Of a DNA stretch of 64,000 nt, positions 1 through 64,000 are shown in pieces (the first letter of the stretch is position 1; the number at the start of each line of letters is the position of its first letter). Under the pieces are notes generated by a model, which was not told where the DNA came from, searched no databases, and saw nothing but the letters and a program-made list of their open reading frames with translations. Source of the stretch: Blastococcus tunisiensis (lineage in GTDB: Bacteria > Actinomycetota > Actinomycetes > Mycobacteriales > Geodermatophilaceae); assembly GCF_900112815.1 (NCBI RefSeq), contig NZ_FOND01000001.1, positions 466,816 to 530,815 of the forward strand, read 5' to 3'. Position numbers and translations under genes: made by a program.

Positions 1-578
1 GCACGCCACCGCGCCGCCAACTGCACCCGGGACGCCGGGACGCCGGGACGCCAGATCGTCGCCGGGCACCGGCGGGCGGCCGCCGCGATCCTCGCCGGCC
101 TCACCTCGGTGCCGTGCGTGCTGCGCCCCGACCTCGCCCTCGACGGTGCCGACGCCGACGGCGACCGGTCCGCCCAGGCCGGTCACATTGGCGCGATGCT
201 CGCCAAGAACCTGCACCGCCAGGGCCTGTGCGCGCAGTGGAGGAGGCCCCGGGGCGTGTAGGCGAGCTTGACCTCGGCGTCCCCCTGGCCAGAGTGGCCA
301 AGTCCACCGGTCTCGGCCGCGAACAGGTTGCCAAGGCCGCCGCCGTCGTCCTCTACGCCGACACCGCCGCCGCCCTGATCGCGGCGGCGGGGGAGGGGCC
401 GGGGCGGTTTCACCATGCGCTGACCCGCGCCAAGCAGGCGAGGCAGGAAGCCGAGGGGGCAGCCGCCCTGCTGGCGGAGCTGACCGCCGCTGGGCGCACC
501 GTCCTGGACGAGGACAGCGGCCGCGTCCGCAACCGGCTGGCCGACCTCGAGCAGAAGCCAGTTCTGCCTATGACTTGA
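1..578 (+). pseudogene. ParB/Spo0J-like protein, frameshifted, 5' end outside window
   Basis: Reading from base 1, the first frame gives a ParB N-terminal-domain pattern (IVAGHRRAAAAILAG, then VPCV, then AMLAKNLHRQGL). It drifts into nonsense and hits TAG at 259-261. From about base 235 the homology continues in another frame (AVEEAPGRVGELDLGVPLARVAK, split here as AVEEA and LARVAKSTGLGREQVAKAA), which is the usual ParB helix-turn-helix region, and runs to a stop at 576-578. The join is explained by loss of one base near 228-238. ParB-like proteins of this kind bind DNA and are common on actinobacterial plasmids and integrative elements. It is the first gene of the mobile-element segment. A sequencing error would look the same. 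The N-terminus lies upstream of the window. Confidence 0.7.
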
Positions 579-738
579 GTCACAGTCCGCTTTGTCGGGC
601 GCCGTACCGAGGGGTAGCCCCTACCTTTTCGGGGGGACGGCGCCGCCTCCAAGGGCAGTGGAGACGGCGCCGCCACTGCAAGGTCTACTCCGAAATTCAT
701 CTAACAGCGCTGAGTCTCGCCATGGGATGTCGAACGGC

Positions 739-760
739 CTCCCGGGCTGCTGCCCGGGAG
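739..760. terminator. Stable hairpin, terminator-like
   Basis: Perfect 9-bp inverted repeat (CTCCCGGGC / GCCCGGGAG) with a 4-base loop, 160 bases after the ParB-like gene and 20 bases before the next start codon. It may terminate the upstream gene or fold in the leader of the downstream one. There is no T-run, which is usual for high-GC actinobacteria. Confidence 0.45.
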
Positions 761-779
761 CAGCATCCGGGATGCCGTC

Positions 780-1010
780 ATGCCCAGCTACCGCCTCCTG
801 GCCGGATGCGCCACGGTTCTTGAGGACTTCGACGTGGAGGACGACCGCCAGGCCATCGACCACGCCCGCCAGCTTTCGGTCGATTTTCCATGGGAAGCGG
901 GGACCTTCCAGGCCCGGTGGGGCTACTTTCAGCTCGAACGGCGAGACGGGTACCGATGGCAGATAATCTTCGCCTGGGTGCCGCAGGATCAGTGCCCGCG
1001 CACGCCCTGA
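780..1010 (+). CDS. Small hypothetical protein (76 aa)
   Basis: I do not recognise a family. The protein is acidic in its first half (VLEDFDVEDDRQAIDHARQL) and rich in aromatic residues in the second (FPWEAGTFQARWGYFQLER, then WQIIFAWVPQ), a balanced composition that looks like a folded domain rather than a shadow frame. It starts with ATG at 780, and the ribosome binding site is weak. It sits between the broken ParB-like gene and an opposite-strand unknown gene in the accessory region, so it is probably a mobile-element passenger. Confidence 0.5.
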   Translation: MPSYRLLAGCATVLEDFDVEDDRQAIDHARQLSVDFPWEAGTFQARWGYFQLERRDGYRWQIIFAWVPQDQCPRTP

Positions 1011-1201
1011 ACCCGACCTCGGCCTCGACCGGGAGGCCTTGCGCACAGCGAGGACTAGGGGCTGCGATTTGCGGTGGGGAGTTGGCGTGCGGCAGGCCTG
1101 GCAGCGCCCCATGCCTGGGCCCGGTCGGCGGCTGGACCCGACAGTCTCAGGGTCGCTTCGTCGGTAGGCCGATCGGGCGACGAATCATCGTCCGGTTGGC
1201 C

Positions 1202-1738
1202 CTACCGACTGGTGCCTTCCGTGGCGAACCAGGCGGCGGCCAGAGGGGCCGGCGACCTGGCGACGGCGAGCTGGTCTTCGTGGAGCCAGTGATGGGGATG
1301 CCGTCCGTACCTCTCGAGAGGCATCCACAACATCTGCGCTGGGGTTCTCATAGCTTCCCCGAAGCCGGACTCGTGAGCCCGCAGACGGGTGACGTGCCCA
1401 GGGGTGAGAATGTGCAGGCGTGCGAACGTGCGGTTGAGTTCCTCGCGGGTGGTGGTGGCAACGATGAACACCACCAGGTCACGGACGGTGGGCTCGTGGC
1501 ACCACCAGGACCAGACCCGGAGCGCGCGGGGAGTGCCTGCACCGGCGTAGCCGGGCTTGGCATGGGCAGAGCTGTTATCGACGTGCACGGCCTCGTCGCG
1601 CGGAGTGGGCATCTGCCAGGAATCGGTCGCGGCGATCGTCACATGAAGCCGCCGGAGACGCATCTCGCTCTTTTTGATGAGGTTTCGCTCGATCGGTGAC
1701 TGTGAATGGATCTCATCCCGTCTGCTACTCCGCGGCAT
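1202..1738 (-). CDS. Hypothetical protein (178 aa)
   Basis: No family recognised. The translated product has varied composition with hydrophobic stretches (RDLVVFIVATTTREELNRTF) and a Trp/His-rich C-terminal part, and it reads better than the overlapping frames on the other strand. Two starts are possible: ATG at 1738, or an internal ATG giving MRLRRLHVTIAATDSW about 26 residues later. Neither has a strong ribosome binding site. It is the only minus-strand gene in the first 10 kb and may be a decayed remnant. The 270 bases to its right (1739-2011) show only short unsupported frames and somewhat lower GC than the window average. Confidence 0.4.
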   Translation of the reverse strand: MPRSSRRDEIHSQSPIERNLIKKSEMRLRRLHVTIAATDSWQMPTPRDEAVHVDNSSAHAKPGYAGAGTPRALRVWSWWCHEPTVRDLVVFIVATTTREELNRTFARLHILTPGHVTRLRAHESGFGEAMRTPAQMLWMPLERYGRHPHHWLHEDQLAVARSPAPLAAAWFATEGTSR

Positions 1739-2011
1739 CTGAACGGGTTTTTCCGGCCACAGTTGACCATAGATTGTGCGACCAGATCCCGGCGGGCCAA
1801 CGAAGAGCCCCGGCGGGTGTGCTTCTGGTGCGTTGGCCTATGGATTTTACCTGTATTTCCAAGCCGAACCTGTCGTCAACCCGTGCAGCAGTCCCGTCGA
1901 GTTTGTCAGTGACGGATATAGCCCGAATGGGTGCATGCCCCTCGACAGTCTAAAGCCTGGCGTTACTGCGTCGATATGGCTTGAGTGATCGTTGGTCGGA
2001 GGGGGTTTAGC

Positions 2012-3952
2012 GTGCGCCGAGTCTTTATGTCGAGGCCGCTCCTGCTGATTGTCGGCGCCCTCATTCTGGGCGCCATGGTCTGGCTGATTCGGGGCGTTGA
2101 AATCCGGGGCCAGGAGCGCGCCGACGCCCAGGGCGCGACGACCGCGGAGGTGATCGCCGCAACGGTCGTGCATCCCCGTCTCGGCGCGAGTGATCTCGCC
2201 CAGGGGCAGTTCTCGGCTGAGGACCTTGCCGGGCTGCGTGATGACGTCGATAGGCTGCGTGCTGACGGACAGCTGCTGGGGCTGGGCGTGTGGAGGCTGG
2301 ACGGCATGCCTCTGTTCGACAGCTCTCCGGCCTCGGGTGCGCTGCGGGTGTCTGACCGCGACGTCGTGCGTGCGCGGCAGGGTGACTCGTGGACGGAATC
2401 CGGGGGCGCTGCGGACGGGCACGCTCAGCTGCGGGTCTTTATTCCCTCACGGACCGCGGAGGAGGGTGCCGGTTCGGATGGGTCGCTGGTTCAGGTGGTG
2501 ATCCCGCACGGTGACCTCACCGCGGCCGCGCAGGACAGGCTGCTGCGTCAGCAGACGTCGGTCATTGTGATCTTCGGGCTGCTCATCGCCGGTCTGGTGT
2601 GGTTGCGACACCGCCTCCTGCGGCGCGAGCGGCACGCCCGCCACGACCCGCTCACGGGCCTGCTGAACCGCCGTGCCCTGTACGAGGACGCCCGCGGCCT
2701 GCTGGCCAAGGCCAGCATCAAGCGCCCGCTCGCGTTTCTCCTGCTCGACCTGAGCGAATTCAAGTCCGTCAACGACACTCTCGGTCACACCGCCGGGGAC
2801 CTGCTGCTGCAGCGCGTGGCGGCCGTTCTGCAGGCAGGGGTGCGGGCGGAGGATCTCGTGGTCCGCCTCGGGGGCGACGAGTTCGGTGTTCTGCTGACCC
2901 ACCTTCCCGACACCGCCGCCGCGCAGGACCGGGCCGAGCAGATCCTCCGCCGGCTGCGGGAGGCCCCGTTCACCGTGGAGGGTGTCGACCTTGCCGTCGA
3001 CGCCAGCATCGGGGTTGCGCTCGCCCCCGAGCACGGCAGGACCCTGCCCGAGCTGCTGCAGCGCGCCGACGTGGCTATGTACCAGGCCAAGCGCAGCCGC
3101 CGCGGCACCGTCGTCTATGACCCGAAGACCGACGAGCACACCGTCGGGCAGCTGGCCATGGTCACCGACCTGCGTCGAGCCCTCGACAACGAGGAGTTCG
3201 TGCTGCACTACCAGCCCAAGGTCTCGCTCCGGGACATGCAGATCACCAGCGTGGAGGCGCTGGTGCGCTGGCAGCACCCGACCCGGGGCCTGCTGCCGCC
3301 CGGGGAGTTCCTCCCGGTTCTGGAACGCTGCGGACTGATGCGGCCGCTGACCCGCTGGGTTCTCCGCGAGGCCATCCAGCAGGCCGCCAGCTGGCGCCGG
3401 GCCGGCATGCCGCTGCAGGTGGCTGTCAACATCAGTCCCCGCAGTCTCGTGCAGGACGACCTGCCGGCCCGGGTCCTGGCCGCGCTTCTGGCAGCCGAGC
3501 TGCCGGCGGCGCTGCTGCAGCTGGAGATCACCGAGACGGCGGTGATGACCAATCCCGAACGCGCCGCGTTCGTGCTGACACAGCTGCAATCCCGGGGCGT
3601 CGAGGTCGCCATCGACGACTTCGGCGCCGGCTACACCAGTCTCGCGTTTCTCCGCATCCTGCCCATCACCGCGCTGAAGATCGACCGCAGTCTGATCAAG
3701 GACATGCTCGACCATGACGAGGACGAGGCGGTCACTTCGGCCGTGACTGACCTCGCCCACCGGCTGGGCTTCAGCGTGATCGCCGAAGGCGTCGAAACCG
3801 AGGCGCTGCTCGACCGGCTTGCCGCGCTGGGCTGCGACCAGGTGCAGGGGTACGTGATCAGTGCACCGCTGCCTCCTGCCGCCCTCGAAGGGTGGCTCGC
3901 CGACTGGCAGTCCCGCAGCAGCCCCTCCGTCGAGAACGCTGCGGCCTCATAA
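2012..3952 (+). CDS. Membrane GGDEF-EAL cyclic-di-GMP turnover protein
   Basis: Bifunctional diguanylate cyclase/phosphodiesterase family protein (646 aa). Order: transmembrane helix near the N-terminus (LLLIVGALILGAMVWLI), extracytoplasmic segment of about 150 residues, second transmembrane helix (VIVIFGLLIAGLVWL), GGDEF domain with intact signature at residue 287 (RLGGDEFGVLL), then an EAL domain with EAL at 415, DDFGAGYTSL, KIDRSLI and EGVET. Both active sites look complete, so it could make or degrade c-di-GMP. I place the start at GTG 2012 because GGAGGGGG ends 6 bases upstream; an in-frame GTG at 1985 lacks this. A membrane-protein gene follows after 49 bases with its own ribosome binding site. 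It is cargo on the mobile element. Confidence 0.93.
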   Translation: MRRVFMSRPLLLIVGALILGAMVWLIRGVEIRGQERADAQGATTAEVIAATVVHPRLGASDLAQGQFSAEDLAGLRDDVDRLRADGQLLGLGVWRLDGMPLFDSSPASGALRVSDRDVVRARQGDSWTESGGAADGHAQLRVFIPSRTAEEGAGSDGSLVQVVIPHGDLTAAAQDRLLRQQTSVIVIFGLLIAGLVWLRHRLLRRERHARHDPLTGLLNRRALYEDARGLLAKASIKRPLAFLLLDLSEFKSVNDTLGHTAGDLLLQRVAAVLQAGVRAEDLVVRLGGDEFGVLLTHLPDTAAAQDRAEQILRRLREAPFTVEGVDLAVDASIGVALAPEHGRTLPELLQRADVAMYQAKRSRRGTVVYDPKTDEHTVGQLAMVTDLRRALDNEEFVLHYQPKVSLRDMQITSVEALVRWQHPTRGLLPPGEFLPVLERCGLMRPLTRWVLREAIQQAASWRRAGMPLQVAVNISPRSLVQDDLPARVLAALLAAELPAALLQLEITETAVMTNPERAAFVLTQLQSRGVEVAIDDFGAGYTSLAFLRILPITALKIDRSLIKDMLDHDEDEAVTSAVTDLAHRLGFSVIAEGVETEALLDRLAALGCDQVQGYVISAPLPPAALEGWLADWQSRSSPSVENAAAS

Positions 3953-4001
3953 GCGCCTCATCAACAATCTGCGTCTCGCGCGCGGGAAGGAGGGGTTCAA
4001 G

Positions 4002-4949
4002 GTGTCACTTCGAATGGCCGACATGCTCGGAGTGAAGCTGCGTAGGCGCCTGACACCCCGCGTCGGGGCTGCGGCCCGTCATGTCGCGCATCGCGGCCGC
4101 GATGCATGGCAGTCGCGCAAGCCGATCTGGGTTCCGAAGCTTCGGCGTGGAGGCAAGGTGGTGGCGGTAGCGGCGGCGTTGGCCGCGCTGATCGCCCTCG
4201 GCTTTAAGGGGCAGCTCAGCAGGGAGCTGGCTGCCTTCTCCCCACTCGCCTCCGGATCCGTGGCGGAGACGGAAGGCGAGAGTGCATTGGTTCCCCTACC
4301 GTCCCCATGGGATGTCGTCATCGACAAGGTCCGAGACGTCGCTCCGGCTGTCTCGCGGCCGCACATCGGATTTGCGCCATTGGGCGATGTGTCGCTCACC
4401 CCCGAGTCCGGCGCGGACGCCGGTGGGGCCTCATCGGCAACGGCGGCGGGTCAGAGCGGTCAAGCCCATGTCATGAGCACACCGTCCGCTCTTGCCGTGG
4501 CGGTGGCGGTGGCAGTCGGGGTGATGGTCGTGCGGCGCATGCGCCGGGAAGGCAAGGACTCGACTTCCGACGGTGACGGCGATCCCGCCGCGGAACCATC
4601 GAACGTGGATACGCCGACGCGGGAGCCGAGAAACGCGGCGACAAGCGAGAGCCGGCCACCTGCCAGTGGACAACAACAGGCACCCCGGCCACCAATCGAC
4701 CCACGTCGCGGAAAGAATGGCGACGGCCAAGCTCGGCCGGTGCCCGTGCCCGCAGACCACACCAAGCAAGTAGTCGCATCGGAGACGACGCGCGAGGAGC
4801 TCGGCAGCGCCGCAACCGCTGCCGGTGAGGAAAGCGCCCGCAGCGACACCTCACCGAGCAGCCGCGCTCAGCCGACGCCTCCAGTAACAGGGGCGCGTGC
4901 GGAACACTCGACCAGCCGGGTTGTGCTGTTTACGGCAACAAAGTGGTAG
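4002..4949 (+). CDS. Two-helix membrane protein, unknown function
   Basis: Protein of 315 aa, not recognised. The N-terminal 45 residues are strongly basic. A hydrophobic segment follows (VVAVAAALAALIALGF), then about 100 residues of linker, a second very Ala/Val-rich helix (ALAVAVAVAVGVMVV) and a long polar, disordered-looking C-terminal tail rich in Glu, Pro and Thr. Start GTG 4002 is chosen because GAAGGAGGGG lies 7 bases upstream. It ends in tandem TAG stops. It is probably co-transcribed with the GGDEF-EAL gene 49 bases upstream and might be a partner of that sensor, which is only an inference from position. Confidence 0.65.
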   Translation: MSLRMADMLGVKLRRRLTPRVGAAARHVAHRGRDAWQSRKPIWVPKLRRGGKVVAVAAALAALIALGFKGQLSRELAAFSPLASGSVAETEGESALVPLPSPWDVVIDKVRDVAPAVSRPHIGFAPLGDVSLTPESGADAGGASSATAAGQSGQAHVMSTPSALAVAVAVAVGVMVVRRMRREGKDSTSDGDGDPAAEPSNVDTPTREPRNAATSESRPPASGQQQAPRPPIDPRRGKNGDGQARPVPVPADHTKQVVASETTREELGSAATAAGEESARSDTSPSSRAQPTPPVTGARAEHSTSRVVLFTATKW

Positions 4950-5033
4950 TAGCGATCGTTAGATCCGCCCCCCGCCAATGGCAGTCGGTCCCCGTACGAG
5001 CTCGTGCCTCAGTCCAGCGAAGTTCCAGGGGGT

Positions 5034-5091
5034 CGGGTCACGACCCGTCCCGAGGGGCGCCCAGGTCCATGACCTCGGTGACGCCGTCACC
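5034..5091. repeat. Two short inverted repeats in a gene-free stretch
   Basis: The gap 4950-5268 shows no convincing gene and has lower GC than its surroundings. It contains CGGGT-CACG-ACCCG (5034-5047) and a perfect palindrome GGTGACG-C-CGTCACC (5077-5091). They may be operators, or part of a transfer-origin region for the relaxase encoded about 850 bases downstream; nothing in the window decides this. Confidence 0.35.
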
Positions 5092-5268
5092 CGATGCGCG
5101 GAGAGCTATGCTCCGACCAACGACATAAAAACAACCCAATCGAGGTGTGTCACGGACGACTCGAATGATGTTGTGCAAGACACGCCCACCGTTTGTCTCA
5201 GAGTTACACGTATGCGTCGATGTGGCCGGGACAAAGCAAACAGTTCAAAGTTGAGCCAGGGAGTCTGA

Positions 5269-5604
5269 GTGATTGTCAGCTGCAAGGCGAGGACGCCTGC
5301 CACCGACCTGCAAGTAGCCACCGGCGTGTCCGACGTCCTCGACCGTCGGGCCGCTTCGAAGCGACCTCCGACCACACTGGTCGTCTCCGATGCCATCGCC
5401 CTCGGAATCGCGGGACTTTTCAGCAGCGCAACCCCTTCCGGTCGCGTGCTCGATCACTTCTACAGGCGCGGCTCGATAGACGGCACTGACCTAATCGAAG
5501 CGGCACGAGTCGAGCAAGGCTTCGCATCCCCGGAAGGGCATGCGGCACTGCACTGCCTCATCGGGTGGGCGCGGAGTCGCTTGAATGGTCAACTCAAAGT
5601 CTAG
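5269..5604 (+). CDS. Hypothetical protein (111 aa)
   Basis: Not recognised. The middle of the protein is hydrophobic (TLVVSDAIALGIAGLFS) and the C-terminal half looks like helices with mixed charge (GTDLIEAARVEQGFASPEGHAALHCLIGWARSRL). The GTG start at 5269 has a purine-rich CCAGGGAG 5 bases upstream. It stops with TAG. It stands alone between two gene-free stretches upstream of the relaxase, so it is probably a mobile-element gene. Confidence 0.5.
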   Translation: MIVSCKARTPATDLQVATGVSDVLDRRAASKRPPTTLVVSDAIALGIAGLFSSATPSGRVLDHFYRRGSIDGTDLIEAARVEQGFASPEGHAALHCLIGWARSRLNGQLKV

Positions 5605-5850
5605 GTGTCCAGCGACCACTCGAGCACCACGGAGAAGTCGCCAGCAGAAGGAGCCCCGGCGATCGCTAAGCCGTGCGCCCGATGTCAGCCAGGCCGCTAG
5701 CCTCCCAGGAGACACCCGCGAGTCCTCGCGCGTAAACCTTACGATGATCATCCAACGATTTGGCGAGTTCCCCCGGATAAGCGATGGTCGCCGATGCGGC
5801 TAATGACCATCCCAAGGCTTCGCTAAAGAGACGGCACGCATGCTACCTTT

Positions 5851-5887
5851 GGAGATAGGTCGGGCCCCGCTTTGCGGGGCCCATCTC
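5851..5887. terminator. Strong hairpin 35 bases before the relaxase gene
   Basis: GGGCCCCGC-TTT-GCGGGGCCC (5862-5882) is a perfect 9-bp stem, and the flanks GGAGAT (5851) and ATCTCC (5882-5887) extend it with an interruption. The rest of the gap 5605-5920 holds nothing I can call. It may terminate upstream transcription, attenuate relaxase expression, or be part of an origin of transfer. MobF relaxases nick next to inverted repeats, but I see no way to identify the nick site. Confidence 0.55.
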
Positions 5888-5920
5888 CGTTTCTAGGGGT
5901 GACTTGTTGGTCATTGTCGG

Positions 5921-8900
5921 GTGGCGTTGAGAATGCATGGCGGGATGAAGGTCTACGCCGGTGCGCCGGCGGCTGCCCGGCAGTACGTGGAGGCCGACCG
6001 GGGCCGGGCGGATGACTACTACCTCACCGAGGGCGCCGGCGTCGCCCGCCGGTTCGGCGTCACCCAGGGGCGGGTGACTGAGTTGGCGCCGCTGACCGGT
6101 GCCGCCTACGAGACGTGGGTGGCCGGCTGTGACCCGGGCACCGGGGAGCCGCGGGGGCAGCTGCGTGGCGACGGGCATGCGGTGCGGTTCGTCGAGGTGG
6201 TGGTCAACGGTCCGAAGACGTGGTCGCTGGCGGCCGCGCTGCATCCGGACATCGCGCTGGCGTACGACGCGGCCCAGGCCCGGGCGGCCGAGCAGATCAT
6301 CGGCTGGCTCGGGCACCACGCCACCACCAGGGTCGGTCCCCGTGGCGGGCAGGTGCAGGTGCCGGTCGAGGTGGCCGAGGCGGTGACGGTGGCGCACTAC
6401 ACGTCGCGGGCCGGGGACCCGCACCGCCATCTGCACCTGCAAATCAATGCCCGCGTGTTCGCGGCCGGAAAATGGCGCGGACTGCACACCGTCGGCGTCC
6501 GCGATTCACTCGCTGCAATCAACGGTATCGGACACGCCGCGGTCGCCTGCGACCCGCAATTCCGCACCGCGCTCGCCGCCCACGGGTACGCATTGGATGC
6601 AACCGGAGAAGTGCACGAGCTCGCCCACTACGTCGGTCCCTTCAGCGCACGAACCGCGCAGATCGCCCGGAACATCGACACCTACGAACGAGAATGGGCC
6701 GAGGCGCATCCCGGCGAACGCGCCGGACCGGCGTTGCGCCGGGCCTGGGACGCGCGAGCGTGGGCAGCGGGCCGCCCGGACAAGGTGCTGCCCCAGCCGG
6801 GGGAGGACCTCACCGCAGGGTGGCTGACCGAGCTGGTGGCCCTGGGTTACCTCGACCGGAATGTTGCGGTCGGCCTGACACCCACCCCGGTCGGCGGCCT
6901 GGACCGGGAGCAGGCGGTGGAGCGGGTGCTGGCCCGGCTGGGCGCCGCCCGCTCGGCGTGGAACGCCGCCGACGTGCGCGGGGAGGTCGAACAGCTGCTC
7001 GCCGCCGCTGGCATCGTCACCGACCCGGCGGTGCGCACTGAACTCGCCGAAGACCTCACCGCCCGCACAATGGACCGCTGCGTGCCGCTGCTGGACCGCG
7101 GCGCGGTGCCCGCGCACATCCGAGCCTGGACCTCGACCCCGGTGCTCGCCATCGAGGTCGACCTCACCGCCCGTCTCGCCTCCCGCGCCACCGGGCGCCC
7201 GGCCGGCGTCCCGGACACCGACCCGACACCGCCCGTCGACGTCGCAGCCGGTTCCGCGCGGCTGGATGCCGGACAGGCCGCGGCGGTCGCCGCGCTCGCC
7301 GGCCCGCGGCGCCTGGTCGTGATCGAGGGCGCGGCCGGCGCCGGCAAGACCACCACGCTGGCCGCCGCCAGGAACGCGCTCGCCGAGCAGGGGCGCCGGC
7401 TGGTGGTCGTGACCCCGACGCTGAAGGCGGCCCAGGTCGTCGCCGCGGAGGTCGGCGCGGTCGCCGGCTCGGCGGCCCGGCTCGCCTTTGACCACGGCTG
7501 GCGCTGGAATGATGACGGCGCGTGGACCCGCCTCGCCGTGGGCCACACCGACCCGGTCACCGGCCGTGCGTATGCCGGACCCGCGGAGGGGGCGCGGCTG
7601 CGGGCCGGTGACCTGCTCGTCTGCGACGAGGCGGGCATGCTGGATCAGGACACCGCCCGGGCCCTGCTGACGATCGCCGACGAGTGCCAGGTGCACGTCG
7701 CCCTGCTCGGTGACCGGCATCAGCTGCCGGCGGTCGGACGCGGTGGCGTCCTCGACCTCGCCGCGGCCCAGGTCGAACCGGCCGGGCACCTGACCCTGGT
7801 CGGGGTGCACCGTTTCACCCGCACCGACGCCACCGGCCGCACGACACCGGACACCGACTACGCCGAGCTGACCCTGGCGATACGCGCCGGCGAGAAGCCC
7901 GGGACGGTGTTCGACGCGCTGCTGGCCCGCGGGCAGATCCGGCTGCATCCCGACGCGCAGGCGCTGCGGGCGGCGCTCGCCGCGGACGCGGCCGACGGCT
8001 ACACCGCGGGGGAGGACGTGGCCGTGGTGGTCGCCACACGTGAGCAGGCCGCCACCTTCAATGCCGCCATCCGGGACCGGCTCGTCACCGATGGCCGGGT
8101 CGACGACCGGCGCGTGGTCGTCACCGGGGTCGGGGAGCGGATCGGCGTCGGCGACCGGATCGCCACCCGCCGCAACGACCGCCACCTGCAGGTCGCCAAC
8201 CGCGACACCTGGACCGTCACCGGCGTCGACAGGGACGGCGGGCTGCTCGTCACCCCCGACGGCACACCGCATGTCACCCCCACCGGCGGCGTGCTCGCCT
8301 CTGTCACCCCCGCCGTCACCCCGGCCGGGACAGGGGCGCGGCGGGTGCTGCCCGCCCACTACGTCACCGCGCACGTGGAACTGGCCTACGCAACCACCGC
8401 GCACGGCACCCAAGGCGACACCGTGACCGCCGCGCACCTGGTGGTCGGCGAGGACACCGGCGCGGCCGCCGCCTACGTCGGAATGACCCGCGGCCGTACC
8501 GCCAACACCGCACACCTCGTGGCGACCGACCCTGCCGAGGCGCGGGAGCAGTGGCTCGCGGTCTTCGCCCGCGACCGCGCCGACCTCGGCCCCGCGCACG
8601 CCGCCCGGCTGGCCGCCGCCGAGGCCGCCCGTTACGCCCGGCAGCGCCCGCTGGAGCAGGCGCTCGCCGACCTGCACTCCGCGTGGACGGCCGAGCAACG
8701 CTGCCTGGACCGGCTCGCCTCCGACCTGCCGCGCCGGGACGCCCTGCGCGAGATCGTCGCGCTCGGCTCCGCCCACGCCGACCGGGCCGCCGCGCTGACG
8801 GATGCCTATCGGCAGACGGGGACCGACGCCGGGTACGCCACGGCGCGCGCTGACGCCAGCGGCGCGGTCGTCACCGCCGAGATCGACCGGATCCGCGACA

Positions 8901-9607
8901 CGCTGCTCGGCAGCTGGGACACCGGGCGTGACGCCGCCCGCGACGCCGCGCAGGTCGTGCTCGACGGCCCCGGACGGCTCCGGCTTCGGCGGGCGGCGGT
9001 GAACCGGGCTGGCGAGCAGCTGTTCGACTGGGCGGACGCCTGGCGGCCCTACCTACCGGCCATGCCCACAGACCCGCAGCAGATCGCGCGCCTGGCCGAC
9101 CGGTCCGACGACCGACCGCGGCTGTGGACGGCCCTCGACTCCTACGCCCGCCACCACGCCGAACACGCCCATCCTCAGCACGCTCAGCTGCGCGCGACCG
9201 CAGCCACCGCACAGGAGGCCCACCGGCACGCCGGGGCCGCGGTGGCCGACGCGCGCCGTCAGCACGAGGACCGGCTCGCCCACTTCGGACCTCTCGCCTG
9301 GACCCTCGACCCGGCGGAGCGGCTGGCCGACGCCGACCGGGACATCGCCGTCACCCGCACAGAACTGGCCGCCGTTCGCGCTCGCATCGCGCGCCTGACG
9401 GCTGAGCCGGCCCTCCTCGTCCAGCCGACCGACTGCCTCGCCCGAGAGCGGGACACCTGGCGGGCCCGCCACGACTCCGAGCTCGCCACCACCCGGACAC
9501 CTGCCGCCCCGTCGGCGCCACCGCAGATGGTCGTCCGGCCGCCGCGCCCCGAGGACGTCCGACAGCTCGCACTACATCTGGACGCGGGCCTGGGGATACC
9601 TCGGTGA
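5921..9607 (+). CDS. MobF (TrwC/TraA-like) conjugative relaxase-helicase
   Basis: Protein of 1228 aa that would nick one strand at the origin of transfer and unwind it for conjugation. The N-terminal TrwC-type relaxase domain (about residues 10-300) has candidate nucleophile tyrosines at 22 and 33/34 (RADDYYLTEG) and the metal-binding three-His motif in GDPHRHLHLQ (about 166-175). The RecD-like helicase part has Walker A GAAGAGKTTT near residue 470, Walker B CDEAG near 568, and a C-terminal motif VGMTRGRT. The last 350 residues are Ala/Arg-rich and probably helical. The GTG at 5921 is the longest start; in-frame ATGs follow at 5933 and 5945. No coupling protein or replication gene is in the window, so the rest of the transfer system lies to the left or is missing. 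Confidence 0.93.
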   Translation: MALRMHGGMKVYAGAPAAARQYVEADRGRADDYYLTEGAGVARRFGVTQGRVTELAPLTGAAYETWVAGCDPGTGEPRGQLRGDGHAVRFVEVVVNGPKTWSLAAALHPDIALAYDAAQARAAEQIIGWLGHHATTRVGPRGGQVQVPVEVAEAVTVAHYTSRAGDPHRHLHLQINARVFAAGKWRGLHTVGVRDSLAAINGIGHAAVACDPQFRTALAAHGYALDATGEVHELAHYVGPFSARTAQIARNIDTYEREWAEAHPGERAGPALRRAWDARAWAAGRPDKVLPQPGEDLTAGWLTELVALGYLDRNVAVGLTPTPVGGLDREQAVERVLARLGAARSAWNAADVRGEVEQLLAAAGIVTDPAVRTELAEDLTARTMDRCVPLLDRGAVPAHIRAWTSTPVLAIEVDLTARLASRATGRPAGVPDTDPTPPVDVAAGSARLDAGQAAAVAALAGPRRLVVIEGAAGAGKTTTLAAARNALAEQGRRLVVVTPTLKAAQVVAAEVGAVAGSAARLAFDHGWRWNDDGAWTRLAVGHTDPVTGRAYAGPAEGARLRAGDLLVCDEAGMLDQDTARALLTIADECQVHVALLGDRHQLPAVGRGGVLDLAAAQVEPAGHLTLVGVHRFTRTDATGRTTPDTDYAELTLAIRAGEKPGTVFDALLARGQIRLHPDAQALRAALAADAADGYTAGEDVAVVVATREQAATFNAAIRDRLVTDGRVDDRRVVVTGVGERIGVGDRIATRRNDRHLQVANRDTWTVTGVDRDGGLLVTPDGTPHVTPTGGVLASVTPAVTPAGTGARRVLPAHYVTAHVELAYATTAHGTQGDTVTAAHLVVGEDTGAAAAYVGMTRGRTANTAHLVATDPAEAREQWLAVFARDRADLGPAHAARLAAAEAARYARQRPLEQALADLHSAWTAEQRCLDRLASDLPRRDALREIVALGSAHADRAAALTDAYRQTGTDAGYATARADASGAVVTAEIDRIRDTLLGSWDTGRDAARDAAQVVLDGPGRLRLRRAAVNRAGEQLFDWADAWRPYLPAMPTDPQQIARLADRSDDRPRLWTALDSYARHHAEHAHPQHAQLRATAATAQEAHRHAGAAVADARRQHEDRLAHFGPLAWTLDPAERLADADRDIAVTRTELAAVRARIARLTAEPALLVQPTDCLARERDTWRARHDSELATTRTPAAPSAPPQMVVRPPRPEDVRQLALHLDAGLGIPR

Positions 9608-9727
9608 ATCCCCAGGGAGACGGGAGCGGGAAGACAAGTCCCAGTCGCGGTGTCAGCGTTCGGGTCAGCAGACGAGCCAAGCCGGGGCGGGCCAAAGCCA
9701 GAGTCACGACCAAGGAGGCGATGAGCA

Positions 9728-10855
9728 GTGGCGTCGATCTCGAGGCGGCCTGACGGCACATACCGTCCGCGGTACCGGGACGAGAACGGCAAGGAGCACG
9801 CCCGCCACTTCAAACGCAAGGTCGACGCCCAGCGGTGGCTCGACGAACAGACCGCGGCGATGGTGCGCGGCGACTGGGTCGACCCCCGCTCCGGCCGCGT
9901 CACCTTCGCCGAATACGCCGAACAGTGGCGGACGACGCAAGTCGTCCGCCCGACGACTGAACTTGCCTACGAGCGGCTGTTGCGACGCAATGTCTACCCG
10001 CGGCTGGGCGACCGCCCTATCGCGGCGATCAAGCCGAGCGAGATTCAAAGCCTGGTTGCGTGGCTCACCGTGGCCGCCGAGGACCATCCGGCACTAGCCC
10101 CACGGACGGTGCGCGTGACTCTCAGCGTCACCTCCGCGGTGTTCAAGTCGGCCGTCCGCGATCGCCGGCTTGTTGCCAATCCGTGTGTCGGCGTTCGACT
10201 CCCCGAGGTGCACAAGGCCCGCGTCCAGCCGCTGCTGACCACTTCGGTGACCGCACTACGAGAGGCCATGCCGCCCCGCTGGTGCGCCGCCGTGGTGCTC
10301 GGCGCCGGTACGGGAGTGCGTCAAGGTGAGATGCTCGGACTCGCCGTCGACCGTATCGATTTCCTGCGCCGGCAGATGCTGGTCGACCGGCAGTTGATCA
10401 ACCTGCCTGGCCGTGCGCCGTACCTGGCCCCGGTGAAGACAGCCGCGTCCGTACGGACGATTCCGTTGCCGCAGACCGTGGTCGATGCTCTCGCAGCACA
10501 CCTGGCCGCATTCCCGGCCGGGCGAGACGGCCTGGTGTTCGTAGGCGACGACGGGCGGCCGATGCTGCGGTCGGCTTGGTCGGGCAAGGTCTGGCGTCCC
10601 GCGGTAGTCACAGCCGGCTTGGATACGTCCGTCACCTTCCATACGTTGCGCCACTACTACGCCAGCCTGTTGATCCGGCACGGAGAATCGGTGAAGACGG
10701 TCCAGGCTCGTCTGGGGCACTCCTCGGCGGCCCAGACACTGGACGTGTACTCGCACCTCTGGCCGGACTCGGACGACCGGACACGGGACGCCGTCGACAC
10801 GGTTCTGGGCGCTGTTGCGGACTCTCTGCGGACCGCCGAGAGCGAGGAGACCTAA
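9728..10855 (+). CDS. Tyrosine recombinase (site-specific integrase)
   Basis: Phage-type integrase of 375 aa. It has an N-terminal arm-binding region (ISRRPDGTYRPRYRDENGKEH), a SAM-like core-binding domain (about 60-160), and a catalytic domain with Arg198 (GTGVRQGEMLGL), the HxxR motif in FHTLRHYY near 305-308, LGHSS, and nucleophile Tyr341 (LDVYSHLW). All catalytic positions are present, so it should be active. Start is GTG 9728 with AAGGAGG 9 bases upstream. It is the last gene of the element, as is usual when the attachment site lies just beyond the integrase. I do not see a tRNA gene or a duplicated att core in the 300 bases that follow. Confidence 0.95.
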   Translation: MASISRRPDGTYRPRYRDENGKEHARHFKRKVDAQRWLDEQTAAMVRGDWVDPRSGRVTFAEYAEQWRTTQVVRPTTELAYERLLRRNVYPRLGDRPIAAIKPSEIQSLVAWLTVAAEDHPALAPRTVRVTLSVTSAVFKSAVRDRRLVANPCVGVRLPEVHKARVQPLLTTSVTALREAMPPRWCAAVVLGAGTGVRQGEMLGLAVDRIDFLRRQMLVDRQLINLPGRAPYLAPVKTAASVRTIPLPQTVVDALAAHLAAFPAGRDGLVFVGDDGRPMLRSAWSGKVWRPAVVTAGLDTSVTFHTLRHYYASLLIRHGESVKTVQARLGHSSAAQTLDVYSHLWPDSDDRTRDAVDTVLGAVADSLRTAESEET

Positions 10856-10960
10856 ATCTGCAGGCCAGACACGTAGTTGGCGCGCGGAGTCCAGAAGTAC
10901 AAGTTCTGCCACGGAGCCGGCGCCCGCTGACGGGTGTCCCTCCCCGCTCGCGCCGCAACC

Positions 10961-10991
10961 GCGCCCCCGCCGATCCGATCGGCGGGGGCGC
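10961..10991. terminator. Perfect 15-bp hairpin after the integrase
   Basis: GCGCCCCCGCCGATC and its exact complement are separated by a single base. It closes the integrase transcription unit and insulates the selenoprotein operon that starts about 90 bases downstream. Confidence 0.85.
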
Positions 10992-11049
10992 CGTCGCGTC
11001 CGCACCCTCCGCCGACCGCTCCGGGGGCGGCTCCGAGGGAAGTGTGGCG

Positions 11050-11078
11050 TTGACCGCGTGCTCCGCGCTGACTAGTCT
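11050..11078 (+). promoter_or_regulatory. Promoter of the UGSC selenoprotein operon
   Basis: TTGACC (11050-11055), 17-base spacer, TAGTCT (11073-11078). This fits the principal sigma factor consensus (TTGACA, TANNNT). Transcription would start near 11085, leaving a leader of about 70 bases that contains the proposed operator at 11101-11117. Confidence 0.65.
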
Positions 11079-11100
11079 CGTGTGCGAGTGATGAATCGAC

Positions 11101-11117
11101 GTTCGGATCGCGCACAC
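11101..11117 (+). promoter_or_regulatory. Operator site 1 (proposed IclR-type)
   Basis: GTTCGGATCGCGCACAC matches the 17-mers at 23806-23822 (GTTCGCCTTCCGCACGA) and 23567-23583 read on the minus strand (GGTCGCATACCGCACAC). The half-sites follow GTNCG-N5-CGCAC. All three lie roughly 10-40 bases downstream of a good -10 box, where a bound repressor would block transcription. The IclR-family protein encoded at 14755-15681 is the obvious candidate; binding is inferred. Confidence 0.5.
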
Positions 11118-11153
11118 ATGTGATCGATCCACCGACCGATCGAGGGGTGCTGC

Positions 11154-11690
11154 ATGGAGCTGGAATCGATCCTGGATCCGACCGGCGCCGCGGACCTGAG
11201 CGCGGACACCACGCTCGCCCCGCGCCTGACCACGCTGCGCGGCGCCACCCTGGGGCTGCTGGACAACGGCAAGCCCAACGGCGCCGCGCTGCTGACCGAG
11301 CTCGGGAACGTCCTCAAGGAGCGCTACGCGGTCCGGGACGTCCTCATGTTCACCAAGCCGTACTTCGGTACGCCGGTCGAACCAACCCAGACCCAGCGGA
11401 TCTTCGAGGAGTGCGACTTCGCCATCACGGCGATCGGCGATTAGGGCTCCTGCAGCGCGGCCAGTCTGGCCGACGGAATCCTCCTGGAGCGGCAGGGCCT
11501 GCCCGCCGTCTCCATCTGCACCGAAGCCTTCAAGATCCCGGCGGACGCCATGGCGCGGACGTACGGCTTCCCCGGCTTCCAGTACGCGCTGGTGCCGCAC
11601 CCGGTGGCCAGCCTCGACGCCGAAGGGATCAGACGACGAGTGGAGGAGATCCTGCCGCGGGTCCTGCAGATCCTGGGGGTCGAGGGGTGA
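11154..11690 (+). CDS. UGSC-family selenoprotein with in-frame TAG (Sec) at codon 97
   Basis: The reading frame runs from ATG 11154 to TGA 11688-11690 and is interrupted only by TAG at 11442-11444. The residues around it are AIGD-[TAG]-GSCSAAS: the stop sits exactly at the U of the UGSC motif that names this family, where homologues carry selenocysteine or cysteine. Downstream sequence stays in frame and family-like (ILLERQGLPAVSICTEAF, then VPHP). The product is 178 aa if TAG is read as selenocysteine, and 96 aa if not. A hairpin with a GU-containing loop starts 13 bases after the TAG. The gene end overlaps the next start (GTGA), so the two are translationally coupled. The family's reaction is unknown; U-x-x-C suggests redox or thiol chemistry. 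UAG-encoded selenocysteine is, from memory, established in Geodermatophilus and Blastococcus. The tRNA and SelA/SelB/SelD genes are not in the window. The alternative is a nonsense mutation, which seems unlikely given its exact position. Confidence 0.85.
11458..11472 (+). promoter_or_regulatory. SECIS-like hairpin downstream of the TAG codon
   Basis: CGGCC-AGUCU-GGCCG forms a 5-bp GC stem with a 5-base loop. It begins 13 bases after the TAG, and its loop is 18 bases after. Bacterial SECIS elements are short stem-loops at this distance with a G-U step at the start of the loop (GGUCU in the Escherichia coli fdhF element), recognised by SelB. The bases beyond the stem do not pair continuously, so the lower stem is unclear. 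Confidence 0.6.
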
Positions 11691-12763
11691 TCGACGCGCC
11701 GGGGGCGATCGAGCACTGCTACGCGCAGGGATGGACCGACGGGCTGCCGGTCGTGCCCTGCGGGCAGGACCAGCTGGACGCGATGCTCGCCCGCGTGGAC
11801 CGGGACCCGGATGACGTGCTGCTGGAGATGCCACAGCTCAACCGGGCCGTGACCGTCCGCCTCGCCGCCGTCAACGCGGTCATGGCCGGCTGCCTGCCGG
11901 AGTACTTCCCGGTCGTGGTGGCGGCCTGGGACTCGCTGCGCGAGGAGGGCTACGCCCGCAAGGGGATCTGGCAGAGCACCACCGGGACCGCCGCCCTGCT
12001 GCTGGTCAACGGGCCGGTGCGCGGGGAGATCGGGATCAACAGCCAGGGCAACCTCTTCGGCCAGGGCTTCCGGGCCAACGCCACCATCGGCCGGGCGGTC
12101 CGGCTGACGGCGATGAACGCCCTCGGCCTGCGACCGCACGAGCTGGACCAGGCGACGCAGGGCACGCCGGCCAAGTACACCGCGTGCATCGGCGAGAACG
12201 AGGAGGAGTCGCCGTGGGCCCCGCTGCACGTCGACTGCGGCCTCGCTCCGCAGGACAGCGCGGTGACGGCGATGACCATCCGCTCGACCGTGCACATCGA
12301 GGCGCGGCACACCGCCGTCGCCGAGCAGCTCCTGCACGACATCGCCGGCACCGCCGCCCGCACCGGGGCGCTGCTGCACCAGAGCGTCAGCGTCTGCGTG
12401 GTGCTCTGCCCCGAGCACGCGCACCTGCTGGCCGACGCCGGCTGGACCAAGCGGGACGTCTCGGCCTTCGTGCACGAGCAGTCGTTCCTGTCCCGCGAGC
12501 AGCTGGACCGCGTGGGCAAGGGCGCGGTGTCGGCGATCAGCCGGTGGCGCGTGCCGGCCGACCACCCGGACGCGGTCGTCGACACGGCGGCCGATCCGGC
12601 GCGCGCGGGCGCGTACGCCCTCACCTCGCCGGAGGCCGTGCTCGTCGTGGTCGCCGGCGCCTCGAACTCCGGGGTGTCCGCGGTCGTCGAGACCTTCGGC
12701 CCCCGAGGCGGCCGCCCGGCCGTCACTCCCGTCCCTCCCACCCGTCAGGAGACCCCGAGATGA
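11687..12763 (+). CDS. UGSC-associated conserved protein A1
   Basis: Protein of 358 aa, not assigned to a named family. Marked motifs are QGWTDGLPVVP near the N-terminus, WQSTTGTAALLLVNGP, NATIGRAVRLTAMNA, QATQGTPAKYTACI followed by ENEEESPW, and a C-terminal VETFGPRGG. There is no signal peptide or membrane helix, so it should be cytoplasmic. A close paralogue (A2) is encoded at 23937-25082 in the sister operon, and every motif listed is kept. The GTG start at 11687 overlaps the TGA of the UGSC gene and the end overlaps the next start (ATGA), so the protein should be made in step with the selenoprotein. I infer that it is the UGSC protein's partner or acts on its product. The chemistry cannot be read from the sequence. 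Confidence 0.8.
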   Translation: MIDAPGAIEHCYAQGWTDGLPVVPCGQDQLDAMLARVDRDPDDVLLEMPQLNRAVTVRLAAVNAVMAGCLPEYFPVVVAAWDSLREEGYARKGIWQSTTGTAALLLVNGPVRGEIGINSQGNLFGQGFRANATIGRAVRLTAMNALGLRPHELDQATQGTPAKYTACIGENEEESPWAPLHVDCGLAPQDSAVTAMTIRSTVHIEARHTAVAEQLLHDIAGTAARTGALLHQSVSVCVVLCPEHAHLLADAGWTKRDVSAFVHEQSFLSREQLDRVGKGAVSAISRWRVPADHPDAVVDTAADPARAGAYALTSPEAVLVVVAGASNSGVSAVVETFGPRGGRPAVTPVPPTRQETPR

Positions 12764-13029
12764 CCACCTCCGAGCCCGCGTCCCGGTCCGACGCCGAGCT
12801 GGCCGAGGCGCTCGCCGGCGCCCGCACGATGCTGGAGAGCGACGGCTTCGAGGCCGGCTGGGACGTCGACCCGGCCGGCGGCGTGCACTTCACCGTGCGC
12901 CCGGGCTCGGCCGAGTGCCAGGACTGCCTCGTGCCCAAGCCGGTGATGGCCGCCATCATCGGGGACGCCCTGTCCGGGACCCCGTGGTCGCTGGCCGAGA
13001 TCACCCTGCCCGGCGACGCGGCCGAGTGA
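12760..13029 (+). CDS. Small CxxC protein, NifU C-terminal-like
   Basis: Protein of 89 aa. The layout is a helix (DAELAEALAGARTML), a beta-rich section (GWDVDPAGGVHFTVRPG), then AECQDCL followed by a helix (VPKPVMAAIIGDAL). This arrangement, with a CxxC between a strand and a helix, resembles the NifU C-terminal domain that carries iron-sulfur clusters or acts as a thioredoxin-like scaffold. The match is by eye and the family call is tentative. ATG at 12760 overlaps the stop of A1 and its own stop overlaps the next GTG, so it is fully embedded in the operon. A small dithiol protein next to a selenoprotein could be its electron donor, which is an inference. Confidence 0.65.
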   Translation: MTTSEPASRSDAELAEALAGARTMLESDGFEAGWDVDPAGGVHFTVRPGSAECQDCLVPKPVMAAIIGDALSGTPWSLAEITLPGDAAE

Positions 13030-14735
13030 CCCTCTCCTCGGCTCCCGGTCGGGTGGACGCGGCGGGGGAGCGGGGCCCCGTCCGGGACAACATCGCCTCG
13101 CTGCTGGAGGCGGTCGCCGATGCGGTGACGGCCCTCGACCCCGCGCGCAGCGTCCTGGTGCACGGCGACCTCCGCCGGACGTGGCGGGAGTTCGACGACC
13201 GCGCGTCCCGGCTCGCCGGCCACCTGGCCCGGGCCGGGACGGGACCGGGCGACCGGGTCGGGATCGGGCTGCACAACTCGCCGGAGTACCTGGAGAGCCT
13301 GCTCGCCGTCCTGAAGCTCCGGGCCGTCCCGGTCAACGTCAACTACCGCTACCGGGAGGCCGAGCTCGAGCAGGTCCTCGGGCTCGCGGACGTCCGCGCG
13401 CTGATCGCCGACGCGACGCTGGCCGACCGGATCCGGGCCGTGGCGCCCCGGGTGCCGCGGTTGCGGTCCGTCGTGCTCGCCGGCGAGCAGGACGCGCCGT
13501 CCGCCGCGCGCGACGGGGTCGCCGGCTACGAGCAGGCGCTGGCTGCGGCCGATCCGCTGCCCCGGCGGGAGCGCTCGCCCGACGACCAGATCCTGATGCT
13601 CACCGGCGGCACGACCGGGGCACCGAAAGGCGTCGTCTGGGACAACGGCGGGGTCTGCGGGATCGTCTCGTCGGCCTACCGGCGGGCGGACGTGCCGGTG
13701 CCGGCCGACAGGGCCGAGGTGGTGGCCGCCGCCGAGGCCGCCGTCCGCGACGGCAGCGCCCCGGTGCTGCTCCCGGCCTCACCGCTCATGCACGGCACCG
13801 GGTTCTTCTTCAGCCTCGGCAACCTGCTGCGGGGCGGCACCGTGGTCACCCTGCCCCAGCGGTCCCTGGACCCGCGGGCGCTCTGGTCGGCGGTGGCCGA
13901 GCACGGCGTGGTGGAACTGGCCATCGTCGGCGACGCCTTTGCGGTGCCGCTGCTGGCCGAGCTGGAACGGGCGGCCGTGGACGGACAGCCCTACGACCTC
14001 TCCGCGCTGCGCCGCGTGGTCAGCTCGGGCGTCCGGTGGAGCGCGGAGAACAAGCGCCGCCTGCTGCGCGCCGGCCGGTTCACCGTCCGGGACACCATCG
14101 CCTCCACCGAGGGCGGGCCCTACGGCGTCTCCCTCGCGGGGCCCGACCCGGAGTCGGTGCCGACCGAGTTCGTCCTGCCGCCGAACGCCCGGGTGATCGG
14201 CCCGGACGGCACGGACGTGGTGCCCGGGTCCGGGCAGGTCGGCATGCTGGCCAGCACCGGGCCGCTCCCGCTGGGCTACCTCGACGACCCGGAACTCACC
14301 GCCGCGGTCTTCCGGACCATCGACGGCGTCCGGTACGCCGTTCCCGGGGACGCCGCGATGGTCGACACCGACGGCACACTGCGCTTCCTGGGCCGCCAGT
14401 CGGGCGTCATCAACACCGGCGGGGAGAAGGTGTTCGCCGAGGAGGTGGAGCTGGCCCTCGTCGAGCACCCGGGCGTGGCCGAGGCCGTCGTCGTCGGCGT
14501 CCCCGACCCGCGCTGGGGGAGCCGGGTGACGGCCTTCGTGGTGCCGTCGGACGGCGCCGAGGTGACGGCGGGGGAGCTCGCCGACCACCTGGGGGAGCGG
14601 CTGGCGGACTACAAGCGGCCGCGCAGCATCTCGGTCGTGCGCGACCTGCGGCGGACGGCGTCGGGGAAGGTGGACCGCGGCTGGGCCCAGCGGGAGGCCG
14701 AGCAGGTCTTCTCCGCACCCGCCGGCAACGGCTGA
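13026..14735 (+). CDS. AMP-forming acyl-CoA synthetase/ligase
   Basis: ANL-superfamily enzyme of 569 aa that would activate a carboxylic acid with ATP and CoA. Visible motifs: P-loop LTGGTTGAPKGVV near residue 198, the A5-like region DTIASTEGG, A7/A8 region GDAAMVDTDGTLRFLGR followed by INTGGEKVFAEEVE, and the C-terminal catalytic lysine context RTASGKVDRG. The full length is present. It starts at GTG 13026 overlapping the previous stop. As last gene of the selenoprotein operon it suggests that the pathway substrate or product is an organic acid taken on as a CoA thioester. Its acid specificity cannot be told. Confidence 0.9.
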   Translation: MTLSSAPGRVDAAGERGPVRDNIASLLEAVADAVTALDPARSVLVHGDLRRTWREFDDRASRLAGHLARAGTGPGDRVGIGLHNSPEYLESLLAVLKLRAVPVNVNYRYREAELEQVLGLADVRALIADATLADRIRAVAPRVPRLRSVVLAGEQDAPSAARDGVAGYEQALAAADPLPRRERSPDDQILMLTGGTTGAPKGVVWDNGGVCGIVSSAYRRADVPVPADRAEVVAAAEAAVRDGSAPVLLPASPLMHGTGFFFSLGNLLRGGTVVTLPQRSLDPRALWSAVAEHGVVELAIVGDAFAVPLLAELERAAVDGQPYDLSALRRVVSSGVRWSAENKRRLLRAGRFTVRDTIASTEGGPYGVSLAGPDPESVPTEFVLPPNARVIGPDGTDVVPGSGQVGMLASTGPLPLGYLDDPELTAAVFRTIDGVRYAVPGDAAMVDTDGTLRFLGRQSGVINTGGEKVFAEEVELALVEHPGVAEAVVVGVPDPRWGSRVTAFVVPSDGAEVTAGELADHLGERLADYKRPRSISVVRDLRRTASGKVDRGWAQREAEQVFSAPAGNG

Positions 14736-14754
14736 CCGGGCCGACGGGTGCTGC

Positions 14755-15681
14755 TCAGAACGAGCTGCGGCCGGAGCGGACGCCCAGCAGGACGATGTCC
14801 CGCTCGACCCGCCGGGCGGTCTCCCGCAGCGGCTCCAGGGCGGTGGGCTTCAGCGACTCCGGCGGCAGCCGGCGGGAGTGCGTCCCCACGTTGACCGACC
14901 CGATGACGTGGCCGGCAGCGTCGCGCACCGGGACGGCGATGGAGGTGACGCCCTCCTCCAGTTCCTGGTCGACCAGGCACCAGCCCTGGTCGCGGGTCTG
15001 CCGCAGGATCTCCCGCAGCCGCGCCGGGTCGGTCACCGTGCGCTCGGTGCGGGCCTCGAGCGGCACGCGGGCCAGGTAGGCGTCGATCTCCTCGTCGGAC
15101 TGCGCGGCGAGCTGCACCCGGCCGTGGGAGGTCAGGTGGGCCGGCATCCGGGTGCCCACCGTCAGCCCGCTGGCCATCACCCGTCGTGCCCCGACCCGCA
15201 CGACGTAGACGATGTCGTCCCCGTCGAGGACGGCCAGGCTGGTCGTCTCGTGGACCTGGTCGGACAGCTCGGTCAGGTGCGGCGTGGCGACCTGGGGGAA
15301 GGACATGAGCGAGAGATAGGTGTAGCCCAGCTCCAGCACGGTCGGGCGGAGGGTGAACTTCCGGTCGACGGTGGCGACGTAGCCGAGGTCGGCGAGGGTG
15401 AGCAGGAACCGGCGGGCCGCCGCGCGGGTCATCCCGGTGCGGCGGGCGATGTCGCTGAGGGTCAGCTCGGGCTCGTCGGCGGAGAAGGCCTTGATGACGG
15501 CCAGCCCGCGTTCCAGGGACTGGACGAAGTAGTCGCCGCGGGCCGGGGGCGCGCCGGCGCCCGGCTCCTCGTGCTCGTCCACGGCACCGGCCCGGTCGAC
15601 CGTGGCCGTGGCCGTGGACGTGGCCCCTGCGCCGGACTCAGCCGTGCTCGCCCGGTCCCGGTCCTGCGCAGCGCCGTCCAT
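14755..15681 (-). CDS. IclR-family transcriptional regulator
   Basis: Regulator of about 308 aa. An N-terminal polar stretch is followed by a winged helix-turn-helix (SLERGLAVIKAFSADEPELTLSDIARR, cut here as ELTLSDIARR, TGMTRAAARRFLLTL) and an IclR effector-binding domain (VHETTSLAVLDGDDIVYVVR through SIAVPVRDAAGHVIGSVNV). It resembles the PcaR/PobR branch, which controls aromatic and organic-acid catabolism. I use ATG 15681 (AGGAG upstream); an in-frame GTG at 15720 would add 13 residues. Either start lies inside the end of the aconitase X small-subunit gene. It is the last gene of operon 2 and so probably autoregulated; the 17-bp repeats at the three operon promoters are its likely targets. 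It converges on the acyl-CoA synthetase gene with 19 bases between. Confidence 0.92.
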   Translation of the reverse strand: MDGAAQDRDRASTAESGAGATSTATATVDRAGAVDEHEEPGAGAPPARGDYFVQSLERGLAVIKAFSADEPELTLSDIARRTGMTRAAARRFLLTLADLGYVATVDRKFTLRPTVLELGYTYLSLMSFPQVATPHLTELSDQVHETTSLAVLDGDDIVYVVRVGARRVMASGLTVGTRMPAHLTSHGRVQLAAQSDEEIDAYLARVPLEARTERTVTDPARLREILRQTRDQGWCLVDQELEEGVTSIAVPVRDAAGHVIGSVNVGTHSRRLPPESLKPTALEPLRETARRVERDIVLLGVRSGRSSF

Positions 15682-16162
15682 CCGTGTCCTGCTCCTGTTC
15701 TGCTGCCCAGCCGTGTCCACGGCTCGGTTCCGGATCTCGACGGTACGTGTCGGCCCGGGTCACGATGATCGTCCCGCGGTCCCCGTCCACGCGTACCCGG
15801 TCACCGGTACGGATGACCTCGAACGGGTCACCGTCCAGGTCGGTCACCGCGGGCACGTGGCTCACCACGACGCCCAGGGCGATCTTGGTGTTCATCACCG
15901 TGAACACCATCGCGGCCGGCGCGGACCCCACCAGCCGGGCCATGTGGAACATCCCCGACCAGCCGGAGGACCCCTTGGCGCCCGGGAAGACGAGCACCTT
16001 GCCGGCGAAGGACTGGCCGACCAGCTCGTGCCGGGACTCGATGATCCGGCCCGTCCGCGGCTCCACGCCGCCCCAGCCGGAGATGGCGTGCCGGGTGACC
16101 AGCGCCTCCGCCTCGGCGACCCCGCCGACGAGGCCGCGGCCGGTCAGCACGATCTCGCTCAT
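15638..16162 (-). CDS. Aconitase X small (swivel) subunit
   Basis: Protein of 174 aa of the AcnX small-subunit family (formerly DUF126). It pairs with the large subunit to form a dehydratase; characterised members act on cis-3-hydroxy-L-proline or mevalonate 5-phosphate. Visible signatures are GRGLVGGVAEAEALV at the N-terminus, the phosphate/substrate-loop-like FPGAKGSSGWSGM near residue 60, and the swivel-domain end GDRVRVDGDRGTIIV. The last 40 residues are an unusual polar extension. ATG 16162 overlaps the large-subunit stop (ATGA). Its 3' end overlaps the start of the IclR gene by 44 bases. Confidence 0.9.
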   Translation of the reverse strand: MSEIVLTGRGLVGGVAEAEALVTRHAISGWGGVEPRTGRIIESRHELVGQSFAGKVLVFPGAKGSSGWSGMFHMARLVGSAPAAMVFTVMNTKIALGVVVSHVPAVTDLDGDPFEVIRTGDRVRVDGDRGTIIVTRADTYRRDPEPSRGHGWAAEQEQDTDGRRCAGPGPGEHG

Positions 16163-17439
16163 CGCAGCTCCCCGCGCCAGGTGCCCGTCACCGCCGCGTC
16201 GACGCACTCGGCGAGCGTGCCGAACCAGCCCTGGACGTCCATGATCGCCGGCAGGTAGTGCACCTGCTTCGCGGAGTCGGTGGCGATCACCCGCGTCCCC
16301 GGCGGGAGGAACTGGCCGATGGCCGGGCAGGTGTCGCTCATCAGCAGCGCGCCGGCGTCCTCCAGCGCGCGGGCGTACCCGTTCTGCTCGGCGACGTGCC
16401 GCAGCGCTCGCGGCGTGAACACCCACAGCGCGCTGTCGGCGTGCACGCGGCGGCCCTCCAGCAGGCGCACCACGTCGCGGATCTGGCCGAGGGTGGCGTG
16501 CGGGCAGCCGATCATGACCAGGTCCACCGACGTGTCCGTCGCGGTGGCGTTGAGGTGCTCGTAGGCCTCCCGCCGCTGGGCCGGCCCGTAGTGCAGCCGC
16601 TCGACGGGGGCCCGGCCGGCGAAGGCCTCCTCGGGGGTCCGCGCCTCCACCGTGATGCCCGGGAGGTGGTACATCTCCACGCCGCCCGACGAGGCGGCGG
16701 CCGCCCCGAAGTGCTTGAGCCGGACGAGGTCCGGGGCGCCGGCGACGCCGTCGACCACCGGGATGGCCTCCTCGGGCACCTGCTCGCCGATCCAGTACCC
16801 CAGCAGGCCCCAGTCGCGGTTGGCGGTCACCGGCGTGCTGACCTCAACCAGGTGCGAGCCGCGCCGGTTCTCCTCCAGGTGCAGGCCCCAGTAGGGGATC
16901 TTGCCGGTGAGCATGGCGGCGCCGGTGCTCTCCCGGCCCTCCACGTTGGTGCGCGCGCCGAGCACCGAGTTGACGTAGACGACCGCGGAGCTCTCCATCC
17001 ACGCGCAGTGCTCGCCCTTGAGCGGCACGTTGCCCACCTGGTAGGGCGTGCAGGTGTTGAGCAGGTGGATGCCGTGCTCGGCGTTGTACTGCTCGCTGGC
17101 CATGATCTCGTCGTGCTCGGCCTGCGGCAGCCCCTGCACCTGCCAGTGCTTGGTGTCCATCGGCCCGATGAGCTGGTAGCTCTGTGCCCGGACCGGCGGG
17201 ATGGGCAGCACGCGCGGCGTGTCCAGGCTGTGCTCGGAGAACGCGCCGTCGGGGGTGGGCGAGCCGCAGACCAGGCTGTGCCGGGAGCCGAAGAGGTTGG
17301 CCCCGCAGACGTTGTCGGTGTCGACCAGCCGCTCGGCGCCCAGCACCTCGCCGTAGCGGACCAGCAGGTCCATCGCGGCGGCGACGGCCTCGCCCTGCTC
17401 GCCGTCGAGCATCGCCCGCTCGTCGTCGGCCAGCCTCAT
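16159..17439 (-). CDS. Aconitase X large (catalytic) subunit
   Basis: Protein of 426 aa of the AcnX catalytic family (formerly DUF521), with the family N-terminus LADDERAMLDGEQGEAVAAAM. Three cysteines in conserved-looking contexts (NTCTPYQVGN, MIGCPHATLGQI, SDTCPAIG) could hold the iron-sulfur cluster described for this family. The product with the small subunit should dehydrate a hydroxy acid. Start and stop overlap those of its neighbours by four bases. Its presence beside two IlvD/Edd-type dehydratases points to stepwise breakdown of a polyhydroxylated or hydroxy-amino acid, but the family's known substrates differ widely and I do not name one. Confidence 0.92.
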   Translation of the reverse strand: MRLADDERAMLDGEQGEAVAAAMDLLVRYGEVLGAERLVDTDNVCGANLFGSRHSLVCGSPTPDGAFSEHSLDTPRVLPIPPVRAQSYQLIGPMDTKHWQVQGLPQAEHDEIMASEQYNAEHGIHLLNTCTPYQVGNVPLKGEHCAWMESSAVVYVNSVLGARTNVEGRESTGAAMLTGKIPYWGLHLEENRRGSHLVEVSTPVTANRDWGLLGYWIGEQVPEEAIPVVDGVAGAPDLVRLKHFGAAAASSGGVEMYHLPGITVEARTPEEAFAGRAPVERLHYGPAQRREAYEHLNATATDTSVDLVMIGCPHATLGQIRDVVRLLEGRRVHADSALWVFTPRALRHVAEQNGYARALEDAGALLMSDTCPAIGQFLPPGTRVIATDSAKQVHYLPAIMDVQGWFGTLAECVDAAVTGTWRGELR

Positions 17440-18794
17440 CCGGTCTCACCCCCGTCGAACCGGACGCCGTCCTCGGCCAGCCGGGCCTGCAGCTTGCCGA
17501 CGTCGACGTCCCCGGCGGCGAGCCCACCGGAGAGGGCGAGGTCCGCGGCCGTGCCGGCGGCCTGGCCCATCGCGAAGCACGGGCCGGTCACCCGGGCACT
17601 GGACTGCCCCGCGTGCGTCATCGACGCGCAGCGGCCGACGACGTAGGTGTTGGTCAGCACCTGCGGGACGATCATGCGGAAGGGCAGCTGGTTGTACCCG
17701 CGCGGGTTCTCCCCGCGCTGCCAGCGGATCTCCACGTCGCCGGCGACGTGGGCCTCCACCGGCCAGCCGTTGACGCCGATCGCGTCGGGGAAGTCCGCGC
17801 AGTCGAGGATGTCGTCCTCGCTGAGCTGGTAGGGCCCGACGATCCGCCGGGTCTCCCGGATGCCGATCTCGGGGGCGATGTCCACGACGTAGGCGGCCCC
17901 GAACCCGGGCACCTCCCGCCGGTAGAACGGGAACACGTCCCGCACCTGGCGGCGGCCCTGGAGCTCGCCGCGGCTCAGCTGCCAGACGTCGGTGCCGTCG
18001 ATGGCGCTGCCGTCGGAGTTGGACAGCTGGGTGATGTTCGCCCGCCACTCCAGCGGGTCGCGCTGGGGGCGGACGATCGGCCGCTTGCGCGGGAACCGGT
18101 AGCGCCCGGCCCGTTCGGCGTCCTCCATCAGCTCCGGCAGCCGCTGCTGGGTGTCGCGGGCCGCCTCGGCGTCGACCCCGTTGATGCGGAACATCAGCGA
18201 CGGGTACAGCATCCCGTGCGCCGGGTCGGTCTTCTCGTACGGCGCCCCCGCCCAGGCGGCGAGGTCGCCGTCGCCGGACCCGTCGACGAACAGCGCGCCG
18301 CGGATCGCCCCGCGCCCGGACTTCGACTCCACCAGCAGGGCGTCCACCCGGTGCTCGTCGGCCATGACCACCCCGACGGCCAGCGCGTGGAACAGCACCG
18401 TCACGCCCGACTCGACCAGCAGGTCGTCGAGGGCGATCTTGTAGGCGGAGATGTCGTAGGCCTGGGCGAGGATGCGGTCGGCGAAGCTGAGGTGCGGCGC
18501 GTTCAGCCCGCCCAGGGCGTCGATCCGCGCCAGCAGCTCGTCGGCCAGCCCGTGCACCACCTGGCGGTGCTCACCGTGCACGTTGGCGTGCAACCCGCAG
18601 AAGGTGCTCAGCCCACCCGCGCTGCCCGCCCCGCCGGTGTAGCCGTAGCGCTCCACCAGGATGGTCGACCGGCCGGTGCGGGCCGCGGCGGCCGCGGCCA
18701 TGACGCCGGCCGGCCCGCCGCCGAGGACGACCACCTCGTACTCGCCGAGCACGGCGGTGCGCCGCCCGGGTTCGTCGAGCCAGTGCTGCGTCAT
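17436..18794 (-). CDS. FAD-dependent oxidoreductase, copy 1
   Basis: Flavoprotein of 452 aa with an N-terminal dinucleotide-binding fold (VVVLGGGPAGVMAAAAAA, then TILVERYGYTGG) and the C-terminal FAD-binding stretch NTYVVGRCASMTHAGQSSAR. This is the FAD_oxidored (PF12831) type of architecture. It is soluble, without a signal peptide. It is highly similar along its whole length to copy 2 at 25079-26467 (shared GGLSTFCGLHA, HGEHRQV, ESKSGR, NPLEWRAN-type blocks). In both places it sits directly beside an IlvD/Edd gene, here downstream with an ATGA overlap. It would oxidise a pathway intermediate; the substrate is unknown. Confidence 0.88.
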   Translation of the reverse strand: MTQHWLDEPGRRTAVLGEYEVVVLGGGPAGVMAAAAAARTGRSTILVERYGYTGGAGSAGGLSTFCGLHANVHGEHRQVVHGLADELLARIDALGGLNAPHLSFADRILAQAYDISAYKIALDDLLVESGVTVLFHALAVGVVMADEHRVDALLVESKSGRGAIRGALFVDGSGDGDLAAWAGAPYEKTDPAHGMLYPSLMFRINGVDAEAARDTQQRLPELMEDAERAGRYRFPRKRPIVRPQRDPLEWRANITQLSNSDGSAIDGTDVWQLSRGELQGRRQVRDVFPFYRREVPGFGAAYVVDIAPEIGIRETRRIVGPYQLSEDDILDCADFPDAIGVNGWPVEAHVAGDVEIRWQRGENPRGYNQLPFRMIVPQVLTNTYVVGRCASMTHAGQSSARVTGPCFAMGQAAGTAADLALSGGLAAGDVDVGKLQARLAEDGVRFDGGETG

Positions 18795-20530
18795 GGTCGA
18801 CGTCCCTCGGGGCCCGGCCCGCGGCCGGGGGCGGCCGCGGTGAGCACCGCGCCGGCCGCGACGGGGGTGACCAGCCGGCGGTAGGCCGACAGCCAGCCGT
18901 GGTCGGGGCCGGGCTCCGGCGTCCCCAGGCGCTGCCGCCGGGCGGCCAGCACGTCGTCGGGGACCTCGAGGTCGACGGTCCGCCGGTCGACGTCGATGAC
19001 GATCCGGTCGCCGTCCTCGACCAGGGCGAGCGGCCCGCCGAGCGCGGCCTCCGGGGTCACCTCGCCGACGACGGTGCCGACGTTGACCAGGCCGGACATC
19101 TGCCCGTCGGTGACCACGGCCACCGTGTCGCCCAGCCCCGCGCCCTCCAGCGCGAAGACGACGGCCGAGCCCAGCGCCATCCCGGGCCCGCCGACGACGC
19201 CGAGGCCCCGGACCACCAGCACCGTGCCGGGCCGCACCTTCCCGCGGCCGAGCGCCTCGAGGGCCTCGTCCCGGGAGGAGAAGCACAGCGCCGTCCCCTC
19301 GAACCGGCGGGAGCCGCGGTCGATCACCGGGCGCTTGACGACGGCGCCGCCGGGGGCCAGGGAGCCGTGGACCACGACGATGCTGGGACCGGCGGCGAAC
19401 GGGCGGTCGAGGGGGCGGACCACTTCCTCGTCGGCCACCGTGGACCCGGTCGGCGTGGACCCGGCCAGCGCCTCGCGCAGCGTGCCGCCGTCCACCGTGC
19501 GGACGTCGAGGTCGAGCAGGTCGGCGAGCTGGGCCAGCACGGCCCGCGTGCCGCCGGCGGCCTCGAGGTCCTCGATGAAGTGCGGGCCGTTCGGGCGCAC
19601 CGCGCACAGCAGCGGCACCCGGTCGGCCAGCTCGGCGAACAGCCCCGGCACGTCGACGTCGACGGCCGCCTCGTGGGCGACCGCCTGCAGGTGCTTGATG
19701 GAGTTCACCGAGCCGCTGATCGCCAGCATCACGGTGACGGCGTTGCGGAAGGCGGCCGGCGTCATGACCTGGCGGGGGCGCAGCCCCGCGGTGACCAGCT
19801 CCACGATGCGTGCCCCGGCCCGGCGGGCGCCGTCCCACATGGCCGGGCTGTTCGCCAGCACCGGGGTGGTCCCGGTCAGCGACATGCCCAGGGCCTCGCA
19901 GGCCATGTGCATGGTGTTCGCCGTGCCCAGGCCGGCGCACACCCCGGGGCCGCGGATGGCGTTGTCGGCCATCCCGCACAGGTGCTCCAGGGACATCCGG
20001 CCGGCCGCGACGGAGCCGGCGGCGAGGAAGACCTCCTCGATGTCGACGTGCTCGCCGCGGTACTCGCCGCTGGGCTGGTAGCCGCAGCCCACCACGATGC
20101 TCGGGATGTCCAGCCGGGCGGCGGCCATGAGGTGCGCCGGGGCGGTCTTGTCGCAGGAGGCGAGGGTGACCATCCCGTCGAGCTGGGCGCCCTCGACGGC
20201 GACCTCGATGTCGTTGGGGATCAGGTCGCGGCTGGGCAGGATGTAGCGCCCGTCCCGCCCGGCCGAGGTGATGAAGTCGCTCGGCGCCGCCGTCCGGACC
20301 TCGAACGGCAGGCCGCCGGCGGCGCGGATCGCCTCCTCCACCACCGGCACGATCCCGTCGAGGTGGCTGAAGCAGATCGCCAGCTTCGACGAGGAGTTGA
20401 CCACCGCGATCTTGGGCTTGGTCATGTCCTCGTCGGAGATGCCGAGGGCCCGCCACTGGGCGCGGCGCACCGCCCACCGGGAGGAACCCTCCTGGAGGTT
20501 GCTGCGCAGCGGCCTGCCGGCCTGGGTCAC
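18791..20530 (-). CDS. IlvD/Edd-family dehydratase, copy 1
   Basis: Iron-sulfur dehydratase-like protein of 579 aa. Family features include SSSKLAICFSHLDGI (first cluster-ligand region), ASCDKTAPAHLMAA (CDK motif), GPGVCAGLGTANTMHMACEALG, and a C-terminal GMALGSAVVFALEGAGLGDTV followed by DGQMSGL. It is more divergent than true dihydroxyacid dehydratase and is better called a sugar-acid or hydroxy-acid dehydratase of unknown specificity. The GTG start at 20530 overlaps the permease stop. Copy 2 at 26464-28134 aligns over its whole length. The C-terminus is about 20 residues longer here and Pro/Gly-rich. Confidence 0.88.
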   Translation of the reverse strand: MTQAGRPLRSNLQEGSSRWAVRRAQWRALGISDEDMTKPKIAVVNSSSKLAICFSHLDGIVPVVEEAIRAAGGLPFEVRTAAPSDFITSAGRDGRYILPSRDLIPNDIEVAVEGAQLDGMVTLASCDKTAPAHLMAAARLDIPSIVVGCGYQPSGEYRGEHVDIEEVFLAAGSVAAGRMSLEHLCGMADNAIRGPGVCAGLGTANTMHMACEALGMSLTGTTPVLANSPAMWDGARRAGARIVELVTAGLRPRQVMTPAAFRNAVTVMLAISGSVNSIKHLQAVAHEAAVDVDVPGLFAELADRVPLLCAVRPNGPHFIEDLEAAGGTRAVLAQLADLLDLDVRTVDGGTLREALAGSTPTGSTVADEEVVRPLDRPFAAGPSIVVVHGSLAPGGAVVKRPVIDRGSRRFEGTALCFSSRDEALEALGRGKVRPGTVLVVRGLGVVGGPGMALGSAVVFALEGAGLGDTVAVVTDGQMSGLVNVGTVVGEVTPEAALGGPLALVEDGDRIVIDVDRRTVDLEVPDDVLAARRQRLGTPEPGPDHGWLSAYRRLVTPVAAGAVLTAAAPGRGPGPEGRRP

Positions 20531-21405
20531 GAGCTCTGCCCGGCCACCGAGTCGTGCCACGGGATCATCAGCCGCTTGGTCAGCGTGACGGCGGCGTAGA
20601 GCAGCGAGCCCATGAGGGCCAGCAGCACGATGACCGCGAACAGCTGCGGGGCGTCGAGGGCGTTGAGGCTGCGGACCACCAGGTGGCCCAGTCCCTCGCT
20701 GCCGCCCAGGTACTCGCCGACGATCGCGCCGATGACGGCGAACACGATGCCGACCTCGGCCCCGGCGAAGATGTAGGGCAGCGTGCTGGGCAGCTCCAGG
20801 CTCTTGAAGGTCGCCCACTTGCTGGCGCCCAGCCCCCGCATGACGTCGCGGTGGCCGCGGTCCACCGACCGGACCCCGAGCATCACGTTCAGCATGATCG
20901 GGAAGAACGCCAGGATCCCCGCCATGATGATCTTCGACGTCGTCCCGAAGCCGAACCAGATGACGAAGATGGGGATGAACGCGACCTTCGGGACCACCTG
21001 GAGGGCGACCAGGGCGGGCTGCACGGCGCGTTCCAGCCAGATCACCCGCCCGAGGACGGCGCCGACCGCCGTGCCGATGACGAGCGCGAAGGCGAAGCCG
21101 ACGAGCACCTCGTAGAGGGTGATCCCGATGTCGCGCCAGACGTCACCGCCGACGAGGAGGTCGACCAGCGACCGCCAGACGTCCAGCGGCGCCGGGAGGA
21201 TGAACTCCGACACACCGATCACCGAGACGGCGAACTGCCAGCCGCCGATCAGGATGAGCAGCAGGATCGGCGAGGAGATGAAGGGCAACCACTTCAGCAG
21301 GGTGTCGCGATCCTGCACGGGCGCATCCGGGTCCTTCGCCGCCGCCGCGGGCTTCGCCGGGGCGGTGTCGGGGGCTTTCGCGCGGGCTTTCGTGACGTCG
21401 CTCAT
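20527..21405 (-). CDS. ABC transporter permease (NitT/TauT-type)
   Basis: Inner-membrane permease of 292 aa with about six helices. After a charged Ala/Pro/Lys-rich N-terminal tail come SSPILLLILIGGWQFAVSVI and further segments, and the EAA-type loop (DVMRGLGASKWATFKSLELPSTLPYIFAG) that contacts the ATPase. It belongs with the taurine/nitrate/sulfonate/thiamine-precursor importers. It overlaps the ATPase gene by four bases upstream and the dehydratase gene by four downstream. Confidence 0.93.
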   Translation of the reverse strand: MSDVTKARAKAPDTAPAKPAAAAKDPDAPVQDRDTLLKWLPFISSPILLLILIGGWQFAVSVIGVSEFILPAPLDVWRSLVDLLVGGDVWRDIGITLYEVLVGFAFALVIGTAVGAVLGRVIWLERAVQPALVALQVVPKVAFIPIFVIWFGFGTTSKIIMAGILAFFPIMLNVMLGVRSVDRGHRDVMRGLGASKWATFKSLELPSTLPYIFAGAEVGIVFAVIGAIVGEYLGGSEGLGHLVVRSLNALDAPQLFAVIVLLALMGSLLYAAVTLTKRLMIPWHDSVAGQSS

Positions 21406-22253
21406 TCTTCGTCCAGTTCGTGGCGCAGTTCCCGGACGATCGTCTGGAACTCGACACTGGTCTCGGTCTCCAGCGAGCGCGGGCGCGCCAGCGGGACGGG
21501 GGTGATGGAACGGATCCGGCCGGGCCGCGGGGTGAGCAGCACGACCCGGTCGGCCAGGAACACGGCCTCGCTGATGGAGTGCGTGACGAACACGACCGTC
21601 GCACCGGCCTGCGCGTGGATCGACTGCAGCTCCAGGTTCATCTTGTCCCGGGTCAGGGCGTCCAGGGCCCCGAACGGCTCGTCCATCAGCAGGATGGTCG
21701 GGTCGTAGCTCAGCGCGCGGGCGATCGCGGCGCGCTGCCGCATGCCGCCGGAGAGCTCCCGCGGGTAGGCGTTCTCGAAGCCGGGGAGGCCCACGAGCTC
21801 GCACAGCTCCGTCGCGCGGGCACGTCGGGCGCGCTTGCCCATCCCCCGCAGCTTCAGCGGCAGCGAGACGTTGTCGGCGACGGTGTACCAGGGGAACAGG
21901 TTGGCATCCTGGAAGACGAGGCCGAAGTGCTCGAAGGCCTCGTCGTTGCGCTTGCCGCCGCGCCAGATGCTCTGGCCGTCGGCGGTCACCGTGCCGGAGG
22001 TGGGTGGCAGCAGGCCGGCGAGGATCCGGAGGAGGGTGGTCTTGCCACAGCCCGAGCGGCCGACGAGCGAGATGAACTCGCCACGGCCGATCGACAGGTT
22101 GACGTTGCTGAGGGCGTGCACCTCCCCGCGCCGAGCCTGGTAGGTCTTGTCGACCCCGACGACCTCGAGCTGCGCCTCCCCGGAGGCCCCCGGCTGGATG
22201 CCGGGGACCTCCGTGCGGGTGGCGGGGGACTGCTGCGGGGTCTCGGTGGTCAT
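21402..22253 (-). CDS. ABC transporter ATPase (NitT/TauT-type)
   Basis: ATP-binding subunit of 283 aa. It has Walker A GRSGCGKTT, Q-loop LVFQDANLFPW, signature ELSGGMRQRAAIARAL, Walker B ILLMDEPFGALD and the switch His in FVTHSISEA. The N-terminal 30 residues are a Pro/Thr-rich extension. Start ATG 22253 follows CAGGAG. It energises import with the permease and the binding lipoprotein encoded just upstream. Confidence 0.95.
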   Translation of the reverse strand: MTTETPQQSPATRTEVPGIQPGASGEAQLEVVGVDKTYQARRGEVHALSNVNLSIGRGEFISLVGRSGCGKTTLLRILAGLLPPTSGTVTADGQSIWRGGKRNDEAFEHFGLVFQDANLFPWYTVADNVSLPLKLRGMGKRARRARATELCELVGLPGFENAYPRELSGGMRQRAAIARALSYDPTILLMDEPFGALDALTRDKMNLELQSIHAQAGATVVFVTHSISEAVFLADRVVLLTPRPGRIRSITPVPLARPRSLETETSVEFQTIVRELRHELDEE

Positions 22254-22363
22254 GCGGTTCTCCTGCTGTCCGGCGGCGGAGCCGGCCTCGGCCTCGGGGA
22301 CCCCGGACGGGGTGGTCCCGACGTGGGTGGAGCCCAGACCGCTCCCTGCCGGTCGTGGTGCCG

Positions 22364-23461
22364 TCACGAGCCCGGTGCGAAGTCGTTGGTGTACCACTCC
22401 GCCGGGTCGAGCCCCTCGGGCACGAAGCCGGAGCCCGACATCTCCTCGTAGACGGCCTCCCACTGCTCGGGAACGGTCTGGACGATCTCGTCCTCGCCGG
22501 CCGCCGTCCAGGACTCGACGTACTGGGAGAGCGATCCCTGGGCCACCTCGGGGTTCTCGAGGGTCGGGATGTCGTAGTCGGAGAGGCACTCGATCGTCTC
22601 GGCGAAGTCGTTGGCCTCGTCCTCGGCCATGAACTGGACGGCCTCCTTGATCGCGGCCATGTAGGAGCGCAGCTGCTCCTGCTTCTCCGGGTCCTCGGCC
22701 TGCTCCTCCGAGGTGATGTAGACCTGGCCGCCGCTGTCGACGAAGTCCGACGGGGACATGATCACCGCGTCGGGCTGCTGCTGCTCGAGGGCCACGGAGG
22801 TGTCCAGCGAGACGATGTAGCCGCCGATCCGGCCGGAGGTCACCAGGTCGAAGACGCCGGGGGCGAGCCCGGTGACCTGGGTCTGCACCTCCTCCGGGGG
22901 GATCCCGGCCTCGGCCGCGACGAGCTTCAGGATGATCTCGCTGGTGCCACCCTCCGACGGCGTGCCCACCAGTCGGCCCTCGATGTCCTCGGGCGACTCC
23001 AGCGGGTCCGACGCCGCAGAGACGAAGCGGATCGTCCCCGTCTTGTTGATCTGCCCGATGTTCACCAGCGGGGCGTCGCGCTCGGCGATGGCGAGCATGG
23101 TCTCCATGTCGCCGACGCGGGTGATCAGGGCACCGCCGGCGATGATGGTCTGGATCGCCTGGGCCGAGCCCTGGGTCGCCTCGAAGCTCACGTCGAGGCC
23201 CTGGTCCTCGAAGAACCCGCAGGAGCTGGCGACCAGCTCGGGGCTGAACGTGAGGCTCTCCAGCGGGAGGATGTTCAGGAAGGTGACCTCCTGCAGCTCC
23301 CCGTCGGCGGCGGCGGCGCCGTCCCCACCGCCGGTGGGCTCCTCGTCCCCTCCACCGCAGGCGGCCAGCATCGTGGCGGCCGCGCCGGCGGCGAGGGCGG
23401 TCTGCCACGGCCGGCGCCGTCGCGTGAGGGCGGCGGGCGGGCGGGAGATCGTGGAACTCAT
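22364..23461 (-). CDS. ABC transporter substrate-binding lipoprotein (NMT1/SsuA-type)
   Basis: Protein of 365 aa. A basic N-terminus and hydrophobic stretch end in the lipobox LAAC-GGG, followed by a Gly/Ala linker and a two-lobed periplasmic-binding fold of the NMT1/THI5-like group (VTFLNILPLESLTFSPELVA and GGALITRVGDMETMLAIAE). It would capture the pathway substrate outside the membrane. First gene of operon 2, with a GAGGAGAG ribosome binding site before ATG 23461. The 110 bases between it and the ATPase gene hold no gene. Known relatives bind sulfonates, nitrate, pyrimidines or aromatic acids, so the ligand stays open. Confidence 0.92.
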   Translation of the reverse strand: MSSTISRPPAALTRRRRPWQTALAAGAAATMLAACGGGDEEPTGGGDGAAAADGELQEVTFLNILPLESLTFSPELVASSCGFFEDQGLDVSFEATQGSAQAIQTIIAGGALITRVGDMETMLAIAERDAPLVNIGQINKTGTIRFVSAASDPLESPEDIEGRLVGTPSEGGTSEIILKLVAAEAGIPPEEVQTQVTGLAPGVFDLVTSGRIGGYIVSLDTSVALEQQQPDAVIMSPSDFVDSGGQVYITSEEQAEDPEKQEQLRSYMAAIKEAVQFMAEDEANDFAETIECLSDYDIPTLENPEVAQGSLSQYVESWTAAGEDEIVQTVPEQWEAVYEEMSGSGFVPEGLDPAEWYTNDFAPGS

Positions 23462-23566
23462 CTGGGCTCTCCTCAGAGGCGGGATGTCGTCGGGTCGGAC
23501 GGGGCGACGCGCGGGGGACGAGCTGCTTCGGACGGCGGTCCGCGGGGATCGGGCTGCGACCCGAAA

Positions 23567-23583
23567 GTGTGCGGTATGCGACC
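23567..23583 (-). promoter_or_regulatory. Operator site 3 (proposed IclR-type)
   Basis: Minus-strand GGTCGCATACCGCACAC, the third member of the 17-bp family described at 11101 and 23806. It lies about 10-26 bases downstream of the expected transcription start of operon 2 and about 105 bases before its first ATG. Confidence 0.5.
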
Positions 23584-23599
23584 ACGCGAACTCCTGGCG

Positions 23600-23629
23600 A
23601 ACATATTGCGTAGGTCACAGTGCTGTCAA
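23600..23629 (-). promoter_or_regulatory. Promoter of the ABC transporter/aconitase X operon
   Basis: On the minus strand, TTGACA (23629-23624), an 18-base spacer and TATGTT (23605-23600). The -35 box is a perfect consensus and the -10 fits TANNNT. Transcription would begin near 23593, giving a leader of about 130 bases. Confidence 0.65.
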
Positions 23630-23758
23630 CGCCTCGGGGCGCGGCTCGGCCCGCCACCCGCTGGAGGGCGGACCGGACGGCGGGGGCACACCCCCGGGAG
23701 GCCGGCGGTCGACGTGCTGGCGGGTCTGCGTTCGTCCGCGGGCTCCCCGGCGCACGCC

Positions 23759-23786
23759 TTGACGCCCTCCCCAGCGGCGCTAGTCT
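23759..23786 (+). promoter_or_regulatory. Promoter of the A2 operon
   Basis: TTGACG (23759-23764), 16-base spacer, TAGTCT (23781-23786). The -10 hexamer is identical to that of the UGSC operon. The divergent gap 23462-23936 holds no gene; it contains this promoter, the opposite one at 23600-23629 and two operator copies. Confidence 0.6.
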
Positions 23787-23805
23787 GTTCGGCATAGGTG
23801 CACTT

Positions 23806-23822
23806 GTTCGCCTTCCGCACGA
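23806..23822 (+). promoter_or_regulatory. Operator site 2 (proposed IclR-type)
   Basis: GTTCGCCTTCCGCACGA, about 12-28 bases downstream of the expected start of operon 3. A looser related sequence, GTTCGGCATAGGTGCAC, abuts the -10 box at 23787-23803 and may be a second half-site. Confidence 0.5.
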
Positions 23823-23936
23823 ATTTCCCGGACGGCGCACGCATCGACACCACGGACGGCGTACGCGCCGGATCCGGCAGCTGCCGGCCCCGCTCGGACC
23901 CCCGGCAGGTGTCCCGCGACAGGGAGGAACGCCGGC

Positions 23937-25082
23937 ATGCAGGTGGACACGGACGCACCGGGCGCTGAGGTCGCCGGCCCCCCGGCGGTCGACATGGCGG
24001 CCGTCCGGCAGGCCATGGAGTACTGCGCCGAGCAGGGGTGGACCGACGGACTGCCGGTCGTGCCGGTCACCGACTCCTTCCTGCAGGAGTTCCTGCAGCA
24101 CACCGACCGCGCCCCCGACGACGTCGTCTTCCGGATGCCGCACCTCAACCGCACCTGCTCGGTCCGGGCCGCGGCGATCAACGCCGCCATGGCCGGCTGC
24201 CTGCCGGAGTACTTCCCGGTCGTCCTCGCCGCCTGGGACGCGCTGACGCAAGAGGGCTACGCCGGCAAGGGGATCTGGCAGAGCACGACGGGCACCGCCC
24301 CGCTGCTCCTCGTCAACGGCCCCGTCCGGGAGCGGCTGGGCATCAACAGCCGCGGCAACGTGTTCGGCTCGGGTTTCCGGGCGAACGCCACCATCGGGCG
24401 GGCCATCCGGCTCACGGCGATCAACGCGTTCGGGCTGCACCCGCAGCAGCTGGACCAGGCGACCCAGGGGACGCCGGCCAAGTACAGCGCGTGCATCGCC
24501 GAGAACGAGGAGGAGAGCCCCTGGCCGCCGCTGCACGCGGACGCCGGCCTCGACGCCGGGGACAGCGCGGTGACCGCCATGCTCATCCGCTCGGCCATCC
24601 ACGTGGAGGCGCGGCACACCACCGACCCCGAGCAGCTCGGGCGCGACATCGCCGGCACGCTCGCCCGGACGGGGGCACTGGTGCACGAGACGATCAGCGG
24701 CTGCCTCGTGCTCGGCCCCGAGCACGCCTGGCTGTTCGACCGGGCGGGGTGGAGCAAGGCCGACGTCCGTCAGTTCGTGCACGAGCACGCCACCAACACC
24801 CGGGCGCGGCTGGTCGAGGTGGGCAAGGACGCCGTCTCCCGGCACACCCGGTGGCGGCTGCCGGACGGTCACCCCGACGCCGTGCCCGACACGTGCGCCT
24901 CGGCCGGCCAGGACGTCGTGCCCGTCCTCAACTCGCCCGAGGCGCTCCTCGTGGCCGTGGCCGGAGCGCGCAACGCCGGGGTCTCGGCCGTGCTGGAGAC
25001 CTTCGGCCCGCGCGGTGGCCCGCCGGCCGTCGCCCGGATCCCCGACGACCCGACGCAGCACCCCGAGGAGACCCCCCGATGA
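23937..25082 (+). CDS. UGSC-associated conserved protein A2
   Basis: Protein of 381 aa and the paralogue of A1 (11687-12763). All of the A1 motifs recur: QGWTDGLPVVP, WQSTTGTAPLLLVNGP, NATIGRAIRLTAINA, QATQGTPAKYSACI with ENEEESPW, and LETFGPRGG. Identity looks like roughly two-thirds by eye. An extra 20 residues precede the shared start. The ATG at 23937 has GGGAGGA upstream. Unlike A1, no UGSC gene precedes it; I read the upstream 475 bases and found none. It leads operon 3 and overlaps the FAD oxidoreductase gene (ATGA). Confidence 0.82.
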   Translation: MQVDTDAPGAEVAGPPAVDMAAVRQAMEYCAEQGWTDGLPVVPVTDSFLQEFLQHTDRAPDDVVFRMPHLNRTCSVRAAAINAAMAGCLPEYFPVVLAAWDALTQEGYAGKGIWQSTTGTAPLLLVNGPVRERLGINSRGNVFGSGFRANATIGRAIRLTAINAFGLHPQQLDQATQGTPAKYSACIAENEEESPWPPLHADAGLDAGDSAVTAMLIRSAIHVEARHTTDPEQLGRDIAGTLARTGALVHETISGCLVLGPEHAWLFDRAGWSKADVRQFVHEHATNTRARLVEVGKDAVSRHTRWRLPDGHPDAVPDTCASAGQDVVPVLNSPEALLVAVAGARNAGVSAVLETFGPRGGPPAVARIPDDPTQHPEETPR

Positions 25083-26467
25083 CCGACGCCCTCAGCACCG
25101 GCCCGCGCAGCGGCCCGGCCGTCGTCCGCGAAGCGGCGCGGGACACCCCGGTGTACGGCGAGTTCGACGTCGTCGTCATCGGCGGCGGCCCCGCCGGGCT
25201 GATGGCGGCGGCCGCGGCGGCCCGGTCCGGGCGGTCCACGCTCCTCGTCGAGCGGTACGGATTCCTCGGCGGCGCCGGCACGATGGGCGGGCTCAGCACC
25301 TTCTGCGGCCTGCACGCGAAGGTGCACGGCGAGCACCGGCAGGTGATCCACGGCCTGGCCGACGAGCTGCTGGCCCGGCTGGCCAAGCTCGACGGGCTGT
25401 CCGAGCCGCACCTGACCATCAACGACGGCATCCTGGCGCAGGCCTTCGACATCTCCGCCTACAAGGTGGCCGCCGACGAACTGGTGGTGTCCTCGGGCGC
25501 CCGCCTGCTGTTCCACGCGATGGCCGTGGGCGTGGTCATGGCGGACGAGTCCACGATCGACGCGGTGCTGATCGAGTCGAAGTCGGGGCGCGCCGCGGTG
25601 CGCGGTCGGGTGTTCGTCGACGCCTCCGGCGACGCGGACGTCGCCGCCTGGGCCGGCGTCCCGTTCGAGAAGGCGCCGCCGGGGCAGTGGTTGCTCTACC
25701 CGTCGTTGATGTTCCGGATCAACGGGGTGGACGCCGCGGCCGCGGGACCCGCCCCCTGGCGCACCGTCGAGCGGCTGATGGACGAGGCCGAGGCCGCGGG
25801 GACGCACACGTTCCCGCGGAAGAAGCCGATCGTCCGGCCGCAGCGCAACCCGCTGGAATGGCGGGCCAACCTCACCCAGCTGCGCAATCCCGACGGCAGC
25901 CCGGTGGACGGCACCGACGTGGACCAGCTCACCCACGGCGAGCTGCAGGGCCGGCAGCAGGTCGTCGACGCGTTCACCTTCATCCGGGACCGGACGCCCG
26001 GGTTCGAGAACTCCTACATCGTCGACATCGCCCCGCAGATCGGGATCCGCGAGACGCGGCGGATCGTCGGGGAGTACCGGCTCAGCGAGGACGACGTCCT
26101 CGACTGCGCGGACTTCCCCGACACCATCGGCGTCAACGGCTGGCCGGTGGAGGCGCACGTCGAGGGCACGGTCGAGTTCCGCTGGCAGCGGGGGGAGGAC
26201 CCGCGCGGGATCAACCAGCTGCCCTACCGCATAGTCCTTCCGCAGCAGGTGGACAACCTGTTCGTGGCCGGCCGCTGCGCCTCCATGACGCACGGCGGCC
26301 AGTCCTCGGCGCGGGTGACCGGCCCCTGCTTCGCCATGGGTGAGGCGGTGGGCACCGCCGCCGACCTCGCGCTCGCCGGCGGCCTCGCCCTCCGCGACGT
26401 CCCGGTCGCCGAGCTGCAGCGCCGGCTCGAGGGCAACGGGGCCTACCTGGGGCGGGACCTCCGGTGA
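25079..26467 (+). CDS. FAD-dependent oxidoreductase, copy 2
   Basis: Flavoprotein of 462 aa, full-length paralogue of copy 1 (17436-18794). Features: VVVIGGGPAGLMAAAAAA and TLLVERYGFLGG at the N-terminus, shared internal blocks including GGLSTFCGLHAKVHGEHRQV, and NLFVAGRCASMTHGGQSSAR near the C-terminus. It overlaps A2 by ATGA and the dehydratase gene by GTGA, so all three are coupled. The two copies differ most near residues 220-245, which may set substrate preference; that is an inference from where divergence falls. Confidence 0.88.
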   Translation: MTDALSTGPRSGPAVVREAARDTPVYGEFDVVVIGGGPAGLMAAAAAARSGRSTLLVERYGFLGGAGTMGGLSTFCGLHAKVHGEHRQVIHGLADELLARLAKLDGLSEPHLTINDGILAQAFDISAYKVAADELVVSSGARLLFHAMAVGVVMADESTIDAVLIESKSGRAAVRGRVFVDASGDADVAAWAGVPFEKAPPGQWLLYPSLMFRINGVDAAAAGPAPWRTVERLMDEAEAAGTHTFPRKKPIVRPQRNPLEWRANLTQLRNPDGSPVDGTDVDQLTHGELQGRQQVVDAFTFIRDRTPGFENSYIVDIAPQIGIRETRRIVGEYRLSEDDVLDCADFPDTIGVNGWPVEAHVEGTVEFRWQRGEDPRGINQLPYRIVLPQQVDNLFVAGRCASMTHGGQSSARVTGPCFAMGEAVGTAADLALAGGLALRDVPVAELQRRLEGNGAYLGRDLR

Positions 26468-28134
26468 CCGCGCTGCGGAGCAACTTCGAGCGCGGGACCA
26501 ACCGGTGGGCGATGCGCCGCGCGCAGTGGACGGCGCTGGGGCTGACCGACGCCGACATGGAGAAGCCGAAGATCGCGATCGTCAACAGCTCCTCCGGGCT
26601 GGCCAGCTGCTTCAGCCACCTCGACGGCATCGTCGAACCGCTGAAGGCGGCCATCAGGAGCGCGGGTGGCGTGCCCTTCGAGGTCCGCACGGCGGCGCCG
26701 AGCGACGCCATCACCAGCGCCGGGGCGGCCGGGCAGTACATCCTGCCCAGCCGCGACCTCATCGCCAGCGACATCGAGGTGGCGGTCGAGGGGGCGCTGC
26801 TGGACGGGATGGTCTGCCTGGCGTCCTGCGACAAGACCACGCCCGGCCAGCTCATGGCGGCCGGTCGGCTGAACATCCCCACCATCGTCGTCGGCTGCGG
26901 CTACCAGCCGTCGGGGATCTACCGCGGCGAGCACGTCGACTTCGAGGACGTGTTCCTCTACGCCGGGCACGTGGCCTCCGGCGCGATGACGGTCGACGAG
27001 CTCGCCGAGATGGCCTCGGTGGCCGTCGGGGGACCGGGCGTCTGCGCCGGCATGGGCACCGCCAACTCCATGCACATCGCCACCGAGGCCCTGGGCATGG
27101 CGCTGCCGGGGAGCACGCCGGTGCTGGCCAACAGCCCGCGGATGTGGGACGCCGTCGAGCGCGCCGGGCAGCGGATCGTCGAGCTCGTCGAGTCCGACGT
27201 CCGGCCCCGCGACATCATGACCGCCGGCGCCTTCCGGAACGCCGTCATCGCGGTGCTCGCCGTCAGCGGCTCGGTGAACTGCGTCAAGCACCTGCAGGCG
27301 ATCGCCGTCGAGGCCGGGTGCGACGTCGACGTGACCGCACTGTTCGAGGAGCTGGCTCCCGAGGTGCCGCTGCTGGCCGCCGTCAAGCCCAACGGGGACC
27401 GGCGGATCGACGAGTTCGAGGCGGCCGGCGGGGCCCAGGCGCTGCTGCACCGGCTCCGGCCCCTGCTCGACCTGACCCGGCCGACGGTGGGCGGGGCCAC
27501 GCAGGGCGACGTCCTGGGCGGCGCGCCGGTCGGCGACGAGGACGTGATCCGGCCGATGGACGCGGCCCTGGCCCGCCACCCCGGGATCGTGATCGTCCGC
27601 GGGTCGCTGGCCCCGGACGGGGCGATCGTCAAGCGCACCGTGGCCGACGACGGCGTGCACCGGTTCACCGGCCCGGCGAAGGTGTTCCACTCCCGTGACG
27701 AGGGGCTCGAGGGCATCCGCAGCGGCGCGGTGCGCGCGGGGGACGTCGTCGTGCTCAGCGGGCTGGGGCTGCGGGGGTCGCCCGGCATGGCCCTGACGTC
27801 GGCCTTCGTCTTCGCCCTGGACGGCGCCGGGCTCGGCAGCGAGGTCGTGGTCGTGACCGACGGGCAGATGTCGGGGCTGGTGAACACCGGGCTGGTCGTG
27901 GCGGAGGTCAGCCCCGAGGGGGCCGTCGGCGGCCCGCTCGGCCTGGTGGAGGACGGCGACCTGATCTCCGTCGACGTCGACGCCCGGACGCTGGACCTGG
28001 CGGTGCCGGAGGCGGAGCTGGCCGAGCGCCGGGCGCGGCAGGCACCGCTGTCCCCGCCGACGGGGTGCGGCTGGCTGTCGGTCTACGCCCGGTCGGTGGC
28101 GCCGCTGTCCCGCGGGGCGACCCTGGGCGGCTGA
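26464..28134 (+). CDS. IlvD/Edd-family dehydratase, copy 2
   Basis: Protein of 556 aa with SSSGLASCFSHLDGI, LASCDKTTPGQLMAA, GPGVCAGMGTANSMHIATEALG and GMALTSAFVFALDGAG near DGQMSGL. The CDKTTPG motif is closer to the canonical dihydroxyacid dehydratase form than copy 1's CDKTAPA. It ends 25 bases before the convergent Rv3235-like gene and closes the catabolic region. With copy 1 and aconitase X, the locus encodes three dehydratase-type enzymes. Confidence 0.88.
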   Translation: MTALRSNFERGTNRWAMRRAQWTALGLTDADMEKPKIAIVNSSSGLASCFSHLDGIVEPLKAAIRSAGGVPFEVRTAAPSDAITSAGAAGQYILPSRDLIASDIEVAVEGALLDGMVCLASCDKTTPGQLMAAGRLNIPTIVVGCGYQPSGIYRGEHVDFEDVFLYAGHVASGAMTVDELAEMASVAVGGPGVCAGMGTANSMHIATEALGMALPGSTPVLANSPRMWDAVERAGQRIVELVESDVRPRDIMTAGAFRNAVIAVLAVSGSVNCVKHLQAIAVEAGCDVDVTALFEELAPEVPLLAAVKPNGDRRIDEFEAAGGAQALLHRLRPLLDLTRPTVGGATQGDVLGGAPVGDEDVIRPMDAALARHPGIVIVRGSLAPDGAIVKRTVADDGVHRFTGPAKVFHSRDEGLEGIRSGAVRAGDVVVLSGLGLRGSPGMALTSAFVFALDGAGLGSEVVVVTDGQMSGLVNTGLVVAEVSPEGAVGGPLGLVEDGDLISVDVDARTLDLAVPEAELAERRARQAPLSPPTGCGWLSVYARSVAPLSRGATLGG

Positions 28135-28159
28135 CGCCGGAGGGTGACCTCGGCCGCGC

Positions 28160-28717
28160 TCAGCCGACCTGCAGCGCGGTGCACCGCCACCGCCCGTCGA
28201 TGCCCTCCAACCGGGCCGCGACGGCGTGCGCGCGCCCCGCCCGCCGGGCGACCACGCTGATCTCGGCCACGCCGTCCACCGGCTCGCAGACGTGCACCGG
28301 GCCGATGACCAGCGGTGCCGAGCCCTCGGCGCACCACCGGGGGCGGCGGCCCTGGACCAGGGCCGCGAACACCCCGGGCGAGGTCATCGGCCGGACCTGG
28401 GTGATCGGCCGTCGTCCGGCCAGCGCCTCGAGGGCGCAGGTGACCAGCCGGCGTCCGGTCTCCCCGGGGTCGGGCAGGTCGGCGCGCACCGAGAGGGACG
28501 GGCCGAACTCGTCGTCCGGCCGCGCCGTGGTCCGGTCGGCCCGGGGCCGGGGGCCCGGCCGGTGCGCCGGCCGGGGTGCGGTGATCCCCGGCCGCACCAG
28601 TCGCAGCGGGATGCGCTCGTCCTCCAGGGGCGGCTGCGGGGTCCGGACGACGACCAGTCGCAGCGGCGGCCCGCCCGCCGAGCTGGTCGTCCCGGGCGCG
28701 GTGGTCGAGGCGGTCAT
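28160..28717 (-). CDS. Rv3235-family protein
   Basis: Protein of 185 aa with a Pro/Arg-rich, probably disordered N-terminal half and a conserved C-terminal domain (ALEALAGRRPITQVRPMTSPGVFAAL ... HAVAARLEGIDGRWRCTAL; quoted here in pieces). This matches the Rv3235/DUF6459 family of actinobacteria, whose function is unknown. ATG 28717 lies 43 bases after the LysM gene, and the two look like one transcription unit. Confidence 0.75.
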   Translation of the reverse strand: MTASTTAPGTTSSAGGPPLRLVVVRTPQPPLEDERIPLRLVRPGITAPRPAHRPGPRPRADRTTARPDDEFGPSLSVRADLPDPGETGRRLVTCALEALAGRRPITQVRPMTSPGVFAALVQGRRPRWCAEGSAPLVIGPVHVCEPVDGVAEISVVARRAGRAHAVAARLEGIDGRWRCTALQVG

Positions 28718-28760
28718 CGGGTGCTCCGGCGGTCGTGGGTCGGTCGGGTGGGCGAGGTGC

Positions 28761-29513
28761 TCATGGCCCCTCCGGCGGGCGGAGGATCTGGCCGGGGAGC
28801 AGGAGGTCGGGGTCGGGGCCGATGACGTCGGCGTTCGCCGTCCACCAGGCGTGCACCGAACGGGCCGTCTCGGCGTCGGTCGGAGGTGCTCCGGTCCGCT
28901 CGAGCAGGCGGGCCGCGGTGATGTGCCAGAGGCAGTCGCCGGGGGCCACGACGTGGGCGCCGTGCGCCGGGGCGGCGGGGGGACCCGCCGGCCAGTCCGG
29001 GACGGCCGTGGACGTCGGCGCGACCGCGGGGAGCCCGACGGCCGGCCGGTCCGGGACGGTCGTGGGTGCGCGCCCGGGTGCCGGGACCCCGGCGGCCGGC
29101 CAGTCCGGTACGCCGTCGCCGGACGCGGCGGCCGCCGGAAGCGGCGCGAGGGGGAGCCCGACACCGGTGACCGGTCCCGCCATCCCGAGCCCGAGGCCCA
29201 GGAGGAGGCCGGCGCTGCGACGCGCCCCGGCGGGCAGGACGGCCCGGGTCGAGAGCCGGGCGGCGGCACCGAGCAGACCGGGCAGGGCCGAGGCGGCGGT
29301 GAGCGCGAGGCCGAGGGCGCCCCAGACCCACACGGCCCAGGCGAGCAGGGCCGCGGCGGCGGCCACCAGCGCGTCGGGTCCCTGGGTGTCGACGGTCCGC
29401 TGCGGCGCGGCCAGTGCATCGACCAGCTCACCGGACGTGGGGGTCAGCGCGGCCAGTGCCGTCGCCAGGAGCCCCATCGCGGCAGCGGTGAGCAGGAGTC
29501 GTCGAACGGACAT
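28761..29513 (-). CDS. LysM-domain membrane protein
   Basis: Protein of 250 aa. An N-terminal hydrophobic segment (LLLTAAAMGLLATALAAL) and a second (ALVAAAAALLAWAVWVWGALGLALTA, in part) are followed by a Pro/Ala-rich linker and a C-terminal LysM-like module (HVVAPGDCLWHITAARLL, then LLLPGQILRPP). LysM modules bind peptidoglycan, so it probably sits at the membrane facing the wall. ATG 29513 has GGAGGAAGG upstream. Upstream genes are divergent. Confidence 0.8.
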   Translation of the reverse strand: MSVRRLLLTAAAMGLLATALAALTPTSGELVDALAAPQRTVDTQGPDALVAAAAALLAWAVWVWGALGLALTAASALPGLLGAAARLSTRAVLPAGARRSAGLLLGLGLGMAGPVTGVGLPLAPLPAAAASGDGVPDWPAAGVPAPGRAPTTVPDRPAVGLPAVAPTSTAVPDWPAGPPAAPAHGAHVVAPGDCLWHITAARLLERTGAPPTDAETARSVHAWWTANADVIGPDPDLLLPGQILRPPEGP

Positions 29514-29610
29514 CAGCGGCCTTCCTCCGGGAACGAACCGACTGTAAAGCAAGCAAATGCATGCAAATGGACGAATCCACAGCAAACTAGGCTGTCCGAC
29601 GGAGGTGGCG

Positions 29611-30180
29611 ATGCGCTGGCAGCAGTTGTTCGACGACCTGCAGTCGCAGTTCGAGGCGGAGCAGGCGGCGACCGAGCACGCCGAGGCGGCGTCGCAGGCC
29701 CGGGCCGAGGTGGGCGCCGTACGGCTCGCCGAGCGGCTGGGAGGCGCGCTCGGGTTCCCGCTCGTCCTGGGGGTGGGTGCCGCCGGGCAGGTGACCGGCA
29801 CCCTGGTCGGCGTCGGGCCGGACTGGCTCCTGCTCACCGACGAGCAGGGCCGGGAACTGCTGGTCGCGCTGCCGGCGGTCCGCACGGTGTCCGGGCTCGG
29901 CAGGCGCACGGCAGCCCCCGGCCCCGCCGGCGCGGTGCGTCCCCGGCTCGACCTGCGCCGGGCGCTGCGCGGACTGGCGCGCGACCGCAGCGCCCTCCAG
30001 CTCGTCCTCGACGACGGGACCACGCTGACCGGCACGGTCGACCGCGTCGGCGCCGACTACGTGGAACTGGCCGAGCACCCCGTCGACGAGCCTCGCCGCC
30101 AGGGATCGGTGCGCGGGGTGCGGGCCGTGGTCATCGGCGCCGTGGCGGTCGTCCGCAGGTCGGCGCCGGGGCTCGACTGA
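29611..30180 (+). CDS. Hypothetical protein, possible Sm-like C-terminal part
   Basis: Protein of 189 aa. A helical N-terminus (MRWQQLFDDLQSQFEAEQAA) precedes two beta-rich stretches (GQVTGTLVGVGPDWLLLTDE and LQLVLDDGTTLTGTVDRVG) that look like repeated small beta-barrel, Sm-like folds. ATG 29611 is chosen for the CGGAGGTGG just upstream; an earlier in-frame ATG at 29557 lacks one. It is a conserved-looking actinobacterial protein without known function. It converges on the HTH gene. Confidence 0.65.
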   Translation: MRWQQLFDDLQSQFEAEQAATEHAEAASQARAEVGAVRLAERLGGALGFPLVLGVGAAGQVTGTLVGVGPDWLLLTDEQGRELLVALPAVRTVSGLGRRTAAPGPAGAVRPRLDLRRALRGLARDRSALQLVLDDGTTLTGTVDRVGADYVELAEHPVDEPRRQGSVRGVRAVVIGAVAVVRRSAPGLD

Positions 30181-30219
30181 GCCCGGGGGCGCCTCGTCGG
30201 GTGCGAGGTCGGGTGCGGC

Positions 30220-30549
30220 TCAGCGGCGCGCCCGACCTCCCGTGGGGGCCCGAGGGCCGGTGGTGGGTCCGACCGCGCTGTCGGTGGCGGTGTCGGTGGC
30301 GGTGTCCGTGGCGGTGTCGGTGGTGGTGTCGGGGGCCGGCTCGCCGGGTGGCGCCGTGTCGCCGCGGGCCTCGGCGTACTTCTGCTGGATGAACCGCTCG
30401 AGCTCGTCGACCTCGACCCGCCACTGCCCGCGGCCGCCGATCTGGATGGCGATCAGCTCCTTGCGGCGGACCAGGGCGTACGCCTGCGACCAGGAGACGT
30501 TGAGGATCTCCGCGACGTCGTCGAGGGTCAGGAAGCGGGGCGTGGGCAT
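30220..30549 (-). CDS. Excisionase-type helix-turn-helix DNA-binding protein
   Basis: Protein of 109 aa. The first 65 residues are a MerR/excisionase-like winged helix (FLTLDDVAEILNVSWSQAYA, LVRRKELIAIQIGGRGQWRV, ELERFIQQKY). The tail is a low-complexity repeat TDTATDTATDTATDSA coded by a roughly 12-bp DNA repeat at 30278-30335. Such proteins resemble BldC-type regulators of actinobacteria. It stands divergent from the SAF/CpaE operon and could regulate it, which is not shown. Confidence 0.82.
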   Translation of the reverse strand: MPTPRFLTLDDVAEILNVSWSQAYALVRRKELIAIQIGGRGQWRVEVDELERFIQQKYAEARGDTAPPGEPAPDTTTDTATDTATDTATDSAVGPTTGPRAPTGGRARR

Positions 30550-30757
30550 CGGTGTCTCCGTCCGGTCGCCGCCAGTCTGTCAGCCCGTCCGGGGACACCG
30601 GACCGTTCTCCACACCCGAACGTGTGGACAACCAGTGCGCGCCATCGCGGTCGTGCCGCATCATCTGCACCCGAACGCCGGCACACGTCGCCGGACGAGG
30701 CGACACGACATGGTGTCGAGGTCTGTGCGCCCGGGGCGCGGAAGAGGTGAGCGTGCT

Positions 30758-31480
30758 GTGACCGCCGTCCGGCCGTCGACCGTCCCGCCTGCTGCGGCGG
30801 ACGGGATCCCCGGACCGGTGCCACGCCGGGTGCGGCCCCCGCGCTGGCTGGACCTCCGGCTGGTGCTCGGGGTGCTCCTCGTCCTCGCCTCGGTGCTGCT
30901 GGGTGCCCGCGTCGTCGGCTCGGCCGATGCGACGGTGCCGGTCTGGGCGGTGGCCGGCGACCTCGCCGCCGGGACCGAGCTGGCCGCCGGGGACCTGGTG
31001 GCCGTGGACGTCCGACTCGACGACGCCGCCGGCGCGTACCTGTCCACGGCCACCCGACCCGAGGGCCGCACGCTGGCCCGTGCCGTGCGCGACGGCGAGC
31101 TGCTGCCGCGCACGGCGCTGGAGGAGGGCGACGGGCTCGTGCAGCTGGCCCTGCCGGTGCAGTCGGGGTACGTGCCGCCGGGGCTGCGGCGGGGGCAGGT
31201 GGTCGACGTCTACGCCGTGGCCGATCCGGCGGCCGGGGCCACGGCCGCCGACGGCAGCGTGACCCTCGTGGTGCGTCGCGCTCCCGTCCAGGCCCTCTCG
31301 GGGCGCTCCGAGGGCGTGCTGTCCACACCGACGACCGCGGTGCAGGTCGTGGTCGCGGTGGAGGCGGAGGACGCGGCCGACGTGCTCGCCGCGATCGCCG
31401 GACGCCCGCTGGTCGTGGTGGTCCACGGCTCGGTGGACGGGGACGAGGTCGAGGCGGGTGCCCTGGGGCCGGCCGGCTGA
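30758..31480 (+). CDS. SAF-domain membrane protein (CpaB/RcpC-like)
   Basis: Protein of 240 aa. A short basic N-terminus, one transmembrane helix (LVLGVLLVLASVLLGARVV), then a SAF domain (VWAVAGDLAAGTELAAGDLV, ARAVRDGELLPRTAL) and a C-terminal region as in CpaB-like pilus assembly proteins. GTG 30758 with GAGGTG about 8 bases upstream is preferred over earlier in-frame starts that would add Arg-rich sequence. It overlaps the CpaE-like gene by one base (TGATG). No pilin, prepilin peptidase or secretion ATPase genes are nearby, so a role in a full Tad pilus is unproven. Confidence 0.8.
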   Translation: MTAVRPSTVPPAAADGIPGPVPRRVRPPRWLDLRLVLGVLLVLASVLLGARVVGSADATVPVWAVAGDLAAGTELAAGDLVAVDVRLDDAAGAYLSTATRPEGRTLARAVRDGELLPRTALEEGDGLVQLALPVQSGYVPPGLRRGQVVDVYAVADPAAGATAADGSVTLVVRRAPVQALSGRSEGVLSTPTTAVQVVVAVEAEDAADVLAAIAGRPLVVVVHGSVDGDEVEAGALGPAG

Positions 31481-32775
31481 TGGCACTTCAGGTCTTCACC
31501 GCGGTCACGGGCGCTGCCTGGGAGTCGGAGCTGGTCGGCGCCCTCGACCGCGCCGACCACGGGGTCACCGTGGTCCGCCGGTGCGTGGACGTCGCGGACC
31601 TGCTCGCCGTCGCGGCCACCGGGACGGGGCAGGCGGCGCTGCTCTCCGCCGAGCTGCGCCGGCTCGACGCGGACACCGTCGCCCGGCTCGAGGCCGCCGG
31701 GGTGGCCGTCGTCGGACTGGTGGAGCCGGGGGACGAGCGCGCCGCGGGCCGGTTGCGGCAGCTCGGGGTCCGGCAGGTCCTGCCGGCCGACGCCGACCCC
31801 GACGCCATCGCGCGGGCGCTGCGCGAGGCGGTCGCCGCCGCGATCACCCCCGGCCGGGACGTCGCCGACCCGGGTGCCGCGCTCCCGGTGCTGGGGGCGC
31901 CCGAGCAGCCGGAGGACCGGCCGGCGGGGCGGGGGCGGGTGGTCGCGGTGTGGGGGCCCACCGGCGCGCCGGGTCGGACGACCGTCGCCGTGGGCGTGGC
32001 CGACGAGCTGTCCCGCCTGGGGGTGTCCACCCTGCTCGTGGACGCCGACGTCTACGGCGGGGTGGTGGCCCAGCTGCTGGGGCTGCTCGACGAGTCGCCG
32101 GGGCTGGCCGGCGCGGCCCGGCTCGCCGCCACCGGGAACCTGGACTCGGCGGGCCTGGTGCGGCTGGCCTGGGCGGTCCGCCCCCACCTGCGCGTGCTGA
32201 CCGGACTGGCGCGGGCCGACCGGTGGCCCGAGCTGCGTCCGCGTGCGGTGACCGCGGTACTGGAGGAGGCCCGCCGGCTGGCCGACGTGACGGTCGTGGA
32301 CTGCGGGTTCAACCTGGAAGACGACGAGGAGCTCTCCTTCGACACGGTGGCGCCTCGTCGCAACGGGGCGACCCTCGCCGTCCTGGACGCGGCGGACACG
32401 GTGGTGTGCGTGAGCGGCGCCGACCCGGTGGCCCTGCAGCGCAGCATCCGTGCGCTCGACGAGCTCCGGGAGGTGCGCCCCGACGTGGAGCCGGTCCTGG
32501 TGGTCAACCAGGTGCGGCGCGGGCCGGTGCCCGGGGACCCGCACCGCGAGATCGGCGAGGCCCTGGAGCGGTTCGCCGGTCGGGACGCGCGCTCCTTCCT
32601 CTCCGCCGACCGCCGGGCCACCGACGCGGCGCTCGCCTCCGGTCGACCGCTCGCGGAGGTCGCGCCCCGTTCGCCGCTCCGGGTGGAGCTGCGCGCGCTG
32701 GCCGCTTCGCTGGCCGACGTCCCCCTGCCCGCGGCCCGCCGGCGGGGGCTCCGACGCCAGGAGGCGGTTCGGTGA
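31480..32775 (+). CDS. CpaE-like/MinD-family ATPase
   Basis: Protein of 431 aa. The N-terminal 130 residues resemble an atypical receiver domain as in CpaE. The MinD/ParA ATPase follows, with a deviant Walker A (WGPTGAPGRTTVAVG), the strand LLVDADVYGGVVAQLLGL and the Walker B-like VTVVDCGF. In the P-loop the usual KGGxGKT pattern is replaced by GPTGAPGRT, so the conserved lysines are arginine or absent. It forms an operon with the SAF protein. CpaE proteins position pilus machinery at the cell pole; here the partners are missing. Confidence 0.82.
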   Translation: MALQVFTAVTGAAWESELVGALDRADHGVTVVRRCVDVADLLAVAATGTGQAALLSAELRRLDADTVARLEAAGVAVVGLVEPGDERAAGRLRQLGVRQVLPADADPDAIARALREAVAAAITPGRDVADPGAALPVLGAPEQPEDRPAGRGRVVAVWGPTGAPGRTTVAVGVADELSRLGVSTLLVDADVYGGVVAQLLGLLDESPGLAGAARLAATGNLDSAGLVRLAWAVRPHLRVLTGLARADRWPELRPRAVTAVLEEARRLADVTVVDCGFNLEDDEELSFDTVAPRRNGATLAVLDAADTVVCVSGADPVALQRSIRALDELREVRPDVEPVLVVNQVRRGPVPGDPHREIGEALERFAGRDARSFLSADRRATDAALASGRPLAEVAPRSPLRVELRALAASLADVPLPAARRRGLRRQEAVR

Positions 32776-32837
32776 GCGCCCGGATGTACGGGCCCCGCGG
32801 CGCGCCGTAGCGTGAGCGGCCGAGCGGGAGGAGAGCA

Positions 32838-34217
32838 ATGGCCGAGCGACTGACCCGCCTGGACGCGTCCTTCCTCTACCTCGAGGAACCGGGCACCCCG
32901 ATGCACGTGGGTGGTGTGCTGATCCTCGAGCGGCCGCCCGGTGGGCTCGAGGCGCTGGCGGCTCTCGTGCAGGCGCGCCTGCCGCTGGTGCCCCGGTACC
33001 GGCAGCGCGTGGCGGAGGTGCCCGGTCACCTGGCCGACCCGGTGTGGGTCGACGACCCGGACTTCGAGCTCGACTACCACCTCCGCCGCTCCGGCCTGCC
33101 CCGCCCCGGGACCGAGTCCCAGTTGCTGGACCTCGTGTCCAGGCTGACCTCGCGCCCGCTGGACCGTCGGCGCCCGCTGTGGGAGGCCTACCTGGTCGAG
33201 GGCCTCTCCGGCGACCGGGTCGCCGTGGTCACGAAGACCCATCCGGCGCTGGTCGACGGCTTGAGTGCACTCGACATCGGGCAGGTCCTGCTCGACGTCG
33301 ACCCGGACGCACCGATCCCGGCGGCCGAGGAGTGGCGCCCGAGACGCCCACCGAGCGGTGCCGCGCTGCTGTGGGACGCGCTCGACGAGTACGTGCGGCG
33401 GCCCTCTGCGGTGGTGGACACGCTGCGCGGCGCGGTCACCGACGTCCGCTCGACCACCGCTCGGGTCACCGGGGTCGCCGGCGGGCTGCTACGTACCGCC
33501 CGGACGACCCTGATGGCTGCGCCGCACAGCCCGTTGAACGCCACGGTGAGCCGGCAGCGCCGGATCGCGGTGGCCCGCGCGCAGCTCGACGACCTGAAGA
33601 CGATCCGCAAGGCGCACGGCGGGACGGTCAACGACGTCCTCCTGACCGTCGTGACCGGCGCGCTGCGGGAGTGGCTGCTCTCCCGCGGCGAGCCGGTGGT
33701 CGCCGGGACGTCGGTGCGTGCGCTGGTGCCCGTCTCGATGCAGGACGAGGACGCCGCCCCCGGCAACCGCGTCTCCTCCTACCTCGTCGACCTCCCCGTC
33801 GGGGAGCCCAACCCCCGGGTGCGCCTGACCCGCCTCAGCTACGCGATGCGGGGTATCGCGCTGCACGGGCAGTCCGTGGGGGCCGACAGCCTCATCGCGC
33901 TCACCGGTTTCGCGCCCTCCACCCTGCACGCGCTGGGCGCCCGGGCGGCTCGGGGGCTGTCCCGCCGGCTGTTCAACCTCGTGGTCACCAACGTCCCCGG
34001 CCCCCAGCTGCCGCTGTACGCGGCGGGCAGCCGGATGCTCGAGGTGTTCCCCGTCGTGCCGCTGGCCAGGGGGCAGGGGCTGTCCATCGGGATGACCAGC
34101 TACGACGGGTGCGTCTACTTCGGCTTCAACGCCGACCGCGACGGCGTCGGCGACGTGGACGTGCTCGCCGATCTGGTGGAGCAGGAGGTCGGGCAGCTGG
34201 TCGAGACGGCCGGCTGA
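32838..34217 (+). CDS. WS/DGAT-family acyltransferase with altered active-site motif
   Basis: Wax ester synthase/diacylglycerol acyltransferase-like protein of 459 aa, full length. Family blocks: LDASFLYLEEPGTPMHVGGV at the N-terminus, PLWEAYLVEGL, the active-site region KTHPALVDGLS, NDVLLTVVTGALREWL and the C-terminal NVPGPQLPLYAAGSRM. The family motif is HHxxxDG with the second His as catalytic base; here it reads His135-Pro136-Ala-Leu-Val-Asp140-Gly141, so the second His is replaced by Pro. Other family members also vary here, and activity could be lost or shifted. ATG 32838 follows GGGAGGAGA. It would act on lipid storage at the membrane. Confidence 0.88.
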   Translation: MAERLTRLDASFLYLEEPGTPMHVGGVLILERPPGGLEALAALVQARLPLVPRYRQRVAEVPGHLADPVWVDDPDFELDYHLRRSGLPRPGTESQLLDLVSRLTSRPLDRRRPLWEAYLVEGLSGDRVAVVTKTHPALVDGLSALDIGQVLLDVDPDAPIPAAEEWRPRRPPSGAALLWDALDEYVRRPSAVVDTLRGAVTDVRSTTARVTGVAGGLLRTARTTLMAAPHSPLNATVSRQRRIAVARAQLDDLKTIRKAHGGTVNDVLLTVVTGALREWLLSRGEPVVAGTSVRALVPVSMQDEDAAPGNRVSSYLVDLPVGEPNPRVRLTRLSYAMRGIALHGQSVGADSLIALTGFAPSTLHALGARAARGLSRRLFNLVVTNVPGPQLPLYAAGSRMLEVFPVVPLARGQGLSIGMTSYDGCVYFGFNADRDGVGDVDVLADLVEQEVGQLVETAG

Positions 34218-34265
34218 TCCCGGCGCCGGGATACGGTCGCTCTTTCGACGAAGGGAGCGACCGGG

Positions 34266-34778
34266 GTGCGCGTGTACCTGCCTGCCACCACGACGGTGCT
34301 GCGGACGCTGGTGGAGGAGGGGGCTCTGCCCGGTCCGCACACGGCGTTCGCGGTGACCTCCGAGCTGCGGCGGTTCTACGAGCTCAGCGACGCCGATGCC
34401 GACCTCGAGGAGCTGGAGTACGCCGCCCTGCTCGGTGCGGCACGGGCCAGCCTCCGGCTGATCGACATCGACCCGGCCGCGGCGCGGCGCCGGGTCGTTC
34501 TCGCCGCAGACGTCCCCGACGGCGCGGTCCGGGCGATCGAGGACCCGGACACCGACCGGGGCGCGGCGCGGGTCGAGGCAGACATCCGGGTGCAGGACGT
34601 CGCCAGTGCCCACATCGACGGAGCGGATGCGGAGGACGACGTGCGGGCGGCGGTGAACGTGGTGCTCGAGGCGGACCTGGGCAGCGAGGAGGCCCAGTTC
34701 GTCGTGGACCAGGCCGAGGGTCACGAGCTGGCCTGGTACGCGCGCCAGGAGATGGGGTCGGCGCTCGAGCTCCTCTGA
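34266..34778 (+). CDS. DUF6912-family protein
   Basis: Protein of 170 aa, acidic, starting MRVYLPATTTVLRTLVEEGAL and ending LAWYARQEMGSALELL, a pattern I recall for the actinobacterial DUF6912 family of unknown function. GTG 34266 has GAAGGGAG about 10 bases upstream. Its last 58 bases overlap, tail to tail, the end of the FtsK/SpoIIIE-like gene on the other strand, so both C-termini are constrained by the same DNA. Confidence 0.72.
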   Translation: MRVYLPATTTVLRTLVEEGALPGPHTAFAVTSELRRFYELSDADADLEELEYAALLGAARASLRLIDIDPAAARRRVVLAADVPDGAVRAIEDPDTDRGAARVEADIRVQDVASAHIDGADAEDDVRAAVNVVLEADLGSEEAQFVVDQAEGHELAWYARQEMGSALELL

Positions 34779-37700
34779 TCGGAGGCCGGTGGCGGCGCCG
34801 GCTCGGGCCGCTGCCGCCGGGCCACCTGCACGCGCTGCATGCCGGCGCCGGTGACCAGCCAGCCGCTCCCCGGCCGGTGCGGCACTGCGGTGCGGGGCAG
34901 CCGGACGCCGAGCAGGTCGGCGTCGCCGGGGCCCGGGCAGAGCAGGAGGCCGGTGCGGCTGCGCCGCAGCGCGGCCACCGGCCCCTGGTAGTGCGCGGAG
35001 AGGTGACCGGCGTGGGCGGCGGCGAGCAGCACCACCCGCCGGTGGTCGCCGTCGCCCAGCCGGGAGAGGGCCGGTGCGTCGGCGGGAGTGCCGAGGTCGT
35101 CGGCGAGGACGACCCCGGGCCGGCCGTCGAGGCCGGCCAGCCACTCCGCCGTCCCGGCGTCGTCGGCCGGGTCGAGCCGCGCGGCGTCGACGAGCCCGTC
35201 GGCCGGTCCTCCGACGCGGCCGAGGACCAGCAGGGGCGTGGGTAGCGACGCGAGGTGCAGGGCGAAGGCGGCCAGGGCGGAGGAGCGGCCGCTGCCCGCC
35301 GGCCCGGTGACGAGCAGCCCGCCGGTGCGCAGCAGGTCCACGCCGAGCGGCTGCCCCTCGTCGCCGCCCGGCCCGATCGGGAGCAGCAGGCGGCCCTCGG
35401 CGGTCGGATCGGCGGGCACCCGGCCGGGCGCCGGGAGGGGCAGCCGTGGATCGGCGGGCAGCTCCACGATCCGGAGCGGTCCCGGACCGTGGGACCCGCC
35501 GGACCCGGCGGTTGCGACCGCCCGGGGCAGGGCCAGCTGGCACTCCCGCGCCTCCTCGCCGACGAGGGCGCGGCCCGGGTGGCGGTGCGCGGGGACGTCC
35601 CGGTTCGCGATGCCGGCGACGGCATAGTCGGCGCGGTCGGGCAGCGGGAGGACCAGACGCCGGCGGGCCACCGCGGCGAGCCGGCCCCCGGGTACGGCGC
35701 GGTCGGCGGTCGCGACGCACGTGAGGCCCACCGCGGCACCGTCGCGCAGCACCCGGAGCAGGTGGGCGGAACCGCGCCCCGGATCCGCCTCGTCGAGCAG
35801 TGCGCTGATGGACTCGATCCCGTCGACGAGCAGCAGGATCCGCGGGGTCGCGGTTGCCCTCGCCCCGGCCCGCCGGTTCGCGACCTCCTGCGCCAGCCGG
35901 TCGACGAGGCGGACGGTCCGGAGGGCGTCCTCGCCTCCGACGACCGTGCCGCTGTGCGGATGCCGCGCCGCCGCGGTGGCGAGCAGACCGGCGCCTGCCT
36001 CCAGCACGTGGACGTGCAGCTCATCCGGTCCCAGCCGGTGGACGGCCTCGCCGAGGACGGTCAGCAGCAGCGTCGTCCGCCCGCTCCGGGGGCCGCCGAC
36101 GGCCAGCCAGGTGCCGCCGTCGTCCAGATCCAGTCCGAGCACCTCCTGCGTCTGCAGGTCGGGCCGGTCGACGAGCCCGAGGGGGAGCACGGCGGGCCCG
36201 GGGCCGGGGGGCGGACCGTCCGCGGTGAGCGTGCCGGCGGGGAGGCGGTCAGGCAGTGGTGGCCGCCATGGGCGGTGCGGCATCGGCGTGCCGGTCCGCC
36301 GGGCGTGCTCGGTCAGGGCGGTGCACAGGCGGCCGAGATCGGTGGCCCCCGCCGGCCCGTGCTCCTCGTCGGGCGGCCCGGCCAGCGGCCAGGACCACCG
36401 CCGGGCAGCGGGGCGGGTGCCACCTGCGGGAGGGGCGTGCCCGGAGACCCGGGCCACCTGCAGCGCCGTGGGCGCACCGCTGCCGGAGCGCAGCCAGGCA
36501 CGGCCCGGCAGGTCGAGCGGGAGGTGGGCGGCGGCCGCGGTGCCCAGGACGTCGCGGGACTCCGCCTCGTCGGTCGTGCGCAGGCAGATCCGCAGGCTGC
36601 AGTTGGCCCGGATCTCGGGGGAGACGACACCGCTGGGGCGCTGGGTGGCCAGCACCAGGTGCACGCCGAGGGACCGGCCCCGCTGGGCGATGGCCACGAG
36701 CCCCGGCACGAACTCCGGGAGCTCCTCGGCCAGGCCGGCGAACTCGTCCACGACGATGACCAGCCGGGCCAGGTCGGCAGAGCCGGGCAGGGCCGCGATG
36801 TCGGCGACCCCGTGCTCGGCCAGGATCGACTCGCGCCGGGTGAGCTCCGCGGCCAGTGAGCGCAGCGCCCGCGCGGTGGCCCTTCCGTCCAGATCGGTGA
36901 CCAGGCCGACCGTGTGCGGCAGGGCTGCGGCCTCGGCGAAGGCGGCACCACCCTTGTAGTCGACGAGCAGGAACGAGCAGCGGTCGGGTGGATGGGTCAG
37001 TGCGAGCCCGGCGATGAGCGTCTGCAGGAGCTCCGACTTCCCGGAGCCGGTGGTGCCGGCGATCAGCGCGTGCGGGCCCTGGCGGCACAGATCGACGACC
37101 AGCGGACCGTGGGCGGTCCGTCCCAGCGGGGCGACGAGCCGGTCGCGGTGGCGCTGCCAGGACACCGGGATCTCGCCACCGTCGCCGGGCCGGTCCCCGG
37201 TGGGGACCACGTCCAGCAGGCGCACCCGGTGCGGGAGGCTGCTGTCGGTCTCCACCGGCGCCAGTCCGCCGAGATCCCGGGCCAGGTCCGCGGCGAGCGT
37301 GGCGGGCAGCCGGTCGACGGTCAGGCCTCCGCGGTCGGGGTGGCCCTGCCGGTTCAGGATCCCGGTGTCGCCGGTCTCCCCGGACAGCTGCAGCACGGCG
37401 TCCGCGCCGGCGGCGAGGTCCTGGGGCGTGCCGGCGGAGGTCAGCACGACGATCCCGGCCGCGCGGGCCGACCGCAGCGACGCTGCGCTCCGCGGGTCCA
37501 GCGCGCCGTCGACGACGATGACGAGCCAGCCGGGTCGACGGTCCGGCCGCCCGTCGACGTCGGCCCGCCTTCCGGCGGCGAGGGCAGCGAGACGCTCGGG
37601 CAGGCCGTCGGCGGGCGGCGGAGCGTCGTCGGCGTGGCCCGGTGGCAGCACGTGGACCGCGCCCGGGGCGAGGTGCGGCAACCAGCGGGTCCACGCCCAG

Positions 37701-39004
37701 TCGGGCAGCCGGTCGGCCGCCACCAGGACGAGGAGATCGACCTCCCCGGGCGCGTGCAGCGTGCACAACTGGGCCACGGCGGCCGACAGCGCACCCGTGG
37801 CGGGGCCGCGCGGGCCGACGACGGCCAGCCCACCGGTCGCGCGCAGGTCCACGACCACGGGCAGGTGCGGTGCGGTCTGCCGGGTCCGCACACCGTCGCC
37901 GTCGATCCGGAACACCCGGGTGGGACCCGGGCCGCTGCCGATCCGCACGGCCAGGGCCTCCTCGGCGTCGCGGGAGCGGCTCCACAGCACGGCCGTCCGC
38001 CGTCGCGCCGCCACGGCCAGTGCGGCGAGGTCCGGGTGCGTGACCTCCGCGGTGCGGGCGTCCGCGCGGAGCGCTGCCCCGAGCCGGGCCTCGGCCGCCC
38101 CGACCTCGAGCGCGTGCGCGGCCGCCTCCCGTCGCCCGCTGCGGCGACCGGACCACCGCTCCGAGATCCACGTCCCGAGCGCGACCACGGGACTGAGCAG
38201 CGCGAAGAACAGGAACGTGGGTGCGTCCAGCAGCCAGGCCATCGCCACGCCACCGACCGCGGGTAGCGCGACCGCGATCCAGGCCAGACGCCGGCGCGGC
38301 GCCGGGGCGGGAGGCCGGGGGAACGCCACGTCGACGTCGGGGGTGGGCGTGCTCATCCGGAGGACCGGGCGCACCCGCCGGCGGCCGTCCGTCCCCTGGT
38401 CCGGGCTCGTCGCCGGAGCGGCGGGACCGGTGAGGACCAGCGCGCTCAGGCCCAGCCGGAGGACCGTACCCGGGGGCCATTCGTGCGGCTCTCCGCTGAG
38501 GTGGGCGCCGTCCAGCCGGGTCCCGTTGGTCGACGACAGGTCGGCGACGGTGACCGAGCCGCTGCCGACCCGGACGCTCGCGTGCCGGCGGGAGACGTCC
38601 GGGTCGTGCAGCCGCACCCGTGCCCGGCCGCCGCGGCCGATCACGTGGTCCCCCTGACCCAGCGGGAACCAGCGCCCGGCGTCGGGTCCACCGACGACGT
38701 GCAGCTCCAGGGCGCTGGACGTCCCCCCGGGGTGCCGCTCGCGGGTGGGACGGCCGGCACCCAGGACCGCGCCGTGGTCGAGGGCCGGTGCGGTGAGGGG
38801 CGTGTCGTCGCTCAGGCGGGTGGAGCCGGACCAGAGCCCCTCGACCGGCCGGCCGAGGAGGGCGGTCAGTTCCGGGAGGACGTCGGCGAGCCGGTGGTGC
38901 CGCGTCGCGACGACCTCGACGTCGAGCGTGCCGGGATCACCGGTCAGGGTCCAGCAGCGCGCGGCTGCCACCCCGGCGGCACTGCGGTCGGACGGATCGG
39001 TCAC
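34721..39004 (-). CDS. FHA-FtsK/SpoIIIE ATPase, EccC/EssC-like type VII secretion motor
   Basis: Fused secretion ATPase of 1427 aa. The N-terminus carries an FHA domain (HVIGRGGRARVRLHDPDVSRRH, in part; then DLSSTNGTRLDG at about 120-195). Two membrane helices follow (LAWIAVALPAVGGVAMAWLL; FLFFALLSPVVALGTWI). Three ATPase modules come next: module 1 has an intact Walker A (AGTTGSGKSE) and Walker B (LVIVVDEFAGL); modules 2 (GGPRSGRTTLL) and 3 (GPAGSGRSSAL) carry Arg in place of the Walker lysine. The FHA-two-helix-multi-ATPase layout is that of Firmicute EssC rather than of mycobacterial EccCa/EccCb. GTG 39004 is chosen just upstream of the first conserved sequence; the upstream sequence reads poorly. 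It is divergent from a WXG100 gene 150 bases away. Confidence 0.9.
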   Translation of the reverse strand: MTDPSDRSAAGVAAARCWTLTGDPGTLDVEVVATRHHRLADVLPELTALLGRPVEGLWSGSTRLSDDTPLTAPALDHGAVLGAGRPTRERHPGGTSSALELHVVGGPDAGRWFPLGQGDHVIGRGGRARVRLHDPDVSRRHASVRVGSGSVTVADLSSTNGTRLDGAHLSGEPHEWPPGTVLRLGLSALVLTGPAAPATSPDQGTDGRRRVRPVLRMSTPTPDVDVAFPRPPAPAPRRRLAWIAVALPAVGGVAMAWLLDAPTFLFFALLSPVVALGTWISERWSGRRSGRREAAAHALEVGAAEARLGAALRADARTAEVTHPDLAALAVAARRRTAVLWSRSRDAEEALAVRIGSGPGPTRVFRIDGDGVRTRQTAPHLPVVVDLRATGGLAVVGPRGPATGALSAAVAQLCTLHAPGEVDLLVLVAADRLPDWAWTRWLPHLAPGAVHVLPPGHADDAPPPADGLPERLAALAAGRRADVDGRPDRRPGWLVIVVDGALDPRSAASLRSARAAGIVVLTSAGTPQDLAAGADAVLQLSGETGDTGILNRQGHPDRGGLTVDRLPATLAADLARDLGGLAPVETDSSLPHRVRLLDVVPTGDRPGDGGEIPVSWQRHRDRLVAPLGRTAHGPLVVDLCRQGPHALIAGTTGSGKSELLQTLIAGLALTHPPDRCSFLLVDYKGGAAFAEAAALPHTVGLVTDLDGRATARALRSLAAELTRRESILAEHGVADIAALPGSADLARLVIVVDEFAGLAEELPEFVPGLVAIAQRGRSLGVHLVLATQRPSGVVSPEIRANCSLRICLRTTDEAESRDVLGTAAAAHLPLDLPGRAWLRSGSGAPTALQVARVSGHAPPAGGTRPAARRWSWPLAGPPDEEHGPAGATDLGRLCTALTEHARRTGTPMPHRPWRPPLPDRLPAGTLTADGPPPGPGPAVLPLGLVDRPDLQTQEVLGLDLDDGGTWLAVGGPRSGRTTLLLTVLGEAVHRLGPDELHVHVLEAGAGLLATAAARHPHSGTVVGGEDALRTVRLVDRLAQEVANRRAGARATATPRILLLVDGIESISALLDEADPGRGSAHLLRVLRDGAAVGLTCVATADRAVPGGRLAAVARRRLVLPLPDRADYAVAGIANRDVPAHRHPGRALVGEEARECQLALPRAVATAGSGGSHGPGPLRIVELPADPRLPLPAPGRVPADPTAEGRLLLPIGPGGDEGQPLGVDLLRTGGLLVTGPAGSGRSSALAAFALHLASLPTPLLVLGRVGGPADGLVDAARLDPADDAGTAEWLAGLDGRPGVVLADDLGTPADAPALSRLGDGDHRRVVLLAAAHAGHLSAHYQGPVAALRRSRTGLLLCPGPGDADLLGVRLPRTAVPHRPGSGWLVTGAGMQRVQVARRQRPEPAPPPASDQRSSSADPISWRAYQASS

Positions 39005-39154
39005 GGCGGGATCCTGACCGCTCCGGACGGGGTCCGGTGGGGGTCGCACGGAATCTGTGGACAGCCGGCCGCCTGTGGACAACGCCGCGGGCTTCTGCCC
39101 CGCGGCGCCTAGCGTCCACCGCCACCGGGAGAGCCCCGGACCCGAGGAGGAACC

Positions 39155-39448
39155 GTGAAGGTCGACATCGCCACCCTGCAGTCCATGGCCGGCCGGTGCC
39201 GTGCCGAGGCCGCCGACACCGCGGGCCGGCACGCGACGCTGTCCAGCTCGATCAACACCTCGGTGCTCGACGGGTGGACCGACAGCCAGGCGGCCGTCCA
39301 GTTCAGCCAGCTCTACGAGCAGTGGCGGATGTCCGCCCAGGGGGTCAGCGACGCCCTCACCGGCATGGGCTCGCTGCTCACGAACGTGGCCTCGTCCTAC
39401 CAGCAGCACGAGGCGGACATGGCCGCGCGGATCGGGGCCATGATCTGA
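39155..39448 (+). CDS. WXG100-family protein (type VII secretion substrate)
   Basis: Protein of 97 aa, predicted as two helices with a turn at LDGWTDSQA, where the WxG motif is WTD. The C-terminus carries YQQHE, which fits the YxxxD/E secretion signal. It resembles EsxA/CFP-10 type proteins, normally exported as dimers by the EccC/EssC motor. The motor gene lies divergently 150 bases away. No second Esx partner, EccB/D/E or mycosin gene is visible, so it may form a homodimer or be served by components elsewhere. ATG... the start is GTG 39155 after GGAGGA. Confidence 0.85.
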   Translation: MKVDIATLQSMAGRCRAEAADTAGRHATLSSSINTSVLDGWTDSQAAVQFSQLYEQWRMSAQGVSDALTGMGSLLTNVASSYQQHEADMAARIGAMI

Positions 39449-39650
39449 GCGACCGGTGCGGCGCTCCCGTGCGGTGGGCCGCCCGCCCACGGGGCGCTGC
39501 CCGGGCCGGGAGGCGGCCGGGCGGACCGTCCGTAAGATCGGCAGCCGTCCAGACGGGCCCCGGTGTGCTGTCGCGGGCTGCCGATCGCCCACGGGTGCCC
39601 GGCGGCCCCGCCGGGTGCCCGGCCCAGTCGTCCAGGTCGGGAGCCAGCAG

Positions 39651-40157
39651 ATGCAGTTCGGTCGGTACTACGAGGAGTTCGAGGTCGGGGCGGTCTACAA
39701 GCACTGGCCCGGGAAGACCGTCACCGAGTACGACGACCACCTGTTCTGCCTGCTCACGATGAACCACCACCCGCTGCACATGGACGTGAACTACGCGGAG
39801 AAGACCACCGACTTCGGCAGGAACGTGGTCGTCGGCAACTACATCTACTCACTGCTGCTCGGGATGAGCGTCCCGGACGTCTCCGGCAAGGCGATCGCCA
39901 ACCTCGAGATCGAGTCGCTGCGGCACGTGGCACCCACGTTCCACGGCGACACGATCTACGGCGAGACCACCGTCCTCGACAAGACCCCGTCGAAGTCCAA
40001 GGACGACCGGGGCGTGGTGTACGTCGAGACCATCGGCTACAAGCAGGACGGCACGGTGGTCTGCATCTTCCGCCGGAAGGTGATGGTGCCCAAGCAGTCC
40101 TACGGCGAGGCCCGCGGCGGGGAGCAGCCCGGGCGCCCGGAGCCGGCTGCACGCTGA
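39651..40157 (+). CDS. MaoC-family hotdog dehydratase
   Basis: Protein of 168 aa with a single hotdog fold: YYEEFEVGAVYKHWPGKTVT, the hydratase-type segment NHHPLHMDVNYAEKTTDFGR, and NLEIESLRHVAPTFHGDTIY. It resembles mesaconyl-CoA or enoyl-CoA hydratase-type MaoC proteins. The His/Asp pair expected for catalysis is present near residues 41-45 (HHPLHMD). ATG 39651 follows a CGGGAGC element. It stands alone, converging on the Nudix gene, so the substrate is open. Confidence 0.88.
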   Translation: MQFGRYYEEFEVGAVYKHWPGKTVTEYDDHLFCLLTMNHHPLHMDVNYAEKTTDFGRNVVVGNYIYSLLLGMSVPDVSGKAIANLEIESLRHVAPTFHGDTIYGETTVLDKTPSKSKDDRGVVYVETIGYKQDGTVVCIFRRKVMVPKQSYGEARGGEQPGRPEPAAR

Positions 40158-40186
40158 ACGGGCCGGCCGATGAGCTCCGGGTGGCG

Positions 40187-40642
40187 TCAGCGGGGCAGGA
40201 CCCCCCACGTGCGGAGGGTCTCGGCCAGCCCCGGGGTGCACGCCAGCCGGTCCAGGGTGGCCGCGTCGGCGAGCACGACGTCGGTCGCGTCGTCACCGGC
40301 CACCGGCTGCTGCGCGGCTGGGTCGAGCGTGCAGACGAGGTCGACCACGTCGTACACCACCGGGCCGGCCGGGATGCGCAGCCGGCCGGCCACCGGTCCC
40401 GCGGCGACGTCCACGCCGGTCTCCTCCCGCACCTCCCGGCGGACCGCCTGCTCGAGGGTCTCCCCGGGCTCGACCCGCCCGCCCGGCAGCGACCAGAGGC
40501 CGGCGTGCGGGGCGTGGCCACGGCGGACCAGCAGCAGGCGTCCGGCGCCGTCCAGCACGACGGCGCCGACGCAGGGCACGACCGGCGGGCCGTCCTCCAG
40601 GGGAACGGCGTCCGTGGACTCGTCGGCCGGCACGGACGGCAC
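40187..40642 (-). CDS. Nudix hydrolase
   Basis: Protein of about 151 aa with a complete Nudix box ([20 protein letters not shown] followed by ETGV) and the preceding strand [20 protein letters not shown]. It would cleave nucleoside-diphosphate-linked compounds. Two near-adjacent GTG starts (40642 and 40633) are possible and neither has a good ribosome binding site. Confidence 0.85.
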
Positions 40643-40726
40643 GCTACGCAGCCGACGCCGCGACGACCGGAGGGAGCGGCGCCGTCGGCTTGACGATCGT
40701 GCGCCGTCCCAGGACGGTGATGCCCG

Positions 40727-41350
40727 ATGAGCGTCTCGGCGGTCTGCCCCCGATGCGGCGAGACACTGGTGGTGCGGCCCGGCTCGACCGCGCAGGCGTG
40801 GTGCCACGTGCACGGAGCCGTCACGCCGCTGCACCACACGGTCCTGGTCGCGCACGACGCGATCTCCGCGGTCACCGCGGACGCCCGCGTGCCCGCCTGG
40901 GTGCCCGACCCCGTGCCGGCGGGCTGGTCGGTCACCGGGATGGCGTGGGGCGGTGAGCCGGGCGCCCGCGCGATCGTCGTCGACTGCGCCGGCCCGGCGC
41001 CGCTCGGCGGCTCGGCCGAGCTCGTCCTGGTCGCCGAGGAACCGGGGACGGGGGTCGGCTGCGGCTACGCGGGCCTGCCCGGCCTCGACCCCGGTGACGT
41101 CATCGAGGGGCCGTCGTCGGTCGACGTGAAGGCGGCCGGCCAGCGTGCCCCGCTCTGGGCCGTGCCCACGTCCGACGACCGGGCGGCGTTCGTCGGTGAG
41201 GCGTACGGCGTCTGGCTGTGGCTGGTCATGTGGCCGATGAACGCCGCCTGGCTGCTCGCCGAGCAGCTGGAGCTGCTCGACCTGCGCGACCGCATCTACC
41301 CCGACCTCCCGCTGGGTCCGCCGAGCGAGCACCTGCTGCCCGGGAACTGA
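40727..41350 (+). CDS. DUF6758-family protein
   Basis: Protein of 207 aa. It opens with a zinc-ribbon-like [11 protein letters not shown] and [13 protein letters not shown]. The rest matches the pattern I recall for actinobacterial DUF6758 proteins ([58 protein letters not shown]). Its function is unknown. ATG 40727 is the first start after a divergent gap with the Nudix gene. Confidence 0.78.
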
Positions 41351-41516
41351 CGCAGAACTCGACCGGTCAGATTCATGATCGGCGCGTCGGCGGTGCGACG
41401 GGTGGGGCATCTGTTACCCATGGGACGAAGCAGTCCGCCGCACCCGGGTGGACCCTGTACCCGCAGGCTCGCACCCGCCGGAGCCTGCCCGCACGAGCGC
41501 ACCCGTGGAGGTGGCG

Positions 41517-41675
41517 GTGAACCTCAAGAAGGTCGTCACCTGGTTGGTCGTGGCATTCGTCGTCTTCTACGTCATCCAGGCCCCCGAGCAGTCCGCCGAA
41601 CTGGTCCGCAACGCGGGGGAGGCGCTGGGCGACGCGGCCTCCTCCCTCGCGCAGTTCGTCGGTTCGCTGGTCTAG
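41517..41675 (+). CDS. Small single-helix membrane protein (52 aa)
   Basis: The first 23 residues form a membrane helix (VVTWLVVAFVVFYVIQAP) and the rest an amphipathic helix. GTG 41517 has TGGAGGTGG upstream. It ends in TAG and is followed 12 bases later by the PH-domain gene, so the two are probably co-transcribed. TAG here seems to be an ordinary stop: the sequence after it (CCCGCTGATCGCG) continues without homology and the next start follows at once. Confidence 0.7.
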   Translation: MNLKKVVTWLVVAFVVFYVIQAPEQSAELVRNAGEALGDAASSLAQFVGSLV

Positions 41676-41687
41676 CCCGCTGATCGC

Positions 41688-42332
41688 GTGAGCGGACCCG
41701 CGCCCCTGGAGGACCTCCCCAGCCGGGCGAGCAAGGACGTACAGAAGTACCTGCTGCCGGACGAGAAGGCGGTGGTGGCGACCCGCCGGCACTGGGCGGT
41801 GCTGATCGAGCCGACCGTCAAGTTCCTCCCCTTCTTCGTCGCAGGGGGGTGGCTGCTGCTCGTCGACCCCGACAACCGGGTGACCAGCACGGCCGGGCTC
41901 CTGGTGATCGTCGGGGCGCTCGTCTACTACGGGCTGCGGGTCGGCGAGTGGTGGATGCGGCACTTCATCGTCAGCACCCGCCGGGTCCTGCTCACCTCCG
42001 GGGTCATCGTGCGCACGGTGACCCTGCTGCCGCTGCGGCGGATCACCGACCTGACCTGGAAGGAGACGCTGCTGGGTCAGGTCCTCGGCTACGGCACCTT
42101 CCGCTTCGAGTCCGCCGGCCAGCAGCAGGCGCTGTCGGAGATCACCTTCCTGCCCGCCGCCGACGTCCTCTACCGCAGGGTCAGCAGCCTGCTCTTCAGC
42201 AGCGACTGGGGCGGCGGCCCCGCCTCGGGCGGCGACGACGAGGGCAACCCCGACCCGGCGCCGCCACCCCGGCCGGGACCGCCACCCGACGGCGGACGGC
42301 GCGACACCGAGCCCATCCCACGGGTGCAGTGA
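41688..42332 (+). CDS. PH-domain (bPH2/YdbT-like) membrane protein
   Basis: Protein of 214 aa. Two membrane helices (FLPFFVAGGWLLLV; AGLLVIVGALVYYGL) come before a bacterial PH domain (FIVSTRRVLLTSGVIVRTVT, LPLRRITDLTWKETLLGQVL, GYGTFRFESAG). The last 40 residues are Gly/Pro-rich and disordered. Function unknown; such proteins are membrane-associated. It starts at GTG 41688, 12 bases after the small membrane protein. Confidence 0.85.
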   Translation: MSGPAPLEDLPSRASKDVQKYLLPDEKAVVATRRHWAVLIEPTVKFLPFFVAGGWLLLVDPDNRVTSTAGLLVIVGALVYYGLRVGEWWMRHFIVSTRRVLLTSGVIVRTVTLLPLRRITDLTWKETLLGQVLGYGTFRFESAGQQQALSEITFLPAADVLYRRVSSLLFSSDWGGGPASGGDDEGNPDPAPPPRPGPPPDGGRRDTEPIPRVQ

Positions 42333-42354
42333 GGATCGGGCAGGCTGGCCCCTG

Positions 42355-43212
42355 ATGCTGATCGACCTGCACACCCACTCCTCGGTCTCCGACGGCACCG
42401 ACAGCCCGGCCGGGCTGCTGGAGGCCGCCCGCGCGGCCGGGATCGACGTGCTCGCGCTGACCGACCACGACACCACGGCCGGGTGGCCGGTCGCCGCCGC
42501 GGCGAGGCCGGCCGGCCTCACCGTCGTCCCCGGGATGGAGCTGTCCTGCCGGTGGATCTCCGGCGACCAGCCGCCGGTCAGCGTCCACCTGCTGGCCTAC
42601 CTCTTCGACCCGACCCACCCGGGGTTCGCGGCGGAGCGGGCGAGGCTGCGCGACGAGCGGCTCGAGCGCGGCGAGCGGATCGTCACCGCGCTCGCCGACG
42701 CCGGGTACGGCATCACCTGGGACCGGATCGTGGAGCGGTCCGAGGGCGGGGTGGTCGGGCGGCCGCACATCGCCCGCGCACTGGTCGAGGCGGGTGCTGC
42801 GGACTCGGTGGACCACGCCTTCGCGACCCTGTTGCACCACCGCAGCCCGTACTACGTCAGCAAGGCCGACACCGACGTCCGGGAGGGCATCGCCCTGGTG
42901 CGCGCGGCCGGCGGGGTCCCGGTCTTCGCCCACGGGCTGGCCACCAAGCGGGGGCGCGTCGTCGGGGACGACGCCATCGCGGCCATGGTCGAGGCCGGGC
43001 TCCTGGGGCTCGAGGTCGACCACCCCGACCACTCCCCGGACGAGCGGGCGCACCTGCGCGGCCTCGCGGCGGACCTGGACCTGATCACCACCGGGTCCAG
43101 CGACTACCACGGCACCAACAAGACCACCCCGATCGCAGCCTGCACCACCGACCCCGACCAGTTCGAGGCGATCCTGGCCGCGGGCACCGGCAGCGCGCCG
43201 TTCCGGGACTGA
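42355..43212 (+). CDS. PHP-domain metal-dependent phosphoesterase
   Basis: Protein of 285 aa with the PHP metal-binding motifs: IDLHTHSSVSDGTDSPAGLL, ALTDHDTTAGW, PGMELSC, a central HRSPYY block and TTGSSDYHG near the C-terminus. It is similar to RNase AM/3',5'-nucleoside bisphosphate phosphatase-like enzymes, which hydrolyse nucleotides or short RNA. All motif residues are present. ATG 42355 starts 22 bases after the PH-domain gene. Confidence 0.9.
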   Translation: MLIDLHTHSSVSDGTDSPAGLLEAARAAGIDVLALTDHDTTAGWPVAAAARPAGLTVVPGMELSCRWISGDQPPVSVHLLAYLFDPTHPGFAAERARLRDERLERGERIVTALADAGYGITWDRIVERSEGGVVGRPHIARALVEAGAADSVDHAFATLLHHRSPYYVSKADTDVREGIALVRAAGGVPVFAHGLATKRGRVVGDDAIAAMVEAGLLGLEVDHPDHSPDERAHLRGLAADLDLITTGSSDYHGTNKTTPIAACTTDPDQFEAILAAGTGSAPFRD

Positions 43213-43250
43213 GCCGGGAACCGTCGCACCCGGTCGCTACCGTCACGGGC

Positions 43251-44105
43251 ATGGGGTCGAGCGCGCAGATGGAGATGCCGGGCATGCCGCGCCGGTTGTT
43301 CTCCGCGACCCCGAGCAAGCTCGCGTCCTTCGCCGACTGCCCCCGCCGCTACCGCTACGCCTACGTCGACCGGCCCAGTCCGCCCAAGGGGCCGGCGTGG
43401 GCGCACAACACCGTCGGGGCGGCCGTGCACGCGGCGCTGCGCTCGTGGTGGGACCTGCCGGTGGAGAAGCGCACCACGGCCGCCGCGCGGCAGCTGCTGT
43501 ACGCCGCCTGGTCGCCGAACGGATTCCGCGACGCCGAGCAGGCGGAGCGGTGGCGGGCCCGTGCCGCCGGCTGGCTGACCGACTACGTGCCCACGCTCGA
43601 CCCGACCGACGAACCCGTGGGCAACGAGCGCACCGTCGGCGCCACCACGGAGCGGCTGGCGCTGTCCGGCCGGGTCGACCGGATCGACCAGCGCGGCGAG
43701 GAACTGGTGATCGTCGACTACAAGACCGGGCGGGTGCCCTCGACCGACGACGAGGCCCGCGGGTCACCGGCGCTGGCCGCCTACGTGCTCGGCGTGCGCC
43801 GCACCCTGCGCCGGCCGTGCAGCCGGGTGGAGCTGCACCACCTCCCCTCCGGCACGGTGGCCGCCTTCGAGCACACCGAGCGCTCGCTGGCCAACCACGT
43901 CCGGCGGGCCGAGGACATCGCCGAGGACATCACCGCCGCCACCGGGCAGCTGGCGGCCGGAGAGGACGCCGACGCCGCGTTCCCCGCCGTCCCGGGCCGG
44001 CAGTGCAGCTGGTGCGACTTCCGGCCCAGCTGCCCGACCGGTCAGGCCGCCGCCCCGCCGCGCGACACGTGGAGCTTCCTCGCCGAGGACGACGCCGGGG
44101 CGTGA
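43251..44105 (+). CDS. RecB-like PD-(D/E)XK nuclease with iron-sulfur cysteines
   Basis: Stand-alone Cas4/RecB-type nuclease of 284 aa. LSGRVDRID and LVIVDYKTGR supply the metal-binding Asp and the D-x-K of the nuclease core. One cysteine (FADCPRRYRY) and the C-terminal cluster CSWCDFRPSC form the four-cysteine arrangement typical of AddB/Cas4-like [4Fe-4S] nucleases. The same domain type forms the C-terminus of AdnA downstream. ATG 43251 lies 38 bases after the PHP gene. Confidence 0.9.
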   Translation: MGSSAQMEMPGMPRRLFSATPSKLASFADCPRRYRYAYVDRPSPPKGPAWAHNTVGAAVHAALRSWWDLPVEKRTTAAARQLLYAAWSPNGFRDAEQAERWRARAAGWLTDYVPTLDPTDEPVGNERTVGATTERLALSGRVDRIDQRGEELVIVDYKTGRVPSTDDEARGSPALAAYVLGVRRTLRRPCSRVELHHLPSGTVAAFEHTERSLANHVRRAEDIAEDITAATGQLAAGEDADAAFPAVPGRQCSWCDFRPSCPTGQAAAPPRDTWSFLAEDDAGA

Positions 44106-44156
44106 GGGAACGTCCCGTTGCAGGGCAGGCGCCGATGGCGGGGACGGCAGGCGCCC

Positions 44157-45032
44157 TCAGGCTGCCGGAGCCTCCGCCACGCGGTCCCACCCGGCCCAGA
44201 CGATCGGCGAGCGCCGGGCGCGCTGGGGCAGCCGCAGCAGGGCCTGCCGGAACGCCCTGAGCGCCCCCGTCGCCGCGGCGTCGGTCAGCCTCAGACCGGG
44301 CCATGAGTACATCCGGCGGGCCCACTGCGGCAGCAGCGACACGGCCAGCGCGGCCAGCCCGCCCCAGGCGCCCTGGGCCGGCGTCAGGTAGCGCACCCAG
44401 GTGGGCATCGGCGGCAGGGTGATCAGCCGGTAGGCATCGCGGGCGGCCGGGGTGACCGCCAGCTCCGGCCGGACCGCGTCGAAGTAGGCGGCCAGCGCGG
44501 TCACCGACTGCGGCACCTCCTCCCGCGCGATGCCGATCAGCTCGGCCGCCGTCGCCTGTTCGGCCACGTACCGGTCGGCGTCCGCGTCGGTCAGCGGCAC
44601 CCCGGCCCGACGGGCCACGGCCAGCAGCGAATCGACCTCGCAGCAGTGCACCCAGAGCAGCAGGTCCGGGTCGTCGACCCGGTAGGTGCGGCCGGTGGTC
44701 TCCTCGGTCCCGCCGAGCCGCCGGTGGATGCCCCGCACCCGCGCCGCGGCGCGCACCGCCTCGGAACGGGTGCCGAACGTGAGGGTGTCGACGTAGGTGG
44801 CCGTGCGGATCAGCCGCGGCCAGGGCTCGTCGCGGAAGCCACCGGAGAAACGCGCGACGCCGTCCATCGCCACCGGGTGCAGGGCCTGCAGCAGCAGTGC
44901 CCGGAGCCCGCCGACGGAGAACGACGGGTCGGAGTGGATCCGCCAGGTCACGCTGTCCGGGCCGAAGAACCCGAGCCGGTCCTCCTCGGTCGTCCACGCG
45001 TCCGGGGGCAGGGGTGGGTGCGGGCGGCTCAT
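44157..45032 (-). CDS. Oxygenase MpaB/DUF2236-family protein
   Basis: Protein of 291 aa with the family pattern SVTWRIHSDPSFSVGGLRAL, LLQALHPVAMDGVARFSGGF, WVHCCEVDSLL and RDAYRLITLPPMPTWV. Members of this family (latex-clearing protein/MpaB group) bind b-type haem and carry out oxygenase reactions; the reaction of this one is unknown. The His in ALHPVAM is the likely haem ligand region. It overlaps the hydrolase gene by four bases. Confidence 0.88.
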   Translation of the reverse strand: MSRPHPPLPPDAWTTEEDRLGFFGPDSVTWRIHSDPSFSVGGLRALLLQALHPVAMDGVARFSGGFRDEPWPRLIRTATYVDTLTFGTRSEAVRAAARVRGIHRRLGGTEETTGRTYRVDDPDLLLWVHCCEVDSLLAVARRAGVPLTDADADRYVAEQATAAELIGIAREEVPQSVTALAAYFDAVRPELAVTPAARDAYRLITLPPMPTWVRYLTPAQGAWGGLAALAVSLLPQWARRMYSWPGLRLTDAAATGALRAFRQALLRLPQRARRSPIVWAGWDRVAEAPAA

Positions 45033-45976
45033 GCCCCTTCTTCGCCGGCGGGTGGCTGCGTGGACGCGGCCGAGGCATCCGCCCAGAAGTCGAGCAGCAG
45101 CTCCAGGGTCCGGACCGGGTTCTCGACGGCGGGGGAGTGGATCGACCCGTTGATGACCTCGTGGCGGGCGCCCAGCCGCTGCGCCATGTCCGCCTGCACG
45201 TGCGGGAGCCAGGCGTCGTCGGCCTCGCCGTGGGCGACGAGCAGTGGCAGGCCGACCGCCCGGAGCTCGGCGACGCGATCGGGCTCGGACAGCATCGCGT
45301 CCGCCATGCCGCGCAGCCCCGCCTCGGCGTTGCGCAGGAACCGGCGGGTGTAGAACTCCCGCGTCGGCGCCGGAACCGCCTGCGCCTTGGGATCGGTCAT
45401 CGCCAGCTGCTCGAGCGTCTCGTGCACCAGTCGCACGCCCCCGGCGTCCAGCAGCGGCCCGAGGTGGTCGAGCAGCTCGGCGCGCCGTCCGGTGAGCCGC
45501 GACGGGCCCGAGCCGAGCAGGGTGAAGGAGGTGAAGAGGGTGGGCTCGGCCAGTACCGCGGCCCGGGTGACCAGCCCGCCGAAGCTGTGCCCGAGCAGGT
45601 GCAGCGGCTCGCCGGACTCCTCGCGCAGCACCCGGGCGACGGCGACGACGTCCTGCCCGAGCTCCGCGACCGAGTAGGCGGCCGGGTCGTCGGGCCCGGG
45701 GGACTCGTACTGACCGCGCTGGTCGAGGGCGACCACCCGGTAGCCCGCCACGGCCAGCGGCGCCAGCAGCGGCGCGAAGTCCTCCTTGCTGCCCGTGTAG
45801 CCCGCCACCAGCAACGTGGTCCCGCGGACGGCCTCGCCGCCGGTGTCCAGCGCGGTCAGCGGGCCGGCGCGCCCCGGGAAGGTCCGGTTCGCCGCGTCGT
45901 GCTGGGCGAGCTGCCGCAGATCGTCGGGGGCGATCGCGAGGGACACGGTGTCGTCGGGGCCGCCGGGCAGGACCAT
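45029..45976 (-). CDS. Alpha/beta hydrolase
   Basis: Protein of 315 aa. Core elements: oxyanion strand LLVAGYTGSKEDFAPLL, nucleophile elbow LLGHSFGGL (Ser near 145), acidic region LLVAHGEADDAW, and late His in NGSIHSPAV. It is a soluble serine hydrolase with unknown substrate. Co-transcribed with the MpaB-like gene (ATGA overlap). ATG 45976. Confidence 0.88.
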   Translation of the reverse strand: MVLPGGPDDTVSLAIAPDDLRQLAQHDAANRTFPGRAGPLTALDTGGEAVRGTTLLVAGYTGSKEDFAPLLAPLAVAGYRVVALDQRGQYESPGPDDPAAYSVAELGQDVVAVARVLREESGEPLHLLGHSFGGLVTRAAVLAEPTLFTSFTLLGSGPSRLTGRRAELLDHLGPLLDAGGVRLVHETLEQLAMTDPKAQAVPAPTREFYTRRFLRNAEAGLRGMADAMLSEPDRVAELRAVGLPLLVAHGEADDAWLPHVQADMAQRLGARHEVINGSIHSPAVENPVRTLELLLDFWADASAASTQPPAGEEGA

Positions 45977-46010
45977 GCCCCGAGTGTGCCCTGCGGGGAG
46001 GGCTCCGCCG

Positions 46011-47156
46011 TCAGCGGTACCCGAGGACCCGCTCGTCCGCCCGGAGCACCACGGCCGGACCGACGGTCGCCGCCGTTCCTCCTCGTGGCGGTGCGCCCGC
46101 CGCCGAGCGGGACAGCTCGGCGCCGGTCAGCAGGTCCCGGACGGAGAACCCGGCCGGATCGGGGAGGACCAGGCGGCCGGGACGGGCGGCGTCCTTCGTG
46201 CCGGGGTCGACGGGCAGGCCGGTCGCCGGCGCCTCCCAGAGGGCAGCGCCCGAGGCGGTGTCCCGCGCGGTCACCACCCCGCCGATGCGCACCAGCGACA
46301 CCGACCCGACGGTCACCTGGTCGACGTCCGCCGTCGCCGGGGCGACCGGTTGCCGGGCCAGCTCGGTGCCGTCGGGTCCCGACAGCGTGTGCACCGCGGC
46401 GCCGACGCGCACGGTCACCGTCCCGTCGGCTCCCAGCAGCCCGACCGGTTCGCCCCCGTCGGCGGGGAGGGTGCGGGTCCAGTGCTCCGTGCCGGCGAAG
46501 CCGTCGAGGAGGCGCACCCGCACGTCCGTGCTGCCGGTGCAGCGCTGCAGGACCACGACCCCGGTGCTCCCGGTGTCCGAGTCGAGGAATCGGCAGCCCG
46601 CCGGCGCGGCCGACCGCCAGCGGATCCCGCTGCCGGTCGGGTCGAATGTCAGGACCCCGGTGGGGTTGGACGCGAGCACGATGGCGCTGGTCGAGTCGAG
46701 GACCGCGTCCCCGGCGAGGTTCAGGTTCCGCGTCCACCGGCGCACCCCGGTGCCCGCGTCCAGGGCGACCGCCTCGTCGCAGCGGTCCGCGGTGGCGAAC
46801 ACCGCCACGGCCACCCCGTCGGTGGCGGTCAGGCCGCACAACCGGGCGTCGGACCGCGTGTAGTGCCACGCCTGCTCGCCGGTGAGCGGGTCGAGCGCCC
46901 GCACGCCGTGCCCGGATCCGAGGAGGACCCGGCCCTCCGCCACGAGCCGCTCCGGGGCGAGGCCGGCCCCGGCCGACCACGCCTCGGAGACGGCACCGGC
47001 CGGCGTCCCAGAGGGGACGTCGGCCGGTGGTGCGGTGGTGCTCCGCGTGGCCGCCGCGTCCGAGCCCCGCCAGAGGAGGGCGGCGACGAGCAGCAGCGCG
47101 ACGGTGGCCGCCGTCCAGACCCAGACCCGCAGCGGCGGGCGACGAACTCCGGACAC
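46011..47156 (-). CDS. Membrane-anchored PQQ-type beta-propeller protein
   Basis: Protein of 381 aa with one N-terminal helix (VWVWTAATVALLLVAALLW) followed by a Ser/Thr/Pro linker and repeated propeller blades of the BamB/PQQ type (VRALDPLTGEQAWHY, AVALDAGTGVRRWTR, VTARDTASGAALWEA). It probably faces the cell exterior. No enzymatic signature is visible. It starts at GTG 47156, 11 bases beyond the end of the DEAD-box helicase gene on the same strand. Confidence 0.82.
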   Translation of the reverse strand: MSGVRRPPLRVWVWTAATVALLLVAALLWRGSDAAATRSTTAPPADVPSGTPAGAVSEAWSAGAGLAPERLVAEGRVLLGSGHGVRALDPLTGEQAWHYTRSDARLCGLTATDGVAVAVFATADRCDEAVALDAGTGVRRWTRNLNLAGDAVLDSTSAIVLASNPTGVLTFDPTGSGIRWRSAAPAGCRFLDSDTGSTGVVVLQRCTGSTDVRVRLLDGFAGTEHWTRTLPADGGEPVGLLGADGTVTVRVGAAVHTLSGPDGTELARQPVAPATADVDQVTVGSVSLVRIGGVVTARDTASGAALWEAPATGLPVDPGTKDAARPGRLVLPDPAGFSVRDLLTGAELSRSAAGAPPRGGTAATVGPAVVLRADERVLGYR

Positions 47157-47167
47157 GGCGACCGAGG

Positions 47168-48898
47168 TCAGGAGGCCGCGGACTCCGCGCCGCCACCGCT
47201 GCGGTTGGCGCCGCCACGGCGGCGACGGCGGCGGGGCCTGGAGGCCGTGCCGTCGGAGGGTGCGGACTCGGCGGCGGCCGGGGCGGACCCGCCCTGCGCG
47301 GCTCCGGCTCCTGCCGCGGCGGCCCCGGTGCCCCGGGTGCGGCGGCGCGGACGGCTCTTGCCCTCACCGGAGCCCTGCTCGCCGGCCGGACCGCGCGAGC
47401 CGCCCCGACCGCCGGAGTCACGACCGCCGGAGTCACGGCCACCGGAGTCGCGGCCACCGGAGTCGCGACCGCCCGACGTGGGCCGGTTGCGCTTGCCGGT
47501 CTCGCCGAGGTCCTCGAGCGTCTCGGCGTCCAGACCCTCCCGGGTCCGCTGCGAGCGGGGCAGCCGGCCCTTCGCCCCCTCGGGGACGTCGAGGTCGGTG
47601 TAGACCCACGGCGAGGTGGAGTAGGTCTCCGGCGGGTCGGCGAAGTCGAGGTCGAGCGCCTTGTTGATCAGCTGCCAGCGCGGGATGTCGTCCCAGTCCA
47701 CCAGCGTGACCGCGACGCCCGTGCTTCCGGCGCGACCGGTGCGGCCGATCCGGTGCACGTAGGTCTTCTCGTCCTCCGGGCACTGGTAGTTGACGACGTG
47801 GCTGACGCCGGTGACGTCGATGCCGCGGGCGGCGACGTCGGTGGCGACCAGGACGTCGACCTTGCCGCTGCGGAAGGCGCGCAGCGCCTGCTCGCGGGCG
47901 CCCTGCCCGAGGTCGCCGTGCACGGCGGCCGCGGCGAACCCGCGGTCGACCAGCTCGTCGGCGACCTTCTGCGCGGTGCGCTTGGTGCGGCAGAACACCA
48001 TGACCAGGCCGCGGTCGCGGGACTGCAGCACCCGGGACAGCAGCTCGGGCTTGTCCAGGTTGTGCGCCCGGTAGATGAACTGGGTGGTCTGCGGGACCGT
48101 CGAGCCCTCGTCGTTGCCGTGCGCCCGGATGTGGGTCGGCTGGGTCATGAACGACCGGGAGAGCGTCACGATCGGGCCGGGCATCGTCGCGGAGAACAGC
48201 ATCGTCTGCCGCTTGTCCGGGACCATCGCCAGGATCCGCTCGATGTCGGGCAGGAAGCCGAGGTCGAGCATCTCGTCGGCCTCGTCGAGGACGAGCACCT
48301 TGACCTTGCCCAGGATCAGGTCACCGCGCTGGGCCAGGTCGAGCAGCCGGCCGGGAGTGCCGACCACGATCTCGACGCCCTGCTGCAGCGACTCGATCTG
48401 CGGCTCGAACGCGCGGCCGCCGTAGATGGCCTGCACGCGGATGCCGCGCCGGGCGCCGGCGGCGCCCAGGTCGCGGGCGACCTGCACGCACAGCTCGCGG
48501 GTGGGGACGACGACCAGCGCCTGCGGGACGCCGTCGCCGCCCTCGGCCGGCGGGCTGACCCGCTGCAGCATCGGCACGCCGAAGCCCAGGGTCTTGCCGG
48601 TGCCGGTGCGCGCCTGGCCGATCAGGTCGTTGCCGGCCAGGGCCAGCGGGAGGGTCAGCTCCTGGATGGCGAAGGTGCGGTGGATCCCGACCTCGGCCAG
48701 CGCGGCGACGACGTCGGGGTGCACGTCGAAGTCGCTGAACAGCGGGCTGTCGCTGGCGACGGGGGCGCCGCCGAGCTCCTCGACCTGGGACTCCAGCTCC
48801 TCGGGGGCCGGCGCACCGGTCTCGGCGTGCTCGAGCGCGACCGCCTCGGGGCTCGGCGCGGCATCGGTGGACGTGGGGCTGTTCTCGATGGAGGTCAG
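47168..48898 (-). CDS. DEAD-box ATP-dependent RNA helicase
   Basis: RNA helicase with Q motif (FAIQELTLPLAL), Walker A ARTGTGKT, PTREL, VLDEADEM, SAT, VFCRTKRTAQKVADEL, DVAARGIDV and HRIGRTGRAG. The C-terminal 120 residues are disordered and basic, with five GGRDS repeats and Arg clusters, typical of actinobacterial RhlE/CsdA-like proteins. The frame stays open and protein-like upstream of the first conventional start (GTG 48724): it includes LFSDFDVHPDVV, whose Phe belongs to the helicase fold, and an acidic N-terminus (SIENSPTSTDAAPSPEAV). No ATG, GTG or TTG occurs there, so I infer CTG at 48898 (576 aa). It is likely the counterpart of M. tuberculosis Rv3211. Confidence 0.88.
   Translation of the reverse strand: MTSIENSPTSTDAAPSPEAVALEHAETGAPAPEELESQVEELGGAPVASDSPLFSDFDVHPDVVAALAEVGIHRTFAIQELTLPLALAGNDLIGQARTGTGKTLGFGVPMLQRVSPPAEGGDGVPQALVVVPTRELCVQVARDLGAAGARRGIRVQAIYGGRAFEPQIESLQQGVEIVVGTPGRLLDLAQRGDLILGKVKVLVLDEADEMLDLGFLPDIERILAMVPDKRQTMLFSATMPGPIVTLSRSFMTQPTHIRAHGNDEGSTVPQTTQFIYRAHNLDKPELLSRVLQSRDRGLVMVFCRTKRTAQKVADELVDRGFAAAAVHGDLGQGAREQALRAFRSGKVDVLVATDVAARGIDVTGVSHVVNYQCPEDEKTYVHRIGRTGRAGSTGVAVTLVDWDDIPRWQLINKALDLDFADPPETYSTSPWVYTDLDVPEGAKGRLPRSQRTREGLDAETLEDLGETGKRNRPTSGGRDSGGRDSGGRDSGGRDSGGRGGSRGPAGEQGSGEGKSRPRRRTRGTGAAAAGAGAAQGGSAPAAAESAPSDGTASRPRRRRRRGGANRSGGGAESAAS
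47411..47475. repeat. 15-bp tandem repeat coding for GGRDS units
   Basis: About four to five copies of a 15-bp unit like GCCACCGGAGTCGCG within the helicase gene encode repeated Gly-Gly-Arg-Asp-Ser. Such in-frame repeats can change copy number without shifting the frame. Confidence 0.8.
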
Positions 48899-49214
48899 TG
48901 CTCTCGCCTCTGGTCTGCGGGGGGATGGGGCCGTCGCGTCTCATCGCGTCGGACCTGTCCCGGTCGGTTGTCGCGGGATCGGTTCCAGCGCCGACGCAGC
49001 CAGCAGAACCGGGCGTTCCGGAGATCGGCCCGGGAGACAGCCCGAGAGGGCGTCGTCCAGCGGTCGTCAGCGCACAGATACACAGCGCACCCGGAGGTAC
49101 GCCGGTTCCCATGGTAGCGCGGCCACCGGTTAGCCTCTGCGCGCCGCGCTGTCGCCGGTGACCTGCGCCACCTTCCGGCGACCGGCGTCCCGTCCCTGGA
49201 CCCAGGAGAGATGT
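48899..49214. other. Divergent intergenic region
   Basis: The 316 bases between the helicase gene and the ferritin-like gene hold no recognisable gene. It should carry promoters for both. TAGCCT at 49131-49136 could be a -10 box for the rightward gene but has no clear -35 partner. I found no strong hairpin. Confidence 0.5.
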
Positions 49215-49868
49215 GTGACGACCCCGGTCGACAGCAGTGCCGTCGTGGACCTGCTGGGCGCGCTCGCCTACGCCGAGCTCACCGCGTTCGACCGGCTGGC
49301 GGAGGACGCCCGGCTGGCGCCCACGCTCACCGGTCGGGCCGCGCTGGCGCGGATGGCCGCCGCCGAGATCGGGCACCACTGCCGCCTGGTGGAGCGGCTG
49401 GAGGAGCTGGGCGCCGACCCGTCGCAGGCGATGGCGCCGTTCGTGCCCGCCCTGGACGCCTTCCACGAGAGCACCCGGCCCAGCACCTGGCTGGAGGGGC
49501 TGGTGAAGGCCTACGTCGGCGACGGCCTGGCCACCGACTTCTACCGGGAGATCGCGGCGTTCCTCCCCGACCCCGACCGCGCGCTGGTGCTGGAGGTCCT
49601 CGACGACACCGGGTACGCCGACTTCGCCGTCCGCGAGGTGCGCGCGGCGATCCGGGCCGACCGGAAGGTCCCCGGCCGGCTGTCGCTGTGGGGACGGCGG
49701 CTGGTCGGCGAGGCCATGAGCCAGTCGCAGGCGGTCATCGCCGAGCACGACGGGCTGGCCGGGCTGATCATCGCCGGGACCGGGGACCTCTCCGGCGTGG
49801 CGAAGCTGATCGAGCGCATCACCGGCGCGCACACCCGGCGCATGAAGGCCCTGGGGCTCAACCCGTGA
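49215..49868 (+). CDS. Ferritin-like/tRNA hydroxylase (MiaE)-like diiron protein
   Basis: Protein of 217 aa, predicted four-helix bundle. The likely metal ligands lie in AYAELTAFDRL, RMAAAEIGHHCRLVERL and VREVRAAIRADRK, which carry the E-(x)n-ExxH pattern of ferritin-like diiron proteins. It corresponds by position to M. tuberculosis Rv3210c. GTG 49215 is chosen because AGGAGAG lies 5 bases upstream; an ATG four bases earlier is in another frame. It overlaps the SDR gene (GTGA). Confidence 0.8.
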   Translation: MTTPVDSSAVVDLLGALAYAELTAFDRLAEDARLAPTLTGRAALARMAAAEIGHHCRLVERLEELGADPSQAMAPFVPALDAFHESTRPSTWLEGLVKAYVGDGLATDFYREIAAFLPDPDRALVLEVLDDTGYADFAVREVRAAIRADRKVPGRLSLWGRRLVGEAMSQSQAVIAEHDGLAGLIIAGTGDLSGVAKLIERITGAHTRRMKALGLNP

Positions 49869-50545
49869 ACGGGGGGCAGCACCTGCTGGTGGTCGGGGCC
49901 GGGCCGGGCATCTCCCAGGCCACCGCCGGCCGGCTGGGCGCCGCCGGCCATGCCGTCGGCCTGGTCGCCCGCCGGGAGGCCTCGCTCGCCGAGGTCGGTG
50001 GCGCGCTGCGCGAGGACGGCGTCCGCGCGGAGTGGGCGACGGCGGACGCCGCCGACCCGGACTCGCTGACCGGGGCCGTGGAGACGCTGGTCGCGGCGCT
50101 GGGGCCGGTGGACGTCCTGCTCTACAACGTGTCGGTGGGCCGGTCGGCCGCGGTGCCCGAGCTGACCCCTGAGCAGCTCCTCGGTGATCTGGCAGCGGGG
50201 GTGGTGGGCCTGCAGACGGCGGTCCGCGCCGTCCTGCCGGGGATGCGCGAACGGGGTGCGGGCACGGTCCTGGTCACCGGGGGCGGGGCCGCCGATCGGC
50301 CCATCCCCGCGATGGCGACCCTGGGCGTGCAGAAGGCGGCGCTGCGGGCGCTGGCCGAGGTGCAGGCGCGCGCCCTGGCCCCCGACGGCATCCACGTGGC
50401 CACGGTGACCGTCCGCGGCCTGGTGGGGGACGGGGACCGGCAGATCTCCCCGGACCGGGTCGCCGCCGTCTACGCCGAGCTGGTGGCCGAGACCGCCGGT
50501 CCGCCGGAGGGCTGGCGGACAGTCGTCGACCTCACCGTCTCCTGA
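49865..50545 (+). CDS. Short-chain dehydrogenase/reductase-like protein
   Basis: Protein of 226 aa with a Rossmann fold start (LLVVGAGPGISQATAGRLGA) and LLYNVSVG. The catalytic Tyr-x-x-x-Lys motif is replaced: the expected region reads MATLGVQKAALRAL, with Lys but Leu or Thr where Tyr should be. The usual Ser strand reads VLVTGGGAADRP. It is thus an atypical SDR that may bind nucleotide without classical catalysis. It is coupled to the ferritin-like gene by a GTGA overlap. Confidence 0.8.
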   Translation: MNGGQHLLVVGAGPGISQATAGRLGAAGHAVGLVARREASLAEVGGALREDGVRAEWATADAADPDSLTGAVETLVAALGPVDVLLYNVSVGRSAAVPELTPEQLLGDLAAGVVGLQTAVRAVLPGMRERGAGTVLVTGGGAADRPIPAMATLGVQKAALRALAEVQARALAPDGIHVATVTVRGLVGDGDRQISPDRVAAVYAELVAETAGPPEGWRTVVDLTVS

Positions 50546-50550
50546 ACCAC

Positions 50551-50589
50551 GACGGGGCGCCGTCCGCGGGGAGCGGACGGCGCCCCGTC
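50551..50589. terminator. Perfect 17-bp hairpin, bidirectional terminator
   Basis: GACGGGGCGCCGTCCGC and its complement with a 5-base loop. It lies between the converging SDR and DUF3107 genes and should terminate both. Confidence 0.88.
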
Positions 50590-50626
50590 GGGACGCGCGG
50601 TGGGTCCGGGTGGTTCGCCGGCGGGA

Positions 50627-50863
50627 CTACGCCCCGGCGATGAAGCCGACCCGGCGCTGGTCGGCCTGCGCGATCTCCACGTAGGCGATCCGGTCGACGG
50701 GGACGACGACGCGACGACCCCGTTCGTCGACCAGGGTCAGCAGGCCGTCCTTGGACGAGCCGGACATGGCTGCGGCGACGTCCGCAGCGATCTCGTCGGG
50801 GGTCTTGGGGCTGTCGATGACCAGCTCCCGGGGGGAGTGCTGGACGCCGATCTTGACTTCCAC
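50627..50863 (-). CDS. DUF3107-family protein
   Basis: Protein of 78 aa (VEVKIGVQHSPRELVIDSPK, AAAMSGSSKDGLLTLVDERG, VPVDRIAYVEIAQADQRRVG). It matches the actinobacterial DUF3107 family, which includes M. tuberculosis Rv3208A (TB9.4). Function unknown. The GTG at 50863 has GAGGAGGAA upstream. Confidence 0.88.
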   Translation of the reverse strand: MEVKIGVQHSPRELVIDSPKTPDEIAADVAAAMSGSSKDGLLTLVDERGRRVVVPVDRIAYVEIAQADQRRVGFIAGA

Positions 50864-50980
50864 GTGGGCGATTCCTCCTCGGTTCGCGACTGACCCCACG
50901 CTAGCCCAGCGGTGCCACGACCGGCCCGACGTGCGACTGCGCCGACAGCGAACGCGGCGAGCTGCGGGAGACGCCGCGCC

Positions 50981-51042
50981 GCAGAGACGGGGCCGCAGGA
51001 CGGGGCCGCAGGACGGGGCCGCCGGGTGGGGCCGCCGGGTGG
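50981..51042. repeat. 13-bp tandem repeat
   Basis: About five units of the type GCAGGACGGGGCC, the last two drifting to GCCGGGTGGGGCC, lie just beyond the stop of the TetR gene. It is not coding in any supported frame and may affect transcript ends. Confidence 0.75.
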
Positions 51043-51047
51043 ATCCG

Positions 51048-51677
51048 TCAATCCACGCGCGGGAAGCCGGAGATCCCGCGCCAGGCCAGCGCCGTCACCA
51101 GGGCGACCGCCTCGTCGCGGGACACGGTCCCCTTGCGGGGCAGCCACCAGCGAGCGCTGGTCTCCGACAGCCCGGTCAGCCCCGACGCGAGCAGCAGCGC
51201 GCGCTCGGGGTCCAGGCCGGTGTCGGCGGCGATCACCTCGGCGATCGCCTCCACGCAGGCGCCCGTGCCCCGGTCGACGATCGCCCGGACGTCGGGGTCG
51301 TTGCGCAGGTCGGACTCGAAGACCAGGCGGAAGGCCTCGCCCTCGGCGTCGATGAAGTCGAAGTAGGCGCCGACGGCCCCGTCGACGCGGGCCCGGTTGT
51401 CGTCGGTCCCGCCCATCGCGTGGGCCACGCGGTCGGCCAGCTCGGAGACGTGCTCCTCGAGCAGGGCGAGGTAGAGCTCCCGCTTTCCGGGGAAGTGCTG
51501 GTAGAGCACGGGCTTGCTGACGCCGGCCCGGTCGGCGATGTCGTCCATCGCCGCGGCGTGGAATCCCTGGGCGACGAAGACGTCCTGCGCGGCCCGCAGC
51601 AACTGCAACCGGCGGGCACCGCGGGGGAGGCGGGACGTGCGCCGGCTGTTCACGGCGGCGGGGCGGGGCGGCTGCAT
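51048..51677 (-). CDS. TetR-family regulator (Rv3208/FasR-like position)
   Basis: Protein of 209 aa. The HTH is near residues 24-68 (LLRAAQDVFVAQGFHAAAMD, DIADRAGVSKPVLYQHFPGK). The ligand-binding domain is all-helical. Its place between the DUF3107 and DUF3152 genes equals that of M. tuberculosis Rv3208 (FasR, activator of fatty-acid synthase I), so orthology is plausible. No fatty-acid synthase gene is in the window. ATG 51677. Confidence 0.9.
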   Translation of the reverse strand: MQPPRPAAVNSRRTSRLPRGARRLQLLRAAQDVFVAQGFHAAAMDDIADRAGVSKPVLYQHFPGKRELYLALLEEHVSELADRVAHAMGGTDDNRARVDGAVGAYFDFIDAEGEAFRLVFESDLRNDPDVRAIVDRGTGACVEAIAEVIAADTGLDPERALLLASGLTGLSETSARWWLPRKGTVSRDEAVALVTALAWRGISGFPRVD

Positions 51678-51744
51678 GGCAGGAGGATGTTACCGGCGGG
51701 TTCGGCGCCCGCGTGCGGGACGGGCTGCGATTACCGTCGAGGCG

Positions 51745-52818
51745 ATGTCCGAGGCCCCTCCGCCCGACGTCGCGACGGCCGATGTCCCGGCCGCGCGCCC
51801 GTCGGCCACGCCGCTGCCACCGCTGGTCCCGCTGCTCCCCCCGTGGCCGGGGGAGCAGCTCCCGATCCGCGGCGGGAAGGTGTTCGTGCGCACCACGCCG
51901 TGGACGGGTCCGGTGGGGGGCGACGGTGGGGACGCACCTCGCGAGCGGGCGCTCTACGTGCACGGGCTGGGCGGGGCGTCGACGAACTGGACCGATCTGG
52001 CCGCGCTGCTCGCCGTCCGGTTCGACGGGTGGGCCCTCGACCTCCCCGGCTTCGGCCGTTCCCAGCCGCCCCCGCGGGGGCGGTACTCCATGCGCGGGCA
52101 CGTGCGGGCGGTGATCGACGTCCTCGAGCACGTCGCCGACCGGCCGGGGGACGCCCAGGGGCGCCCGGTGCACCTGCTCGGCAACTCCCTCGGCGGGCTG
52201 GCGAGCCTCGTCGCCGCCGCGCGCCGTCCCGACCTGGTGGCGACGCTGACGCTGGTGTCGCCGGCCATGCCGGTCTACCGCGTACCGCCGGCGTTCAGCC
52301 GGGCCCTGCTGCTGCTCCTGGTGCCGGGCATCCCCTCCGTCGCCGCCCGCCGGATGGGGAGCATCACGCCGGAGGAGAACGTGCGGGCCATGGTCCGGAT
52401 GTGCTTCGGCGAGCCCGGCAGGGTGCCGCCCGAGCGGGTGCAGCAGGCGATCGCGGAGATGCGTGAGCGCGCCGAGCAGCCGTGGGCCGGGCATGCCCTC
52501 ACCCGCAGCATGCGCGGTCTGATCACCTCCTACCTCCGGGTCGGGGCGGCGAACGCCTGGCGGGCGGCGCGCAGCCTGCGCCCGCCGACGCTGGTGCTCT
52601 GGGGGGCCCGGGACAAGCTCGTCGACCCCTCGATGGCGCCGCGCCTGGCCTCCGCCGTCCCCGACGCCCGGCTGGCGATCCTGCCGCGGGCCGGGCACGT
52701 GGCCATGCTGGAGGACCCGGAGGCGACGGCGCGGGCGGTGCTCGGCATGGTCGAGGAGACCGCGGCGTGCCGTGGACCCCGGGCTGCCGTCGAGATTCCG
52801 CGGAGCGTGAGACGCTGA
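51745..52818 (+). CDS. Alpha/beta hydrolase
   Basis: Protein of 357 aa. A Pro-rich N-terminal 40 residues precede the fold: ALYVHGLGGASTNWTDLA, LDLPGFGRS, nucleophile elbow LLGNSLGGL (Ser in GNSLGG), acid region LVLWGARDKLVDPS and the late His in PRAGHVAML. All triad positions appear. It may be the local counterpart of LipV-type hydrolases in the mycobacterial cluster. ATG 51745 and a divergent TetR gene suggest possible control by that regulator. Confidence 0.88.
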   Translation: MSEAPPPDVATADVPAARPSATPLPPLVPLLPPWPGEQLPIRGGKVFVRTTPWTGPVGGDGGDAPRERALYVHGLGGASTNWTDLAALLAVRFDGWALDLPGFGRSQPPPRGRYSMRGHVRAVIDVLEHVADRPGDAQGRPVHLLGNSLGGLASLVAAARRPDLVATLTLVSPAMPVYRVPPAFSRALLLLLVPGIPSVAARRMGSITPEENVRAMVRMCFGEPGRVPPERVQQAIAEMRERAEQPWAGHALTRSMRGLITSYLRVGAANAWRAARSLRPPTLVLWGARDKLVDPSMAPRLASAVPDARLAILPRAGHVAMLEDPEATARAVLGMVEETAACRGPRAAVEIPRSVRR

Positions 52819-52851
52819 GGAACTGACGCCGGAGGACGACGAGGAGCACGA

Positions 52852-53880
52852 GTGCGGCCAGCGGGAGGACGCCCGGCGGACGGCCGTCCTCGGGACGGGC
52901 GTCCGGGTGGGGTGCGCCGCGTGCCGCCCGGCCCACCGTTCCCGCCACCCGCGCGGCCGGTGCCGGACCGCTCCGCGGTGGGCACCGCCGAGCGCCCGGG
53001 GACGGCCGGCCGCCGGGAGCTCCCCGCGCGGGCCGGCTCGACCTCCCCGGCCCCCCGGCCCCGGACGGGCAGGCTCCGCGGCTTCGCCCGGCGCTACGGG
53101 TGGCGGGCGTACGCGATCCCGCTGCTGACCGTCGCCACGATCGTGGTCCTCGTCGACCTGGCGCTCACCACGCGCGGCGTCCCGTCCCAGACCACCGGCG
53201 CCGCCGCGCCCGCGACGGCGTCCGCCCCGGCCACCCAGCCGGCGCCGGAGACCGCGTCGGTGGAGGAGGCCGCCCCGGTCGCACCCGCGGAGGGCGAGGC
53301 GGAACCCACCGAGGCGCCGGTGACGGTCGGCGCGGAGCCCTACGTGGAACAGGGTGCCGGCAGCCTGACCGTCGTCGACGGCAGCTCGCCGGTGTACGGC
53401 ACCGGGCCGCTGCGCCGCTTCATCGTGGAGGTGGAGGACGGCATCGGGGTCGCCGGCGAACCCTTCGCCCAGGCCGTCGAGGCCACGCTCGGGGACCCGC
53501 GCGGATGGGGGAGCGGCGGCCGGCTGTCCTTCCAGCGGGTGGGGGCGGCCGAGGCCGCGGCCGGTCAGTTCGACTTCCGGGTGAGCCTGGTGAGCCCCGG
53601 CAGCATGGAGACCTACTGCCCCGGCGTCGGCACCGGCGGCTACACCTCCTGCCGCTACGGCGAGCGGGCGGTCATCAACCTCGCCCGCTGGGCGACCGCG
53701 GTCCCGCACTACGACGGCGACGTCGCCACGTACCGGCAGTACGTCGTCAACCACGAGGTGGGGCACGCGCTCGGCAACGGCCACGTGAACTGCCCCGGGC
53801 CCGGACAGCTCGCGCCGGTGATGCAGCAGCAGACCCTCGACCTGCAGGGCTGCGCCAAGAACGCCTGGCCCTACCCCTGA
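52852..53880 (+). CDS. DUF3152 protein, metzincin-like motif, membrane-anchored
   Basis: Protein of 342 aa. The first 85 residues are Pro/Arg-rich, then one helix (AIPLLTVATIVVLVDLALTT), an Ala/Pro/Glu linker and the DUF3152 domain. The domain holds HEVGHALGNGH, the HExxHxxGxxH zinc motif of metzincin proteases, and VMQQQT beyond it, equivalent to the Met-turn. It should be an extracytoplasmic protease-like enzyme. The M. tuberculosis counterpart by position is Rv3207c. Start GTG 52852. Confidence 0.88.
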   Translation: MRPAGGRPADGRPRDGRPGGVRRVPPGPPFPPPARPVPDRSAVGTAERPGTAGRRELPARAGSTSPAPRPRTGRLRGFARRYGWRAYAIPLLTVATIVVLVDLALTTRGVPSQTTGAAAPATASAPATQPAPETASVEEAAPVAPAEGEAEPTEAPVTVGAEPYVEQGAGSLTVVDGSSPVYGTGPLRRFIVEVEDGIGVAGEPFAQAVEATLGDPRGWGSGGRLSFQRVGAAEAAAGQFDFRVSLVSPGSMETYCPGVGTGGYTSCRYGERAVINLARWATAVPHYDGDVATYRQYVVNHEVGHALGNGHVNCPGPGQLAPVMQQQTLDLQGCAKNAWPYP

Positions 53881-53914
53881 CGCCCTCCGCCGGGATCAGC
53901 TGACCTGATCGTGG

Positions 53915-53952
53915 CGCGTCCTCCCGCGCGGCCCGCGGTGGGGGAGGACGCG
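53915..53952. terminator. 11-bp hairpin after the DUF3152 gene
   Basis: CGCGTCCTCCC and GGGAGGACGCG form an 11-bp stem with a 16-base loop, 34 bases after the stop. Confidence 0.7.
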
Positions 53953-54092
53953 TCGCCGCGGGGGAGGACGGCGGGCCGGCCACGCCACCGAAGTCGCCCG
54001 TGGACGGCGGGAATCCCGCTGCGTGTCACGCTGTTGTTCGCGTGAACGCAGGTCCCGCGGGGCCGCAGTCGAGAAGACCCGAGGAGCAATCC

Positions 54093-55253
54093 GTGTCCCT
54101 GCCACCCCTGGTGGAGCCCGCCGCCGACCTCTCCGTCGAGGAGGTCCGCCGCTACAGCCGCCACCTGATCATCCCCGACGTCGGGATGGACGGGCAGAAG
54201 CGCCTGAAGAACGCCAAGGTGCTCGCCGTCGGCGCCGGTGGTCTCGGGTCGCCCGTGCTGATGTACCTGGCCGCGGCCGGCGTCGGCACCCTCGGCATCG
54301 TCGAGTTCGACACCGTCGACGAGTCCAACCTGCAGCGCCAGATCATCCACGGGCAGTCCGACGTGGGCCGGTCCAAGGCCGAGAGCGCGCGCGACTCCAT
54401 CAAGGAGATCAACCCGCTGATCGACGTCCGCCTGCACGAGACGCGCCTCGACAGCGACAACGTGCTCGACATCTTCGGCGAGTACGACCTGATCGTCGAC
54501 GGCACCGACAACTTCGCCACGCGGTACCTGGTCAACGACGCCTGCGTGCTGCTGGACAAGCCCTACGTGTGGGGGTCGATCTACCGGTTCGACGGCCAGG
54601 TGTCGGTCTTCTGGAACGAGCACGGCCCGAACTACCGCGACCTCTACCCGGTGCCCCCGCCGCCCGGCATGGTCCCCAGCTGCGCCGAGGGCGGCGTGCT
54701 CGGCGTCCTGTGCGCCACGGTCGGCGCCATCCAGGCCACCGAGGCGGTCAAGCTGATCACCGGCATCGGCGAGACGCTGCTCGGCCGGCTCATGGTCTAC
54801 GACGCCCTCGAGATGACGTTCCGCGAGATCAAGGTGCGCAAGGACCCCGAGGGCGAGCCGATCACCGGGCTCATCGACTACGAGGCCTTCTGCGGCGTCG
54901 TGTCCGTCGAGGCGCAGGAGGCGGCCGCCGGCTCGACGATCACCGTCGACGAGCTCAAGGACATGATGGACGCCGGCAAGGACTTCGAGCTGATCGACGT
55001 CCGGGAGCCCAACGAGTACGAGATCGTCTCCATCCCCGGTGCCACGCTGATCCCCAAGGACGAGATCCTGTCCGGCCGGGCGCTGGCCCAGCTGCCCAAC
55101 GACAAGCCGATCGTGCTGCACTGCAAGACCGGTGTCCGCTCGGCCGAGGCGCTCGCCGCGGTGAAGGCGGCCGGCTTCAAGGACGCCGTGCACGTCCAGG
55201 GCGGCGTGACCGCATGGGCCACGCGCATCGACAAGGCGCTGCCCACCTACTGA
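54093..55253 (+). CDS. moeZ: Adenylyltransferase/sulfurtransferase MoeZ
   Basis: Protein of 386 aa: an E1-like adenylating domain (AVGAGGLGSPVLMYLAAAG near residue 46; then DGTDNFATRYLVND) fused to a rhodanese domain with active Cys344 (LHCKTGVRSAEAL). It activates sulfur-carrier proteins such as MoaD and CysO and transfers sulfur to them, serving molybdopterin and cysteine synthesis. Start GTG 54093 with GAGGAG 7 bases upstream. Mycobacterial homologue by name and position: Rv3206c. Confidence 0.95.
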   Translation: MSLPPLVEPAADLSVEEVRRYSRHLIIPDVGMDGQKRLKNAKVLAVGAGGLGSPVLMYLAAAGVGTLGIVEFDTVDESNLQRQIIHGQSDVGRSKAESARDSIKEINPLIDVRLHETRLDSDNVLDIFGEYDLIVDGTDNFATRYLVNDACVLLDKPYVWGSIYRFDGQVSVFWNEHGPNYRDLYPVPPPPGMVPSCAEGGVLGVLCATVGAIQATEAVKLITGIGETLLGRLMVYDALEMTFREIKVRKDPEGEPITGLIDYEAFCGVVSVEAQEAAAGSTITVDELKDMMDAGKDFELIDVREPNEYEIVSIPGATLIPKDEILSGRALAQLPNDKPIVLHCKTGVRSAEALAAVKAAGFKDAVHVQGGVTAWATRIDKALPTY

Positions 55254-55276
55254 CGACGGACCCGCTCCATCGCGTC

Positions 55277-55320
55277 ACGACGGCTCGCGCCTCTCCCCGG
55301 GGAGCGGCGCGGGCCGTCGT
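55277..55320. terminator. 15-bp hairpin after moeZ
   Basis: ACGACGGCTCGCGCC pairs with GGCGCGGGCCGTCGT (one G-T pair) around a 14-base loop, 24 bases after the moeZ stop, followed by CGTCTT. Confidence 0.82.
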
Positions 55321-55337
55321 CGTCTTGACTGACGGGC

Positions 55338-55922
55338 ATGTCCGACTTCTCCCCGGTGGAGCTGCTCGAGCTCTTCCAGCGTGCCCAGAACCAGTTCACC
55401 GACCGGGTCGACGCCGTCGAGCCGGGCCAGTGGGACGACGAGTCGCTACCCGGCTGGACCGTGGCCGACCTGGTGGCGCACCTCGTGAACGAGCAGCTGT
55501 GGGTCGCGCCGCTGCTGGCCGGCGAGCCGGTCGACCTGATCGAGGGCCGCTTCCCGGACGGGACCGACGACCTGCTCGGCGACGACCCGGTCGCCGGCTG
55601 GGAGACGGCCGCGGACGGCGCACTGTCGGCCTTCGCCCAGGACGACGCGCTGCGCCACACCGTGCACCTCTCCCGTGGCCCGGTGCCGGCGGCCGACTAC
55701 ATCTTCGAGATGACGGCGGACCTCACCGTGCACGCCTGGGACCTGGCCCGGGCCACGAACGGTGACACCGTCCTGGACGGCGAGCTGGTCACCGCCGGGC
55801 TCCTCTACGCCGAGCGCCTGCCGGAGGAGGGCATCCCCGGGATCATCGACCCGCCCCTGGACGTGCCGCCGTCCGCCCCGCCGCAGACCCGCCTGCTGGC
55901 CCGCTTCGGACGCCGCGGCTGA
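55338..55922 (+). CDS. TIGR03086-family (DinB/mycothiol-type) metal-binding protein
   Basis: Protein of 194 aa. VELLELFQRAQNQFTDRVDA, WTVADLVAHLVNEQLW and LTVHAWDLARAT give the His-rich helical-bundle pattern of the mycothiol-dependent maleylpyruvate isomerase/DinB group. It would bind one metal and may use mycothiol. ATG 55338. Confidence 0.82.
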   Translation: MSDFSPVELLELFQRAQNQFTDRVDAVEPGQWDDESLPGWTVADLVAHLVNEQLWVAPLLAGEPVDLIEGRFPDGTDDLLGDDPVAGWETAADGALSAFAQDDALRHTVHLSRGPVPAADYIFEMTADLTVHAWDLARATNGDTVLDGELVTAGLLYAERLPEEGIPGIIDPPLDVPPSAPPQTRLLARFGRRG

Positions 55923-55957
55923 ACCCGCTCGCGCCCATCCCTTGCCATGATCGGCCG

Positions 55958-56248
55958 GTGACGCGCGACCCGGCCGACGTGGACGAGGCCGTCTTCGACG
56001 CCGTCGAGCGCATCCCGCCCGGCCGGGTGAGCACCTACGGCGCGATCGGCGAGCTGGTCGGGGTCGGCCCGCGGCGGGTCGCCCGGGCGCTGTCGCACGG
56101 TGGGGGTGCCGTGCCGTGGTTCCGGGTCGTGCGGGCGGACGGCTCGGCTGCCGAACCGGTGCGGGCCCGCCAGCTGGAACTGCTCGCCGCCGAGGGCGTG
56201 CCGGCACGGAACAGCCGGGTGGACCTCGGCGCCGTCGGCTGGCCGTGA
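55958..56248 (+). CDS. Alkyltransferase-like protein (ATL), no active cysteine
   Basis: Protein of 96 aa resembling the C-terminal DNA-binding part of O6-methylguanine-DNA methyltransferase (IPPGRVSTYGAIGELVGVGP, RRVARALSHGGG). The active-site PCHR is replaced by VPWFRV, where Trp stands for Cys. Such ATL proteins bind alkylated guanine without repairing it and flag it for nucleotide excision repair. Counterpart by position: Rv3204. Confidence 0.88.
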   Translation: MTRDPADVDEAVFDAVERIPPGRVSTYGAIGELVGVGPRRVARALSHGGGAVPWFRVVRADGSAAEPVRARQLELLAAEGVPARNSRVDLGAVGWP

Positions 56249-56262
56249 CACCGACCGTCGCC

Positions 56263-56282
56263 TGGTACAGTTTCTCGTACCA
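56263..56282. promoter_or_regulatory. Palindromic operator of the yefM-yoeB pair
   Basis: TGGTAC-N8-GTACCA, 18 bases before the antitoxin start. YefM operators in E. coli contain TGTACA palindromes, so this is a likely autoregulation site. Confidence 0.65.
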
Positions 56283-56300
56283 CATGCCGATGGAGGATCC

Positions 56301-56549
56301 GTGTCCCTGACCGCCAGCGAGGCCCGCCAGAGGCTGTTCCCGCTCATCGAAGAGGTGAACGACGACCAGGTCGCCGTCGAGATCGTCTCGAAGAAGGGGA
56401 CGGCTTTCCTGGTGTCCGCGGACGAGTACCGGTCGTTGAAGGAGACCGTCTACCTTCTCCAGTCGCCCAGGAACGCCGAGCGGTTGCGGGAGAGCGTCGC
56501 CGAGGTGCGCGGCGGCCAGATCCAGGAGCGCGACCTCCTCGATCGATGA
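56301..56549 (+). CDS. yefM: YefM-family antitoxin
   Basis: Protein of 82 aa (SLTASEARQRLFPLIEEVND, then FLVSADEYRSLKETVYLL), the Phd/YefM fold that binds DNA through its N-terminus and wraps the toxin with its C-terminus (ERLRESVAEVRGG). GTG 56301 has GGAGGA close upstream. It overlaps the toxin gene (ATGA). Confidence 0.92.
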   Translation: MSLTASEARQRLFPLIEEVNDDQVAVEIVSKKGTAFLVSADEYRSLKETVYLLQSPRNAERLRESVAEVRGGQIQERDLLDR

Positions 56550-56794
56550 TCGCGTTCACCTCCCACGGCTGGGAGGACTACACCAGCTGGTCTGATGACC
56601 GGAAGATGCTCCGGCGGATCAACCGGCTGATCGAGGAGGCCTCCCGGGACCCGGCCGCCGGCACCGGCAAGCCCGAACGGCTCAGCGGCGACCTGTCGGG
56701 TTACTGGTCGCGGCGGATCGACCAGGAGCACCGGCTGGTCCACACGGTGGAGGGGGATCGCCTGGTCGTCGTCCAGGCCCGCTACCACTACTGA
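56546..56794 (+). CDS. yoeB: YoeB-family toxin (ribosome-dependent mRNase)
   Basis: Protein of 82 aa, full length for YoeB/Txe. The conserved core is present: WEDYTSWSDDRKMLRRINRL, GKPERLSGDLSGYWSRRI, DQEHRLVHTVEGDRLVV and the terminal RYHY. Glu, Arg and His/Tyr residues needed for cleavage are kept, so it should be functional and neutralised by the adjacent antitoxin. Confidence 0.93.
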   Translation: MIAFTSHGWEDYTSWSDDRKMLRRINRLIEEASRDPAAGTGKPERLSGDLSGYWSRRIDQEHRLVHTVEGDRLVVVQARYHY

Positions 56795-56918
56795 CCCCTC
56801 CCGGCTCCGGCCCGGGGATGACGAGGTCAGGCCGGATGATCATCCACGGGGATGACGCCTGCGGACCGCGCGGTGGGGTCCACTGGATGCGTCCCGCCGT
56901 CGACCCCGGAGATCTCCC

Positions 56919-57662
56919 GTGCCCCCAGCCGCCACATCCGTCCGATCCGACCGGTCGTGGCCGGTGCGGGTGCTCCGCCGCGGGGTCGGGCTGGTCGTCG
57001 TCCTGGGGTTGCTGCTGGCGGTCGCCTTCGGCGTGGCCTGGGCGGTGACTCCCGGGGTGGCCGACGCCGAGCAGCGGGTCGCCGAGCGGCTGGCCGAGCA
57101 CGGCGGCACGCCGCTGGCCGGCGAGCTGCCCTCGCGGGTCGCCGCGGCACTCCTGGCGACCGAGGACAGCCACTTCGCCGACCACATCGGCATCGACTGG
57201 CGCGGTGCCCTGCGCGCGCCGGTCGGCCTGGTGACCGGCACCGACCAGGGCGGTTCCACGGTGCACCAGCAGCTGGCGCGGGTTCTCTACGAGGACGGCG
57301 CGACCGATGTGGTGGCCAAGGGACGGGCCGTTGCCCTGGCGGTGAAGCTGGACCGGGCCTGGACCGACGAGCAGATCCTGCGCATGTACCTGGACTCGGT
57401 GTACTTCGGGCACGGCTTCTACGGGATCTCCGCCGCGGCGGAGGGCTACTTCGGGCTTCCCCCCGACCGGCTCGACTGGGCGCAGGCGAGCCTCCTCGCC
57501 GGGCTGGTGCAGGCACCGAGCGCCTACGACCCCTTCCAGCATCCCGAGCGGGCCGCCGGCCGGCAGGCGCACGTGCTCGACCGGCTGGTGGCCGTGGGCG
57601 CGTTCGAGCCGGCCGAGGCCGACGACATCGCGTCCCGGCAGTGGGGCCTCGTGGGCCGCTGA
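56919..57662 (+). CDS. Monofunctional peptidoglycan glycosyltransferase (GT51)
   Basis: Protein of 247 aa. One N-terminal helix (GVGLVVVLGLLLAVAFGVAW) is followed by a GT51 domain: ATEDSHFADHIGID with catalytic Glu near 82, QGGSTVHQQLARVLY and ILRMYLDSVYFGHGFYGI. No transpeptidase domain follows. It polymerises lipid II outside the membrane. GTG 56919. Unusual neighbours: it stands between a toxin-antitoxin pair and the adnAB genes. Confidence 0.9.
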   Translation: MPPAATSVRSDRSWPVRVLRRGVGLVVVLGLLLAVAFGVAWAVTPGVADAEQRVAERLAEHGGTPLAGELPSRVAAALLATEDSHFADHIGIDWRGALRAPVGLVTGTDQGGSTVHQQLARVLYEDGATDVVAKGRAVALAVKLDRAWTDEQILRMYLDSVYFGHGFYGISAAAEGYFGLPPDRLDWAQASLLAGLVQAPSAYDPFQHPERAAGRQAHVLDRLVAVGAFEPAEADDIASRQWGLVGR

Positions 57663-57723
57663 GCGGGCAGGCGGTGGCCGCAGCGCACTTCAGTCCGGTG
57701 CCGTTCCTGCCGACCACCAGGGC

Positions 57724-57894
57724 ATGAACGCGATCGCCTGCAGTGCGGTGGGCCGAGCCGGGCTCGTCGCGGCCACGGCGTCCCTCGACTCCGAGGCCGA
57801 GTGGCCGCTCCTCCAGGTCGCCGGCTGGCTGACGACGGCGGCGGACCTCGTGCGGGAAGCCGCTGCGCGAGAGGCTCTCCCCGCCCTCCGGTGA
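57724..57894 (+). CDS. Possible small protein (56 aa)
   Basis: ATG-initiated frame with ordinary composition (MNAIACSAVGRAGLVAATAS ending EAAAREALPALR) in the 294-base gap before adnA. No ribosome binding site or family recognised. Confidence 0.25.
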   Translation: MNAIACSAVGRAGLVAATASLDSEAEWPLLQVAGWLTTAADLVREAAAREALPALR

Positions 57895-57956
57895 GCCGCC
57901 ACGCTCCCCACCCTCGGTACGGCGGTTCTGTCCCCGGTCCGTGATTCCATCGGGAC

Positions 57957-60900
57957 GTGGCACAGGGGGGAGCGGCACCGGTCTACCGGCTGGTGGCCGG
58001 TGAGGCGCCGCGTCCGTCGGCGCCGCGGCTGGATCCGACGCAGCAGGCGGTCGTCGACCACGGGTCCGGTCCGCTGCTCGTGCTGGCCGGCCCGGGCACC
58101 GGGAAGACGACGACGATCGTCGAGGCCGTCGCCGCCCGCATCGACGCGGGCGCCGACCCGGAGCAGATCCTCGTCCTGACGTTCAGCCGCAAGGCCGCTG
58201 CCGAGCTGCGCGCCCGCATCACGGGGCGGGTCGCCCGGACCATCCGGGAGCCGCTCGCCCGCACCTTCCACTCCTACGCCTACGGCGTTCTCCGCCGGGC
58301 CGCGCTGCTCCGCGGGGATGCCCCGCCGCGCCTGCTCACGTCGGCCGAGCAGGACGCCGTCGTCGCCGAACTGCTCCGTGGTGACGCCGAGGAGGAGGGC
58401 GCGGTCCGCTGGCCGGCCGCCCTCGCACCGGCGCTCGGGACGGCCGGCTTCCGCGCCGAGCTGCGCGACCTGCTGATGCGCGCGACCGAGCGCGGCGTGG
58501 CCCCGGCCCGGCTGTCCGCCTGGGGCCGGGAGACCGGCCGCGACCACTGGGTGCTGGCCGCCGCCTTCCAGGAGCAGTACGAGAACGTGACGACGTTCGC
58601 CACCGTCGGCCGGGGGGACGCCTCCGGCTACGACCCCGCCGAGCTGGTGCGCGCCGCCATCGCCGAGCTCGCCGGCGACCCGGAACTGCTGCGCCAGGAG
58701 CGCGAGCGGGCCCGCTGGTTGTTCGTGGACGAGTACCAGGACACCGATCCCGCCCAGGTCGAGCTGCTCGAGCTGCTGGCCGGAGGGGGCGGCAACCTGG
58801 TCGCCGTCGGCGACCCCGACCAGGCGATCTACGCCTTCCGCGGCGCGGAGCCCCGCGGGATCGTGGAGTTCCCCGACCGGTTCCGGCACACGGACGGGCG
58901 CCGTGCGGGGCGGGTGTCGCTCGGGGTCTGCCGGCGGTCCGGGGAGGAGCTGCTGCGGATCAGCCGGAAGGTGGCCGAGGGCCTGCCGGGGCCCTGGGAG
59001 CACCGGCGGCTGGTCCCGGGCGAGGGCGCCGTCCCCGGCGCCGGGGAGGTGCACGTGTTCGGCTCGGCCGCGGTCGAGGCGGCCTACCTCGCCGACGTGC
59101 TGCGCCGCGCCCATCTGCTCGACGGCGTGGCCTGGTCGCAGATGGCCGTCGTCGTGCGCACCGCCGTCGCGCTCGGGCCGCTGCGCCGTGCGCTGGCCTC
59201 GGCGGGCGTGCCGGTCGCCGTCTCGGCCGACGCCCTGCCGCTGGCCGGGCAGCCGGCCGTCGCGCCGTTCCTCACGGCGCTGGGCGCGCTCCTGCCGGCG
59301 TCCGGCTCCGGGCCGGAGGCCGAGGGGACGGCGGTCGGTCTGGACGAGCCGGCCGCCGAGGCGCTGCTGGCCTCGCCGCTGGGCGGTGCGACGGTCCTGG
59401 ACCTCCGCCGGCTCCGGCGCGCGGTCCGGCTCGCGCTGGTCCACCGCGGCGTGGACCCGGCCGAGCGCGGGGCGCCGCTGGCGCTCGTGCTCGGCGACGA
59501 CACGCTGCTGGACTCCCTGCCCGAGCACGTCTCCCGCCCGGCCCGCCGGGTGGCCGACGTCCTGGCTGCCGGGCGGCTCGCCCTGGCCCACGACGGCACC
59601 GCGGAGGACGTGCTGTGGGCGATGTGGCAGCGCAGCGGCCTGGCGGCCCGCTGGGCGCGGTCCAGCGCGGCCGGCGGACCGTCGGGCGCCGTGGCCGACC
59701 GCGACCTCGACGCCGTCGTCGCGCTCTTCGACGCCGCGGCCGGGTTCGTCGACCGGCTGCCGTCGGCGGACGTCCGGGCCTTCGTGGCGCACCTGTCCGC
59801 CCAGGAGCTGCCGGGTGACACCGGGGCGGCCCGTGCGGTCGCGGGGGAGACCGTCCGGCTGCTGACCGCGCACGCCGCCAAGGGCCTCGAGTGGGACGTC
59901 GTCTGCGTCGCCGGTGTGCAGGAGGGGGTCTGGCCCGACCTGCGCGAGCGGTCCACCCTGCTCGGCACCGAGGAGCTGGTGGAGCGGGCCTCGGGCGTCG
60001 ACGGCACCGCGGTCGACCGCCGGACGCTCGCCCTCGCCGAGGAACGGCGGCTGTTCTACGTCGCCTGCACCCGGGCCCGGGAGCGGCTCGTGGTCACCGC
60101 CGTCGAGGGCGCCCTCGACGGCGCGGACGCCGGAGCCACCGCCTCGCGCTTCCTGGACCTCGTCGCACCTCCGCCCGAGGACGGGCGGCCGCTCACCGAG
60201 CTGCCCCGCTCGCTCACCCTGCCCGCGCTGGTCGCCGACCTGCGGCGGGCGCTGACCGACCCGCAGACGCCGGCGGACCGCCGCTCGGCGGCCGCGTCGG
60301 TGCTGCGCCGGCTGGCCGACGAGGGGGTCGCGGGTGCCGCACCGACCAGTTGGTGGGGGCTGGCGGCGCTGTCCGACGAGGCGCCGCTGGTGCCGGAGGA
60401 GGATGCCGTCCGGGTCCGGCCGTCGGCGATCGAGACCTTCCAGCGGTGCCCGTTGCGCTGGGTGCTGGGCGCGGTGGGCGCCGAAGCCTCCCCGGACACC
60501 ACACGGACGGTCGGCTCGGCCGTCCACGCCGTCGCCCAGCAGGTCGCCGAGGGCCTGCCACCCGGCGACGCGCCGGCCGTCCTCGCCGCCGAGCTCGACC
60601 AGCTCGACCTCGGCCCGGGGTGGTCCGACCAGCGGCAGCGGGTCACCGCGCAGGAGATGCTCGACAAGTTCCTCCGCTGGCACGCGGCCAACGGCCGGGA
60701 GCTGCTCGGCGCGGAGGAGGACTTCGACGTGACCGTGGGTCGCGCCCGCATCCGCGGCCAGGTCGACCGCCTCGAGCGCGACGCCGAGGGCCGGCTGGTC
60801 GTCGTCGACCTCAAGACCGGGAAGACGGCGGCGAAGAACACCGAGGAGCACGGCCAGCTGGCCGCCTACCAGGTGGCCGTCGCGGCCGGCGCCTTCGGCG

Positions 60901-61151
60901 ACCACGGCGCCGTGCCCGGTGGTGCGGCCCTGCTGCAGGTCGGCACCGGGGCCAAGGCCAAGGAGCAGCACCAGGAGCCGCTGCCCGCCGACGTGCCCGT
61001 GGGGGAGACCTGGGCCGGTGAGCTGCTCGCACAGGTGGGCGAGGGGATGGGCGCGGCCACCTTCGAGGTGCGCACCGGCTCGCACTGCGCACGATGCCCG
61101 GCCCGGCGTAGCTGCCCGCTGCAGGAGCCCGGCCGGCAGGTGACGGCATGA
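57957..61151 (+). CDS. adnA: AdnA, helicase-nuclease subunit of double-strand break resection complex
   Basis: UvrD-like protein of 1064 aa. It has Walker A AGPGTGKTTT near residue 45, FSRKAAAEL, DEYQDTDPAQ, GDPDQAIYAFRG, a C-terminal helicase half with TAHAAKGLEWD and YVACTRARERL, then a RecB-type nuclease: LVVVDLKTGK near 948, with FQRCP near 830 and the cluster CARCPARRSC near 1045 for an iron-sulfur site. In mycobacteria AdnA-AdnB unwinds and resects DNA ends for recombination. It overlaps adnB (ATGA). Corresponds to Rv3202c. Confidence 0.93.
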   Translation: MAQGGAAPVYRLVAGEAPRPSAPRLDPTQQAVVDHGSGPLLVLAGPGTGKTTTIVEAVAARIDAGADPEQILVLTFSRKAAAELRARITGRVARTIREPLARTFHSYAYGVLRRAALLRGDAPPRLLTSAEQDAVVAELLRGDAEEEGAVRWPAALAPALGTAGFRAELRDLLMRATERGVAPARLSAWGRETGRDHWVLAAAFQEQYENVTTFATVGRGDASGYDPAELVRAAIAELAGDPELLRQERERARWLFVDEYQDTDPAQVELLELLAGGGGNLVAVGDPDQAIYAFRGAEPRGIVEFPDRFRHTDGRRAGRVSLGVCRRSGEELLRISRKVAEGLPGPWEHRRLVPGEGAVPGAGEVHVFGSAAVEAAYLADVLRRAHLLDGVAWSQMAVVVRTAVALGPLRRALASAGVPVAVSADALPLAGQPAVAPFLTALGALLPASGSGPEAEGTAVGLDEPAAEALLASPLGGATVLDLRRLRRAVRLALVHRGVDPAERGAPLALVLGDDTLLDSLPEHVSRPARRVADVLAAGRLALAHDGTAEDVLWAMWQRSGLAARWARSSAAGGPSGAVADRDLDAVVALFDAAAGFVDRLPSADVRAFVAHLSAQELPGDTGAARAVAGETVRLLTAHAAKGLEWDVVCVAGVQEGVWPDLRERSTLLGTEELVERASGVDGTAVDRRTLALAEERRLFYVACTRARERLVVTAVEGALDGADAGATASRFLDLVAPPPEDGRPLTELPRSLTLPALVADLRRALTDPQTPADRRSAAASVLRRLADEGVAGAAPTSWWGLAALSDEAPLVPEEDAVRVRPSAIETFQRCPLRWVLGAVGAEASPDTTRTVGSAVHAVAQQVAEGLPPGDAPAVLAAELDQLDLGPGWSDQRQRVTAQEMLDKFLRWHAANGRELLGAEEDFDVTVGRARIRGQVDRLERDAEGRLVVVDLKTGKTAAKNTEEHGQLAAYQVAVAAGAFGDHGAVPGGAALLQVGTGAKAKEQHQEPLPADVPVGETWAGELLAQVGEGMGAATFEVRTGSHCARCPARRSCPLQEPGRQVTA

Positions 61152-64000
61152 CGCCGAGAGCCGGTGGATCCGCTGAGCAGATGTCCTTCGACGACCTGTT
61201 CGCCGTCGACGCCCCCGAGCAGCCCGCGGTCCGCCGGGAGCTCAGCCCGGCCGAGGTCGCGGCCCGATGCGGCCTGTCCTACGCACCCTCACCCGAGCAG
61301 GCCCGCGTGGTGGAGGCCCCGGCGGACCGGCCGCTGGTCGTCGTCGCCGGTGCGGGCTCGGGCAAGACGGAGACGATGGCCGCCCGCGTCTCCTGGCTGG
61401 TGGCCAACCGCGTGGTGGCACCCGAGGAGATCCTCGGGCTCACCTTCACCCGCAAGGCGGCCAGCGAGCTCAACGAGCGGATCCGGCTGCGGCTGGGGGC
61501 GCTCGCCCGGCACCCCGACACGGAGCCCGACCTCCGGGAGCGGCTCGGCATCGCCCAGCCCACCGTCTCCACCTACCACGGCTACGCGGCCGCGCTGGTC
61601 GCCGAGCACGGGCTGCGGATCGGGATCGAGCCCGGCGCCGGTGTCCTCGGCCCCGCCATGTGCTGGGGGCAGGCGGCGCAGGTCGTCACCGCCTACACCG
61701 GCGACATGAGCGACGTCCCGCTGACGCTGCTCACCACCGTCGAGGACGTGCTCGCCCTGGCCGCCGACCTGGGCGAGCACGACATCAGCCCGTCGGCGCT
61801 GCGCAGCTGGACCGCGCGGCTGGAGTCGCAGATCCGCAGCTATCCCGACGCCCCCCGCAAGAAGGGGCCGTACGCGCCGGTCCTCGAGCTGCTCGCCCGG
61901 CAGAAGGCGCGGGTGGCCCTGCTGCCGCTGGTGGAGGCGTTCGAGGCGCGCAAGCGGGCAGCCGGCGCCATCGACTACGCCGACCAGGTCGCCTACGCCG
62001 CCCGGATCGCCGTCGCCTCGGCCGAGGTCGGCCGCCGCGAGCGCGCCCGCTGGAAGGTCGTGCTCCTCGACGAATACCAGGACACCAGCGTCGGCCAGCT
62101 GCGGATGCTGGAGGCGCTCTTCGGCCGCGAGACCGGCCACCCGGTCCTCGCGGTGGGGGACCCACGGCAGTCGATCTACGGCTGGCGGGGTGCCTCGGCC
62201 GGCACCATCGAGCGGTTCGCCCGGACCTTCCCCGGCCTGCCGGACCGGACGGCCGAGCGGCTCACGCTGGCCACGAGCTGGCGCAACGACGACGCCGTCC
62301 TCGCCGTCGCCAACGCCGTATCCGGGACGCTGCCGCCGCCTGACCAGCCGCTGCCCGACCTGGCGCCCGCGCCCACCGCGGGCCGCGGAGCGGTCACCGT
62401 CGGCCTCTACGACACCGTCGCCGACGAGACGGAGGCCCTGGCCGACCGGCTCGCCGCGTGCTGGAAGGGCGAGGACCCGGCGTTCCCCGTGACCGACGGG
62501 GGGAAGCGACCCACCGTGGCGGTGCTGGTCCGCGCCCGCAAGCAGCTGCCCGGCATTGCCGCCGCCCTCCGCGAGCGCGGCCTGCCGGTCGAGGTCGTCG
62601 GCCTCGGCGGGCTGCTGGAGGTCCCGGAGGTCTCCGACGTCGTCGCCACGCTCACCGTGCTGGTCGACCCCACCGCCGGCGACGCGCTCGGCCGGCTGCT
62701 GACCGGCGCCCGCTGGCGGATCGGCCCGCGCGACCTCGCCGCGCTCGAGGCGCGCGCCCGGGCGCTCGTGCACTCGCGGCGACCGGCGCCCGCCGCGCCG
62801 GTCGAGGGGCAGCCGCCCCCGGTCGAGGCCCCCTCCGAACGCGGCAGCATCGTCGAGGCGCTGGACGACCTCGGCGGTCCCGACGCCTACTCCCAGGCGG
62901 GCTACCGCCGTCTCCGGCGGCTGGGCCAGGAGCTCGGCCACCTGCGCACCCGGCTGGGCGAATCCCTGCCCGACCTGGTCGACGAGGTCGCCCGCACCCT
63001 CGGGCTCGAGACGGAGCTGGCCAGCGCCCCGGGTGCGAGCCCGGCCGGTGCGCGGGCCCACCTCGACGCGCTGCACGGCGTCGCGGCGGAGTTCACCGAG
63101 CTCGCCGAGCTGCCGTCGCTCCCGGCGTTCCTCGGCTACCTCCGGGACGCGGAGGAGCGCGAGCGGGGGCTCGAGCCCGGCGAGGTCGCGGTGAACCCCG
63201 AGGCCGTGCAGCTGCTCACCGGCCACTCGGCCAAGGGGCTGGAGTGGGACGTCGTCGCCGTCCCCGGGCTCACCATCGACCAGTTCCCCTCCAAGGCCGA
63301 CACCAGCGACTCCTGGATCCGCGACCCCGGCGCCGTGCCGGCCGACCTGCGCCTCACCGACCGCGAGGAGCTGCCGCGGCTGCGACTGCCCGTCCCCGGC
63401 TCCGGGGACCAGGCGGTCGTCAAGCAGGCGCTGGAGGACTACGTCCAGGAGTGGAAGGACTTCGGCACCTCCGAGGAGATCCGACTGGGCTACGTCGCCG
63501 TCACCCGCGCCCGTCACCTCTTGCTCTGCTCCGGCAGCTGGTGGCGGGACGGCGTGAAGCCGTGCGGGCCGTCGTCACTGCTGCTCACCGCGCGGCAGGC
63601 GTGCGAGGACGGCGCCGGCACCGTGGTGCACTGGGCCGAGCCGCCCGCCGACGACGCGACGAACCCCGCGCTGGCGGAGTGGCCGGTGGGCGTCTGGCCG
63701 GCCGACCCGCTCTCCTCGGGCCGGCGGCGGGCGCTCACCGCGGCCGCGGAGCTGGTCACCGGGGCGGCACCGCACCCGCTGGACCCCGGGCAGGTCCTCG
63801 ACGGCGGTGATCCGCTGGTCGAGCAGTGGGTGCGCGACGCCGACCTGCTGCTGCGCGAGCGGGCACGGCACGCCAGCCCGACCGTCGACGTCCCACTGCC
63901 CTCGCACCTGTCGGTCTCGGCCCTGGTCGCCCTCCGGCGCGATCCCGCCGAGCTGGCCCGGCGGCTGCGGCGCCCCATGCCCGCCGCACCGGCGCCGCAG
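61148..64000 (+). CDS. adnB: AdnB, lead helicase-nuclease subunit (3' end beyond window)
   Basis: Open frame of 951 codons running off the window. UvrD-like: VVAGAGSGKTETM near residue 67, LTFTRKAASEL, YHGYAAALVAEHG, DEYQDTSVGQ near 308, GDPRQSIYGWRG, TSWRND, LLTGHSAKGLEWD and GYVAVTRARHLL. The nuclease domain expected at the C-terminus lies outside. In mycobacteria AdnB is the motor that drives translocation. ATG 61148 overlaps the adnA stop. Corresponds to Rv3201c. Confidence 0.93.
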   Translation, partial: MTPRAGGSAEQMSFDDLFAVDAPEQPAVRRELSPAEVAARCGLSYAPSPEQARVVEAPADRPLVVVAGAGSGKTETMAARVSWLVANRVVAPEEILGLTFTRKAASELNERIRLRLGALARHPDTEPDLRERLGIAQPTVSTYHGYAAALVAEHGLRIGIEPGAGVLGPAMCWGQAAQVVTAYTGDMSDVPLTLLTTVEDVLALAADLGEHDISPSALRSWTARLESQIRSYPDAPRKKGPYAPVLELLARQKARVALLPLVEAFEARKRAAGAIDYADQVAYAARIAVASAEVGRRERARWKVVLLDEYQDTSVGQLRMLEALFGRETGHPVLAVGDPRQSIYGWRGASAGTIERFARTFPGLPDRTAERLTLATSWRNDDAVLAVANAVSGTLPPPDQPLPDLAPAPTAGRGAVTVGLYDTVADETEALADRLAACWKGEDPAFPVTDGGKRPTVAVLVRARKQLPGIAAALRERGLPVEVVGLGGLLEVPEVSDVVATLTVLVDPTAGDALGRLLTGARWRIGPRDLAALEARARALVHSRRPAPAAPVEGQPPPVEAPSERGSIVEALDDLGGPDAYSQAGYRRLRRLGQELGHLRTRLGESLPDLVDEVARTLGLETELASAPGASPAGARAHLDALHGVAAEFTELAELPSLPAFLGYLRDAEERERGLEPGEVAVNPEAVQLLTGHSAKGLEWDVVAVPGLTIDQFPSKADTSDSWIRDPGAVPADLRLTDREELPRLRLPVPGSGDQAVVKQALEDYVQEWKDFGTSEEIRLGYVAVTRARHLLLCSGSWWRDGVKPCGPSSLLLTARQACEDGAGTVVHWAEPPADDATNPALAEWPVGVWPADPLSSGRRRALTAAAELVTGAAPHPLDPGQVLDGGDPLVEQWVRDADLLLRERARHASPTVDVPLPSHLSVSALVALRRDPAELARRLRRPMPAAPAPQ

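Follow-up and report, generated by a model that had tools for sequence, protein, structure and literature searches.

A UGSC-family gene interrupted by one TAG

The window, a 64,000-nucleotide stretch analysed as a whole, carries on its forward strand a frame of the UGSC family in which the only internal stop is a TAG lying between AIGD and GSC, at the place of the U of the UGSC motif (Table 1). Translation bears out the first-pass annotation, which had described this codon as the single interruption of the frame and had expected standard annotation to report a 96-aa protein; under translation table 11, the ORF indeed runs from 11154 to 11444 and encodes 96 aa. With the TAG translated as a residue, the frame matches the Pfam profile UGSC (PF24696) over residues 6-175 (E 7e-61, 205.7 bits) and the NCBIfam profile NF041046 at 153.5 bits, above its curated cut-off of 125, so that both profile score and motif (UGSC/CGSC) place it in the family. 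Its nearest named relative is found in Geodermatophilus sabuli DSM 46844. Residues C97, G98, S99 and C100 (U read as C) are invariant in 45 of 45 UGSC rows, all of them preselected for that motif. The GC content of the three codon positions is 0.66/0.46/0.94 on the 5' side of the TAG and 0.72/0.49/0.91 on the 3' side, a coding-like pattern that is similar in both parts. The openness of the 82 codons 3' of the TAG is not evidence in itself, because at this GC the probability of its arising by chance is about 0.30; the coding status of this part is argued from homology and codon pattern.

Table 1. Features of the UGSC locus and further genes of the same genome with TAG at a Sec-like position
Feature	Position in window	Strand	Remarks
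UGSC-family gene, predicted selenoprotein	11154..11690	+	178 codons plus TGA stop (11688-11690)
In-frame TAG, codon 97, predicted selenocysteine codon	11442..11444	+	homologue column: TAG, TGA or Cys codon
SECIS-like hairpin	11458..11472	+	6 pairs (11458-11463 with 11467-11472), 3-base loop GUC
AGT serine codon in hairpin	11463..11465	+	final base of the stem and GU of the loop
Partner gene B, 358 aa	11687..12763	+	GTG start overlaps UGSC stop
Small ORF C, 89 aa	12760..13029	+	overlaps end of B; similar ORF in 3/28 loci searched
AMP-binding (acyl-CoA ligase type) gene	12915..14735, true start not settled	+	downstream of UGSC
Second UGSC			motif ALAD-U-GSC
FdhA, two genes			motif ENQARI-U-HS
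AhpC-like protein			motif GDW-U-PYC

Gene B is a nearly constant companion, with a homologue in 27 of the 28 UGSC loci searched, whether of TAG, TGA or Cys type (no match in L113); B matches nothing in Pfam, NCBIfam or the PDB sequences, and its motifs include WTDGLPVVP and a nearly constant ENEEESPW. Relatives of the AMP-binding gene lie downstream of UGSC in four Geodermatophilus loci (L009-L012; 65-70% identity) and in the genome's own second UGSC locus (49% identity). Also downstream, on the other strand, are an IclR-type regulator and two aconitase X parts, and together with the AMP-binding ligase these neighbours make a role of UGSC in organic-acid breakdown plausible. Just upstream of the UGSC gene sit ORF 5921-9607, which from its reading we take to resemble a TraA-type relaxase/helicase, and ORF 9728-10855, presumably integrase-like, and the two suggest an integrated mobile element beside the gene.

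Among the 45 UGSC members, 24 weakly match TIGR01917 (glycine reductase selenoprotein B; best 1.9e-5) and 20 weakly match PrdB (D-proline reductase; best 0.00039); the protein of the window matches neither at E up to 1. An AlphaFold2 model of the UGSC protein (pLDDT 89.6, pTM 0.84) predicts a Rossmann-like fold with the Sec just before helix 98-113. Because of the distant likeness to GrdB/PrdB and the constancy of the neighbouring gene B, UGSC and B may perhaps form a two-protein reductase or lyase, in which Sec would serve as the nucleophile attacking the substrate.

Decoding machinery, hairpin and the probable double meaning of UAG

The source genome (5,036,776 bases in 43 contigs) is that of a soil bacterium of the Geodermatophilaceae, placed by GTDB in a genus group (g1) other than that of G. 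sabuli. It harbors one tRNA-Sec, detected with RF01852 at 69.1 bits (cut-off 47), which fits the tRNA-Sec model end to end and has the anticodon CUA; the remaining six RF01852 matches are tRNA-Ser, -Tyr, -Leu and -Met, and ARAGORN, applied to these seven tRNA-Sec-like matches, assigns a CTA anticodon to the tRNA-Sec alone. The tRNA-Sec with a CUA anticodon that the first-pass annotation had proposed to look for is therefore present, in one locus with selA, selB and selD, each of which scores above its NCBIfam curated cut-off. In this locus, selA starts 87 bases past the tRNA-Sec and overlaps selB, while selD lies 716 bases before the tRNA-Sec on the opposite strand, with an ORF without family match in between. 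The genome thus holds all four parts of a bacterial Sec-decoding system, with an anticodon that matches the TAG at Sec positions as in a UAG-Sec variant of the code. Since RF1 (prfA) is also present, UAG can still terminate translation.

Directly 3' of the TAG lies a hairpin; counted from the first base of the TAG, its loop has G at base 23 and U at base 24. In a gapless alignment from the stop codon of 45 Sec-type (42 TAG, 3 TGA) and 39 Cys-type UGSC genes, the six pairs are complete in all 45 of the former, around a GUN loop, and in three of the 39 latter; the AGT serine codon at codon +7 is found in 45/45 and 1/39, respectively, whereas eight long genes of this genome use AGT for one Ser codon out of 216. 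Compensatory changes affect three of the six pairs and all cells are paired (24 distinct sequences), pairing in slid controls drops to 18-51%, and RNAalifold recovers the same helix. None of 500 shuffles reached the percentage paired or the covariation score of the hairpin; 343 of them reached its counts of both-side-changed pairs and of pair types, so that two of the five measures are not above chance. Within the window (both strands), such a hairpin occurs at 43 of 127,880 positions overall, and of 279 TAG triplets only that at 11442 has one at this spacing. Rfam gives no match for the hairpin, and plain folding of the surrounding 65 bases gives no exceptional stability at this GC (z -0.43). 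The support for the hairpin is comparative: it is a conserved G/U-loop structure that is mostly missing in Cys homologues. Conservation of the protein sequence could explain part of this pattern; most Cys homologues, though, do not keep the hairpin. One Cys-type UGSC gene (L226, in G362) has the AGT codon in the loop and four of the six pairs, perhaps as the vestige of an earlier Sec gene, perhaps by chance.

Searches of the genome with three families (PF24696, PF00384 and PF00578) yielded four further genes with TAG at Sec-like positions (Table 1) and no TGA-interrupted match. In both FdhA genes, GGTCTG occupies the loop position and a hairpin folds there; that of the AhpC-like gene has a GUC loop and is located two bases further on than in UGSC. 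Across 108 family genomes searched, the AhpC-like gene is present in 29, in 27 of which it has one TAG in a continuous frame; 12 more genomes gave only weak matches to other AhpC-type genes. A hairpin follows the first TAG in 27 of 27, and the terminator, at a matching C-terminal place, is TAG in 14 (including the genome of the window) and TGA in 13. In the genome's own copy, the stretch after the terminator does fold, but not into this GU-loop hairpin. A gene in which UAG would stand once for Sec, with a hairpin, and once for stop supports decoding by context, a view that the first-pass annotation had taken from three other genes of the window ending in TAG; this codon does end ORFs 3861-4949 and 5269-5604, and the third, a candidate frame of 52 codons, likewise ends in TAG, at 41673-41675, if it is GTG-started. 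In two genera (L295 in G104 and L296 in G029), the AhpC-like gene changes frame at a common point lying after the Sec codon and before the hairpin loop, with the next ~185 codons open and conserved; shared decay, an assembly artefact or a frameshift used at the Sec site may be the cause.

Codon, anticodon and descent in the family

In the 112 genomes of the Geodermatophilaceae (as drawn by GTDB), a search with PF24696 gave 95 matches in 54 genomes, of which 23 have no inside stop and 72 exactly one, always TAG. Across 84 distinct UGSC genes taken from retrieved loci (12 matches without the motif being excluded), the U column holds TAG in 42, TGA in three, TGC in 38 and TGT in one, the TGA-type genes belonging to Plantactinospora mayteni (L013), a Pseudonocardiaceae MAG (L014) and a genome of the same class (G197). 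The alignment called for by the first-pass annotation hence places TAG in the U column of relatives and TGA or a Cys codon elsewhere, and where that annotation had weighed random stops in close relatives against its own reading, the stop in relatives is instead TAG, at the matching position. Among 394 genomes sampled from the class, UGSC occurs in 23, with an inside TAG in two family members, an inside TGA in G197 and no inside stop beyond these.

The anticodon follows a similar division. tRNA-Sec(CUA) is present in 101 of the 112 family genomes, and all 48 genomes with a TAG-type UGSC fall within these 101; the two named Geodermatophilus genomes with TAG-type UGSC have CUA, and the genomes of all three TGA-type genes have UCA. 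Seven family genomes have a UCA-only tRNA-Sec (G066, G068, G069, G070, G072, G073 and G074); they belong to genera g5-g7 and are fragmentary, with 190 to 550 contigs each, so that their placing and purity need care. These MAG data may contain contamination. No tRNA-Sec was found in four (G067, G071, G097 and G098, 72-82% complete). Three molybdopterin-family matches of the UCA genomes are interrupted by TGA (G074, G070 and G072, the last crossing frames) and none by TAG; in G074 and G072, the residue after the TGA is His, the same as after the Sec of the FdhA of the window's own genome, and GGTCTG stands at the loop position. Codon and anticodon thus correspond to each other on either side of a boundary inside the GTDB-drawn family. 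One of the UCA-only genomes (L200, G066:C15) also contains a UGSC relative with the motif GDCAGCCSC that adjoins a second, diverged UGSC-like protein without a Sec/Cys site.

A tree of the 84 UGSC proteins, built with the U column masked by a quick method that leaves many forks open, distributes the TAG genes over four separate groups, one with two deep branches, and TGA genes from non-family genomes are interspersed with the TAG genes in two of these groups. In the group of the window's gene, two TGA rows stand among TAG rows with supports of 91-94, under the starred level, a pattern that would imply gene transfer across the code boundary with a change of codon but is no more than suggestive. 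One Geodermatophilus genome (G058) has two tRNA-Sec genes, CUA with selD/selA/selB and UCA (81.8 bits), at loci L195 (G058:C17, 1173-1263, - strand) and L196 (G058:C11). Its tRNA-Sec(UCA) is near ORFs that look, by eye, like putative transposases and near a lower-GC stretch; the first 19 kb of its contig (69 kb) are free of sel genes, and assembly contamination is a possible origin; the UGSC gene and one molybdopterin-family gene of this genome carry TAG. It is a tentative and rather unlikely scenario that, with MAG genera g5-g7 already branched off, the Geodermatophilaceae underwent a single shift of Sec from UGA to UAG, that selenoprotein genes then crossed between UGA and UAG hosts by transfer with the Sec codon changed to suit the host, and that G058, reading both UAG and UGA as Sec today, would show the intermediate. 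As the family has genomes on either side of the codon switch, the order in which tRNA, codon and hairpin changed is testable.

Probable selenocysteine at UAG: alternatives and known systems

TAG 11442 is almost certainly a selenocysteine codon, decoded via tRNA-Sec(CUA), SelA/SelD, SelB and the hairpin. The gene, the tRNA, the sel genes and the hairpin are all legible in the DNA, and SelB binding, Sec insertion and competition with RF1 would follow by analogy with the known bacterial mechanism. SelA, with selenophosphate from SelD, would convert Ser-tRNA-Sec(CUA) into Sec-tRNA-Sec, which SelB, bound to the hairpin 14 to 28 bases past the codon, would deliver to the ribosome at UAG in competition with RF1; a UAG without such a hairpin would lead to termination as usual. 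The predicted UGSC protein is 178 aa long, and its Sec immediately precedes a helix of the Rossmann-like fold. For UAG, 75Se labelling or mass spectrometry was reportedly described by Mukai et al. in 2016.

That standard annotation yields a truncated ORF would also be expected of a pseudogene or a sequencing error, the TAG being a nonsense mutation or a wrong base where Cys or TGA once stood. This explanation is refuted by the comparative data and is extremely improbable: 42 of the 84 distinct UGSC genes have TAG in this column, spread over many genomes and several separate subfamilies, all 72 interrupted family matches have a single stop that is TAG, the codon pattern persists 3' of it, and a tRNA-Sec with the matching anticodon CUA is at hand. 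The chance that UAG is read as pyrrolysine is practically negligible. ARAGORN names the tRNA gene tRNA-Pyl (cta), but this tRNA fits the tRNA-Sec model throughout its length and shares a locus with selA, selB and selD, homologues have Cys or TGA at the site, and the only PylS_Cterm match in the genome scores 22.9 bits against a cut-off of 178, in a search that also gave matches in 13 of 14 control genomes, one of them above cut-off.

A subtler alternative accepts the tRNA but has UAG read in practice as Ser or Cys, for instance from Ser-tRNA-Sec left unconverted under scarce selenium, so that the protein would usually be without selenium. Serine insertion before SelA acts is conceivable, and the site is Cys in many homologues; against this stand the full sel set of the genome and the restriction of the CTA anticodon, among its seven tRNA-Sec-like matches, to tRNA-Sec, which make such a reading very unlikely. 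Selenocysteine at TAG 11442 implies a stop codon with two meanings in one cell, Sec ahead of the hairpin and stop in its absence, with both combined in one message in the AhpC-like gene. It also matters for annotation, in which UAG-Sec genes are cut short or missed and the tRNA is called tRNA-Pyl by ARAGORN.

A UGSC-containing selenoprotein has been described from the GOS set in the available text of PMC2398784. The protein of the window matches this family (PF24696, NF041046) over nearly its full length with U at the motif; in comparison with that description, its Sec codon is TAG instead of TGA and its model (pLDDT 89.6) is Rossmann-like, whereas a Trx-like fold had been expected.

Some bacteria use UAG for Sec, according to the available text of PMC10778597 and PMC8124441. 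For the Geodermatophilaceae, that of PMC5330540 describes tRNA-Sec(CUA), UAG-Sec formate dehydrogenases and UGSC proteins (citing Mukai 2016) and a Sec-TAG AhpC in Blastococcus saxobsidens; the first-pass annotation, which had credited the 2016 work with UAG-Sec in Geodermatophilus and Blastococcus, agrees with this account. The present case shares the family, the tRNA-Sec(CUA) and UAG-Sec in UGSC and formate dehydrogenase, and brings an additional genome and gene; beyond the available text of PMC5330540 go the 112-genome survey, the Cys control for the hairpin, the AhpC-like UAG as both Sec and stop, and the UGA-using genera. In the available text of the open-licence papers searched, including PMC13188914, PMC2398784 and PMC7609411, no family survey, UGA-using members, genome with both tRNA-Sec or gene with UAG as Sec and stop was found. 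The interpretation of TAG as UAG-selenocysteine is supported at the level of sequence. Since UAG-Sec in UGSC proteins of the family is already published, this gene would be a further, well-documented example.

The SECIS of Escherichia coli fdhF is a short hairpin just past the codon, with G at base 23 and U at base 24 in its loop and the letters GGTCTG at the loop position. These letters are common to the FdhA genes of the window's genome and to the TGA-type FdhA of G072 and G074. By comparison with fdhF, the codon here is UAG rather than UGA, the loop of the AhpC-like gene lies two bases further on, and the UGSC genes combine a three-base loop with a perfect 6-bp stem.
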